Shown piece by piece: positions 1 through 48,731 of a stretch of DNA of 48,731 nt. The notes under the pieces were generated by a model. It ran no database searches. It was not told the DNA's origin and worked only from the letters and a program-made list of their open reading frames with translations. The DNA is taken from contig CAJYIY010000024.1 of the NCBI GenBank assembly GCA_913775305.1, forward strand, positions 1 through 48,731, written 5' to 3'. The stretch is from an uncultured Erwinia sp. Its GTDB lineage: Bacteria; Pseudomonadota; Gammaproteobacteria; Enterobacterales; Enterobacteriaceae. How positions within the stretch are numbered: the stretch's first letter is position 1; every line of letters starts with the position of its first letter. The translations under genes and the position numbers were made by a program.

Positions 1-1527
1 TGTGGTTCCGGAACGCTGTTGCTGGAAGCCGCGATGATCGCCTGCGATCGTGCGCCGGGCCTGCACCGTAATCACTGGGGCTTTACCGGCTGGAGCAAGT
101 TTGATGCGACGCTCTGGAGTGAAGTGAAGCAGGAAGCGCAGGCGCGGGCGAAGAAAGGCCTGCAGGAAAACACCTCACGCTTCTTCGGTTTTGACAACGA
201 TCCACGCGTTATTGAAAGCGCGCGGGCCAACGCCCGCCGTGCCGGTCTGGCTGAACGTATCAGCTTCACCGTGCAGGACGTGCTGAAGCTGCAAAACCCG
301 CTTCCGGAAGGCCCGGCGGGCACGGTGCTGAGCAACCCTCCTTACGGTGAACGTCTGGAGAGTGAACCCGCGCTGATCGCATTGCACAGCCAGCTGGGCC
401 GCCTGATGAAAACGCAGTTTGGCGGCTGGAATCTGTCGCTGTTCAGCGCCTCGCCGGAACTGTTAAGCTGCCTGCAGCTGCGAGCCGATCGCCAGTTTAA
501 AGCCAAAAATGGCCCGCTGGACTGCGTGCAGAAAAACTATCAGCTGGCTGCGAATCCGTCCGGCGGCGCCATTGCGCAGCTGGCGGATGATTATGCCAAT
601 CGCCTGCGTAAGAATCTGAAGAAGCTGGATAAATGGGCGCGTCAGGAAGGTATTGAATGCTATCGCGTATATGATGCAGACCTGCCGGATTATAATGTCG
701 CCGTTGATCGATACGCTGACTGGGTTGTGGTGCAGGAATATGCGCCGCCAAAAACCGTTGAGCCGGCGAAAGCGCGCCAGCGTCTGTTTGATGTGATTGC
801 TGCAACCCTCGCCGTGATGGCGCTGCCAGCCAATCGTCTGGTGTTGAAAACCCGTGAAAGGCAGAAAGGTAAAAGCCAGTATCAAAAGCTGGGAGAGAAG
901 GGGGATTTCTTCCAGGTGAGCGAATTTAATGCCAGACTGTGGGTCAACCTCACGGATTATCTCGATACTGGCCTGTTTCTCGACCACCGCATCGCCCGTA
1001 GAATGCTGGGTCAGATGAGTAAAGGAAAAGACTTCCTGAATTTGTTCGCCTACACCGGCAGCGCCAGCGTGCACGCCGGTCTTGGCGGTGCGCGTAGCAC
1101 CACCACCGTCGATATGTCACGAACCTATCTGGAGTGGGCGGAACGTAATCTGCGGCTTAACGGGTTAACCGGTCGTCAGCACCGGCTGATGCAGGCAGAC
1201 TGTCTGAACTGGATGCGCGAAGCAGACGAACAGTTCGATCTGATCTTTATCGATCCGCCCACATTCTCTAACTCCAAGCGTATGGAGGAGAGTTTTGATG
1301 TCCAGCGCGATCATCTGGATCTGATGAAAGACCTTAAGCGCCTGCTGAGAGCGGGTGGCACCATTATGTTCTCGAATAATAAACGCGGCTTTAAGATGGA
1401 CTTTGCCGGACTGGAAGTGCTGGGCCTTGAGGCTCGCGAAATTACCGCCAAAACGCAGTCACAGGATTTTGCCCGTAACCGTCAAATTCACAACTGCTGG
1501 CTGCTGACGCATGCCGGTAAGGAATAA
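1..1527 (+). CDS. rlmL: RlmL (RlmKL), bifunctional 23S rRNA methyltransferase, 5' end outside window
   Basis: The frame is open from base 1 and ends at the TAA at 1525-1527, giving 509 codons. The E. coli protein is about 700 residues, so roughly 190 N-terminal residues (the THUMP part) lie before the window. Two methyltransferase modules are visible. The first holds NPPYGERL, the N6/N2-methyltransferase NPPY signature of the domain that makes m2G2445. The second starts near the [12 protein letters not shown] motif and holds [13 protein letters not shown], as in the domain that makes m7G2069. The enzyme acts on 23S rRNA in the cytoplasm during 50S assembly. uup follows after 6 nt, as in E. 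coli. Identity is secure; only the 5' truncation by the window edge is notable. Confidence 0.96.
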
Positions 1528-1533
1528 GTTTTT

Positions 1534-3447
<1,914 letters not shown>

Positions 3448-3465
3448 TTCTACTGAGGATAAGCT

Positions 3466-4740
3466 ATGTGTTCGTCGCACCACGCACATCAATGGATTTT
3501 ATGTCCGCAGTGTGACCTGATGACACAGCTGCCCGTGTTGAAACCGGGCAGCAAAGCAAGTTGCCCGCGTTGTCATACCACACTGCACTCCAGTTGGGTT
3601 GAGCCGCTCAGGCGGCCTGCGGGCTATGCGATGGCAGCGCTGTTTATGCTGCTGCTGGCCAATCTTTTTCCCTTCGTTAATATGCGGGTTGCGGGGTTAA
3701 GCAGCGAAATAACCCTGATGCAAATTCCTCGGGTCATGGTTTCCGAGGACTACGGCAGCCTGGCTACGCTGTTTATGCTCTTTGTTCAGGGCGTTCCTGC
3801 GTTCTGTATGATTGCTATACTACTTCTGGTCAGCCCGTTAAAACTGCCGCTGCCGCTAAAACGCGGAATGACCCGCATCCTGATGCAGCTCAGGAGCTGG
3901 GGAATGGCGGAGATTTTCCTCGCCGGAGTGCTGGTGAGTTTTGTTAAGTTGATGGCCTATGGCGATATCGGCATCGGTAACAGTTTTATCCCCTGGTGCC
4001 TGTTCTGCGTATTGCAGCTGCGAGCATTTCAATGTATCGAACGTCGTGTGCTCTGGCAGCGGGTTGCACCTTTACCTGCTCTGCCCGTGCAGCCGGTGGC
4101 CGGAATCAGCGGCCTGCGGCAGGGTTTGCGCTCCTGCTCATGCTGTACTGCGGTGCTGGCAAGTGACGAACGGGTCTGCCCGCGCTGTGGAAGTCATGGA
4201 CATGCCCGCCGTAAGCACAGCCTGCAGTGGACATTGGCGCTACTGCTGACTTCTGTACTGCTCTATATCCCCGCCAATCTGATGCCGATCATGATCACCG
4301 AAGCACTGGGGAACAAGATGGGCTCAACGATCATGGCCGGGGTTATCCTGCTCTGGAGCGATGGTTCCTATCCGGTGGCATTAGTGATTTTTATTGCCAG
4401 TATCATGGTGCCTTCTTTAAAAATGCTGGCTATCGGCTGGCTGTGCTGGGACGTCAGGGGCGGTAGTCGTCATCACAGTGACAGTGAACGCATGCACAAA
4501 CTGTACGAAGTCGTGGAGTTTGTCGGACGCTGGTCAATGATTGACGTTTTTGTTATAGCCGTGCTGTCGGCACTGGTACGCATGGGGCGGTTAATGAGTA
4601 TTTATCCCGCTGTGGGCGCGCTGTTATTCGCGATGGTGGTGATCCTGACCATGTTTGCTGCCATAACATTCGATCCCCGTCTGACCTGGGATCGGGTGAA
4701 AGATAAGAGTACTGAGGAGTCGTTGAGTGACGGAAAATAA
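3466..4740 (+). CDS. pqiA: PqiA, inner-membrane component of the PqiABC lipid-transport system
   Basis: This 424-residue polytopic protein has two repeated halves. Each opens with a zinc-ribbon-like double CxxC (CPQCDLM with SCPRC near residues 13-37; CSCCTAV with VCPRCG near 225-245) followed by several hydrophobic helices. That is the PqiA/LetA (YebS) domain layout. The family works with the MCE protein PqiB and lipoprotein PqiC to move lipids across the envelope. In E. coli the operon is induced by paraquat through SoxS; no SoxS box was identified here. The ATG follows a GAGGAT-like ribosome-binding site 18 nt after uup. Its 3' end overlaps pqiB by 14 nt, implying translational coupling. 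Confidence 0.95.
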   Translation: MCSSHHAHQWILCPQCDLMTQLPVLKPGSKASCPRCHTTLHSSWVEPLRRPAGYAMAALFMLLLANLFPFVNMRVAGLSSEITLMQIPRVMVSEDYGSLATLFMLFVQGVPAFCMIAILLLVSPLKLPLPLKRGMTRILMQLRSWGMAEIFLAGVLVSFVKLMAYGDIGIGNSFIPWCLFCVLQLRAFQCIERRVLWQRVAPLPALPVQPVAGISGLRQGLRSCSCCTAVLASDERVCPRCGSHGHARRKHSLQWTLALLLTSVLLYIPANLMPIMITEALGNKMGSTIMAGVILLWSDGSYPVALVIFIASIMVPSLKMLAIGWLCWDVRGGSRHHSDSERMHKLYEVVEFVGRWSMIDVFVIAVLSALVRMGRLMSIYPAVGALLFAMVVILTMFAAITFDPRLTWDRVKDKSTEESLSDGK

Positions 4741-6367
4741 TCACAGCACTGCCCGAGTAGAACAGATCAAACGCTGGTCTCCGGTATGGATCGTTCCGAT
4801 TGTGACCGTGCTGATTGGCGCGTGGATCCTGTTTTACCACTTCAGCCATCAGGGGCCTGAAATCACGCTGATCACCACCAATGCGGAAGGCATTGAAGGT
4901 GGGAAAACGACCATTAAAAGCCGCAGCGTGGATGTCGGCATTGTTGAAAGCGCGGTGTTAACTGACGATCTTCATCATGTCGAAATTAAAGCGAGAATGA
5001 ACGCAGGCATGGAAAAACTGCTGCGTGAAGACAGTGCCTTTTGGGTGGTCAAACCAACGATTGGTCGCGGAGGCGTTAGCGGTCTGGGAACGTTGTTGTC
5101 CGGAGCCTATATTGAACTTCAGCCCGGAGCAAAAGGCGAAAAGCCTAAGGAGTATCAGCTGCTGGACTCACCGCCGCTGGCTCCGCCGGATGCCAAAGGG
5201 ATTCGCATCACTCTGGACAGCCGCCGGGCCGGTCAGTTAAATGCCGGCGATCCGGTACTGTTCCGCGGCTATCGGGTAGGCTCGGTGGAAACCAGTACCT
5301 TCGATACTGACAAGCGCATGATTGCTTATCAGCTGTTTATTGCCGCACCCTACGATCGTTTAATCACTACCAATGTTCGCTTCTGGAAGGACAGCGGCAT
5401 CGCGGTGGATATGTCTGCATCGGGAATGCGGGTTGAGATGGGATCGCTGGCCACCCTGCTGAGCGGTGGGGTGAGTTTTGATGTACCGGAAGGCTGGGAG
5501 CTGGGCAAGCCAGCTGAGAATAATGCGGAATATCGTTTGTTTGACGATCAGCGCAGTATTCAGGATTCCCTGTATAGCGAGCACAAAGACTTCCTGATGT
5601 TCGTTAACGAATCGGTTCGCGGATTGAACGTGGGTGCGCCAGTTGAATTCCGCGGTATTCGTCTGGGTACGGTGGCGGAAGTGCCGTTTACGGCGCCGGG
5701 TATCGAACAGCGCCTGAATAACGATTACCGTATTCCGGTACTGATCCGCATCGAGCCCGATCGATTCCGTAAGCAGCTTGGCGAAGGCTTCAATTTCGAG
5801 CAGCATCTGAAAAATGGTATCAAAGAGGGATTACGTGCTTCGCTTAAATCCGCCAACCTGTTGACCGGTTCACTCTACGTTGATCTGGACTTCTATAAAA
5901 ATGCCAAGCCGGTGACCGGACCAACGACATATCAGGACTACAAGCTGATTCCAACGGTCAGCGGTGGGCTTGCACAGATCCAGGAAAAACTGGTGGAGTC
6001 GCTGGATAAAATTAACAATCTGCCGTTGAATCCGATGATCAATGAGGCAACTGGCACACTGAAAGAGAGCCAGCGCACGCTGCGTGAACTGCAAAAAACG
6101 TTGAATAATCTGAATCAGATTACTTCCAGCCCGGCAATGCAGGAGCTGCCCGCGGATATGCAGACTACGCTACGTGAACTGAATCGCAGTATGAAGGGCT
6201 TCCAGCCGGGATCGCCTGCCTATAACAAACTGGTGGCGGATATGCAGCGTCTTGATCAGGTCATGCGAGAACTACAGCCAGTGCTGAAGACGTTGAATAG
6301 CAAAAGTAATGCGCTGGTGTTTGAAGCTAAACCCGGTCATGACCCACAGCCGAAGAGGGCGAAATAA
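4727..6367 (+). CDS. pqiB: PqiB, triple-MCE periplasm-spanning protein
   Basis: 546 residues, the same length as E. coli PqiB. One transmembrane helix (about residues 16-38, WSPVWIVPIVTVLIGAWIL) is followed by three MCE domains (around 45-140, 160-235 and 285-400). A C-terminal helical segment (about 420-530) has the heptad-like leucine spacing expected of the needle that forms the channel toward the outer membrane. The start is a GTG at 4727, placed after a GAGGAG element inside pqiA; no in-frame ATG is suitably placed. The stop TAA shares one base with the pqiC ATG. The role in PqiABC phospholipid transport is inferred from the family. Confidence 0.95.
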   Translation: MTENNHSTARVEQIKRWSPVWIVPIVTVLIGAWILFYHFSHQGPEITLITTNAEGIEGGKTTIKSRSVDVGIVESAVLTDDLHHVEIKARMNAGMEKLLREDSAFWVVKPTIGRGGVSGLGTLLSGAYIELQPGAKGEKPKEYQLLDSPPLAPPDAKGIRITLDSRRAGQLNAGDPVLFRGYRVGSVETSTFDTDKRMIAYQLFIAAPYDRLITTNVRFWKDSGIAVDMSASGMRVEMGSLATLLSGGVSFDVPEGWELGKPAENNAEYRLFDDQRSIQDSLYSEHKDFLMFVNESVRGLNVGAPVEFRGIRLGTVAEVPFTAPGIEQRLNNDYRIPVLIRIEPDRFRKQLGEGFNFEQHLKNGIKEGLRASLKSANLLTGSLYVDLDFYKNAKPVTGPTTYQDYKLIPTVSGGLAQIQEKLVESLDKINNLPLNPMINEATGTLKESQRTLRELQKTLNNLNQITSSPAMQELPADMQTTLRELNRSMKGFQPGSPAYNKLVADMQRLDQVMRELQPVLKTLNSKSNALVFEAKPGHDPQPKRAK

Positions 6368-6927
6368 TGATGAAATGGATCCCCCTGGCGCTGATCCTTG
6401 CGCTAACGGCATGCAGCAGTACGCCGCAAACACGCTATTATCAGCTGCCTGTGGCCGCCAGTAATACGGTGGTCAGCAGCCAGGCATTTTCCCGGCCAGT
6501 CTGGGTGGAGGCGGTGTCTGTACCGGATTATCTGGCGGGTAACGGCGTGGTTTATCAGAGCAATGATGTTCAGTACGTGATCGCCGCCAACAACCGCTGG
6601 GCCAGTCCGCTGGACCAGCAGCTGATGCAAACACTGGTCGGAAATCTGAGCAGCGAATTACCGGGTGCCATCGTTTCCTCTGCTCCGCTGGGCCAGCAGC
6701 ACGATACACTTAACGTGACCATAACCGGATTTCACGGACGCTACGACGGTAAAGCGGTCGTCAGCGGCGTATGGATACTGCAGCGCGAAGGCCGTCTGGT
6801 GAAGCGTGCATTTACGCTGGCCCTGCCGCAAAGTGAAGATGGTTACGATTCGTTAGTCAGAACGCTGTCTCTGGGCTGGCAGCAGATTTCGATCCAGATC
6901 GCAAATGCGATAAATCAGCAACGTTAG
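6367..6927 (+). CDS. pqiC: PqiC (YmbA), outer-membrane lipoprotein of PqiABC
   Basis: 186 residues with a classic lipoprotein signal: MMKWIPLALILALTACSS, with a lipobox ending in LTAC near residue 16. After cleavage Ser-Ser follows the lipidated Cys rather than Asp, so no inner-membrane retention signal is present, which suits outer-membrane sorting. The mature part matches the DUF330/PqiC family. It overlaps pqiB by one base (TAATG), so it is the last gene of a coupled operon. Two ATGs lie in tandem (6367 and 6370); either could start translation. A strong terminator follows 22 nt after the stop. Confidence 0.94.
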   Translation: MMKWIPLALILALTACSSTPQTRYYQLPVAASNTVVSSQAFSRPVWVEAVSVPDYLAGNGVVYQSNDVQYVIAANNRWASPLDQQLMQTLVGNLSSELPGAIVSSAPLGQQHDTLNVTITGFHGRYDGKAVVSGVWILQREGRLVKRAFTLALPQSEDGYDSLVRTLSLGWQQISIQIANAINQQR

Positions 6928-6949
6928 TTATTATTTTTACAAATGGCCT

Positions 6950-7000
6950 AAGCCTTTGATTATCGCAAAACGAGAATTTTGCGTGATCAAAGGCTTTTTT
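6950..7000 (+). terminator. Two-tier Rho-independent terminator after pqiC
   Basis: The outer stem AAGCCTTTGAT / ATCAAAGGCTT encloses an inner stem CGCAAAA / TTTTGCG and is followed by a run of T. It ends the pqi operon and separates it from the rmf promoter region. The sequence from 7001 to 7127 is A/T-rich and should hold the rmf promoter; I could not fix its -35/-10 with confidence. Confidence 0.85.
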
Positions 7001-7127
7001 ATTGCTAATCAGCAACCTGCAATCCTGGCGGCCAAAAAAAAAATGCAAAATTATGAAAATGCCAGGTCATCAATATGACATTGGCGTGAAATTTGCGCAT
7101 TGATCTTTTATGACCTCAGAGGTAGAA

Positions 7128-7193
7128 ATGAACTGTGGCTGCTCACGATGTAGCCATTGTTTTCTTTCCACCAGATTCCACCAGACAAAATGA
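7128..7193 (+). CDS. Putative 21-residue cysteine-rich leader ORF upstream of rmf
   Basis: An ATG at 7128 is preceded by CAGAGGTAGAA, a good GAGG ribosome-binding site 5 nt away. The frame encodes 21 residues beginning MNCGCSRCSHC, with Cys at 3, 5, 8 and 11, and stops at TGA 7191-7193. That stop overlaps the TGAGGG that can serve as ribosome-binding site for rmf, whose ATG lies 12 nt downstream. I do not recognise the peptide. The clustered cysteines, good initiation signal and overlap suggest a translated leader coupled to rmf. A chance short ORF cannot be excluded from one sequence. Confidence 0.45.
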   Translation: MNCGCSRCSHCFLSTRFHQTK

Positions 7194-7205
7194 GGGAAAC
7201 GCGGC

Positions 7206-7373
7206 ATGAAGAGACAGAAACGAGATCGCCTGGATCGGGCACACTCAAGGGGTTATCAGGCGGGCATTACCGGACGCTCAAAAGAGATGTGTCCTTACCA
7301 AATGCTGGATGCTCGATCTCACTGGTTGGGAGGTTGGCGACAAGCCATGGAGGACAGGACGGTTACCGCGTAA
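7206..7373 (+). CDS. rmf: Ribosome modulation factor RMF
   Basis: 55 residues, MKRQKRDRLDRAHSRG... through SKEMCPYQMLDARSHWLGGW, essentially the E. coli RMF sequence and length. RMF binds the 30S subunit near the anti-Shine-Dalgarno site and drives formation of inactive 100S ribosome dimers (with HPF) in stationary phase; in E. coli it is controlled by ppGpp and CRP. The ribosome-binding site is GAGGG about 10 nt before the ATG and overlaps the stop of the upstream 21-residue ORF. It is the short gene between pqiC and fabA, in the conserved position. A longer open frame covers the same DNA in another register and is spurious. Confidence 0.96.
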   Translation: MKRQKRDRLDRAHSRGYQAGITGRSKEMCPYQMLDARSHWLGGWRQAMEDRTVTA

Positions 7374-7394
7374 CGCCTGTTCAACGTAAAGGAA

Positions 7395-7420
7395 AAAACC
7401 TCCGCTGTTGCGGAGGTTTT
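7395..7420. terminator. Bidirectional terminator between convergent rmf and fabA
   Basis: The perfect 11-bp stem AAAACCTCCGC / GCGGAGGTTTT with a 4-nt loop has A-runs on one side and T-runs on the other. It can therefore terminate rmf on the + strand and fabA on the - strand. Confidence 0.88.
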
Positions 7421-7462
7421 CGGTTCTGAAGCGTATGAGTGTGGAAACTACGTCCGGAACGG

Positions 7463-7981
7463 TTAAAAGGCGGTAGTGTCCTTGAACAGACCCACCTTAA
7501 GGTCGGTAGCGGTATAAATCACTTTACCATCCACCAGTACCTCACCATCGGCAACGCCCATCACCAGTTTACGGTTGATAACGCGTTTGAAGTGAATACG
7601 ATACGAAACCTTTTTCGCCGTTGGCAGAACCTGGCCGGTGAATTTCACCTCGCCAACCCCCAGCGCACGACCTTTACCTTCAGCGCCTAACCAGCCGAGG
7701 TAAAAACCAACCAGCTGCCACATTGCATCTAAACCCAGGCAGCCCGGCATTACCGGATCGCCGATAAAATGACAGCCAAAGAACCACAGGTCCGGATTGA
7801 TATCCAGCTCAGCTTCAACGAAGCCTTTACCGTAGTTGCCGCCATCTTCGGTCATCTTGATTACGCGGTCCATCATCAACATATTGCCGGCTGGCAATGG
7901 TGGACCTTCTGCACCGAAAAGTTCACCGCGACCAGAAGCAATCAGGTCTTCTTTTGTATAGGATTCGCGTTTATCTACCAT
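7463..7981 (-). CDS. fabA: FabA, 3-hydroxydecanoyl-ACP dehydratase/isomerase
   Basis: 172 residues, the exact length of E. coli FabA. It dehydrates 3-hydroxyacyl-ACP and isomerises trans-2- to cis-3-decenoyl-ACP, the branch point for unsaturated fatty acids. The hot-dog fold catalytic pair is present: His71 in [12 protein letters not shown] and Asp85 in [10 protein letters not shown]. It is transcribed on the - strand from the lonH side, and its promoter region carries recognisable FabR and FadR sites. No anomalies. Confidence 0.98.
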
Positions 7982-8019
7982 ATTCTCAATAAGCCTTATT
8001 TTAGTGAATCATCAATTCT

Positions 8020-8037
8020 AGCTAACACGTGTACGCT
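8020..8037 (-). promoter_or_regulatory. FabR operator of fabA
   Basis: Read on the - strand the site is AGCGTACACGTGTTAGCT, which agrees with the FabR operator known upstream of E. coli fabA. Its core is a palindrome around ACACGTGT. FabR represses fabA and fabB in response to the unsaturated/saturated acyl thioester balance. It lies about 40 nt upstream of the fabA ATG. Confidence 0.85.
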
Positions 8038-8053
8038 GAGCAAGTCTTATCAG
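8036..8053 (-). promoter_or_regulatory. FadR activator site of fabA
   Basis: On the - strand this reads CTGATAAGACTTGCTCAG, closely like the E. coli fabA FadR site (CTGATCGGACTTGTTCAG, from memory). It directly abuts the FabR site, as it does in E. coli. FadR bound here activates fabA and is released by long-chain acyl-CoA. The site overlaps the lonH stop codon (8050-8052). Confidence 0.75.
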
Positions 8054-9816
8054 CGCTGGTTGAACCAGTTTAACCAGCGTAGTGGCCAGGGAAGCTGGCG
8101 CGCATCCTGTTGGTTAATCTGTGCAATACGATCCTGAATTGAACGCAGCAGGCAAGGATCGTTTTCCTTGTCCCATTCAACACCCGTTAACAGTGGCAGG
8201 GCCTCATCCACGCTGGAGACCGCCCACAAATGAAATTTACCTTCTCGCACTGCATCGACAACTTCTTGTTGTAGTGCGAGGTGACGGACGTTGGCAGCCG
8301 GAATAATCACCCCCTGGTTGCCATTGAGCGTACGCTGGTTACAGATATTGAAGAAGCCTTCGATTTTTTCGTTCAGTCCCCCAACCGGCTGAACGCGACC
8401 AAACTGGTCGACCGAACCGGTAACGGCGATTTGCTGATTGATCGGTTGTAAAGCCAGCGCGCTGATCAACACACACAGCTCGGCCAGCGAAGCACTGTCG
8501 CCGTCAACCTCTGAATAAGATTGCTCAAACACCATTGAAGCTGAGAAGGGTAGCTGCTGATCCAGTTCGAGCTCCGCAATTAACCATGCCTGCATAATCA
8601 TCATGCCTTTGGCATGAATATTACCACCGAGTTCTGCTTTTCGCTCGACGTCGGTAAACTCGCCGTCACCAACGTGCACCACGCAGCTGATCCGAGAGGG
8701 CTCGCCAAACGGTCGTGGATGGCCCGGGAAATCAATCACCGAAAGTGCGTTGATCTGACCAACCATTTCACCTTCAGTTTCAATCAGAATCTGATCAAGC
8801 AAAATATCATCACGCACGCGCTCGGAGAGAAAACCTTCACGCCATTCACGTGTGGTCAGTGCATCGCGTAAATTATCACCGCTTACGATTTCATTTTCGC
8901 TGTAAAGCGCGGCGTCCTGTAGCTGCCGCGCCAGCCAGCACGGATCCAGCGGCAGGGTATCCTGATCGCCGGTATAGCGTGCCGCTTCGCGGATGAGCAC
9001 CGGCCAGAAATCAGCGGAGGGAGCCGGGTAGCCAAGACTCTGCGCCACGCTTAACACCCATTGGTGCCAGTTAGTGAACTCTTCTTCATCAACAAGCTGG
9101 ATGTTTTCTTCAAACTCACTATAAAGTGCCAGCGAAGCGAGCTCGGGTTCCATATCCTGGAAATCGGCCAGAGCATCACGATCGCCGGTCAGAACCAGAC
9201 GCAGCTGCATCGGCATCGACGGTATATCCAGCGGCAGCGGACGCGTTTCATCCGGGGAATACCAGTCAAAGCGCTGGTTAACCAAAACTTTTTTAAGGCG
9301 CAGCCACAGTAAAGGCTGTGCCAGCAGCGCGCGCAGAGAGAGGATCAGCACGCCACCATTTGCCCGGTGAATCAGACCGGGGGACAGCGTCAGGGCAGAG
9401 CTGTAAAGACGAACACAGCCAAACAGCTCCTCGGATTCAATCCAGTCAGCCTGATGAATGCCGCCAGTGCTGGCAAAATTATCCAGCGGACTTTCCGCCG
9501 GACGCCAGACAATTTTTTGGGGCTCAACCTGATAGTGTCCACCGTACAGCAGCCTGGTATCCTCTTCTTCCTCGGATTCGACAAGGGAAGAGAGTACATT
9601 CTGCAACAAAGCCTGATGTTCAGCGCTTTCGGCGCTTTTGACCAGCATAAGCGGTATTTTTGCCGGTGTTTGCAGAAGCAGGCTGAGGCCGTTGAACAGG
9701 CGAGACTGCACGTTAGCAAAACATTCTGTCTCAGTGGTGGTAGCCTGGGAGATGAGATGCTGGAAGCGTTCTGTATCGGGCTGTAGGGCGCGCCACTCTA
9801 ATCGGTTGTTGGTCAA
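8050..9816 (-). CDS. lonH: LonH (YcbZ), Lon-like protease
   Basis: 588 residues, close to E. coli YcbZ (586). The C-terminal Lon-type protease domain has the Ser-Lys dyad: Ser441 in VDGDSASLAEL and Lys484 in GGLNEKIEGF. The N-terminal half is the divergent AAA-like portion of this subfamily. Cytoplasmic substrates are not well defined. The start appears to be TTG at 9816 (reading MTNNRLEWR..., matching the E. coli N terminus) without a clear ribosome-binding site, so expression may be low. Its 3' end carries the fabA FadR operator; lonH and fabA lie in the same direction, so read-through into fabA is possible. Confidence 0.93.
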   Translation of the reverse strand: MTNNRLEWRALQPDTERFQHLISQATTTETECFANVQSRLFNGLSLLLQTPAKIPLMLVKSAESAEHQALLQNVLSSLVESEEEEDTRLLYGGHYQVEPQKIVWRPAESPLDNFASTGGIHQADWIESEELFGCVRLYSSALTLSPGLIHRANGGVLILSLRALLAQPLLWLRLKKVLVNQRFDWYSPDETRPLPLDIPSMPMQLRLVLTGDRDALADFQDMEPELASLALYSEFEENIQLVDEEEFTNWHQWVLSVAQSLGYPAPSADFWPVLIREAARYTGDQDTLPLDPCWLARQLQDAALYSENEIVSGDNLRDALTTREWREGFLSERVRDDILLDQILIETEGEMVGQINALSVIDFPGHPRPFGEPSRISCVVHVGDGEFTDVERKAELGGNIHAKGMMIMQAWLIAELELDQQLPFSASMVFEQSYSEVDGDSASLAELCVLISALALQPINQQIAVTGSVDQFGRVQPVGGLNEKIEGFFNICNQRTLNGNQGVIIPAANVRHLALQQEVVDAVREGKFHLWAVSSVDEALPLLTGVEWDKENDPCLLRSIQDRIAQINQQDARQLPWPLRWLNWFNQR

Positions 9817-10002
9817 AGTTATCGTATTTTTCTGAAATGAATAAAAGCGGCATTATACAATAATTCAGCCTGTTAAGCACAGCAGACATGCGGTTCTGCA
9901 TTATCAGAGTTGAGATTCGCGTACTGGTTCCGGTATTTCTTTGCCGCCAGATTTAAAAAAGCTGTTATTCTTAAGTCGTTATAGGGTCAGCATGAGATTC
10001 CG

Positions 10003-10458
10003 ATGAAATATCAACAACTGGAAAATCTTGAAAGCGGATGGAAATGGAAATACCTGGTCAAAAAACACCGCGAAGGTGAAGCGATCACGCGTTATATTGA
10101 GCTTAGTGCAGCGCAGGCGGTCGTGGATGAGTTGTTGGCGATGGAGAACAGTCCCAATCTGGTTGTCACCTGGATTAACCAGCATATTAATCCCGCTCTT
10201 GAAAACCGTATGAAACAGACCATTCGCGCGCGCCGTAAACGTCATTTTAATGCTGAACATCAGCATACGCGAAAGAAGTCTATCGATCTGGAATATCTGG
10301 TGTGGCAACGTCTTGCAGGACTGGCGCAGCGCCGTAACAGCACGCTCTCAGAAACGGTGGTGCAGCTTATTGAAGATGCAGAACGAAAAGAGCAATATGC
10401 CAGTCAGATGTCCTCACTTAAACAGGATCTTAAGGCAATTCTCGGTAAACCTGAATAG
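10003..10458 (+). CDS. matP: MatP, macrodomain Ter organiser
   Basis: 151 residues beginning [22 protein letters not shown], matching E. coli MatP (150). MatP has an N-terminal four-helix bundle, a ribbon-helix-helix DNA-binding part (about residues 95-130) and a C-terminal coiled coil for tetramer formation. It binds matS sites (GTGACRNYGTCAC) throughout the Ter macrodomain and links to ZapB at the division site. I did not find a clear matS site by eye, but I did not scan systematically. The ATG at 10003 lacks a well-spaced ribosome-binding site; AGGG fits a 4-codon ORF (9992-10006) that overlaps it (see findings). Confidence 0.96.
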
Positions 10459-10510
10459 CAGGGCGGGAAGCGGGGAGTGGCTTTGATTCTCCAGCGTTTT
10501 AAAAGGAAAT

Positions 10511-10538
10511 AAAAAACCCCGCCTAAGCGGGGTTTTTT
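10511..10538. terminator. Bidirectional terminator between matP and ompA
   Basis: The stem AAAAAACCCCGC / GCGGGGTTTTTT (loop CTAA) lies between the convergent ends of matP and ompA, with A and T runs on both sides. It is close to the well-known strong ompA terminator. Confidence 0.9.
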
Positions 10539-10552
10539 TATCAAAGCGCGAC

Positions 10553-11620
10553 TTAAGCCTGTGGCTGAGTCACAACGTCTTTGATACCTTTAACTTCGAT
10601 TTCTACGCGACGGTCTGGCGCCAGGCAGTCGATCAGAGCCTGACGGCCTTTCACGCTGTCACAGGTGTTGCCAGTAACTGGGTTAGATTTACCCTGGCCA
10701 CGTGCAGAGATCTTGTTAGCTGGGATACCTTTAGATACCAGGTAGTCAACCACTGACTGAGCACGTTTCTCAGACAGCTTCTGGTTGTACTCTTCAGAAC
10801 CGATACGGTCGGTGAAGCCCAGAACAACAACAGAACCGTCTTTCGGATCCAGATTGCTCAGCTGGGTGTACAGCTGATCCAGAGCCTGCTGACCTTCTGG
10901 TTTCAGAGTCGCTTTGTTGAAGTTGAACAGCACGTCAGACTTCAGGGTGAAACGCTTGGTTTCAACAACTGGAGCCGGAGCTGGTGCTGGAGCTGGTGCC
11001 GGAGCAGCAACTTCCTGACCGAAACGGTAAGAAACACCCAGGCTTAACATGGAGTTATCAGGACGTGCACCAACGGTACCTGCGTCACCGATATTGTTAA
11101 CCCACTGGTAATCCAGACGAGTTGCCCAGTTTGGGGTCAGTGCGTATTCAACACCCACTGCTGCCAGTGGAGAAACGCCAGTGTCGTGATCGCTAATGCG
11201 GTTGCCGCCAACGACCTGCTGAGTGGAATCAGCGCGCCATACCATACCACCCAGACGGGTGTACAGGTCCAGGTTGTCCATGATTGGGTAGCTTAACTTA
11301 GCTGCCAGCTGAACGCCCTGTGCTTTGAAAGCGCCGTTAACCTTGTCGCCTTTGTAAGGCATACGGCCAAGCCAGTCGTAACCCAGCTCGAAACCAAGGT
11401 ATGGGTTCGCCTGATAACCAACGAATGCACCAGCACCCAGCTGATTTTCGTGAGTTGGGCCGTCGTTGTTTTGGTAACCGTTACCGTAGTAACCTTTGTC
11501 GTGGTACTGAGACCAGCCCAGTTTAGCACCGGTATACCAGGTGTCATCTTTAGGGGCGGCCTGCGCTACGGTAGCGAAGCCAGCCAGTGCCACTGCAATT
11601 GCGATAGCTGTCTTTTTCAT
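10553..11620 (-). CDS. ompA: OmpA, outer-membrane porin and peptidoglycan anchor
   Basis: 355 residues (E. coli 346). Signal peptide [21 protein letters not shown], then an eight-strand beta-barrel of about 175 residues. An Ala-Pro hinge ([13 protein letters not shown], about residue 207) leads to a C-terminal OmpA-like domain with [16 protein letters not shown], which binds diaminopimelate of peptidoglycan, and a conserved Cys pair ([18 protein letters not shown]). The few extra residues relative to E. coli are mainly in surface loop 1, a Gly/Tyr/Asn-rich stretch. The long 5' leader is probably a target of Hfq-dependent sRNA control (MicA in E. coli). Confidence 0.98.
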
Positions 11621-11780
11621 TTTTGCGCCTCGTTATCATCCAAATAGGCAATGAGCTTAAAATGAGCTCTTTGGTTAAATCCTTCGCCGGGTTGTTATGC
11701 TCGTTTGTGACTCTTCCAAAAAAGGAGGTTATTGAGCACCCTGGCGAGTTAAAGTCTACAACGTACTAGCAAACTTACAA
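11621..11780 (-). promoter_or_regulatory. ompA promoter and long 5' leader
   Basis: On the - strand TTGTAA (11775-11780) and TAGACT (11753-11758) are 16 nt apart and sit in the same context as the E. coli ompA promoter (GACTTGTAAGTTT ... GTTGTAGACTTTA). Transcription from there gives a leader of about 125 nt ending GATAACGAGGCGCAAAA before the ATG, as in E. coli, where it stabilises the mRNA and is targeted by MicA. The rest of the gap toward sulA (11781-11967) is A/T-rich, with no gene that I can support. Confidence 0.7.
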
Positions 11781-11967
11781 GTCTGATATGATGCTGGCAC
11801 ATAAAAAAATGAGGTTTTTTACATATTATTTAACATTTGGAAGGGAATTTTTAGTACAAGAAATGGTCTGAGACGCAGCTAACCTATTGTCCAGCCGCGT
11901 CATAACATTATCTGAGGCTTGAGGCGCATACCACGATAAAAAATCCTGAGAATTATCTCATTTTTAC

Positions 11968-12480
11968 TTAATGATACAAAGTAGAATGAATTTTTAGCCC
12001 GTTAAGTGGTCGTACTGGCTGAAAATTTGTCCGATCGGGACGCATAATCAGCCCCAATGCCTGACCTGAATTTGCTGCCGCCAGCAGCCGCGATCGATCG
12101 CTCTCCGATACATCCTCCTCAAACCAACCCAGCACCACACTGTAATTGCCTGTTTGCAAGGCTTTAATCATCGCTTCAACGGTAGTGATGGGGCCTGAAT
12201 GTGTCGCCTGCATGACTTTGTCCAGCGGCAACCCGGAACGCTGTAGCCAGTCGCGGCTCAGTTTTTGCTGCGGTGTGAGCCACAGCTGCCAGCGAGACTG
12301 TTTACCTAACTGCTGTAGAAGAGGAAGCAGTAAAAGCTGAGTCATGCCTGGCTGATTCTCACTGTAAATTAATTCGCTGACCAGACCAGCGGCACATGCC
12401 GAAGCAGATGTCACACGTGATGCAATGTGAAATGCACTATCGCTATTAACAGATTGAGATTTCGGGAAATAGGTACGCAT
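11968..12480 (-). CDS. sulA: SulA, SOS cell-division inhibitor
   Basis: 170 residues from the ATG at 12480 ([18 protein letters not shown]), near the E. coli length of 169. SulA binds FtsZ and blocks polymerisation after DNA damage, then is degraded by Lon. The conserved core includes [17 protein letters not shown] and [17 protein letters not shown]. The frame is open further upstream, but that extension would run through the LexA operator, so the internal ATG is chosen. A canonical LexA box lies 20 nt upstream. The sulA-ompA pairing and divergent sxy match E. coli. Confidence 0.95.
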
Positions 12481-12500
12481 GATGTCTTCGCTCGCAATGT

Positions 12501-12520
12501 CACTGTATGGATATACAGTA
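12501..12520 (-). promoter_or_regulatory. LexA (SOS) box of sulA
   Basis: On the - strand TACTGTATATCCATACAGTG keeps the CTGT-N8-ACAG core with an AT-rich middle. It lies 20-40 nt before the sulA ATG, so LexA would cover the promoter, and sulA should be strongly SOS-induced. Confidence 0.92.
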
Positions 12521-12694
12521 TATGGCTGGCGAACAAAGATCAACCTTATTTTTTTGATGATGTCTCGCAAAATCACAAGATAACTCACAGCAAGCCGATT
12601 TATTCGTTGAACCTGTAATGCGGATTGCCTATGTTTCAATGTGTTGATTTTCGGGAATTTGTGCGAATTTTCTTAAGCTGAGCAGGGAGTTGCT

Positions 12695-13303
12695 ATGAGT
12701 AGTTCAAAACAGAGAATTGAGCAGACTAAACAGCGGTTGGCGGCGTTGGGGCCGGTGGAATCGCGTACCCAGTTTGGTGGCTACAGTCTTTCAGTCGAGA
12801 AGACCGTTTTTGCAGTCGTTGCCGATGGAGAACTGTATCTGCGCGCCTGCGAACAGGCACAACCGTATATGAGTGAAAGGAAAATGCAGCCGCTCCGTCT
12901 GGTGAAACGGGGCCTGCCGGTTGCGCTCAATTATTACCGTGTCGATGGTATGCTGTGGGCCGATGCCGAACAACTGGTGGCGATTTCTTCACTGTGTCTG
13001 AATGGCGCACGACAGGAACTTCAGGAGCGACACAGAAACCGGCGCATTAAGGATCTGCCTAATATGGGGATCCGTATGGAGGCTCTGCTGCGTGAAGTGG
13101 GTATTTTGTCAATTGATATGCTGGTGCAGCAGGGAGCCAAACGCAGCTGGCTGAAGCTACGCGTTAATAATAAACACCTTGGTCTTTCGGTGCTGTTTGC
13201 TTTGCAGGGGGCGATAGTCGGCAGCCACTATCAGGCGCTGCCGACCGAAGTCAAAGAAGAACTGCGCGACTGGTTTGAGCAGAATGCGTGCTGCGATCGA
13301 TAA
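12695..13303 (+). CDS. sxy: Sxy (TfoX), competence regulator
   Basis: 202 residues (E. coli about 209). The N-terminal TfoX domain (about residues 10-95, GPVESRTQFGGYSLSVEKTVFA) is followed by a C-terminal TfoX helical domain (about 115-195, IKDLPNMGIRMEALLREVGI). With CRP it activates CRP-S promoters of DNA-uptake genes. The start ATG has an AGGGAG ribosome-binding site 6 nt upstream. It is divergent from sulA across 214 nt; in E. coli the sxy leader is long and structured, but I did not resolve a specific fold here. Confidence 0.92.
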   Translation: MSSSKQRIEQTKQRLAALGPVESRTQFGGYSLSVEKTVFAVVADGELYLRACEQAQPYMSERKMQPLRLVKRGLPVALNYYRVDGMLWADAEQLVAISSLCLNGARQELQERHRNRRIKDLPNMGIRMEALLREVGILSIDMLVQQGAKRSWLKLRVNNKHLGLSVLFALQGAIVGSHYQALPTEVKEELRDWFEQNACCDR

Positions 13304-13318
13304 GAGAGAACGGCATAC

Positions 13319-15478
13319 CTAGCTCTCCGAGCGCCGGATAATTTGCTGTTTGAGACTCGCAATTTCAGGTAGCAATGCCACCAGCAGGCCGATCTGCTGT
13401 AAAACAAGCGGTTCTTTGGTGGCATTATCCGCTTCGGTTTTCTCAATGCGCTGTGCCAGACCCATCTTCATACGCTCTGCCTTGACCTCATCCACCACAT
13501 CAACATGCAGGATATCATTGACGTAGCAGACCACATCATCCATGAGCTGTAGCAGAGTGGTGTTTTCCAGTCTCTCACGGTGCGCCCCTAACGCAGAAAT
13601 ATAGCTCAGGAACGAATGATTGAGGCAGAGTAACCTGAAAACGGCTTCGCGAAGTGCGCTGTCAGCTTTGTTTTCTACTGAAATATTCGAAACAACGGCA
13701 GCCATTTCCGCATCGCCGTTGTGCGCATCGCGGCGTGCAACACGATAATCCAGGCGATTATCCTTGCCCTGGTGATATTGCACCAGTACGGCATCAAGAT
13801 AGCGGCAGTTAGCATTCAGCGTTCGCTCTGCCACGGCCGACAGCCTGAGGAAACGCCAGTCGGGCCAGATAAAGGCCACGGCAAGCCAGGCGATAGCGCA
13901 CCCCAACAGCGTGTCAATAATGCGCGGAAGCGCGACTTCAAACCCTTCACCCAGCAGGTTAAAGCACAGCAGCACCAGCAGCGTAATAAACATGGTGGCA
14001 TGTGCATACTGGATATTACGGAAGAAGAAGAACATCACCCCGGTCACGACAATCAACATCAGCTGGCCTTCAATGGAAGGGACCAGCCAGAGGAGGGGCA
14101 GACCGAGGGCAATTCCCGTCAGCGTACCGACAATGCGTAGCGCCAGACGTCGGCGCGTTGCGCTGTAGTTAGGCTGGCAGACAAATAAACTGGTCAGAAG
14201 TATCCAGTAGCCATGCTGCAGGCCGGTGAGCTGGATAAAAGCGTAGCCGGTGCACAACAGAAGTGAGAGTCGTACCGCATGACGAAACAGCGGTGACTCA
14301 GCGCTCATGTGGCGGCTGAGGCGCAGGCGGGCATCGCTCCAGCCGGTCAACCCCTCCCGGGAAAGCGAACGATCGTGATAATAACCGCCCTCCGCCAGCG
14401 CCTGCTCTGACTCTATGGTCGCCAGCTGGGCGTCGATAGCTTTCAGATTGTTCAGCAGGAAGTGCATAGCTTTGACTTCGTGGCTGTCCGGCTGCTGCAC
14501 GGTCAGTCTCTGAAGTGCCGCATTAAGATTGGCAAACACCCGCTCAAATCGCGAATCATGCTGATAGCTTTCACGCAGTAATATGGCGCGCGAAAGCTGC
14601 CGACAGGCCAGAGCCTGTAGCGTTAATAAACGTTGAAAGCGGAAAAGAATATCACTGGCACCCCAGGCTTGGCGCAGAGCATGGTACTGCACGTGCGATG
14701 AGCTGGCGCGTTCATGAATATCCTGAGCCACAAAATAGTAATGAAGCGTACGTCTGGTTCCACGCTGGCCGCGATCGCCGCGCAGTCGTGACTGTATAGA
14801 GGCTTTTGCCTGATTCAGTAACGTCACCAGCTGGCTGTTAGCCATGGCCACATCCACCATCGCCTGCCGGTCATCGTCCTCCAGATCGGGGTCGAACAGG
14901 CTGGCTTTGGCGTCCAGGTAGTGCGCCAACTGCCCATAGCAGCGGGAAAGATTTTCCTGGAGCGGACGGATGGGAAACAGCAGGTGTCCGGAAAGTGTCA
15001 ACAGATTATACCAGATGGCACCGGTCAGCAGCAGCGCGGGCTGCAAATACCACTGAGTAAACAGCCCAATTCCCAGCATGGTATAGATGGCGATAAGCAG
15101 TGCACCAAAGGCGATAGTTGCGTAACGCGGGCCCAGTGCTCCCAGCAGAATAAAACCCCAGCTGGAAATCGCCAGCCCGATAACAAACAGCCAGGGATGC
15201 GGGAACAGCAGCTCCACCGATACGGATGCAACACAGAAACAGACCAGCGTTATCAGCAGGTTACGCAGACGACCACTCAGGCGGTCGTCAAGGTCGGTCA
15301 GCGCCGCGGCAACCACGCCCAGCGTGAGTGGTATCGTCCAGGTGATTTGATGCAGCCACCAGGGAACGGCGGTGGTCCCGGTCAGGGCCAGCGTAATGCG
15401 GATATGATACAGCCAGCTGCTGTTAAACGCATGACGCCGGAGATTATTCATCAGCGACGTTTGCATGGTGCGACTCAC
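13319..15478 (-). CDS. yccS: YccS, inner-membrane protein of the FUSC/YccS-YhfK family
   Basis: 719 residues with two sets of about five or six hydrophobic helices (roughly 25-165 and 390-525), separated by a long soluble segment and followed by a cytoplasmic C-terminal region. This is the layout of the YccS/YhfK and AaeB-like aromatic-acid exporter superfamily. Sequence and length agree with E. coli YccS (about 720). The substrate is not established. It overlaps yccF by 4 nt (ATGA), so the pair is coupled. Confidence 0.92.
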   Translation of the reverse strand: MSRTMQTSLMNNLRRHAFNSSWLYHIRITLALTGTTAVPWWLHQITWTIPLTLGVVAAALTDLDDRLSGRLRNLLITLVCFCVASVSVELLFPHPWLFVIGLAISSWGFILLGALGPRYATIAFGALLIAIYTMLGIGLFTQWYLQPALLLTGAIWYNLLTLSGHLLFPIRPLQENLSRCYGQLAHYLDAKASLFDPDLEDDDRQAMVDVAMANSQLVTLLNQAKASIQSRLRGDRGQRGTRRTLHYYFVAQDIHERASSSHVQYHALRQAWGASDILFRFQRLLTLQALACRQLSRAILLRESYQHDSRFERVFANLNAALQRLTVQQPDSHEVKAMHFLLNNLKAIDAQLATIESEQALAEGGYYHDRSLSREGLTGWSDARLRLSRHMSAESPLFRHAVRLSLLLCTGYAFIQLTGLQHGYWILLTSLFVCQPNYSATRRRLALRIVGTLTGIALGLPLLWLVPSIEGQLMLIVVTGVMFFFFRNIQYAHATMFITLLVLLCFNLLGEGFEVALPRIIDTLLGCAIAWLAVAFIWPDWRFLRLSAVAERTLNANCRYLDAVLVQYHQGKDNRLDYRVARRDAHNGDAEMAAVVSNISVENKADSALREAVFRLLCLNHSFLSYISALGAHRERLENTTLLQLMDDVVCYVNDILHVDVVDEVKAERMKMGLAQRIEKTEADNATKEPLVLQQIGLLVALLPEIASLKQQIIRRSES

Positions 15479-15921
15479 CGGAAACGACGACGCGCATTGG
15501 CTTCACGTGCTGCCCGCGCTACCTCCACGGGAACAACCCGGCGTCCTACCGGCCAGAGCGCAATAACGGCTATTTTCAGATTAGCAATGCCAACCGGAAT
15601 ACCGATGATAGTCAGGCACTGCGCAATGCCTGCGGTGATGTGCATCAGGCACAGCCACCAGCCGAAAAAGATCAGCCAAAGGATATTGAGCAGCTTACCA
15701 CCCGCGTTCAGCAGCGCATTTTTTCCATCCGGATCCAGCTCATCAACGTGTATAGCTTCATTACCAAAGGGCAGCAGCGAAAGCCTGGTAATTTCCCAGC
15801 ATGAGCGGGTCAGAGGCAGGGTAAAAACCAACACGATGCTGACCAGGGTGGCCAGCAGCCATGACAGGGTAGTCAGGAAACCACCCAGAATGAAGTTAAG
15901 AATATTAAGTACGGCACGCAT
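15475..15921 (-). CDS. yccF: YccF, DUF307 inner-membrane protein
   Basis: 148 residues from the ATG at 15921 (MRAVLNILNFILGGFLTTL), identical in length to E. coli YccF. Three or four hydrophobic helices surround the conserved LTRSCWEITRLSLLPFGNEAIH and the repeated FGWW and GIPVGIANLKIA motifs of DUF307. An open extension of 14 residues upstream has no homologous look and is not used. It is coupled to yccS by the 4-nt overlap. The function is unknown. Confidence 0.92.
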   Translation of the reverse strand: MRAVLNILNFILGGFLTTLSWLLATLVSIVLVFTLPLTRSCWEITRLSLLPFGNEAIHVDELDPDGKNALLNAGGKLLNILWLIFFGWWLCLMHITAGIAQCLTIIGIPVGIANLKIAVIALWPVGRRVVPVEVARAAREANARRRFR

Positions 15922-16056
15922 TGGTGTTATCCCCTCGGGCGTAGAGAAAAGTCTTAGTGACAATTCGTTGATTGTAACGTGTTTTAACGCTGGAGCGGTA
16001 AACTGTCGCCAGTTAAACTAAGCGCAGATGAAATTAACCGCAGCAGGGTCGCAGGA

Positions 16057-18111
16057 ATGGAACTGAAAGCAACATCGCTGGGTAAACATCTGGCACAACA
16101 TCCTTACAACCGGGTGCGGCTGTTGAATGCTGGCGTTGAGGTCAGCGGTGAAAAACATGAATATCTGATCCCCTTTAACCAGCTGTTATCCATTGCCTGC
16201 AAGCGTGGTCTGGTTTGGGGCGAGCTGGAATTTTCACTGCCTGACGATAAAGTTGTCCGCCTGCACGGTACGGAATGGAACGAAACGCAGCGCTTCTATC
16301 ACTACCTCAGCCAGGCATGGCAGAAGTGGAGCCAGCAGATGAGTGAGGTCGCTGCCGGAGTGTTAAACCAGCAGGCTGAAGCCATTCGTCTTGCGGAGCA
16401 GCAGGACCGCTGGCTGAAACGCAGCGATATCAGCAGCTGGCAGCTGGCGATCCGTAAATCCTTTGACGCCATACCGCTGCCGGTAACCCGACTTGACGAG
16501 TTTGAGTGCTGCCGCGATGCCTGGCGCTACTGTCTGCGGTGGCTGAATGACAGCGACAGCCAGCGCAGCCAGCGCAACGCGCGCTGGACGGAGCGCATGC
16601 TGGAACAGTATGCCGACTACTTTGCACAGGTAGAAAGCTCGCCGCTGAATCTTTCGCAGGCACGAGCGGTAGTCAATGGCGAAGACTCGGTACTGGTACT
16701 GGCCGGAGCGGGCAGCGGTAAAACCTCGGTGCTGGTTGCGCGTGCGGGATGGCTGGTAATGCGCAGGCAGGCAACGGCAGAGCAGGTGCTGTTACTGGCC
16801 TTTGGGCGTAAAGCGGCTGAAGAGATGAATGAGCGTCTGCGTTCTCGTCTGCACAGTGAAGATTTTTCGGCGCGCACTTTCCACTCGCTGGCGCTGTATA
16901 TCATTCGTCAGGGCAGTAATAAATCCCCCGTTATCAGTAAGCTGGAAAACGATACCCCTGCCCGTCATGATTTCCTGATTGACGTCTGGCGCCAGCAGTG
17001 CAGCGAGAAAAAAGCTTACGCTAGCGGCTGGCGTCAGTGGATCAGTGATGAGCTGGGTTGGGAACTGGAGGAGGGGCAGTTCTGGCAAAGTAACGCGCTG
17101 GCGAATCGGCTGGTGTCGCGTCTTGAACGCTGGCTGGGGTTGATGCGCATGCACGGCGGTGCACAGGCGGCGATGATTGAGAGTGCACCCGATGAAATTC
17201 GTCCTCTGTTCAGCAAACGGGTCAAGCTGATGGCCCCGCTGCTCAAAGCCTGGAAAACTGCGCTCAAGGAAGAGGGGGCCGTCGATTTTTCAGGTCTGAT
17301 CCACCAGGCGATTAATATTCTTGATAAAGGGCGTTTTATCAGCCCCTGGAAGCATATTCTGGTCGATGAGTTTCAGGATATCTCGCCGCAGCGCGCAGAA
17401 CTTCTGGCGGCATTACGCCGTCAAAATCGGCAGACTTCACTTTTCGCCGTCGGCGATGACTGGCAGGCCATCTACCGGTTCAGCGGTGCAGAGATGACCC
17501 TGACAACGGCTTTCCACCACTACTTTGGTGAGGGCGAGTGCTGCGTACTCGATACCACCTACCGTTTTAATCAGCGCATTGGGGAAGTCGCCAATACCTT
17601 TGTACAGCGTAATCCACATCAGCTGAAAAAATCGTTGAACAGTCTGACGAAAGGCACCAAAAAGTCGCTACAGCTGCTGCCGGAAGATCAGCTGGAAGCG
17701 CTGCTTAATAAAATGAGCGGTTACGTCAAGCCGCATGAACGGATTATGGTACTGGCGCGCTATCATCATTTGCGTCCTGAGGTGCTGGATAAAGCGGCAA
17801 CCCGATGGCCAACACTGAATCTGGAATTTATGACCATTCATGCCAGTAAAGGACAGCAGGCGGAATACGTCATCTTACTCGGGCTTTCTCAGGGAGATGA
17901 GGGTTTCCCTGCACCGGCCCGGGAATCGGTGATGGAGGCGGCGCTGCTGCCGAAAGTGGAGGCGTTTCCTGATGCGGAGGAACGTCGTCTGGCGTATGTT
18001 GCTATCACGCGTGCGATCCATCAGGTCTGGTTGCTTTACGACCGCGACAGACCCTCGGATTTTGTTGCCGAACTGAGCCGCCTGGACGTTCCGCAGATGC
18101 GAAAACCCTGA
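16057..18111 (+). CDS. helD: HelD, DNA helicase IV
   Basis: 684 residues, the same as E. coli HelD, a UvrD/Rep-superfamily SF1A 3'-5' helicase. An N-terminal extension (1-190) is followed by Walker A AGAGSGKT (about residue 220), DEXQ-box LVDEFQDISPQR (about 435), GDDWQAIYRFSGA (motif III region), TIHASKGQQAEYVILLG (motif V) and YVAITRA (motif VI). It takes part in recombination/repair; E. coli HelD is the UvrD-like helicase and differs from the RNA-polymerase-recycling HelD of Gram-positives. It is divergent from yccF. Confidence 0.96.
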   Translation: MELKATSLGKHLAQHPYNRVRLLNAGVEVSGEKHEYLIPFNQLLSIACKRGLVWGELEFSLPDDKVVRLHGTEWNETQRFYHYLSQAWQKWSQQMSEVAAGVLNQQAEAIRLAEQQDRWLKRSDISSWQLAIRKSFDAIPLPVTRLDEFECCRDAWRYCLRWLNDSDSQRSQRNARWTERMLEQYADYFAQVESSPLNLSQARAVVNGEDSVLVLAGAGSGKTSVLVARAGWLVMRRQATAEQVLLLAFGRKAAEEMNERLRSRLHSEDFSARTFHSLALYIIRQGSNKSPVISKLENDTPARHDFLIDVWRQQCSEKKAYASGWRQWISDELGWELEEGQFWQSNALANRLVSRLERWLGLMRMHGGAQAAMIESAPDEIRPLFSKRVKLMAPLLKAWKTALKEEGAVDFSGLIHQAINILDKGRFISPWKHILVDEFQDISPQRAELLAALRRQNRQTSLFAVGDDWQAIYRFSGAEMTLTTAFHHYFGEGECCVLDTTYRFNQRIGEVANTFVQRNPHQLKKSLNSLTKGTKKSLQLLPEDQLEALLNKMSGYVKPHERIMVLARYHHLRPEVLDKAATRWPTLNLEFMTIHASKGQQAEYVILLGLSQGDEGFPAPARESVMEAALLPKVEAFPDAEERRLAYVAITRAIHQVWLLYDRDRPSDFVAELSRLDVPQMRKP

Positions 18112-18124
18112 CGGCAGAGGAAGC

Positions 18125-18583
18125 TTACTTCAGGCGCTCCTGCAGGTAGCGCTCGTAATCCGGGATCTGGATTTCAACCTGCTCTGCAAATAACGGTGAG
18201 TGGATAATGAAGTCAGCGGTGGCGCGGTTGGTCGCCACCGGGATATTCCACACGGTAGCCAGACGCAGCAGCGCTTTAACATCCGGATCGTGCGGCACGG
18301 CATTCAGCGGATCCCAGAAGAAAATCAACAGATCAATTTTCCCTTCCGAGATTAATGCGCCTACCTGCTGATCTCCACCCATCGGGCCGCTGAGCATAGC
18401 CGTAACCGGCAGACCGGTCGCACGCTGCACCAGATTGCCGGTCGTGCCGGTGGCATAAAGCGTATGAGGCTGCAGTTTTTCTCTGTGGATATTTACCCAC
18501 TCCATCAGGGCGTTTTTACAATGGTCATGAGCGACCAGCGCAATATGTTTTTGCGGCTGAATCTTACGAGTGGTCTGGTCCAT
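18125..18583 (-). CDS. mgsA: MgsA, methylglyoxal synthase
   Basis: 152 residues, the same length as the E. coli enzyme. It converts dihydroxyacetone phosphate to methylglyoxal and phosphate, a bypass relieving sugar-phosphate stress. Catalytic residues fall at the expected places: His19 (VAHDHCK), Asp71 (GPMGGDQQ), His98 and Asp101 (AVPHDPD). It is convergent with helD with a 13-nt gap. Identity is secure. Confidence 0.97.
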
Positions 18584-18665
18584 TCAGATATCCTGGCTGT
18601 GTAGGGTAAAGGCAGAAACGTCAGTCAAACAGTAAATTGAGTGTAACGTTGCGGTGAAACGGATA

Positions 18666-19310
18666 TCAACTGGTATGTAAGGCTTTCATCAGCGTAATAA
18701 AACGCTGGCGGGTGGCCGCATCAACCTGTTGATACCAGAGATGCAGCATTCTTTCCGCTGACGAGCGGCGGTTAAGGGCAAAATCCTGCTCCTGCACGGC
18801 GTTGAAAACCGTAGGTTTACCCGGCTGTGCAAAACGCAGAACTGAGGCGTTTTCGCCGTTCAGGTTATAATGGATCATTGCCTGTTCAAAGTCGCTGTTG
18901 GGGGAGGTGACCAGAAAATCGCGCTTGCTCTCGATCTCAGCGCCATTCTCATCAATCAAAGTGAACTGCGGCTTCTTATCAAACACTCTGCCTTCGGTGA
19001 CGGAAGTCAGCGGCGGGAGATGAATTAACACCGAGCGGCCGCGGGCGGTGAAGGTAACAATCTGCGGGGAAGATACCCAGGTGACGCGATTATGGCCAGG
19101 GAGTTGAAACGATTTCTCTACGCGAAACAGCAACTGATGTTCGCCGCGATCAAGTTCTAATCCGTCGGCCCCTTTCAGCAACGAACCGGAAATCTTATGT
19201 CCGTCCAGAACCAGAAGGTCGATATCGGCAGAAAGTTTTAGCGTGGTTGCCTGCACAGCAGAGGCCAACAGCATTATGATCAACCCGGTTATGACCCTTA
19301 ACAGCTTCAT
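18666..19310 (-). CDS. yccT: YccT (CsgI), secreted DUF2057 protein linked to curli control
   Basis: 214 residues with a cleavable signal peptide, [21 protein letters not shown], so it is periplasmic. The mature part (TTLKLSADIDLLVLDGHKISGSLLKG...) is the DUF2057 family. E. coli YccT has been reported to dampen curli/CsgD output and is also called CsgI; that role is carried over by homology only. Divergent yccU starts 188 nt away, and the region between holds both promoters. Confidence 0.9.
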   Translation of the reverse strand: MKLLRVITGLIIMLLASAVQATTLKLSADIDLLVLDGHKISGSLLKGADGLELDRGEHQLLFRVEKSFQLPGHNRVTWVSSPQIVTFTARGRSVLIHLPPLTSVTEGRVFDKKPQFTLIDENGAEIESKRDFLVTSPNSDFEQAMIHYNLNGENASVLRFAQPGKPTVFNAVQEQDFALNRRSSAERMLHLWYQQVDAATRQRFITLMKALHTS

Positions 19311-19498
19311 TCATACTCCAGACCAGCAAACGGTGAGAAAACGTCGAATGTATCAAAGTCTTTCAGTATGGCACCATATTAACATTTAAACACATTTAAT
19401 CGTGCTGTTGATCGTGAATTACCGAATTGGCGACGCTGAGCGAATTGCAACCGTCATAATGATAAAATACAGGCCGTTAACCCGAACCGGAGAGCAAT

Positions 19499-19918
19499 AT
19501 GGATGACAAAAAAATTACTGAAGTGCTGACCAGTAGCAAAACCATTGCCCTGATCGGAGCGACTGACAACGCGCAGCGCCCGGCCTGTCACGTTATGAAA
19601 TATCTTCTTTCACAGGGTTATGAAGTTATACCCGTAAACCCCAAGCTCACCGGGCAGAAATTGCTGGGTCAGACGGTATATGCGCAACTGGCAGATATTC
19701 CTCAGCCTGTCGATATAGTGGATGTGTTCCGAAATGCTGAAGCAGCGTGGGGCATCGCGCAGGAAGCCATCGCCATCGGTGCCAAAACTCTCTGGCTCCA
19801 GATTGGGGTGATCAACGAACAGGCCGCCGTGCTGGCGGCGGATGCCGGGTTAACGGTAGTGATGGACCGTTGCCCGAAAATAGAAATTCCTCGCCTCGGC
19901 CTGGCAAAGAGCGCGTAG
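19499..19918 (+). CDS. yccU: YccU, CoA-binding (Rossmann-like) protein
   Basis: 139 residues (E. coli 137) of the CoA_binding family. The nucleotide/CoA loop is ALIGATDNAQRPACHVMKYL near residues 18-38, and the family motif around MDRCPKIEIPRLG is at the C terminus. The CCGGAGAGC ribosome-binding region precedes the ATG. Its physiological role is unknown. In E. coli hspQ lies between this gene and rlmI; here it does not. Confidence 0.93.
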   Translation: MDDKKITEVLTSSKTIALIGATDNAQRPACHVMKYLLSQGYEVIPVNPKLTGQKLLGQTVYAQLADIPQPVDIVDVFRNAEAAWGIAQEAIAIGAKTLWLQIGVINEQAAVLAADAGLTVVMDRCPKIEIPRLGLAKSA

Positions 19919-19982
19919 AAACCCGGCTTGCGCAGGGCATTAAATCATTTCCCTGACCTGGGAATTGCAGCGGCTGGTGGAG

Positions 19983-20084
19983 TCATAACGCCAGCCGTTC
20001 GGAAGGAAGAGGCGAGTCGACGTCTGGCTGACCGGTAGCCTCACTGGCGTAAGGCTGCCAGCTATGGCTGACCACTTTGAACAT
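19983..20084 (-). CDS. Possible 33-residue small ORF in the yccU-rlmI gap
   Basis: Read on the - strand, an ATG at 20084 follows GTGAGGCAG, a GAGG spaced 8 nt from the start. It encodes 33 residues beginning MFKVVSHSWQPYASEATGQP and ending LPSERLAL. I do not recognise it, and it does not resemble HspQ, which occupies this position in E. coli. It lies just downstream of rlmI on the same strand. It could be a small protein, a decayed remnant or chance. Confidence 0.25.
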   Translation of the reverse strand: MFKVVSHSWQPYASEATGQPDVDSPLPSERLAL

Positions 20085-20124
20085 TGCCTCTGCCTCACTG
20101 TACGGAGGTAGAGGCGCTGTCAAA

Positions 20125-21315
20125 TCACAGTACGCGGCAGGCAAAACCTTTCAGATACAGGCCTTCAGGATAGCTTGAAATAACCGGATGGTCGGCGGCC
20201 TGGCGGAACTGCTCAATAAACTGTACGTCACGCTGCGCATCGACGGCGGCATCCGCAATGATCTTCTGGAACAGTTCCGTTGGCATCAGGCCGGAGCAGG
20301 AGAAGGTCATCAGCATACCGCCCGGGTTCAGCAGCTGCATAGCGAGCATATTAATGTCTTTATAGCCGCGGCACGCACCCATCAGCTGATTTTTATTTTC
20401 AACAAACTTAGGCGGATCCATCACAATCAGATCGAACTTCTCACCTTCATCACGATAGCGCCGCAGCAATTTGAATACGTCATCGCGAAGGAACCGGGCC
20501 TTACTCAGGTCCAGACCGTTCAGCTCAACGTTCTGTTTTGCCACATCCAGTGCAGCCTGCGACGTGTCAACGCTGATCACTTCCCGGCAGTTACCCATCA
20601 GGGCAGAAACGGCGAAGCCGCCAGTATAGGAGAAACAGTTCAACACCCGGCGATTTTCCGCGTAGCGGCGGGTTGCCAGTCGGCTGTCGCGCTGATCGAG
20701 GTAATAACCGGTTTTATGTCCGGTCTGAATATCGACCAGCAGCTTCATACCGTGTTCGGTAATCGGCAGCAGCTCTGGTGGCGTTTCGCCCAACACAACG
20801 CCCTGCGTCAGTTCCAGCCCCTCTTTTTTACGCACGCTAACGTCGGAACGATCGTAAATCGCGCAGCCCGGATAGCAGGTTTGCAGCGCGGTAATCAGAG
20901 CCGCACGCTGGTATTCCGCTCCGGCAGACAGGAGTTGCAGTACGAGGAAATGACCAAAACGATCGATGGTGATCCCGGGCAGACCATCCGATTCACCGGC
21001 AATCAGGCGGTAGCTGTCAAGATTATCACGGTGCGCCAGCCAGTCGCGCAGCTGCTGCGCCGATTGTAAACGGCGAATGAAGAAGTCGATGTCAATCGAT
21101 TCATCCTGCTCCCAGCTCCAGACGCGGGCACGGATCTGCGACTGTGGAGACCAGGCGGCGCGGGCCAGCCATTTACCCTGACTGTCACAGACATCAATAG
21201 TTTCACCCGAGTGGGCTTTACCTTCCATACGGGCAATGGCCCCGGAGAACACCCATGGATGGCGACGAAGTAAGGACTTTTCACGTCCTTTGGCAAGAAT
21301 CAAACGAACAGTCAT
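20125..21315 (-). CDS. rlmI: RlmI, 23S rRNA m5C1962 methyltransferase
   Basis: 396 residues, the same length as E. coli RlmI (YccW). An N-terminal PUA domain ([23 protein letters not shown]) is followed by a Rossmann methyltransferase with [14 protein letters not shown] (SAM motif I), VMDPPKF (motif IV) and the conserved TFSCSG containing the catalytic Cys region. It methylates C1962 of 23S rRNA. Divergent yccX starts 89 nt away. Confidence 0.96.
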
Positions 21316-21404
21316 AGTCAGTTATACTTATACTCAGAGAATCAGGCGATATTGTCCGGTGCTGACTAGGAAAAAGCAATCAGTGCCGGAAATAAGGAGA
21401 AGAA

Positions 21405-21683
21405 ATGGCGACGATCGGTATGCGGGCCTGGGTTTACGGCAGAGTCCAGGGAGTGGGATTTCGTTACAGTACTCAGCGCGAAGCAAAAGCACTGGGGCTG
21501 ACGGGCTATGCCAGAAACCTGGATGACGGCAGCGTTGAAGTGCTGATGTGCGGTGAAGCGCAGCCGGTTAATGCGCTGCTCAGCTGGCTGAAAGCCGGAG
21601 GCCCCCGGAGCGCCGGGGTCGATCGCGTGTTGACGGAACCGTGCCAGCCAGAGTCAGCGCTGAAAGGATTTACAACGGGTTAG
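21405..21683 (+). CDS. yccX: Acylphosphatase
   Basis: 92 residues with the acylphosphatase signature [17 protein letters not shown]. Catalytic Arg20 (GVGFR) and Asn38 (GYARNLDDG) are both present. It hydrolyses the carboxyl-phosphate bond of acylphosphates. The ATG follows AAGGAGAAGAA, a strong ribosome-binding site. It ends 3 nt before the convergent tusE stop. Confidence 0.95.
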
Positions 21684-21686
21684 CGC

Positions 21687-22013
21687 TTACAGGCACTTCG
21701 CGGGTTTAGGTAAACCGGCAATCTTGGTGGCCTGTTTGGCGGGACCTTTGGGGAACAGCCGAAAAAGATAGCGGCTGTTGCCTTTCTCTTCGCCGTATTT
21801 CTGCGCCATGGCTTTTACCAGCATGCGCACCGCCGGAGAGGTATTAAACTCCAGATAAAATTCGCGCACGATGAGCACGACTTCCCAGTGTGCATCGCTC
21901 AGTTCAATGGCTTCTTCCGCTGCCAGAAGCGGGGCCAGTGCTTCGCTCCAGTCTGTGGTAGATTTCAGATAACCCTGCGCGTCGCGCTCAATCTCTCTGC
22001 CTTCAAATTGCAC
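21687..22013 (-). CDS. tusE: TusE, sulfur-relay protein for tRNA 2-thiouridine
   Basis: 108 residues (E. coli 109) of the DsrC/TusE family. The penultimate residue is the conserved reactive Cys (…LPKPAKCL). TusE takes sulfur from TusBCD and passes it to MnmA for s2U34 in tRNA-Lys, Glu and Gln. It stands alone between yccX and yccA, as in E. coli. Confidence 0.96.
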
Positions 22014-22079
22014 TCTGTTGCCTCTGCTGCGTGATTCATTCTGCGCGGGAGTCTAACAAATTTTTCCCCGAGCCAAAAA

Positions 22080-22104
22080 TAAAGCCCCGCAGGTGCGGGG
22101 CTTT
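22080..22104 (-). terminator. Terminator of yccA
   Basis: The stem AAAGCCCCGC / GCGGGGCTTT with loop AGGT lies 22 nt beyond the yccA stop on the - strand and upstream of tusE, insulating the two genes. A/T runs flank both sides. Confidence 0.85.
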
Positions 22105-22125
22105 CATCAATTACTCGACACAGAT

Positions 22126-22782
22126 TTAGTTGCTGCGGGACATGCCCAGCAGGCTCAACAGGCTGACGAAGATGTTGTAGATAGAAACATACAGGCCGAC
22201 GGTGGCGCGGATATAGTTAGTTTCGCCGCCGTGGATAATGTTGCTGGTTTCCCACAGGATGGCACCGGTAGAGAACAGCACAAACAGCACGCTGATGGCC
22301 ATATGCAATGCAGGAATGTTCAGGAAGAGGTTAGCCACAACGGCAATCAGCAGCACGACAAAACCCGCCATCAGCATACCGGACAGGAACGACATATCCT
22401 TGCGGGTGGTCAACACGTAGGCAGAACAGCAGAAGAACACCAGCGCGGTGCCGCCCAGCGCCAGTCCAATCACATCACCCATACCCGCAGACAGGAAGGA
22501 GTTGAGGATTGGACCGAGGCAATAACCAAGGAAACCGGTAAAGGCAAAGGTAGCCAGAATACCCGCCGGGCTGTCAGCCAGGCGATAGGTCAGGAACATC
22601 AGGCCATAGAAGCCAACCAGCATCAGGATCAGGCCCGGAGAGGGCAGGGCAAAAACGGTGCTCAGCGTGGCGGTCAGCGCGGAAAACGCCAGCGTCAGGC
22701 CCAGCAGGAAATAGGTATTACGTAAAACTTTGTGCGTGCTCAACAGTGAGCTTTCGCGTGAGGAATAAACTATGCGATCCAT
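22126..22782 (-). CDS. yccA: YccA, Bax1-I family inner-membrane modulator of FtsH
   Basis: 218 residues (E. coli 219) with seven hydrophobic helices and the family's conserved acidic C-terminal helix region ([18 protein letters not shown]). E. coli YccA is both a substrate and an inhibitor of the FtsH protease and is part of the Cpx-linked protection against jammed SecY. The N terminus [20 protein letters not shown] matches the known degradation-signal region. It is transcribed alone. Confidence 0.95.
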
Positions 22783-22957
22783 AAAGCACCTCTCAGGGTC
22801 ACTAAAATACCTGAGAGAATAAAGAGGGAAGGGCAGGCGGGAAAGATGTTTTACCCTTCTTTACTTGCTAAAACGCTGATAAGTTAAGCAAGTTGGCGAT
22901 TATCAATGCGAACGAGTCGCTTTCGCTGATTTTTCAGCCAAACGCAACAAAACCTGC

Positions 22958-22986
22958 TTTACAAGCCGAAGCGGGATGTTTATAGT
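22958..22986 (+). promoter_or_regulatory. Promoter of the first tRNA-Ser gene
   Basis: TTTACA (22958-22963) and TATAGT (22981-22986) are separated by 17 nt and followed by the GC-rich GCGCCCC discriminator typical of stringently controlled stable-RNA promoters. The tRNA starts 12 nt after the -10. Confidence 0.8.
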
Positions 22987-22998
22987 GCGCCCCATTGT

Positions 22999-23086
22999 GG
23001 AAGCGTGGCCGAGTGGCTGAAGGCACCGGTCTTGAAAACCGGCGACGGGAAACCGTTCTAGAGTTCGAATCTCTACGCTTCCACCA
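22999..23086 (+). tRNA. serT: tRNA-Ser(UGA), copy 1
   Basis: 88 nt including encoded CCA. Acceptor GGAAGCG pairs with CGCTTCC, the anticodon loop CTTGAAA gives UGA, the class II long variable arm is present, and the T-loop is GTTCGAATC. It sits between yccA and agp, the serT position in E. coli. Confidence 0.97.
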
Positions 23087-23095
23087 TCCTATTCT

Positions 23096-23122
23096 ACGGG
23101 TCAGCGAAAGCTGGCCCGTTTT
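23096..23122 (+). terminator. Terminator after tRNA-Ser copy 1
   Basis: The hairpin ACGGGTCAGC-GAAA-GCTGGCCCGT has one G-T wobble and is followed by a short T run, 9 nt after the tRNA end. Confidence 0.8.
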
Positions 23123-23295
23123 GCTATGGGCGAAATAAAACAGACTTTCAAAACCTCTTCGTCTGTCTGCCCTGAATCGACACCGGTTACAGATTAAAGC
23201 CGTTGGTTTATTAAGCGCTTAACTGCCTTTTAGCATGTAAAATAGTCAAAAGAATCCAAATGTTCACAAAATCAACAAAATAGCGAAAAATAATC

Positions 23296-23324
23296 TTGGC
23301 AAACGAAAAAACACCCCCTATACT
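23296..23324 (+). promoter_or_regulatory. Promoter of the second tRNA-Ser gene
   Basis: TTGGCA (23296-23301) and TATACT (23319-23324) are 17 nt apart, with a GCGCTCC discriminator. The upstream stretch is A/T-rich like an UP element. The predicted start lies about 39 nt before the mature tRNA, so a longer 5' leader must be removed than for copy 1. Confidence 0.8.
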
Positions 23325-23369
23325 GCGCTCCATCAGTTAACGGCACCTTAGCCAAAACTGATACCGTGT

Positions 23370-23457
23370 GGAAGCGTGGCCGAGTGGCTGAAGGCACCGG
23401 TCTTGAAAACCGGCGACGGGAAACCGTTCTAGAGTTCGAATCTCTACGCTTCCACCA
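23370..23457 (+). tRNA. serT: tRNA-Ser(UGA), copy 2 (identical duplicate)
   Basis: 88 nt, base-for-base the same as the copy at 22999-23086 by visual alignment, with identity continuing 2 nt (TC) past the CCA. It has its own promoter and terminator, and the flanks are unrelated to those of copy 1, so this is a second functional transcription unit rather than a polycistronic repeat. E. coli K-12 has a single serT here. Confidence 0.97.
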
Positions 23458-23467
23458 TCTATTTTGA

Positions 23468-23497
23468 CCCCGAGCTTGAAAAAGCTCGGGGTTTTTT
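23468..23497 (+). terminator. Terminator after tRNA-Ser copy 2
   Basis: A perfect 10-bp stem CCCCGAGCTT / AAGCTCGGGG with a GAAA loop is followed by six T. It isolates the tRNA from agp; the agp leader (23498-23782) follows. Confidence 0.9.
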
Positions 23498-23782
23498 GCT
23501 TTTACGGCTATCCCTCCAAACACCTTCTGTTTTTCCCCGCATCCTGCTATTTTCTTACTGAAATAAGCGAATGAGCATTAGCGAAAACATCTTGTTTCTT
23601 TTCAAGCCTCTAAAGCCACTAAGCCGCCGGGGGCAGAGTCTGCTATATTCTCAATATCGCTGATGATTGTGAATGACTGGACTTTTCTCTGGAGAGCGGT
23701 GGTGGTAGCTGTGCACGGGTTTCTTCCGTGTTTCACCTCTATCTCCCAGTTATTCATCCTGATGAATCAATGGAATACACTT

Positions 23783-25411
23783 ATGATCAAAAAGTTAAGT
23801 CTCTGTGCACTGGCCGTATGCTCTGCACTTTCCGGCGTTTCCGCCTGGGCCGCCGATAGCGATTATCAGCTGGAACAGGTGCTGATGATGAGCCGCCATA
23901 ACCTGCGCGCACCGTTGGCAGACAATGGGAGCGTGCTGGCACAGGCAACCAAAAAAGCCTGGCCGAAGTGGGATGTGCCGGGCGGCCAACTGACCACCAA
24001 AGGCGGGGTGCTGGAGGTCTATATGGGGCGCTACACCCGTGAATGGCTGGCGCAACAGGGGTTGATTCGTGATGGCGAGTGCCCCTCTTCTGACGCGATC
24101 TACGCCTATGCCAACAGCCTGCAGCGCACTGTCGCTACGGCGCAGTTCTTTATTACCGGCGCGTTCCCGGGATGCGATGTGAAGGTTTCCCATCAGGATG
24201 AAATGGGGGCGATGGACCCGATCTTTAATCCGGTGATTACCCGTAACAGTGAAGACTTCAACAAACAGGCGCTGTCGGCCATGAATGCTGAAGGTGAAAA
24301 GCTGGCGCTTAAGCCCGCCTTCCAGCGCCTGGAAAAAATTATCGATTATAAAAACTCGCCGGCATGCAGCGGCAAAAAGCAGTGCGACCTTTCCAGCGAC
24401 AACCAAAACACCTTCAGCGCCGATAATGGCAAAGAGCCGGGCGTTTCCGGTCCGCTGAAAGTGGGTAATGCCCTGGTTGATGCATTTACGTTGCAGTATT
24501 ACGAGGGCCTGCCGCTCGATCAGGTTGCCTGGGGACAGATCAAGACCCCGGAGCAGTGGAAAGAGCTGTCAGCCATCAAGAATGGCTATCAGGATACGCT
24601 GTTCACCTCACCGCCGGTAGCTCGCGAAGTGGCGGCGCCGCTGGTGGATTACATTCGCAGTATGCTGATCGATCAGGATAAGGACAGTGCGCCCAAAGTC
24701 ACGCTGATGGTGGGGCATGATTCTAATATCGCCTCGCTGCTGACCGCGCTGGACTTTAAGCCTTATGAGCTGGCCGACCAGAACGAGCGCACGCCAATCG
24801 GTGGGATGATCCAGTTCCAGCGCTGGCTGGATAAGAAAAACAATCGCGAGCTGGTCAAGGTTGAATACGTTTATCAAAGCAGCGAGCAGCTACGTAATGC
24901 TGAACCCCTGTCGCTGGACAATCCACCTAAACGCGTCACGCTGCAAATGACAGGCTGTCAGACCGATGCTAACGGATTCTGCCCGTGGGATCAGTTTACA
25001 GCGGTGCTTAATACCGCGCTACAGGGCACGTCGATGCAGGTTGCAGAACCTGTTGCCAGCGCAGCTGACGCAACCAAAGAGACGTCAGACAAGGCTGCTG
25101 CGGATCAGGCTGCTGCCGCGAAAGCGACACAGGATAAAGCCGCGAACGAAGCTAAAGATAAAGCCGATGCTGAACAGGCTGCAAAAGACAAAGCAGCACA
25201 GGAAAAGGCCGCAAGTGAGAAAGCTGCGGCAGCGAAAGCCGCAGCAGAACGTGCAGCGAAGGAGAAAGCCGCCGCCGATAAGGCTGCTGCTGATAAAGTG
25301 GCAGCGGAGAAAGCCGCCGTCGAGAAAGAGAAAGCCAGTGAAACCAAAACGGCAGAGCCTGATCCTGCCGGTAGCGCAGCACAAAATCAGGAACAGCCGT
25401 CAGCAGGCTGA
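23783..25411 (+). CDS. agp: Agp, periplasmic glucose-1-phosphatase with a long Ala/Lys-rich tail
   Basis: 542 residues from the ATG at 23783, whose product begins with the signal peptide [23 protein letters not shown]. An open frame extends 40 codons upstream, but starting there would bury the signal, so the internal ATG is chosen. The catalytic part (about 25-418) is a histidine acid phosphatase: RHNLRAP with nucleophile His39, and VGHDSN as the proton-donor region. It is colinear with E. coli Agp (413 residues), which hydrolyses glucose-1-phosphate and has phytase-like activity. Residues ~420-542 (25040-25411) are an added tail rich in Ala, Lys, Glu, Asp and Gln. It is predicted to be a long helix or coiled coil resembling TolA domain II, and ends in a Pro/Gln/Ser segment. 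Confidence 0.93.
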
Positions 25412-25440
25412 TAACACAGACGGCTCGCCGCGCCAGCGTT

Positions 25441-25477
25441 AAAAAGGCCGACACACACGGGTGTCGGCCTTTTTTTC
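25441..25477 (+). terminator. Terminator between agp and the aldehyde dehydrogenase gene
   Basis: The stem AAAAAGGCCGACAC / GTGTCGGCCTTTTT with loop ACACGG is followed by further T. With A runs on the other side it could serve both convergent genes. Confidence 0.88.
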
Positions 25478-25499
25478 ACCTTTTGCAGAGGCAGGGCGC

Positions 25500-26870
25500 T
25501 TATTTGCTGATCACCACCAGCTTCTGATTCACAAACTCTTTAATTCCCAGATCGGAGAGTTCCCGACCGAAACCTGAACGTTTGATACCGCCAAACGGCA
25601 ACTCCGCCGCGGTATTCGTAGCCGAGTTGATATAGACCATACCGGTTTCAATACGTGAGGCCAGCGCTTTACCGCGTGCCATATCGCTGGTGAACACGGC
25701 ACCGCCCAGCCCATAATGGGAATCGTTGGCCAGTTTGACCACCTCATCGTCATTACGCACGATGTAAATTTGCGCCACCGGACCGAAAAACTCTTCGAAC
25801 CAGGCGGGATTATCGCGGGTGATGCCGGTAAGAATGGTTGGCTGGTAGAAACAGCCTTCGCCGTCAACCGGCTTGCCGCCCAGCACCAGTTCCGCGCCTT
25901 TCTCTACAGCATTTTTAACCTGCTTATCAAGGCGATCGCGCGCTTCGGCAGAAGAGAGTGGGCCCAGAGTGGTGTTGGGATCTAAGGGATCGCCGATCTT
26001 CACCGCCTCAAAAGCAGCAACGAGTTTTGCCATAAAGGCTTCGGCGATCTTCTCATGCACCAGAAAGCGCTTGGCGGCGGTACACACCTGACCACAGTTG
26101 CTGAGGCGTGCGCCCGCACCAGCCTCCACGGCTTTATCGAGATCGCAGTCATCCAGCACCACGAAAACGTCATTACCGCCCAGCTCAAGGGTCGTTTTCT
26201 TCAGATATTTGCCTGCCTGCTGCGCTACCGCGCTGCCGGCACGTTCTGAACCAGTCAGCGCAGCACCCTGCACGCGGTCATCAGCAATCAGCCCGGCGAC
26301 CTGCTCATTGCTGATAAACAGATTGGTCCAGGTTCCTTCCGGTGCTCCCGCTTCGCTGACCAGTTCGGCGAACAGCGATGCACAGTGCGGGACATTTTGT
26401 GCGTGTTTTGCCAGAACCGGATTACCGGCGGCGAGGTTAGGGGCCAGCACCCGCATCAGCTGATAGAACGGAAAGTTCCACGGCTCAACGGCGACCAGCA
26501 CACCAACAGGATGGTGTTCCACCCAGGCTTCACCCAGCTCGCTGGGGTAGCGTACCGGGGCGAGGAAACGCTCGGCATTTTCAGCATAATAGCGGGCGAT
26601 CTGTGCGCACAGCTCGACTTCACAGCGACTCTGGCCAATCAGCTTGCCCATTTCTTCACTGGCAGCGGTAGCCAGTTCGTCTGTGCGTTGCTCAATCAGC
26701 GTTGCCAGCTTCTGTAGGATCTGTAAACGCGGTTGAATATCCCCTTTCGACCAGCTGGAATGGTACAGCGCATTGGCAGTGGCGAGTGCCTGTTCTACCT
26801 GCTCGTCGCTGTGCGCGGGCCAGGATTTTATCAGCTTATTACTCGCGGGATTGATTGTCTGATAGGACAT
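25500..26870 (-). CDS. NAD(P)-dependent aldehyde dehydrogenase, succinate-semialdehyde dehydrogenase-like (Sad/GabD2 type)
   Basis: 456 residues of the aldehyde dehydrogenase superfamily. Catalytic Cys263 lies in NCGQVCTAAKRF and general base Glu229 in LELGGND. Also present are Asn132 of PWNFPF, the cofactor-site Lys155 (LAKHAQNV) and the C-terminal PFGGIKRSGFGRELS. The N-terminal INPASNKLIKSWP and PWNFP contexts resemble E. coli Sad (YneI), but similarity is moderate, so the substrate is open: succinate, malonic or another small semialdehyde. It stands between agp and yccJ, where E. coli has no gene, and so appears to be an accessory insertion. It is near the rut genes, whose missing step also involves a semialdehyde (see findings). 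Confidence 0.88.
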   Translation of the reverse strand: MSYQTINPASNKLIKSWPAHSDEQVEQALATANALYHSSWSKGDIQPRLQILQKLATLIEQRTDELATAASEEMGKLIGQSRCEVELCAQIARYYAENAERFLAPVRYPSELGEAWVEHHPVGVLVAVEPWNFPFYQLMRVLAPNLAAGNPVLAKHAQNVPHCASLFAELVSEAGAPEGTWTNLFISNEQVAGLIADDRVQGAALTGSERAGSAVAQQAGKYLKKTTLELGGNDVFVVLDDCDLDKAVEAGAGARLSNCGQVCTAAKRFLVHEKIAEAFMAKLVAAFEAVKIGDPLDPNTTLGPLSSAEARDRLDKQVKNAVEKGAELVLGGKPVDGEGCFYQPTILTGITRDNPAWFEEFFGPVAQIYIVRNDDEVVKLANDSHYGLGGAVFTSDMARGKALASRIETGMVYINSATNTAAELPFGGIKRSGFGRELSDLGIKEFVNQKLVVISK

Positions 26871-27005
26871 ATAACACTCCTTGGTCGGTAATCAGCCTTC
26901 ATGGGCTGCAGTGGGTCGATGTGGAATTAAGCGTAGTAGAAATATGAGAAACATTGAGGGGCGAGACGGGTTATCGGAAGAGTCTGAGCGGGCTGTAAAC
27001 GGGAA

Positions 27006-27024
27006 GGGCGGGCCAGACCCGCCC
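27006..27024 (-). terminator. Hairpin downstream of yccJ
   Basis: The 7-bp GC stem GGGCGGG / CCCGCCC with loop CCAGA lies just beyond the yccJ stop on the - strand. The T run after it is weak, so it may be a partial terminator or an mRNA 3'-end stabiliser. Confidence 0.5.
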
Positions 27025-27029
27025 CGATC

Positions 27030-27260
27030 TCAGACGTTTTTACGTTCGACCACTTTGTTATCCCAGGTCAGCACATCTTCTTCGGTTTTGTTAAAAGCAC
27101 GAATGAGAACATCGTCACTTCCCTGCTGCTCCCAGATGCGTTCAGCAAGGCGTTCATCATAATTGGCCACCTCGAAGATGGCTTCCGCGATTTCCAGCGA
27201 GGTACCGCGCAGGGCGGCCCATTCGCCTACGTGATGGGCCTTGGATTGTTGTGTTGCCAT
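27030..27260 (-). CDS. yccJ: YccJ, small conserved protein downstream of wrbA
   Basis: 76 residues; [21 protein letters not shown] matches E. coli YccJ (75). It is soluble, with a probable helical core ([21 protein letters not shown]). It lies 16 nt after wrbA on the same strand, as in E. coli where wrbA-yccJ is an RpoS-dependent operon. Its molecular role is unknown. Confidence 0.93.
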
Positions 27261-27276
27261 AAGAGCCTCCTGTCGA

Positions 27277-27876
27277 TTATCCGTTGAGTTTTACCGCCAG
27301 TCCGGCAACGTATTCACCCTGATAGCGGGCAATATTGAGTTCTTCTTCGCTGGGCTGACGGGAACCGTCGCCACCAGCAATCGTGGTTGCGCCATACGGT
27401 GTTCCACCACGCACCTGGGAGATATCAAACAGTTCCTGGCTGCCGTATCCAATAGGCACGATCACCATGCCGTGATGGGCGAGAGTCGTCCAGGTTGAGG
27501 TGATGGTCTGCTCCTGTCCGCCGCCTGTCCCGGTGGAGGCGAAGACGCTGGCGAGTTTGCCGTAAAGTGCGCCGGAGGCCCACAGCCCGCCGGTGCGATC
27601 GAGAAAGCTGCGCATCTGCCCGGCCATATTGCCAAAACGGGTGGGTGTACCCAGCAGGATTGCATCATAGTTTGCCAGTTCTTTGGGATCGGCTTCTTCT
27701 GCAGCCTGGTCGGTTTTACCGCCGACTTCGGCGAAACGGGCAGCATCCATGGTTTCCGGCACGCGTTTAATGGTCACTTCCGCGCCGGGGACTTTACGTG
27801 CACCTTCCGCAACGGCTTGCGCCATGGTTTCGATATGCCCGTACATGGAGTAATAAAGCACCAATATTTTAGCCAT
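27277..27876 (-). CDS. wrbA: WrbA, NAD(P)H:quinone oxidoreductase
   Basis: 199 residues (E. coli 198) with a flavodoxin-like fold. The FMN phosphate-binding loop is [15 protein letters not shown] (about residues 9-23), and the WrbA hallmarks [17 protein letters not shown] and [11 protein letters not shown] are present. It carries out two-electron quinone reduction, as a tetramer in the family. The start has a GAGGAGGTC ribosome-binding site. Transcription is away from the transporter gene at 28132. Confidence 0.96.
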
Positions 27877-28131
27877 TCGCTACTGACCTCCTCAAACGCT
27901 ACGTTTATTTTTGAACGGACATTTCAGTATAGAAGAAGCCTCTGCGGCTGTGTGGCGGCAGATCAATTTTGTGTTCAAAACCATGACGAGGTAGCCTGCA
28001 GTCTTAACCCGCTGGCTTCTGGCTGGAAAAGCTAAAGCTCGCATGACGAAGAAACAAGTCCGCGCTGCGCTAAGCTTGACCGGCTGTCGTTATCCCCGCA
28101 AACTGACGCCAAAATTTCAGCAGAGTGCATT

Positions 28132-29058
28132 ATGTCTGGTTTACTTTCACGTTATAAATTCTCGATGAATACCCGCGAGCTGGTTCTTATCCTGATCACG
28201 ATGGTCTGGGGCGGAACGTTTCTTGCTGTGCATCATGCCATGACGGTCAGCGGCCCGTTCTTTTTTATCGGCGTGCGGTTTGCCGTTGCGGCGCTGCTGC
28301 TTGGGCTTATTTCATGGCGATTTATGTGCAATGTAACCTGGCCGGAGATCAAAGCCGGTGTGCTGATTGGTATGGCTATCGGCCTGGGATATGGCCTGCA
28401 GACGTACGGTATGCAAACCATCTCCAGCAGTAAGTCTGCCTTTATTACTGCGATGTATGTTCCGCTGGTCCCACTGATGCAGTGGATATTTCTGCGTAAA
28501 ATGCCGGGCTTGATGTCCTGGGTCGGTATTACGCTGGCTTTCAGCGGGCTGCTTCTGCTGGCGGGGCCAGATGGGGGAGAGGTGGCGTTTAACGTTGGTG
28601 AGATTGCCACGCTACTCAGCACGCTGGCTATTGCGGCAGAGATCCTGCTGATTGGGGCCAGCGCGGGTAAAGTGGATGTGCGAAGGGTGACCGTTATCCA
28701 ACTGGCTGCCGCCTCGATTTTTGGTTTCGTGATGATGGTGCCGAACGGGGAGTCAGTTCCGGCATGGAGCCCGTATCTGGTTTACAGTGCGGTGGGGCTG
28801 GGTATAGCGAGCGCGATCATTCAGGTGACGATGAACTGGGCACAGCGCAGTGTTTCACCCACCCGAGCCACCGTCATTTACGCCGGTGAACCGGTATGGG
28901 CCGGCATTGTTGGGCGAATTGCCGGTGAACGCCTGCCGGCTGTTGCCCTGCTGGGCGGTGCGCTGATTGTAATGGGGGTCTTGATCAGCGAGCTGAAGCT
29001 GAAGCGCAAAAAAAAGGCGAAGGGATCGCCTGCGCCCGCAGAGTGGAATAACGGCTGA
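28132..29058 (+). CDS. DMT-family (EamA) transporter
   Basis: 308 residues with ten hydrophobic helices in two EamA repeats (about 15-145 and 155-285). MVWGGTFLAVHHAM near the first helix and PTRATVIYAGEPVWAGI near the ninth are typical of the drug/metabolite exporter superfamily. The C terminus is basic (KLKRKKKAKG), as expected on the cytoplasmic side. The substrate is unknown. It is convergent with rutF and occupies the space where E. coli has rutG and ymdF; it is not homologous to the NCS2 uracil permease RutG. There is an in-frame ATG 10 codons later (28165), but the first ATG is kept. Confidence 0.85.
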   Translation: MSGLLSRYKFSMNTRELVLILITMVWGGTFLAVHHAMTVSGPFFFIGVRFAVAALLLGLISWRFMCNVTWPEIKAGVLIGMAIGLGYGLQTYGMQTISSSKSAFITAMYVPLVPLMQWIFLRKMPGLMSWVGITLAFSGLLLLAGPDGGEVAFNVGEIATLLSTLAIAAEILLIGASAGKVDVRRVTVIQLAAASIFGFVMMVPNGESVPAWSPYLVYSAVGLGIASAIIQVTMNWAQRSVSPTRATVIYAGEPVWAGIVGRIAGERLPAVALLGGALIVMGVLISELKLKRKKKAKGSPAPAEWNNG

Positions 29059-29093
29059 CCGTCCTGGCGGATCAGCGAGGTCGCGAAGAAAAG

Positions 29094-29606
29094 TCAGAAA
29101 AGGTGTTCTCCCACCGGATGATAGCGGCGATCGAAATAGATCAGCCCACGGCGACTGTCGCCAAACACCAGCGCCCGCGTTTCACAGACCAGAATGTCAT
29201 GCGTACCGACGCTGACAATCTGGCTGACGATGCAGTCGAACGAGGCCAGCGCATCACTGAGAATCGGCGAACCGGTGACCTGAGTCGTCCAGTCGGCGGC
29301 CATAAAGCGATCGGTCATCGGGGTTTTGCCGCCGAACAGGCCGGACAGCGATTCATGACCGGCGGCCAGCGTATTGACGCACAGCTGCATGTTTTGCCGG
29401 AAAACGTTGTAAACCGAGGCGGAACGATTCAGGCATACCAGCAGCGTTGGCGGTGAGTCTGTAACGCTGCACACCGCCGAGGCGGTAAAACCCGCCCGTC
29501 CGGCCGGGCCATCGGTGGTAATAATATTAACCGCAGCGCCCAGCCGGGACATCGCATCACGGAACAGGTGTTTTTCTACCGCAGGATTATTCAGGGTTTC
29601 AGCCAT
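29094..29606 (-). CDS. rutF: RutF, flavin reductase of pyrimidine degradation
   Basis: 170 residues (E. coli 164) of the HpaC/RutF short-chain flavin reductase family, with [20 protein letters not shown] and [22 protein letters not shown]. It supplies or regenerates reduced FMN for the monooxygenase RutA. It overlaps rutD by 16 nt, directly joining the two; in E. coli rutE lies between them. It is the last gene of the operon here, with no rutG downstream. Confidence 0.94.
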
Positions 29607-30415
29607 ATCAGCTCCATTTCAACGGTTTCAGGGCTGCGCTCGGTGTGTTGCAGCCAGGTCAGCAAGTGGTGATTAAAGGTCTCGCTGTCGGTGACGCTCA
29701 TGGCATGGCCTCCCCAGCTCATTTGATGCAGCGTGGCGTTGGGAAGGACGGCCTTCAGGTGTTCAGAGCAGGTCCAGGGAACCAGCAGATCGTCGCGGGA
29801 ACAGAGCAGCAGCACCGGCTGGGTAATCCGCGTTGCCAGCGCACTGTAATCACAGCTCATCAGCGCATGCAGCCGCCTGAGCAGGTTTTCCATCCCCTGA
29901 AAATGCGCGTTGTGCAGGGCATCTTCAGCTTCGATACGCTCCTGATGTTCAGAAAGCCAGTCGGCGGGATAGAGAAACAGCGGCTGGGCGCGAACGTAAG
30001 CCTCGACGCCCGCATTAAGCAACAGATCCTGGCGCACGCGAAAGCATCGTCGGGTATGCGCATCCAGCTTAAGCCAGCCATTGACCAGCACGATCCTTCC
30101 TACCCGTTGTGGATGGTCGAGCGCCAGCTGCATGGCGATCATCCCGCCCAGCGCATGGCCGATCACATCGAACTGTGTAATACCCTGTCGATCTAACAGC
30201 GCGATCAGTTCGTCGGCCATATCCTGCATGCTGTAACCCTCAGGCAGGCTGTCGGCACTGCGGCCGGTGCCGCGCTGGTCATAAACCACCACGCGATATG
30301 CGGTACGCAGGGCGTTCATCTGCGGGAGCCAGAAACTGCCCAGCCCACCCAGCCCGGCCGACAGCACGAGAGTCCTGGCGTCAGGATCGTGACGGCCTGA
30401 CAGTTCAATATGCAT
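29591..30415 (-). CDS. rutD: RutD, alpha/beta hydrolase of the Rut pathway
   Basis: 274 residues (E. coli 266) with an alpha/beta-hydrolase fold. The oxyanion region is [15 protein letters not shown]. The nucleophile elbow reads GHALGG, with Ala where a catalytic Ser is usual, and a late acidic/His pair is at SRDDLLV and WGGHAMSV. E. coli RutD also has GHALGG here (from memory), so this is the family state. It speeds hydrolysis of aminoacrylate to malonic semialdehyde. It shares one base with rutC (TGATG). Confidence 0.94.
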
Positions 30416-30822
30416 CAGGCGACTCCTGAGTTATCCAACTTACCGATATGTGCCACGCTGGCAATTTCAACCAGCGCATCCGGTTTCACCAGCCCACACT
30501 GAATGCAGAAACGCGCGGGCTTCTCGCCGGGAAAGTAGTCGGCATAAACCGCATTCACCGCTGCATAATTGCTCCAGTCGGTAATGAAAATTGAGTTGAA
30601 AGTGACGTCATCCATCGTGCCGCCCGCCGTTTCGATCACCTTTTTAATCGTCTCCAGCACGTGTCGGGTCTGCGCCGCCGCATCCCCCACGTGGACAACG
30701 TTGTTGTCCTTATCGAACGGCAGCGTACCGGAGACATACACGATACCGTCGGCCAGCGTGCCGGGAACGAACGGTGCAACAGGAACGCTGGTACCGGGTG
30801 GTGAGATAATGGTTTTAGGCAT
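30415..30822 (-). CDS. rutC: RutC, aminoacrylate peracid/enamine deaminase-family protein
   Basis: 135 residues of the RidA/YjgF (Rid) family: [25 protein letters not shown]..., then [22 protein letters not shown] with the Arg and Cys region of the family. The protein acts on the aminoacrylate branch of the Rut pathway. Two tandem ATGs exist; the second (30822) is better spaced (6 nt) from the GAGGA ribosome-binding site than the first at 30825. Confidence 0.94.
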
Positions 30823-30846
30823 CATCAGTCCTCATTCAGGTTATTG

Positions 30847-31593
30847 TTATGCCGTTTGCTGCAGCGTGTTTTCCCCGGCCTTTAGTGTGGCGCAGAAGCT
30901 GTCCACGCTGGACACCCAGCCGAAAAAGGTTTCGATATTGAAGATGGCCGCCTGCTGGGCGAACAGAGGCCCGGCCTGATAGGTGGCGTCTTCCAGCACG
31001 ATGCCAAAATATTCGAGGAAGAAACCATCGCGCAGGGTCGACTCAACGCAGACATTGGTGGCGATACCGGTGAAGACCAGATGGCGGATACCCCGGCTGC
31101 GCAGCATGCTGTCGAGTGCGGTATTGAAGAAGCCACTGTAGCGGGGCTTGGGCAATACGATATCGCCGGACTGTGGGGTTAGCTGCTCAACCAGCTGATA
31201 GTCCCAGGTGCCCTTTGCCAGCAGCGTCCCTTCTAATTCAGGGCGCTGGCGCATGGTTTTCAGCGCGTTGGATTTATGCCAGTTTGGCGAACCGGGACCC
31301 CCTGCTTCAACGTAGTGGTTATCCCAGCCGTTCTGGAACCAGATGATCTGTATTCCGGCCTCACGCGCGGCATTGACCGCAATATTAATCCGCTCGATAA
31401 CCGGCCGGGTTGCCGAGACGTCAAAGCCTGCCAAATCCAGATAGCCGCCGGGCGTGGCGTAGGCATTCTGCATATCCACCACGATCAGTGCGGTTTGCTC
31501 CGGTGGGAAGACGATATCTTCCGGGCGGGCGGGAAGGGTAACGGCATGCCGGGCTGATGCGGTGGTACAAACGACGGCGGGTTTGACATTCAT
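30847..31593 (-). CDS. rutB: RutB, ureidoacrylate amidohydrolase
   Basis: 248 residues (E. coli 230, so about 18 more at the N terminus). It is an isochorismatase-like cysteine hydrolase with Asp in [15 protein letters not shown], Lys in [10 protein letters not shown] and nucleophile Cys in [12 protein letters not shown]. It cleaves ureidoacrylate to carbamate and aminoacrylate. The start codon overlaps the rutA stop by one base (TAATG), so translation is coupled and this start is well supported. Confidence 0.95.
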
Positions 31594-32684
31594 TATGCAA
31601 CCTCCTTCTCGATGTTAATCAGGTCAGTACGGCTCTGCATCAGCGGCTGAATGCGTTCACCGAAATCTTCAATTCCCTGCAGGAAATCATCAAACGTCAG
31701 CAATATCCCCTGCGTACCGGCAACGGTGGCTGCCTCATCCAGCATGCGCGCGACGTTAGACCATGAACCCACCAGGGTGCCCATATTAATGTTAACCGCT
31801 GAAGTCGGATCGGCCATTTGCCGGACATTGGTATCGCTGCCGGAACGCTTATCCTGCTGGCTCTGGGTTGTGAGCCAGGCGAGAGCCTGTTCATCGGCAC
31901 CGTCTTTGTAGTATTCCCATCTGGCACGGGCCGCTTCGTCGGTTTCAGCAGCAATGATCATAAATAAGACGTAAGAGCCGACGTCGCGGCCTGCCGCATC
32001 GGCGGCGGCCTTCATCCTCGCGGCGGTTGGCGCAAAGGCGGTCGGCGTGTTCACGCCCTTACCAAAACAAAAGTTATAGTCGGCATGCTGCGCGGAGAAA
32101 GCCATACCGGCATCGCTCTGCGCGGCGCAGATAACTTTCATCGGGCGCTGGGGTTGCGGGCTCAGCCGACAGTCATTCATGGTGAAAAACTCACCTTTCC
32201 GATCGCATTTACCGGTGCCCCAGAGATCGCGCAGTACGTTGACGTATTCGGTCAGATAGTCATAGCGCCGGGAAAAATACTCATCCCCTGGCCACAGTCC
32301 CATCTGATCGTATTCGGGCTTCTGCCAGCCGGTAACCAGATTCACGCCAAAGCGGCCACCTGAGATGGAATCAATCGTTGAGGCCATTCGCGCCACGATA
32401 GCCGGAGGCAACGTCAGGGTAGCGGCAGTGGCATAAATCTCTATGCGGGATGTGACAGCGGCCAGACCGGCCATCAGGGTGAAGGATTCCAGGTTGTGGT
32501 CCCAGAACTCGGTTTCCCCGCCAAAACCGCGTAGCTTGATCATCGACAGGGCAAAATCGAAGTGGTACGCCTCAGCTTTTTGCACAATGGCTTTGTTCAG
32601 CTCAAATGTGGGCATGTACTGCGGCGCGTTGCGGGAAATCAGCCAGCCGTTGTTACCGATAGGAATAAAAACACCGATTTTCAT
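31593..32684 (-). CDS. rutA: RutA, pyrimidine monooxygenase
   Basis: 363 residues from [18 protein letters not shown] longer frame starts 6 codons earlier, but the ATG at 32684 has an AGAGGG element about 6 nt upstream and matches the conserved start of the family core. It is a luciferase-like flavin monooxygenase ([30 protein letters not shown]) that opens the uracil ring between N3 and C4 using FMNH2 from RutF. It is the first gene of the operon rutABCDF, transcribed away from rutR. Confidence 0.96.
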
Positions 32685-32844
32685 AGGGAACCCTCTGATC
32701 AATTGAAAGATTTCATCCTGGCGCTGCGTGGCATGCTGCGGTTTCCCTGACAGCGGCGCGTAGCAGGAAAGGTTGCAAAGCTTATGCCAGAATTAAAAAA
32801 GTCAGTTAAAGCAAGGGGTTGTTTTAAATCTGTGAGATCCAGGA

Positions 32845-32870
32845 TGGAGCATTTGGTCAAAACGGACCAT
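32845..32870 (-). promoter_or_regulatory. Probable RutR operator upstream of rutA
   Basis: On the - strand TTGACCAAATGCTCCA (32845-32860) fits the RutR consensus TTGACCAnnTGGTCAA at 12 of 14 defined positions. It overlaps an inverted repeat TGGTC-N6-GACCA (32854-32869 on the + strand). RutR released by uracil would derepress rutA. The element lies about 160 nt before the rutA ATG and about 125 nt before rutR, and could serve both. Confidence 0.65.
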
Positions 32871-32993
32871 TTGATAAAAAACAGCTGCACATAAAACTGG
32901 CAGCCGTGTGCAATAGAAGTGCAGCGTTGCAATTAGGTGTGGCTTCGGTGATTTGCTATTATCCCCGCACCCCAAATGGATCACGGAGTCACG

Positions 32994-33641
32994 GTGAATT
33001 CGACAGATAAACGACCGGTTAAAGCCCCGACTCGCCGTTCGCGCGCGGTGGCGGCGAAGCGTTCTGCTATTCTTGCGGCGGCACTGGAGTATTTCTCACA
33101 GTTTGGCATTCACGGCACCAGTCTGGATAAAGTGGCCGAACGCGCCGATGTATCAAAGACGAATCTGCTGTATCACTTCCCCTCCAAGGAAGATCTTTAT
33201 ATTGCGGTGTTAAAAGACCTGCTGGATATCTGGCTGGCACCGCTGCGCGCGCTGCGCGCCGATCACCATCCGCTGGAAGCTATTCGCCACTATATTCGTC
33301 TTAAACTGGAGGTCTCGCGCGATTATCCTCAGGCCTCGCGGCTGTTCTGCATGGAGATGCTACAGGGCGCACCGTTGTTGAAGGCTGAACTGGCGGGAGA
33401 TTTGCGTCATCTGGTCGAAGACAAAGCGGCGATCATCGAACAGTGGGTGAGCGAGGGGAAACTGACCAATGTTCAGCCGCACCATCTGATTTTTATGCTG
33501 TGGGCGACCACGCAGCACTATGCTGACTTTGCCACGCAGGTAGAAGCCGTGACCGGCCAGACGCTGAACGATGAGGCATTTTTCACCCAGACTGTGGAAA
33601 ACGTACAGAGAATGGTTATTGAGGGCATACGCGTCCGTTAA
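32994..33641 (+). CDS. rutR: RutR, TetR-family pyrimidine-responsive regulator
   Basis: 215 residues from the GTG at 32994. An ATG six codons earlier is in frame, but the ACGGAG ribosome-binding site lies between the two and is 5 nt from the GTG, so the GTG is preferred. It has a TetR helix-turn-helix, FGIHGTSLDKVAERADVSKTN followed by LLYHFPSKEDLY (about residues 40-75), and the RutR C-terminal ligand domain ending TVENVQRMVIEGIRVR, nearly as in E. coli. It represses the rut operon and responds to uracil and thymine. It is divergent from rutA. Confidence 0.95.
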   Translation: MNSTDKRPVKAPTRRSRAVAAKRSAILAAALEYFSQFGIHGTSLDKVAERADVSKTNLLYHFPSKEDLYIAVLKDLLDIWLAPLRALRADHHPLEAIRHYIRLKLEVSRDYPQASRLFCMEMLQGAPLLKAELAGDLRHLVEDKAAIIEQWVSEGKLTNVQPHHLIFMLWATTQHYADFATQVEAVTGQTLNDEAFFTQTVENVQRMVIEGIRVR

Positions 33642-33698
33642 CTCAGACGGGTTGAGCGGGTAGGGCAGTCCGGTGATGGACTGCCCCGATCGGCAAGA

Positions 33699-35093
33699 TT
33701 ATGCCTTTTTACGGCTGCGCAGGAACCAGCCCACGGCCAGCATCAGGAACCAGAGCGGGGTCACCATCAGCGCCTGACGGGTATCCTGTTCCAGCGTGAG
33801 CAGCACCAGCACGAAAGCAAAGAACACCATGCAGACCCAGCACATAAACTTACCCAGCGGCATTTTGTAGCTGGATTCAGCGTGACGCTGCGGGTGTTTT
33901 TTGCGGTAGGCCAGGTAGGAGCACAGAATAATCGTCCAGACGAACATGAACAGGATGGCGGATACTGTGGTCACCAGGGTAAACACCGTCATCACGTTCG
34001 GGATAAGATAAATCAGCGCAACGCCTCCAAGCAGGCAGAAGCAGGAAAAGAACAGGCCGGTTGTCGGCACCGCACGGCTTGAAAGCACACCAAAGCGGCG
34101 ATGCGCCACGCCCTGCTGAGACAGGCCGTAAAGCATACGGCTGGTAGAGAAAATACCGCTGTTGGCGGATGAGGCCGCGGAGGTCAACACCACGAAGTTA
34201 ACAATACTTGCCGCTGCCGGCAGGCCAATCAGCACAAACATTTCAACAAACGGGCTACGATCGGCCACGACCCGATCCCACGGCGTAACGGCCATAATCA
34301 CTAACAGTGCCAGCACGTAGAACATGATGATACGAAGCGGGATAGCATTGATCGCGCGCGGCAGTACTTTTTTCGGATCGTGGGTTTCCGCTGCCGCAGT
34401 GCCTACCAGTTCGATGCCCACAAAAGCAAACACGGCAATCTGGAAACCCGCGAAGAATCCGCTTAGCCCTTTCGGGAACATGCCGCCGTGATCCCAGATA
34501 TTGCTTAAAGAAGCGGTACCGCCGCCCGGTGACGGGTAGTGCAGGGCAACCAGCACGATGCCGGTCGCAATCAGCGCAACGATGGCGATAATTTTAATAA
34601 TCGCAAACCAGAATTCCATTTCGCCAAACAGCTTAACGGTGGCGACGTTGAGCGACAGGAACACCACGATACACAGCAGGGCGCTCATCCAGATTGAGAA
34701 GTCCGGGAACCACAGCTGGAAATAGGCGCTGATCGCCACCACATCGGCAATGCCGGTGACCACCCAGCAGAACCAGTAGGTCCAGCCGGTGAAATAACCC
34801 GCCCACGGGCCCAGCAGGTCTGCTGCGAAATCGCTGAAGGATTTGTACTCAAGATTGGAGAGCAGCAGTTCACCCATGGCTCGCATGACGAAAAACAACA
34901 TAAAGCCAATGATCATATAAACGAAGATGATCGAGGGACCGGCCAGGCTGATTGTTTTACCTGAACCCATGAATAGTCCGGTACCGATGGCACCACCGAT
35001 AGCGATAAGCTGGATATGCCGATTGTGCAGGTTACGCCGAAGCGTGTCCGGGCCTTCTTCTGAAAGCGTTGCCTCTTTTGATTGATCAACCAT
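33699..35093 (-). CDS. cycA: CycA, D-Ala/D-Ser/Gly permease
   Basis: 464 residues from MVDQSKEATLSEEG at 35093 with an AGGAG ribosome-binding site 8 nt upstream; a 14-codon open extension upstream is not used. It is an APC-family permease with 12 helices, and the stretch from LRRNLHNRHIQLIAIGGA onward is nearly colinear with E. coli CycA. It imports glycine, D-alanine, D-serine and D-cycloserine with protons. In E. coli it is a GcvB sRNA target; no binding site was assessed here. In E. coli cycA is elsewhere on the chromosome, so this position next to rutR is a rearrangement relative to K-12. Confidence 0.94.
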   Translation of the reverse strand: MVDQSKEATLSEEGPDTLRRNLHNRHIQLIAIGGAIGTGLFMGSGKTISLAGPSIIFVYMIIGFMLFFVMRAMGELLLSNLEYKSFSDFAADLLGPWAGYFTGWTYWFCWVVTGIADVVAISAYFQLWFPDFSIWMSALLCIVVFLSLNVATVKLFGEMEFWFAIIKIIAIVALIATGIVLVALHYPSPGGGTASLSNIWDHGGMFPKGLSGFFAGFQIAVFAFVGIELVGTAAAETHDPKKVLPRAINAIPLRIIMFYVLALLVIMAVTPWDRVVADRSPFVEMFVLIGLPAAASIVNFVVLTSAASSANSGIFSTSRMLYGLSQQGVAHRRFGVLSSRAVPTTGLFFSCFCLLGGVALIYLIPNVMTVFTLVTTVSAILFMFVWTIILCSYLAYRKKHPQRHAESSYKMPLGKFMCWVCMVFFAFVLVLLTLEQDTRQALMVTPLWFLMLAVGWFLRSRKKA

Positions 35094-35892
35094 TAAGGTT
35101 CTCCTGTCGTATTCTGTCCTGTGTGAATGAGTCAAAACTCTGATGGTTTTTATTTCATCCGGTCATGCCATGATTAGCTGGCATAAGATAGTGTAATAAC
35201 GCTTTAAACGGGTAATTCTTTTCGGTAATGGTGATGGCGATCGATACAAGGGACTTCGGCTGGCACCACTGGAGAGGAGCTTAACGCAAACCGCAGTGAT
35301 AAAGCACAAAAAACAACGACATCGCGTTAATCGGGTGCCGTCTGTTGAAAAAATAGCCCCGTTAGCGGTTGCAGTGATGGAGAACGGTGGGTCTTATTCG
35401 ACGGTTGTTGATTATCAGCGGGGGCAATTATTTCACGCCCAGGTATGGACAGAATTGGTAAGTTTTTTTATTTAAATAAAACAAAATCAATCAATTATAT
35501 CGCCTTATGTTTTTAATCTCTGTTTTTCCGTCCTCGAGGATCACACAGGATGCAGAACCACAGGAAAAAAGGGTAAAGTTACTGTATGCTAATCAGATAA
35601 ATCTTATGATATTAATGATGTCCACTGCTTCGATGGCCTTTACAAAGGAGGAATCCCGTTAGCATTGGTGATAATAACATAGGGTATTATTATGGGTTGG
35701 CCTCAACCCGGACTATTTCGGCTAAAAAATAACTTTACTTCAAATTTAGCGTGCGGTTCTGTCAATTATCCAGGAAGCACTACATCAAAAAAAATCAGCC
35801 CGGTCACACTTAATGTTTAATTACACAGCAATATTTAAAATGAAAATCATCATCAACGCGAGTGGGATCCCCTTCGTTCCATTGGGGAATTA
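35094..35892. other. 800-bp A/T-rich gap between cycA and sdiA
   Basis: The cycA end should hold that gene's promoter. The rest is A/T-rich, with long T and A runs near 35461-35500, and carries no gene I recognise. One 42-codon frame (35692-35820, beginning MGWPQPGLFRLKNNF) has an AGGG about 8 nt before its ATG, but no recognisable content. The last 75 nt should contain the sdiA promoter; a GGGGA element 5 nt from the sdiA ATG is its ribosome-binding site. Confidence 0.5.
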
Positions 35893-36615
35893 ATGGCTGC
35901 TGACACTTATTTCAGTTGGCGAGACGAAATGCAATGCAATTTCAGTCAGGAAACGGAGGTTGGCAGAGTGCCTCTGTTAATTGAACAGCAGGCCAAGCGT
36001 CTCGGGTTCGATTTTTATCTGCTTCTCATCAGGCATCCTGTGCCATTTACGCGGCCCAGGACCTTTTATTACTGTAATTTCCCAGAGGAATGGATAAATT
36101 TCTATTGCAGTGAAAACTCTACTTCCCTGGACCTGATACTGAAGCATTGCTACTTCCCGGGCAGCCTGCGTGTGTGGGACGATAAGTGTGCTGGTGAAGG
36201 GGAAACGGTGATGCAGACGGCACGGCAGTTTGGGGTCTTTCAGGGTATTTCAACCTCAGCGATGGCTCAGAATCGAGCGAAGGGAATATTATTATTCGCC
36301 TCCTCAGATCCGATCAATATTGTAAAATTAACCACGGAATTAGAACTTAAACTCCAGTATCTTCTGGAACTGTCTCTGACGACTCTCATTCGCCTGAATG
36401 ATATTTCCATGGTATCCGTAAAACTGGAATTAAGTGACCGGGAGCGTGAAATTCTTAAGTGGGTTGCTGAAGGGAAAACGTCAGCTGAAATATCGCTGAT
36501 ACTTTCTATTTCTCAGCACACAGTTAATTTTCATCAGAAAAAAATGCAAAAGCGCTTGAATGCACCGAATAAAACGCAAATTGCTTCCTACGCTGCCGCA
36601 ATGGGATTGATCTGA
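35893..36615 (+). CDS. sdiA: SdiA, LuxR-family AHL-responsive regulator
   Basis: 240 residues, colinear with E. coli SdiA without gaps, including FSWRDEMQ, IRHPVPFTRP and the C-terminal GKTSAEISLILSISQHTVNF helix-turn-helix. The autoinducer-binding domain is 1-165 and the DNA-binding domain 178-240. Ligand-pocket residues Trp67, Tyr71, Asp80 and Trp95 are kept; Tyr63 is Phe, Phe59 is Tyr, and the usual Pro after Asp80 is Leu. In E. coli SdiA has no partner synthase; here a LuxI homologue follows 127 nt downstream on the same strand. In E. coli SdiA influences division genes and uvrY; uvrY lies 2 kb away here too. Confidence 0.95.
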   Translation: MAADTYFSWRDEMQCNFSQETEVGRVPLLIEQQAKRLGFDFYLLLIRHPVPFTRPRTFYYCNFPEEWINFYCSENSTSLDLILKHCYFPGSLRVWDDKCAGEGETVMQTARQFGVFQGISTSAMAQNRAKGILLFASSDPINIVKLTTELELKLQYLLELSLTTLIRLNDISMVSVKLELSDREREILKWVAEGKTSAEISLILSISQHTVNFHQKKMQKRLNAPNKTQIASYAAAMGLI

Positions 36616-36625
36616 AAGGCGATGC

Positions 36626-36645
36626 AACTACTAATTTTGGTAGTT
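36626..36645 (+). promoter_or_regulatory. lux-box-like 20-bp palindrome between sdiA and the AHL synthase gene
   Basis: AACTACTAATTTTGGTAGTT has 6-bp arms AACTAC / GTAGTT in perfect inversion, and 16 of 20 positions are symmetric. It matches the CT-N12-AG core of las/rhl-type boxes. It starts 10 nt after the sdiA stop and ends 97 nt before the synthase ATG. TATTAT at 36649-36654 could be a -10, which would put the operator over the spacer/-35; the real start site is unknown. Confidence 0.7.
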
Positions 36646-36660
36646 TCGTATTATTAACGG

Positions 36661-36719
36661 GTTGTCTACCCTTCGCAGGGTAACAACCCTGCGCGACTTG
36701 CACGGGGCAGTTTTCGTGC
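36661..36719 (+). promoter_or_regulatory. Leader with mutually exclusive hairpins before the AHL synthase gene
   Basis: Hairpin A (36661-36687) pairs GTTGT(C)TACCC with GGGTAACAAC, with a bulged C and loop TTCGCA. Hairpin B (36674-36693) pairs CGCAGGGT with ACCCTGCG, with loop AACA. A and B share 36674-36687, so only one can form. A third stem, GCACG / CGTGC, spans 36700-36719. None is followed by a proper T run, so this looks more like a structured leader than a simple terminator. The role is inference. Confidence 0.5.
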
Positions 36720-36742
36720 GGGAGTGCGACGGGAATATATAA

Positions 36743-37366
36743 ATGAAAATTATCCAGACCAAACTGAAGGATATGCCTTCCTCGCTGCTGGCTGAATTGG
36801 GAAGCTACCGTTATAGTGTTTTTGCCAGAGAAGAAGGCTGGTCAATTCCATCTCGGCTCAGTACTCCTGGCCAGGAGTACGATCGTTTTGATCGTTCAGA
36901 TGTCAGCTGGCTGATTGCCTGGCATGCGCAGCACGGTATCTGTGGCTGCGCCCGCTTGATGAACTGGCAGTGTCCTGCTGATCATCCTCTTTCTGAAGAG
37001 GACTACGAAAGCTTCAACGGCGGACCGATCTGGGAGATGTCTCGATTTTCAGCTCGTCTGGAAATCGACAGTGAGCTGCCTTTAAACATTCTGTGGCATG
37101 CACTGCAACTGGCCGAACAGTCAGGAATCGGCCATTTATTCAGTGCATCAACGCCGATGCTGGAGAAAATGTTTGGTCAGTTCCAGGTCAACTATCTGCA
37201 GCTACCGCCGGGTGTGCTCCAGTCAGAAGACAATCTTTTTGCCGTTAAAATACCGGTAACGCAACCTCAGCTTACCAGCCGTTTTCATGGCTCGCGACGA
37301 TTTAAGCCTGAAGAAGTTCTGCCATCACTGGGCGTGTCAATAAGCTGGGGGATGCGAGGGCGCTAG
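36743..37366 (+). CDS. LuxI-family acyl-homoserine lactone synthase, RhlI-like
   Basis: 207 residues. Conserved catalytic residues of the family are in place: Arg23, Phe27 and Trp33 (YRYSVFAREEGW), Asp47 and Asp50 (YDRFD), Arg71 (GICGCARL), and Glu98 and Arg101 (IWEMSRFSA). The N-terminal half resembles RhlI/CepI (AELGxYRxxVF, GICGCARL) more than the EsaI/ExpI group usual in this order. The acyl-chain loop that normally reads TTxxYLL...F is replaced by WQCPADHPLSEEDYESF, and the Arg71-Glu98 distance is about 3 residues shorter than in RhlI. The product should be an N-acyl-HSL from S-adenosylmethionine and acyl-ACP, chain type unknown. The GGGA ribosome-binding site is 8 nt from the ATG. Its stop overlaps the convergent glpM-like gene by 4 nt. 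Confidence 0.88.
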   Translation: MKIIQTKLKDMPSSLLAELGSYRYSVFAREEGWSIPSRLSTPGQEYDRFDRSDVSWLIAWHAQHGICGCARLMNWQCPADHPLSEEDYESFNGGPIWEMSRFSARLEIDSELPLNILWHALQLAEQSGIGHLFSASTPMLEKMFGQFQVNYLQLPPGVLQSEDNLFAVKIPVTQPQLTSRFHGSRRFKPEEVLPSLGVSISWGMRGR

Positions 37367-37701
37367 GCGTGCCATTTCGACCAAAGCGTAATCAACAGCC
37401 AGGCCGCTACAGCCCAGCAGGCGACAGCGGCCATCAGTGCAGGCACTATCCGCATCATATTGATGAAATACCACAGCGATACCAGATAGACAAAATAAGG
37501 GATAATCGCCCACATGCCGAACAGAATGGTCGTGCGCAGCGCTTCCATTCCACGTTCACTGCCGACGATATAGTGCGCAATCAGCGCAAAGGTCGGAAAC
37601 AGTGGGATCAGCCCGGCAAGATAGTAATGACGTGTTTTTGAAAGAATTGCGATCAGGAGTACAATAACAGCGCCAAGTATCGCTTTTATCAGTAAGGCCA
37701 T
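37363..37701 (-). CDS. ydgC: GlpM/YdgC-family small inner-membrane protein
   Basis: 112 residues with four hydrophobic helices, closely like E. coli YdgC: KAILGAVIVLLIAILSK, then AGLIPLFPTFALIAHYIVGS and IIPYFVYLVSLWYF. The GlpM family is linked to alginate production in Pseudomonas, but the enterobacterial role is unknown. In E. coli ydgC is at a different locus. Here it is convergent with the AHL synthase gene with a 4-nt overlap; whether this is the only copy in the genome is not known. Confidence 0.88.
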   Translation of the reverse strand: MALLIKAILGAVIVLLIAILSKTRHYYLAGLIPLFPTFALIAHYIVGSERGMEALRTTILFGMWAIIPYFVYLVSLWYFINMMRIVPALMAAVACWAVAAWLLITLWSKWHA

Positions 37702-37845
37702 TATTTCATCAACAGGTTATGAAGGGGAATTACAGGGGCCGAAGTGTATCTGCGGTTTCCGCCCTGTTTGAACGACCGGGTATCAACACATCAGTTTCGA
37801 CACCGGCCCCGATGGGTTCGCCAGGCTGCCGGTGCCTGTTTTAGG

Positions 37846-38070
37846 CTACTGACGGAAAGCCTGTTTGATTTGCTTAACGGTATTGGTGAACACTTCAGCC
37901 TGCTGTTCATCTTCTAATCCCGCAATGTAACGTTCCATATTGATGATCACTTTGCCCGCGTCGGCCTGACCAATCGATTTCAGCATCAGTGTAACCAGCG
38001 CTTTCATGCAGGTCACTTCGTTGGCTAATGCCTTAATGTCTTCACGGGTTGAAAAGTCAATCTGACTCAT
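37846..38070 (-). CDS. yecF: YecF, DUF2594 small protein
   Basis: 74 residues from [19 protein letters not shown], the same length as E. coli YecF, with [18 protein letters not shown] and the C terminus [11 protein letters not shown]. Upstream in-frame codons are open but lack homology, and GGAGAGATC precedes the chosen ATG at 38070. It sits next to uvrY, as in E. coli. It is a small helical protein of unknown function. Confidence 0.92.
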
Positions 38071-38591
38071 GATCTCTCCTGATAAATGATAAATAACATG
38101 CCTCTGAATCGCAGGACAGGGCGCGAAAGTTGTTAAAAAGCATATCACAAAACCTTTAAAAAATCAGATGCAAGCTCACTGCTCGCGCAGGGATATCGGT
38201 TAAAAAGTGATAAGTGAAATCGTAAAGCGTTCCGGTTTTATGCTGTATTTATGCTGAAAGAATTAAGCCCTGAGTTGAGCCTGGAAATCTGTGAATTTTA
38301 AAGAAGGACAACGTATACTGATGCTTTTTATGTAAGTCATTGTAAATTAAGTTTTATTTATTTTATCTGCTCATTCGTTGTAAATGAACATTACCATTAT
38401 AGTCACGATTCTCGACTTCAAGGTGCTGGTGATTTTTCTAAGCGTTGTTTTAATTTTGGATTATGATTGAGGAAATGAATGAGTTCGCTGTTGTGTTAAA
38501 TATGTTCTACCAGTCAAGAAAAAGTAGTAGAATAATGTCCCTACAATAATTGCCAATCGCCACCTGCCTCAGCCATTTAAGGGAGTTCCGT
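38071..38591. other. 520-bp A/T-rich divergent region between yecF and uvrY
   Basis: The region contains the promoters of yecF (-) and uvrY (+). It is markedly A/T-rich in the middle (38330-38480). I see no ORF with homology and no clear terminator-flanked sRNA unit. The uvrY ribosome-binding site GGGAG is at 38581-38585. Confidence 0.5.
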
Positions 38592-39248
38592 TTGATAAGC
38601 GTTTTTCTCGTTGATGACCACGAACTGGTGCGTACAGGGATCCGTCGCATACTGGAAGATATCAAAGGTATCCAGGTTGTAGGTGAAGCCAACTGTGGTG
38701 AAGATGCAGTGAAGTGGTGCCGCAGCAACCGCGTTGACGTGGTGCTGATGGATATGAATATGCCCGGTATCGGTGGTCTTGAAGCCACGCGTAAAATTGT
38801 GCGCTACACGCCGGGTGCTAAAGTGATTATGTTGACCATTCACACTGAAAGTCCACTTCCGGCAAAAGTGATGCAGGCTGGAGCTGCTGGCTATCTCAGT
38901 AAAGGTGCTGCGCCACAGGAAGTGGTCAACGCGATTCGATCGGTCAATGCCGGGCAGCGCTATATCGCTTCAGATATCGCCCAGCAGATGGCCCTGAGCC
39001 AGATTGAACCCCAGACGGAATCGCCGTTCAGCTGTTTATCCGAACGCGAGCTGCAGATCATGTTGATGATCACCAAAGGTCAGAAAGTGACTGAGATTTC
39101 CGAACAGCTGAACCTGAGCCCGAAAACGGTGAACAGCTACCGTTACCGGATGTTCAGCAAGCTTAATATCAGCGGTGATGTCGAATTAACTCACCTGGCT
39201 ATCCGTCACGGTCTGTTCAATTCGGAACCCCTAATCAGTAGTGAGTAG
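38592..39248 (+). CDS. uvrY: UvrY, response regulator partner of BarA (GacA-type)
   Basis: 218 residues, the same as E. coli UvrY. The receiver domain (1-120) has phosphoacceptor Asp54 (VLMDMNMPG), Asp8-Asp9 in LVDDHE and Lys near 104 (GYLSKGAAP). A LuxR-type helix-turn-helix follows (about 150-205, [35 protein letters not shown] in two halves). The start is TTG at 38592, 6 nt after GGGAG, which recovers the E. coli N terminus. BarA-UvrY activates the CsrB/C sRNAs and so relieves CsrA. Its 3' end overlaps uvrC by 8 nt, implying cotranscription. Confidence 0.96.
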
Positions 39249-41076
39249 TATGGTATTTGATGCCCGTGCCTTTCTGAAAACCGTGACCAGCCAGCCTGGC
39301 GTCTATCGCATGTACGATGCCAGCGAAACGGTGATTTACGTTGGTAAAGCGAAAGATCTGAAGAAGCGTCTCTCCAGCTATTTTCGTGGCAATCTGGCCA
39401 GCCGAAAAACTGAAGCGCTGGTGGCATTGATTCAGCAGATTGATGTGACCGTCACCCACACGGAAACGGAAGCCCTGCTGCTGGAGCACAACTACATTAA
39501 GCTCTATCAGCCGCGCTATAACGTTCTGCTGCGCGACGATAAATCCTATCCCTATATTTTCCTCAGTGCCGATACCCATCCGCGCCTTGCCAGCCATCGC
39601 GGGGCTAAACATGCGAAAGGGGAGTACTTTGGTCCTTTCCCGAACGGTTATGCGGTGCGGGAAACGCTGTCGCTATTGCAGAAGGTGTTTCCGGTTCGCC
39701 AGTGTGAGAACAGCGTGTATCGCAATCGCACGCGTCCCTGCCTGCAGTATCAGATTGGCCGCTGTTTGGGTCCCTGCGTTAAAGGGTTGGTGACGGAAGA
39801 AGAGTACGCTCAGCAGATAAACTATGTGCGGCTCTTCCTTTCCGGCAAAGACGATCAGGTACTGAATCAGCTGGTCAGCAGGATGGAGACAGCCGCGACG
39901 GAACTGCGTTTTGAAGAGGCCGCGCGACTGCGCGATCAAATCCAGGCCGTGCGCCGCGTAACGGAAAAACAGTTCGTATCCAACCAGGGAGACGACATTG
40001 ATGTCATCGGCGTGGCTTTCGATGGCGGTCTGGCCTGTCTGCATGTGCTTTTTATCCGTCAGGGCAAGGTGCTTGGCAGCCGCAGCTACTATCCGAAGGT
40101 GCCGACAGGAACGGACCGGGCCGAAGTGGTGCAAACCTTTGTCGGCCAGTTCTATTTACAGGGAAGCCAGGCCAGATCGCTGCCTTCTGACATTTTGCTG
40201 GATTTCACGCTGCCGGAAAAAGATCTGCTGGCCGACTCTCTGACCGGGCTCGCTGGCCGGCGGGTAACTATCCAGAGTAAGCCGCGCGGCGATCGCGCCC
40301 GTTACCTGAAGCTGGCCAGAACAAACGCTGCCACGGCGCTGGCGACCCGGCTGGCACAGCATTCCACCGTTCATCAGCGTCTGTCAGAGCTGGCGCAGGT
40401 TTTAGAACTGCCCGAAATTACCCGAATGGAGTGCTTTGACATCAGCCATACGATGGGGGAGCAGACCGTCGCTTCCTGTGTGGTATTTGATGCGAACGGA
40501 CCTGTGCGCAGTGAATACCGGCGTTATAATATCAGTGGGATTACGCCGGGGGACGACTACGCGGCGATGAATCAGGTGCTGCGCCGGCGTTATGGTAAAG
40601 AGCTGGAAGAGAGTAAAATTCCGGATGTCATTCTTATCGACGGCGGTAAGGGACAGCTGGCGCAGGCTAAAAGCGTTTTTGCTGAACTGGACGTCACCTG
40701 GGATAAACATCATCCTTTACTGTTAGGCATTGCGAAAGGCACCGATCGTAAGGCAGGGCTGGAAACGCTGTTTTTCGAACCGGAGGGGGAGGGATTTTCT
40801 CTGCCACCGGATTCTGCTGCACTTCATGTGTTGCAACATATTCGTGATGACTCTCACAATCATGCAATTACGGGACATCGCAATAAACGGGCGAAAGTGA
40901 AAAATACCAGCGCGCTGGAAACGATAGAAGGCATAGGCCCAAAACGTCGACAGATGCTGCTGAAGTACATGGGAGGCCTGCAACCACTGATCAATGCCTC
41001 AGTGGAAGAGATTGCCAGAGTACCGGGAATTTCGCATGCACTGGCCGAAAAAATCTTCTATGCGCTGAAACACTAA
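39241..41076 (+). CDS. uvrC: UvrC, excinuclease ABC subunit C
   Basis: 611 residues (E. coli 610). The GIY-YIG nuclease domain (1-100, PGVYRMYDA ... [10 protein letters not shown]) makes the 3' incision. A Cys-rich part ([13 protein letters not shown]) and UVR motif ([14 protein letters not shown]) follow. The RNase H-like domain (about 380-540, [12 protein letters not shown] and LIDGGKGQ) makes the 5' incision. Tandem helix-hairpin-helix motifs close the protein ([25 protein letters not shown]). The start is GTG inside uvrY. Confidence 0.97.
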
Positions 41077-41147
41077 GCATTGCAACACCCGTAGCAATGT
41101 AGGAACATAGAGACAAATTCTACTCTGCCCAAACAGTTAGCATAATT

Positions 41148-41696
41148 ATGCCATTTAATATTCCGACCTTACTGACCCTGTTTCGCGTAGTGCTGATTCC
41201 ATTTTTTGTGCTGGCATTTTATCTGCCGTTTGAATGGGCTCCGCTGCTTTGCGCGCTGATTTTCGTCGTTGCGGCAGTAACGGACTGGTTTGACGGATTT
41301 CTTGCCCGTCGCTGGAAGCAAACGACCCGTTTCGGCGCGTTCCTTGATCCGGTCGCCGATAAGGTGATGGTTGCCATGGCGCTGGTGCTGGTCGCGGAAT
41401 ATTTCCATGCGTGGTGGATCACGCTGCCTGCAGCAACCATGATCGCCCGTGAAATCATTATTTCTGCGCTGCGTGAGTGGATGGCTGAAATTGGTAAACG
41501 CAGCAGCGTTGCCGTATCCTGGATCGGTAAAGTGAAAACCACCGCCCAGATGCTGGCACTCTTTGCACTGCTCTGGCGTCCAAACTCCATCGTTGAGGGC
41601 GTTGGCGTGGCCGCGCTGTACATCGCTGCCGTCCTGACTTTCTGGTCAATGTTTCAATATTTGAACGCCGCACGCGGCGATTTGTTCGAACGGTGA
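41148..41696 (+). CDS. pgsA: PgsA, phosphatidylglycerophosphate synthase
   Basis: 182 residues, the same as E. coli. It is a CDP-alcohol phosphatidyltransferase with the [13 protein letters not shown] ... [10 protein letters not shown] signature (D-x2-DG-x2-AR-x8-G-x3-D-x3-D) near residues 45-71, and four or more hydrophobic helices. It converts CDP-diacylglycerol plus glycerol-3-phosphate to phosphatidylglycerophosphate at the inner membrane. It follows uvrC after 71 nt, as in E. coli. Confidence 0.97.
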
Positions 41697-41746
41697 TCGA
41701 AGCGAGTTAAAAAGCAGCAAACGGATGCATTGCGCGGATAATTTGG

Positions 41747-41774
41747 TTGACTCAATGCGCCATGTCAGTAGAAT
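41747..41774 (+). promoter_or_regulatory. Probable promoter of tRNA-Gly
   Basis: TTGACT (41747-41752) and TAGAAT (41769-41774) are 16 nt apart. The tRNA begins about 95 nt after the -10, so a leader would be processed off. Read-through from pgsA is also possible because no terminator was seen between them. Confidence 0.6.
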
Positions 41775-41869
41775 GCAACGCATCGAAAGGCAGCATGGTC
41801 TGCCAGAAGATAAAGCAAATCAGCAGCTTCTGAGTTTCACTGAAACTAAGCAGCAGCGCTGATAGCTAA

Positions 41870-41945
<76 letters not shown>

Positions 41946-41985
41946 GATTTTGATTTACAGACGGCTAATGTAGTCTGTAATCACC

Positions 41986-42012
41986 GAAAAAGGGCCTTTT
42001 GGCCCTTTTTTC
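41986..42012 (+). terminator. Terminator after tRNA-Gly
   Basis: The stem GAAAAAGGGCC / GGCCCTTTTTTC with loop TTTT lies about 40 nt after the tRNA and contains a T run. It ends the uvrY-uvrC-pgsA-tRNA side of the locus. Confidence 0.88.
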
Positions 42013-42628
42013 GTTGCAGCGGATTCCAGCTGACTATCAATCCAGGCTTTTTGCCCGAACCTGGCAGCCGGGTGATTCAATGAAATGCTCCGTCCAGTCA
42101 AACATCTCAGAAACAGGTGCAAGTCTGGTTTACCATCATACCCGTTTATCGTCAGCCCTTTCCTCCCAAAGCCACTAAAATATCTGAAAACATCATGGAG
42201 ATTTTATTTACAGATAGCTAAATTTCGTGTCGACATCATCATTCAGATGTCTGCCTGAGTAACACTTTCAGGCTGAAATTATCGCTGTCCTTTTCTGATT
42301 TTTTTCGTAATGAAGATGACACTATTTTTAACTTTGGCTGATCTTTTCTGCAAGATGCTGTGCTTTTTTATTAACGGAGACGGTGGGTTGTCGAATAAAA
42401 CGATTTTCTGAGTTGGTGTTGTCTTGAGAATACAGTCAGATTTACAGGGTGGTTGCAGGTTTTTACAGGTGCTCTGGTTTTTGATAGGAAGCAGAATATA
42501 AACGGCGTTTTCAGTCACATTTATCGCCGGTTTTCGTGCATTAATTTATTCTTGAGCGCTCTGATTAGAGGCGTGATAAATGAGAAAATCAGGTATGAAG
42601 GGAGACATTTCTGTCTCCCCTGTGCTTA
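42013..42628. other. Gap between tRNA-Gly and hcp
   Basis: The gap is A/T-rich with no recognisable gene. One 79-codon frame on the - strand (42279-42518, GTG start) lacks a ribosome-binding site and any family look. A hairpin GGGAGACA-TTTC-TGTCTCCC at 42600-42619, just past the hcp stop, could end hcp. I saw no integrase remnant or clear direct repeat of the tRNA 3' end. Confidence 0.5.
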
Positions 42629-43147
42629 TTACGCTTCGATAGGTGCACGCCAGTCATCAGCACCTGAGGTGCCCGCTGTGGTATGTTCCCAGTTAATCTT
42701 ACGATAAGCCAGTGATACGCGAACCAGCTGGGTATATTCCGTTTTGGTCGCATCCTGGCAGTGTGGCATTTTGCAATCGATATCCACGATGGTGGCATCT
42801 TCCAGCTTCGTGGTGAAGAAGTGCTCCTGCTTACCCTCAATTGACGTGCGATACCACTTCAGCTCAACTTCCGGCAGCATTTCGCCCGAGGCCAGTGCGT
42901 TATACAGCAAAGGCACGGCTTTGTTATAAGCAACCGTAAAGCGGAATGGCTTATGCGCACGCTGACCAGAAGGTTGGCCAGACTGAGGATCGGTAGGCAC
43001 TGTCACAACATGCTCGAACTCCTGAACCAGCATCTGGTCCTCATGTCCCTGAACATAGATATTACCGACAGATTCCGCGGTGAAGGCACCCGCGGTGATG
43101 TTACCCTGAGTTTTCCCTGTGATAGAAATATAAGCGGGAGTTGGCAT
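42629..43147 (-). CDS. hcp: Hcp (TssD), type VI secretion tube protein
   Basis: 172 residues of the Hcp family: MPTPAYISITGKTQGNITAG, FEHVVTVPTDPQSGQPSGQ, HKPFRFTVAYNKAVPLLYNAL and the C-terminal EYTQLVRVSLAYRKINWEH. Hcp forms hexameric rings that stack into the inner tube of the secretion apparatus and is itself secreted. It is transcribed away from the tss genes; an intergenic of 537 bp separates it from tssB. Confidence 0.95.
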   Translation of the reverse strand: MPTPAYISITGKTQGNITAGAFTAESVGNIYVQGHEDQMLVQEFEHVVTVPTDPQSGQPSGQRAHKPFRFTVAYNKAVPLLYNALASGEMLPEVELKWYRTSIEGKQEHFFTTKLEDATIVDIDCKMPHCQDATKTEYTQLVRVSLAYRKINWEHTTAGTSGADDWRAPIEA

Positions 43148-43684
43148 CTTAGGCTTCCTTATTGAGATGATTTAAAGATGTAGACACCCATTACAGTATT
43201 ACAGTTATTTTCATAAAAAAGTACTGCGTGTAATTGGCGGCGATTTAATTCGCAGGGGGACTATAAACGGTTTTATTTGTAGTCAAAATGTTTTTAGCGC
43301 AGTCTGTTTCTTAATGCTCATACTTTGTGGAATGAAAAGTTATAATAATTGTCGCTTTAGTTTTTTGTTCTGATAATAATGGTATTTTTAGTGATAAGTG
43401 TAGGCTATTACACGGCCTGTATTGCATGATTCATGCAGGTGGTTGTTTTTATTGTGTTTATTTTTTTAACCTGACTCTATTTTCATGATCAATTGAAAAG
43501 TGTGAGAAAGGTTGCAAATTAGACTAACAACAGAATAAATATAAGTATAATCTTATTTACTTTCCCTACCTGCAGGCAAAAAGATTACTCCCCCATTGGC
43601 CTTTATGGGAATGAAATAAGATATTTTTAGGTGGTGCCTAATCGCAATCCGGGATTTCTGGATGGTAATCTAAAAGGGATGATT
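43148..43684. promoter_or_regulatory. Divergent A/T-rich regulatory region between hcp and tssB
   Basis: This gap of about 540 nt is very A/T-rich (43200-43560), a composition often bound by H-NS at secretion loci; that is inference. It must hold the promoters of hcp (-) and tssB (+). TATAAT appears within AGTATAATC near 43546, but I cannot pair it with a confident -35. I saw no sigma-54 motif or lux-type palindrome. Confidence 0.45.
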
Positions 43685-44179
43685 ATGAGTAGGAAGGATA
43701 GAAGCAGCGTTGCGCCGAAAGAGAGAATAAACATTAAATATGTCCCCAATACATTGGGCCAGGTGGCTGAAGTTGAGCTGCCGCTTAACTTACTGGTTGT
43801 CGGCGATCTTAACGGGGCACGTAATGACACACCCATTGAGGAACGGCAACCGGTATCTGTTAATAAAAATAACTTCAACTCCGTTCTGAATGAAGCGCAT
43901 ATTAATCTGAATTTCAGCGTGCCTAACCGTCTGGAAGGCCAGGCCGATGAAGAGTTGCCGGTAACGCTGTCCATCGAATCAATGAATGATTTTTCCCCCG
44001 ATAATATTGCCAAAAAAGTGCCTGAACTGAAAAAACTGCTGGAACTGCGCGAGGCGTTGGTGGCACTCAAAGGCCCCCTGGGAAATATCCCGGCTTTTCG
44101 TTCACGTCTGCAGGAATTACTCAGTAATGAAGCGGTGCGCGAGCAGTTGCTGAAAGAACTGGACATTCTTAATCAATAG
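43685..44179 (+). CDS. tssB: TssB (VipA), T6SS contractile sheath small subunit
   Basis: 164 residues from the ATG at 43685 (MSRKDRSSVAPKERINIKY). The frame is open from a GTG 18 codons earlier, and another ATG lies two codons before, but AAAAGGG is best spaced (6 nt) for 43685. Conserved TssB features are ERINIKYVPNTLGQVAEVELPLNLLVVGDL in two halves and the C-terminal helical segment KKLLELREALVALKGPLGN. With TssC it forms the sheath whose contraction fires the Hcp tube. Confidence 0.94.
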   Translation: MSRKDRSSVAPKERINIKYVPNTLGQVAEVELPLNLLVVGDLNGARNDTPIEERQPVSVNKNNFNSVLNEAHINLNFSVPNRLEGQADEELPVTLSIESMNDFSPDNIAKKVPELKKLLELREALVALKGPLGNIPAFRSRLQELLSNEAVREQLLKELDILNQ

Positions 44180-44208
44180 TTATTGGGCAGCTAAAAGGAA
44201 TTAACCTA

Positions 44209-45693
44209 ATGTCATCATTGACTGAAGAAAATACAACGCTGGTAGCACAATCGGGTGGTGCGACCTCCCTGCTTGATGAAATCATGTCACAAACGCGAAT
44301 GACGCCGGGCAACGATGGTTATGATATTGCCAGGCAGGGCGTGGCGGCATTTATTGCCAGCATCCTGGATACCGGGACCCATTCCGAGCCAATTAATAAG
44401 CTGCTGGTTGATAGCATGATCGTTGAGCTGGATAAAAAGCTGAGCGCTCAGATGGACGAAATCCTTCATGCTCAACCATTCCGCGAAATAGAATCATCGT
44501 GGCGTTCGCTAAAGCTGCTGGTTGACCGTACGGATTTTCGTGAAAATATCAAAATCAATATCCTGCATGCGACTAAAGAGGAGCTGCTGGAGGATTTTGA
44601 GTTCTCACCGGAAATTATTCAGTCAGGCTTCTACAAGCATGTCTATTCCTCCGGGTATGGCCAGTTTGGCGGGGAGCCCGTCGCGTCAATCATCGGTAAT
44701 TATGCGTTCAGCAACACGTCACCGGATATGAAGCTGTTGCAGTATGTCAGCGCGGTAGGGGCGATGGCGCATGCTCCCTTCCTTTCCAGCGTGGCACCGG
44801 ATTTCTTCGGGATTGACAGCTTTACCGATTTCCCGGCAATCAAAGATATGAAATCGGTCTTTGAAGGGCCTGCTCATACCAAGTGGCGCGCGCTGCGTGA
44901 GTCTGAAGATTCCCGCTATCTTGGCCTGACCACCCCACGTTTTCTGCTGCGTCTGCCGTATTCAACGGTTGAAAACCCGATCAAAAATTTCAATTACTAC
45001 GAAGACGTCAGCAAAAATCATGAGCACTTCCTGTGGGGCAATACCGCCTTCCTGCTGGCTACTTGCCTGACGGACAGCTTTGCCCAGTATCGCTGGTGCC
45101 CGAACATCATTGGTCCACAGAGCGGTGGGGCCATTCACGATCTCCCTGTTCATCTGTACGAAGCGATGGGGCAGATTCAGGCGAAGATCCCGACGGAAGT
45201 ATTGATCACCGATCGCCGGGAGTTCGAGCTGGCAGAGGAAGGGTTTATCACACTGACCATGCGTAAAGGCAGCGATAACGCGGCGTTCTTTTCAGCGAAC
45301 TCCGTGCAAAAACCCAAAGTCTTCCCCAACACCCGTGATGGGAAAATGGCGGAAACCAACTACAAGCTGGGCACGCAGCTGCCGTATATGTTCATCATCA
45401 ATCGCCTGGCGCACTACATCAAAGTGCTGCAGCGTGAGCAGATTGGTTCATGGAAAGAGCGTCAGGATCTGGAAACGGAGCTTAACAACTGGCTGAAACA
45501 GTATATCGCCGATCAGGAAAACCCACCGACTGATGTGCGCAGCCGCCGGCCACTGCGTTCAGCCCAGATTAAGGTGCTGGATGTGGAAGGCGATCCGGGC
45601 TGGTATCAGGTTGCCATGCAGGTACGGCCACACTTCAAATACATGGGTGCGAGTTTTGAGCTTTCGCTGGTAGGACGGCTGGATAAGGAATAA
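44209..45693 (+). CDS. tssC: TssC (VipB), T6SS contractile sheath large subunit
   Basis: 494 residues of the VipB family. It shows AQMDEILHAQPFREIESSWRSLKLLVDR, the hallmark of the N-terminal part, then GNYAFSNTSPDMKLLQ, LRLPYS and the C-terminal AMQVRPHFKYMGASFELSLVG. It pairs with TssB to build the sheath. The ribosome-binding site AAAGGAA is about 9 nt before the ATG. It follows tssB by 29 nt. Confidence 0.96.
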   Translation: MSSLTEENTTLVAQSGGATSLLDEIMSQTRMTPGNDGYDIARQGVAAFIASILDTGTHSEPINKLLVDSMIVELDKKLSAQMDEILHAQPFREIESSWRSLKLLVDRTDFRENIKINILHATKEELLEDFEFSPEIIQSGFYKHVYSSGYGQFGGEPVASIIGNYAFSNTSPDMKLLQYVSAVGAMAHAPFLSSVAPDFFGIDSFTDFPAIKDMKSVFEGPAHTKWRALRESEDSRYLGLTTPRFLLRLPYSTVENPIKNFNYYEDVSKNHEHFLWGNTAFLLATCLTDSFAQYRWCPNIIGPQSGGAIHDLPVHLYEAMGQIQAKIPTEVLITDRREFELAEEGFITLTMRKGSDNAAFFSANSVQKPKVFPNTRDGKMAETNYKLGTQLPYMFIINRLAHYIKVLQREQIGSWKERQDLETELNNWLKQYIADQENPPTDVRSRRPLRSAQIKVLDVEGDPGWYQVAMQVRPHFKYMGASFELSLVGRLDKE

Positions 45694-45699
45694 CGCTTT

Positions 45700-46140
45700 A
45701 TGGCTGCGCTGCTTCACTGGGAGCGGGGAAGTTCTGCCAGCCTGTTTGAACGTATTCAGACTAAAGAACCGGTCCGTTATTCTCACAACCGGGTTCGGGA
45801 GCTGATACGTTCAGTCAGGCAGCACCTGAACAATGTTCTTAATTCACGTCCTGGTGCCTGTCAGAGTGCGGTTGCCCTTGGCATTGTTGATCTCAATGAT
45901 GCCACGGCAAGCACCGCCGACTTCCGCAAAAGTATCGAGAAATCGATTCAGGAATGTATTGAGAATTATGAACCACGGATAGCAAAAGTCACTGTGGAAT
46001 CAATCATTAATGATGCCGATCCACTGTCGCTCAGCTTCTACATCAAAGCCGTCATCAACCTTGACACGATTGAAGATGCCGTGGCGTTCACCATTTATTT
46101 AGATAATAGCCGTCGTTACTGCTTCAATGAGGAAGCTTGA
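45700..46140 (+). CDS. tssE: TssE, T6SS gp25-like baseplate protein
   Basis: 146 residues with a gp25/lysozyme-like domain: LFERIQTKEPVRYSHNRVRELIRSVRQHLNNVLNSRPGA in two parts, then the late EPRIAKVTVESI motif. It forms the baseplate wedge with TssF, TssG and TssK. It starts 6 nt after tssC; its TGA overlaps the tssF ATG by one base. Confidence 0.93.
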   Translation: MAALLHWERGSSASLFERIQTKEPVRYSHNRVRELIRSVRQHLNNVLNSRPGACQSAVALGIVDLNDATASTADFRKSIEKSIQECIENYEPRIAKVTVESIINDADPLSLSFYIKAVINLDTIEDAVAFTIYLDNSRRYCFNEEA

Positions 46141-47951
46141 TGTCGTTCGAAAAATATTACAGGGATGAGCTGGATTATCTGCGACAGCTGGGGCGGGATG
46201 CCGCTATCGAACGTCCCCATCTTGCCGCATTTTTGTCAGAGCAGGGAACCGATCCCGATGTAGAACGGTTACTGGAAGGCTTTGCGGTTCTGACGGGCAA
46301 TCTGCGTGAAAAGATTGACGATCAGTTCCCGGAACTGACGCATGGCATGCTGAATATGCTGTGGCCAAACTACCTGCGGCCAATTCCGAGTATGACGGTG
46401 ATCGAATATCGACTGGAGCAAAGCGCAGTGACCGAAGCCACCCTGATGCCCCGTGGCAATCAGGTGCTGAGCCTTCCCATCGGGCAGAGGGCAACCCCTG
46501 ACGGTACGGTAGCGACCACAGCTACACCCTGTATTTTTACACTGTGTCGCGATACCTGGTTATTCCCGCTGGTCATTCAGGATATTTCAGCGAACAACAG
46601 TAATGAACAGGGCACACTCAGCGTGCACTTTGCGGCAAACGCTGAACTCAATTTACAGGCGTTAAAGTTGGGTAAGCTGCGCTTTTATTTAGGCGAGGAT
46701 CACTATACCCGCACCCAGCTTTACTTCTGGCTGAGCCACTACTTCGAACGGGCAGAGCTGATTGTCAATGATCTGACTATTCCGCTGCCCGATCTCGACT
46801 TTATCCCGATCGGATTTGGACGGGATGATGCACTACTGCCGTACCCCAAAAATGCATACCGGGGATATCGCATTTTGCAGGAGTATTTCTGTTTTCCAGA
46901 AGGCTTTCTGTTTTTTGATATAAGCGGAATGGTTGATCTGCCGCCTGAGCTCAACGCCAGTGAATTCACGCTCAACCTCATTTTCTCTCAGGCATTACCG
47001 GTGGAAATGAAAATTCGCCCCGGCACGCTGCGCCTTAACTGTACCCCTGCGGTGAACCTGTTCGCCCATGACAGTGAAGCGATTGAAATGAAGGGAACTC
47101 AGGCTGAGTATTTACTGAGCGGAAGCTATTCTCATCCGGATGATTTTGACATTTTCTCTGTTGACCGGGTTGAGAGCCTGCTCAGCGACAGGGGAAAAAT
47201 TCAGGGGCGTGGCCGGGGTGGTGCCAGGATCTACCCGGCTTTTGAAAGTTTCCATCACCAGATGGAGCCCACGCGCGAACGGCAGACACGCTACTACCGT
47301 CTGCGGGTGAAAAACAGCCTGTTCCGTAAAGGCTTCGAACACTATCTCTCCTTTGTGCGCAGCGATGAGTCCGAACTGGTGCTGAGCGGTGAAAATGTAT
47401 CAGTGAGCCTGACCTGTACCAACCGCGAACTGCCGCTGTTATTACGCATCGGGGATATCAACCAGCCGGGCAAAGGCAGCCCCTCATTTGCCACCTTCAG
47501 CAACATTACCCGTCCGTCGGTGCCGCTGTTTCCGACGCTGGACGGCAGCCTGCACTGGGCGCTGATTTCCAATATGTCGCTGAACTACCTTTCACTGCTG
47601 GACAAAGATGCGCTGAAGCAGATTTTGCATACCTACGATTTCCCGGGGCAGCATAACCGGCAGTCGGCCCGTTCGTCACAAAAGAGACTCGATGCCATTG
47701 AGCGGATTGAAACGCATCCGGTGGACCGACTGTTTCGCGGCCTACCGGTCAGAGGACTGCAAAGCACCCTGTGGCTCAGGCAGAGCGCCTTCAGCTCTGA
47801 GGGAGATCTGTATCTGTTTGGTACGGTGCTGGCCCGCTTTTTCTCACTTTACGCCAGCGTCAATGCCTTTCATCTCTTAAAAGTCATCAATGTTGATAAT
47901 CAGGAATGTTACGAATGGCCGGTACAGATGGGACAGCACACGTTGATCTAG
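46140..47951 (+). CDS. tssF: TssF, T6SS baseplate protein
   Basis: 603 residues from the ATG at 46140, which overlaps the tssE stop (TGATG). It begins MSFEKYYRDELDYLRQLG, the family's conserved N terminus, followed by HLAAFLSEQGTDPDVERLLEGFAVL and FPELTHGMLNMLWPNYLRPIPSM. It joins TssG and TssE in the baseplate wedge. A TTG one codon earlier is open but unnecessary. Confidence 0.96.
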   Translation: MSFEKYYRDELDYLRQLGRDAAIERPHLAAFLSEQGTDPDVERLLEGFAVLTGNLREKIDDQFPELTHGMLNMLWPNYLRPIPSMTVIEYRLEQSAVTEATLMPRGNQVLSLPIGQRATPDGTVATTATPCIFTLCRDTWLFPLVIQDISANNSNEQGTLSVHFAANAELNLQALKLGKLRFYLGEDHYTRTQLYFWLSHYFERAELIVNDLTIPLPDLDFIPIGFGRDDALLPYPKNAYRGYRILQEYFCFPEGFLFFDISGMVDLPPELNASEFTLNLIFSQALPVEMKIRPGTLRLNCTPAVNLFAHDSEAIEMKGTQAEYLLSGSYSHPDDFDIFSVDRVESLLSDRGKIQGRGRGGARIYPAFESFHHQMEPTRERQTRYYRLRVKNSLFRKGFEHYLSFVRSDESELVLSGENVSVSLTCTNRELPLLLRIGDINQPGKGSPSFATFSNITRPSVPLFPTLDGSLHWALISNMSLNYLSLLDKDALKQILHTYDFPGQHNRQSARSSQKRLDAIERIETHPVDRLFRGLPVRGLQSTLWLRQSAFSSEGDLYLFGTVLARFFSLYASVNAFHLLKVINVDNQECYEWPVQMGQHTLI

Positions 47952-48731
47952 AGACCACTGCGTCAGCGGTGGCAAAGCCGGTACCCGATGTTTCACATTA
48001 CAACTTTTTCCAGTTGGTCGAGCTCCTCCACCAACTGGCGGTAGCGTGGGAAAACAGCGGCGGGACGCCCGATCCGGCCAGTGAGGCGATTCGCTTTAAA
48101 TCAACGGCCAGTCTGGCGTTTCCGGCGCGGGATGTTATCGGGCTGGAAGTCACCGGGCGCGGTCAGTTTGAGATGGAAGTCTCGTTTCTCGGTTTGCACG
48201 GCAGCCAGTCGCCGCTGCCCGGCTACTACCTGGACTCGCTGGCCTGGGAGGATGCACAGAATGAAAATCGGCTGACGGATTTCCTTAACGTCTTTAACCA
48301 CCGGTTAATCACCTTACTCCATCAGATATGGCGCAAGTATCGCTACTACATCTGTTTTCAGCAGGGCGGTACGGACGACGTGTCGCAGCGGATGTTTGCG
48401 CTGGTGGGCCTGGGCAGTCCGGTGATCCGCAATAAGCTGCAGATCAACCACAGCAGGATGCTGGCTTACGCCGGGCTGCTCGCCAGCCCGGGCAGAGCAC
48501 CTGAAGTGATCTGTAGCCTGGTATCACACTGCTTCAGTCTCGCCAATGTCACCTTACGCAGCTGGCAGCTGCGTAAGGTGAATATCGCGCCCGAACAGCA
48601 AAACCGGCTGGGGCAGAAGATCAGGCTGCGTGGCAAAAAGTACCTGGAAAAATCGGTGCTGGGGAGCAACTTCTCCATCGGCTCCCGGGTTGCCGACCGT
48701 AGCGGCAAGTTCATGTTGTGTCTCAATCAGC
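47915..48731 (+). CDS. tssG: TssG, T6SS baseplate protein, 3' end outside window
   Basis: The frame begins at ATG 47915 (MAGTDGTAHVDLETTAS) with AGGA 9 nt upstream, overlaps tssF by 37 nt and stays open to the last base. The 272 codons seen cover most of a typical TssG (about 330-350). Family features are FFQLVELLHQLAVAWE, EAIRFKSTASLAFPARDV, GLHGSQSPLPGYYLDSL and DFLNVFNHRLITLLHQIWRKYRYY. Further tss genes should lie beyond the window. Confidence 0.94.
   Translation, partial: MAGTDGTAHVDLETTASAVAKPVPDVSHYNFFQLVELLHQLAVAWENSGGTPDPASEAIRFKSTASLAFPARDVIGLEVTGRGQFEMEVSFLGLHGSQSPLPGYYLDSLAWEDAQNENRLTDFLNVFNHRLITLLHQIWRKYRYYICFQQGGTDDVSQRMFALVGLGSPVIRNKLQINHSRMLAYAGLLASPGRAPEVICSLVSHCFSLANVTLRSWQLRKVNIAPEQQNRLGQKIRLRGKKYLEKSVLGSNFSIGSRVADRSGKFMLCLNQ

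Follow-up and report, generated by a model that had tools for sequence, protein, structure and literature searches.

In E. coli and Salmonella, SdiA is the textbook eavesdropper, and the enzyme that may once have been its partner has been described in Erwinia and Pantoea. In these genera Sabag-Daigle and Ahmer (2012) identified a LuxI gene adjoining sdiA near sirA/uvrY, named its product ExpI/PhzI, judged it closest to RhlI and proposed that it was lost in E. coli and its relatives (PMC3474713), an account that is repeated in a 2025 review (PMC12086679). The 2010 genome paper on E. pyrifoliae likewise describes in EPYR_02385/EPYR_02386 an SdiA homologue (45%) and next to it a LuxI-like gene whose identity is very low, its protein having 22% identity to P. 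chlororaphis PhzI and 17% to P. atrosepticum ExpI (PMC2827408). The pairing of SdiA with a synthase is therefore already known. The text of the 2012 paper contains no promoter element, no lineages without SdiA and no residue analysis; we add here a conserved box that is absent where SdiA is absent, a loop shared with RhlI, a genus-wide census, losses in the reverse direction and a correction concerning the product. We read the locus, with a probability of roughly 0.7, as an ancestral SdiA quorum-sensing module of the Erwiniaceae that is homologous to rhlR-rhlI and in which autoinduction would be mediated by the box.

The window, which is the whole stretch of 48,731 nucleotides from an uncultured Erwinia sp. 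that was analysed, carries a pair that fits the 2012 definition of ExpI/PhzI, namely a LuxI gene beside sdiA near sirA/uvrY. The gene order is sdiA - synthase - glpM(-) - yecF(-) - uvrY - uvrC, with 127 bp separating sdiA from the synthase gene on the same strand:

35893-36615, + strand: sdiA, LuxR-type receptor with autoinducer-binding domain and GerE helix-turn-helix (ORF list, domain matches, receptor tree)
36626-36645, no strand assigned: lux/rhl-type box AACTACTAATTTTGGTAGTT, predicted SdiA binding site (dyad and conservation; 10 bp past the sdiA stop)
36662-36671, + strand: conserved TTGTCTACCC block, candidate -10 region (conservation among loci; 16 bp past the box)
36743-37366, + strand: SdiA-linked LuxI-family synthase, RhlI-type (ORF list, PF00765, structure matches, tree)
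37363-37701, - strand: glpM, convergent, with a 4-bp overlap with the synthase end (PF06942, 170.7 bits)
37846-38073, - strand: yecF (DUF2594), locus marker (PF10769 and NF007904)
38592-39248, + strand: uvrY (UvrY/SirA/GacA response regulator), locus marker (orthologues adjoining the synthase; name from the annotated E. coli locus)
39241-41076, + strand: uvrC, locus marker (ORF list; neighbours in the named loci)

In the ORF list of the window both sdiA (240 aa) and the synthase gene (207 aa) begin with ATG and are uninterrupted. The preliminary description, which had reported an SdiA homologue without gaps and, downstream in the same orientation, an entire LuxI-family synthase, is borne out by this list and by alignment to the E. 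coli SdiA structure 4y13. Its assignment of the yecF-uvrY-uvrC setting to the true sdiA locus also holds, with glpM to be added to the genes that it named.

The best PDB match of the window SdiA is E. coli SdiA itself (4y13, E=5.5e-66, residues 5-240, no gaps), and PF03472 and PF00196 place an autoinducer-binding and a GerE domain across its full length. On the NCBIfam SdiA model it scores 260.2 bits across residues 1-240, below the curated cut-off of 350, probably because that model is drawn from the closer enteric SdiA proteins. In the window sdiA lies upstream of uvrY/uvrC, a position that was compared with the loci of E. coli, Klebsiella and Salmonella. The AHL-receptor residues D80 and W95 are present in 62 of 62 SdiA sequences and W67 in 61 of 62. 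The window SdiA is alone among the 62 in having Leu where E. coli has P81 and again where it has S134, the other 61 having Pro and Ser, respectively; this may reflect an altered ligand pocket or relaxed selection in this strain. Separately, a Salmonella plasmid carries an sdiA gene (L123, 2477-3199), accompanied by tcyN, DUF2594 (yecF), uvrY and uvrC, that is labelled a predicted efflux-pump resistance gene in PLSDB.

Synthase matches at E<=0.001 were found in 24 of 246 genomes of the family, 14 of them (the window's included) with a full-length orthologue of at least 58% identity. In the short stretches retrieved around these 14 genes, yecF and uvrY are both visible in thirteen and yecF only in one (L016); SdiA lies within 1.5 kb in 11. 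Within the genus of the window the synthase is present in 36 of 37 genomes. A further set of 66 named synthase loci, mostly from Erwinia, Pantoea, Mixta, Winslowiella and Izhakiella with two titled Enterobacter, provides the synteny survey of the sdiA-yecF interval that the preliminary description had suggested: when SdiA and UvrY matches below 60 bits are dropped, yecF is downstream of the synthase in all 66, uvrY in 65 (L062 ends first) and SdiA is upstream in 62. SdiA is 240 aa long in 56 of the 66, with the start chosen by script; it is broken or shortened in L044, L080 and L087, has an ambiguous start in L065 and differs by one residue in L086 and L088. The synthase is matched by 23 plasmid records and 3 phage records, none of them at 60% identity or more. 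One relative that keeps the SdiA-linked synthase also contains a second, canonical LuxI homologue that is apparently a pseudogene, its matched frame being interrupted by three stops (L153, G636:C2:4395225-4395710).

Four of the 66 named loci have no SdiA (L052, E. endophytica; L053, E. psidii; L089; L090), and together with L006 these retain the synthase where sdiA has been lost. The best SdiA-like match in the genomes G622, G630, G064, G031 and G086 has only 25-30% identity, the first two of these being equated by eye with L052 and L053. The receptor-synthase pair has been broken in both directions: E. coli kept SdiA and other lineages kept the synthase.

Between the two genes, ten bases past the sdiA stop, lies the 20-bp palindrome AACTACTAATTTTGGTAGTT. 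The rhlR-rhlI interval of P. aeruginosa carries CCCTACCAGATCTGGCAGGT, an element known as the rhl box, and the E. typographi counterpart of the palindrome is AACTACCAGATCTGGTAGTT; identity to the pre-rhlI element is 16 of 20 bases in E. typographi and 12 of 20 in the window. When the window is counted together with the 62 named loci that bear SdiA, 62 of these 63 have a dyad with 7/10 or more paired positions at this place and 52 have one with 8/10 or more, compared with 13.6% and 2.1% of random stretches from the same loci (13,226 draws), and as the SdiA-bearing loci are related these counts are not independent events. A 7/10 dyad is by itself weak evidence. Position six of the arm is C/G in 62 of 63 loci, and at position five a paired change from A-T to G-C has occurred on both arms in six. 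The one named locus that has SdiA and in which the box was not found is that of Pantoea sp. 1.19 (L088). After sdiA in E. coli, Klebsiella and Salmonella there is no comparable dyad (best 6/10). Nor is the box recognisable intact in the four SdiA-less loci, where the dyad scores are 6, 5, 5 and 7, the 7 (L090) arising from unrelated sequence. Judged by eye, E. psidii and E. endophytica retain a remnant of the sdiA end and E. psidii also has one arm of the box; loss of the box may date from the adjoining sdiA deletion instead of from later decay.

Across the genus the box is found at no more than one mismatch in 34 of 37 genomes, each time beside the synthase gene and 94-102 bp before its start codon, distances that were compared by eye in a count in which SdiA presence was not scored genome by genome. 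Two of the remaining three carry the synthase and yielded no SdiA orthologue; in the third neither gene was found. Twenty-six of the 34 have a single site and eight have one or two extra. A search with the box for a wider SdiA regulon gave one site in the window genome at up to one mismatch, against 16 for a reversed control pattern, and the idea of such a regulon was set aside. The close relatives G621, G637 and G641 have in common another dyad that resembles the box at one mismatch and that is absent from the window genome at that threshold. In two of these three relatives (L162, 2086-2103; L163, 1945-1962) it lies between what, from sequence, look like a GlrR/QseF-like regulator gene and a glnB-like gene.

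We considered whether the dyad between sdiA and the synthase gene is a terminator and rejected this, as it is AT-rich and by eye lacks a T-run downstream. The conserved TTGTCTACCC block may be the -10 region of the synthase promoter: where a box replaces the -35 element, the spacing between box and -10 seen here is the usual one for a LuxR-type promoter. In the portion of the published work that was searched we found no report of a box between sdiA and the synthase gene.

A synthase tree was built from 20 of the 66 named loci and the window, with RhlI, TofI, CepI, LasI and EsaI as anchors, and a receptor tree from 15 of the 62 SdiA-bearing loci and the window. No named RhlI was found by searches among genomes of the class. 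The RhlI anchor was taken from OQ572407.1 (L120), host DNA within a phage record, and its identity follows from the RhlR on the same record, which is 100% identical to the PDB chain. This record, "Pseudomonas phage Y5", is marked UNVERIFIED and carries the rhlR-rhlI region of P. aeruginosa with its neighbours at 10975-19535 (L120, 1-8561).

The 21 SdiA-linked synthases form a single clade (100/100) that is sister to P. aeruginosa RhlI (97/91), and both are nested in a group with CepI/TofI and SmaI-like enzymes (99/97). In the receptor tree the SdiA proteins of Erwinia and of the enteric bacteria E. coli, Salmonella and Klebsiella form one clade (99/96) with RhlR as its sister (100/100). The EsaI of the PDB clusters apart from the SdiA-linked synthases, with L150 and with another LuxI of the window genome, L002. 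The stems are long, 2.18 changes per column for the SdiA-linked clade and 2.6 for the EsaI clade, and a joint clade of the two is not rejected by the AU test (p=0.184). CepI/TofI as the closest relative is rejected (AU p=0.0165), as is an EsaI-like synthase, in that case by the tree and by the presence of a true EsaI relative elsewhere in the genome, with the AU value of 0.184 for the joint clade to be kept in mind. The preliminary description had called the synthase RhlI/CepI-like; its likeness to RhlI is borne out, within a group that also takes in CepI/TofI, and the clustering within the EsaI clade that it had named as evidence to the contrary is not seen on the tree. It was mistaken in supposing that the published proposal makes ExpI/PhzI EsaI-like, because PMC3474713 calls them RhlI-related, so that the contrast drawn between an EsaI-like and an RhlI-like partner is a confusion of names.

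On PF00765 the window synthase scores 23.5 bits, just below the cut-off of 24, with several orthologues slightly above it; its PDB match is TofI (chain 3p2f, E=5e-15). The AlphaFold model (mean pLDDT 79.5) has TofI as its first Foldseek match, with BjaI, MesI, LasI, RpaI and EsaI also among the top matches, at TM-scores of only about 0.5-0.6, and on the evidence of this model the protein is predicted to have the LuxI/GNAT fold. Residues were compared, in EsaI numbering, at the 15 positions that at least 85% of a set of 32 further LuxI proteins have in common. Ten of these (R23, F27, W33, E45, D47, D50, R71, E98, S100 and R101) are each retained in 66-67 of 67 SdiA-linked synthases, and five are altered, L32 being replaced by E and Y54 by W, with F82, P92 and G154 not kept. 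In the LuxI family such residues serve the SAM site and catalysis or the acyl side. A character independent of the tree is in accord with it: the interval between R101 and W118 is 16 residues in all 67 SdiA-linked enzymes and in RhlI, and 21-27 residues in the rest of the LuxI set apart from one of its 32 members, L160, which lies on a long branch and has 15. The segment from L72 to W97 is both shortened and variable, with 16-28 residues (21 in 43/67) against 26-29 in RhlI and other LuxI proteins. The column of EsaI T140, examined for its bearing on 3-oxo versus unsubstituted signals, is S in 64 of 67.

Several published statements bear on the signal that such an enzyme might make. The 2012 claim of an oxoC6 product rests on references 23 and 24 of that paper, which concern E. 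amylovora cultures and P. ananatis (PMC3474713). The P. ananatis signal, C6-HSL, is assigned to EanI in a further study (PMC6749038), and in P. ananatis LMG 2665 the gene of EsaI type, 92% identical to EsaI, is at a locus separate from the SdiA-linked pair. Attribution of oxoC6 to the SdiA-linked synthase thus draws on other genes or on whole cells. Pantoea sp. 1.19 is reported to produce C6 and 3-oxo-C6 AHL, its AHL genes being named yspI/yspR (PMC5532839).

It is possible, if doubtful, that the enzyme, though descended from LuxI, has given up the synthesis of an ordinary AHL and makes a different signal that Erwiniaceae SdiA detects. The 2.18 changes per column accumulated since the split from RhlI, the shortened and variable L72-W97 segment and the departures at F82, P92 and G154 are what one might expect of such an enzyme; the LuxI positions of the N-terminal half together with E98, S100 and R101 are nonetheless retained, and D80, W95 and W67, typical of AHL receptors, are preserved in SdiA. 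E. pyrifoliae, which has such a pair, was negative in the CV026 and A. tumefaciens AHL biosensors, and its genome authors proposed an unknown signal (PMC2827408). A pagI mutant of P. agglomerans 9Rz4 is described as AHL-defective (PMC10364316), though the SdiA-linked synthase is present in both P. agglomerans genomes searched, 9Rz4 not being one of them. Against this, a review attributes OHHL and HHL to Italian E. amylovora isolates and names LuxRI homologues EamRI, which may or may not be the SdiA-linked pair, and records that another group detected no AHL (PMC7912708). Many AHLs moreover escape biosensor panels, and expression in the test media may matter. As a tentative suggestion of our own, an undescribed signal of the HSL type might be made by means of a remodelled RhlI in almost all Erwinia and in many members of Pantoea and Mixta; this signal, and not oxoC6-HSL, could be the ancestral ligand of SdiA, and the SdiA-less lineages could still be broadcasting it. 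If so, the standard view of what SdiA evolved to hear has been built on signals that other synthases make.

The choice that the preliminary description left between an ancestral partner of RhlI type and a foreign synthase falls to the former. Displacement of the first partner of SdiA by a foreign synthase of RhlI/CepI-like type would accommodate the much greater divergence of the synthase from RhlI than of SdiA from RhlR (stems of 2.18 and 0.37), and is nevertheless very improbable, since the rhl pair is sister to receptor and synthase alike, the tandem order and the rhl-type box are conserved, the 21 synthases on the tree form a single clade and all 66 from named loci occupy this place in the genome. 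Both trees, the order of the two genes, the short loop held in common with RhlI and the conservation of the box together argue that the whole rhlR-box-rhlI module was inherited.

The synthase is under purifying selection and more strongly constrained than SdiA: dN/dS is 0.02-0.06 in 16 of 18 pairs that have SdiA (the remaining two lack a usable dS), whereas for SdiA it is 0.05-0.20 (18 pairs). When the synthases of E. endophytica and E. psidii, both without SdiA, are compared with each other, the value is about 0.12-0.15, so that constraint there is weaker, yet present. A dead relic retained by chance, to which the sub-threshold PF00765 score and the want of SdiA beside the synthase in several lineages might point, is hardly credible given these ratios and the presence of the synthase in 36 of 37 genomes of the genus.

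The inherited, autoinducing SdiA module that we prefer would operate as follows. The synthase would convert S-adenosylmethionine and an acyl donor into a homoserine-lactone signal, SdiA would bind this signal and occupy the box at 36626-36645, and from there it would activate, rather than repress, the synthase promoter. In E. coli and its relatives the box and the synthase would have been lost and the receptor kept; in some Erwiniaceae the receptor would have been lost, the box would have decayed and the synthase would have been kept. What can be observed directly, in homology, in synteny, in selection and in a box that is conserved beside SdiA and missing from loci that lack it, is in keeping with this course of events. 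As the locus preserves the partner enzyme of SdiA and a proposed DNA switch, the original SdiA signal is directly testable.

Several described systems are close to the pair. EPYR_02385/EPYR_02386 of E. pyrifoliae resembles it and, judging by the published description, is probably its counterpart. The EsaI/EsaR type, which includes EanI and two more canonical LuxI genes of the window genome with LuxR neighbours (L001 and L002, on contigs C64 and C6 of G000), shares the LuxI family and coexists with the pair in the same genomes; it differs in forming a separate long-branch clade with a receptor of another clade, and in L001 and L002 receptor and synthase are convergent. L002, 74% identical to the EsaI of the PDB, is the real EsaI relative of the window genome. 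P. ananatis LMG 2665T is said, in the title of Sibanda 2016, to have an rhlI/rhlR pair. This is probably the SdiA-linked pair, since PF00765 finds only two LuxI proteins there, one of EsaI type and one SdiA-linked. Both quorum-sensing pairs of P. ananatis, rhlI/rhlR included, are needed for biofilm according to the same paper that describes Pantoea sp. 1.19 (PMC5532839). From the rhlR-rhlI system of P. aeruginosa the pair differs in a synthase identity of about 28% and in the remodelled acyl-side region of the SdiA-linked enzymes, whose product is not known to be C4-HSL. The two systems share the tandem order of receptor and then synthase, the intervening box, the sister position in both trees and the shortened R101-W118 loop.
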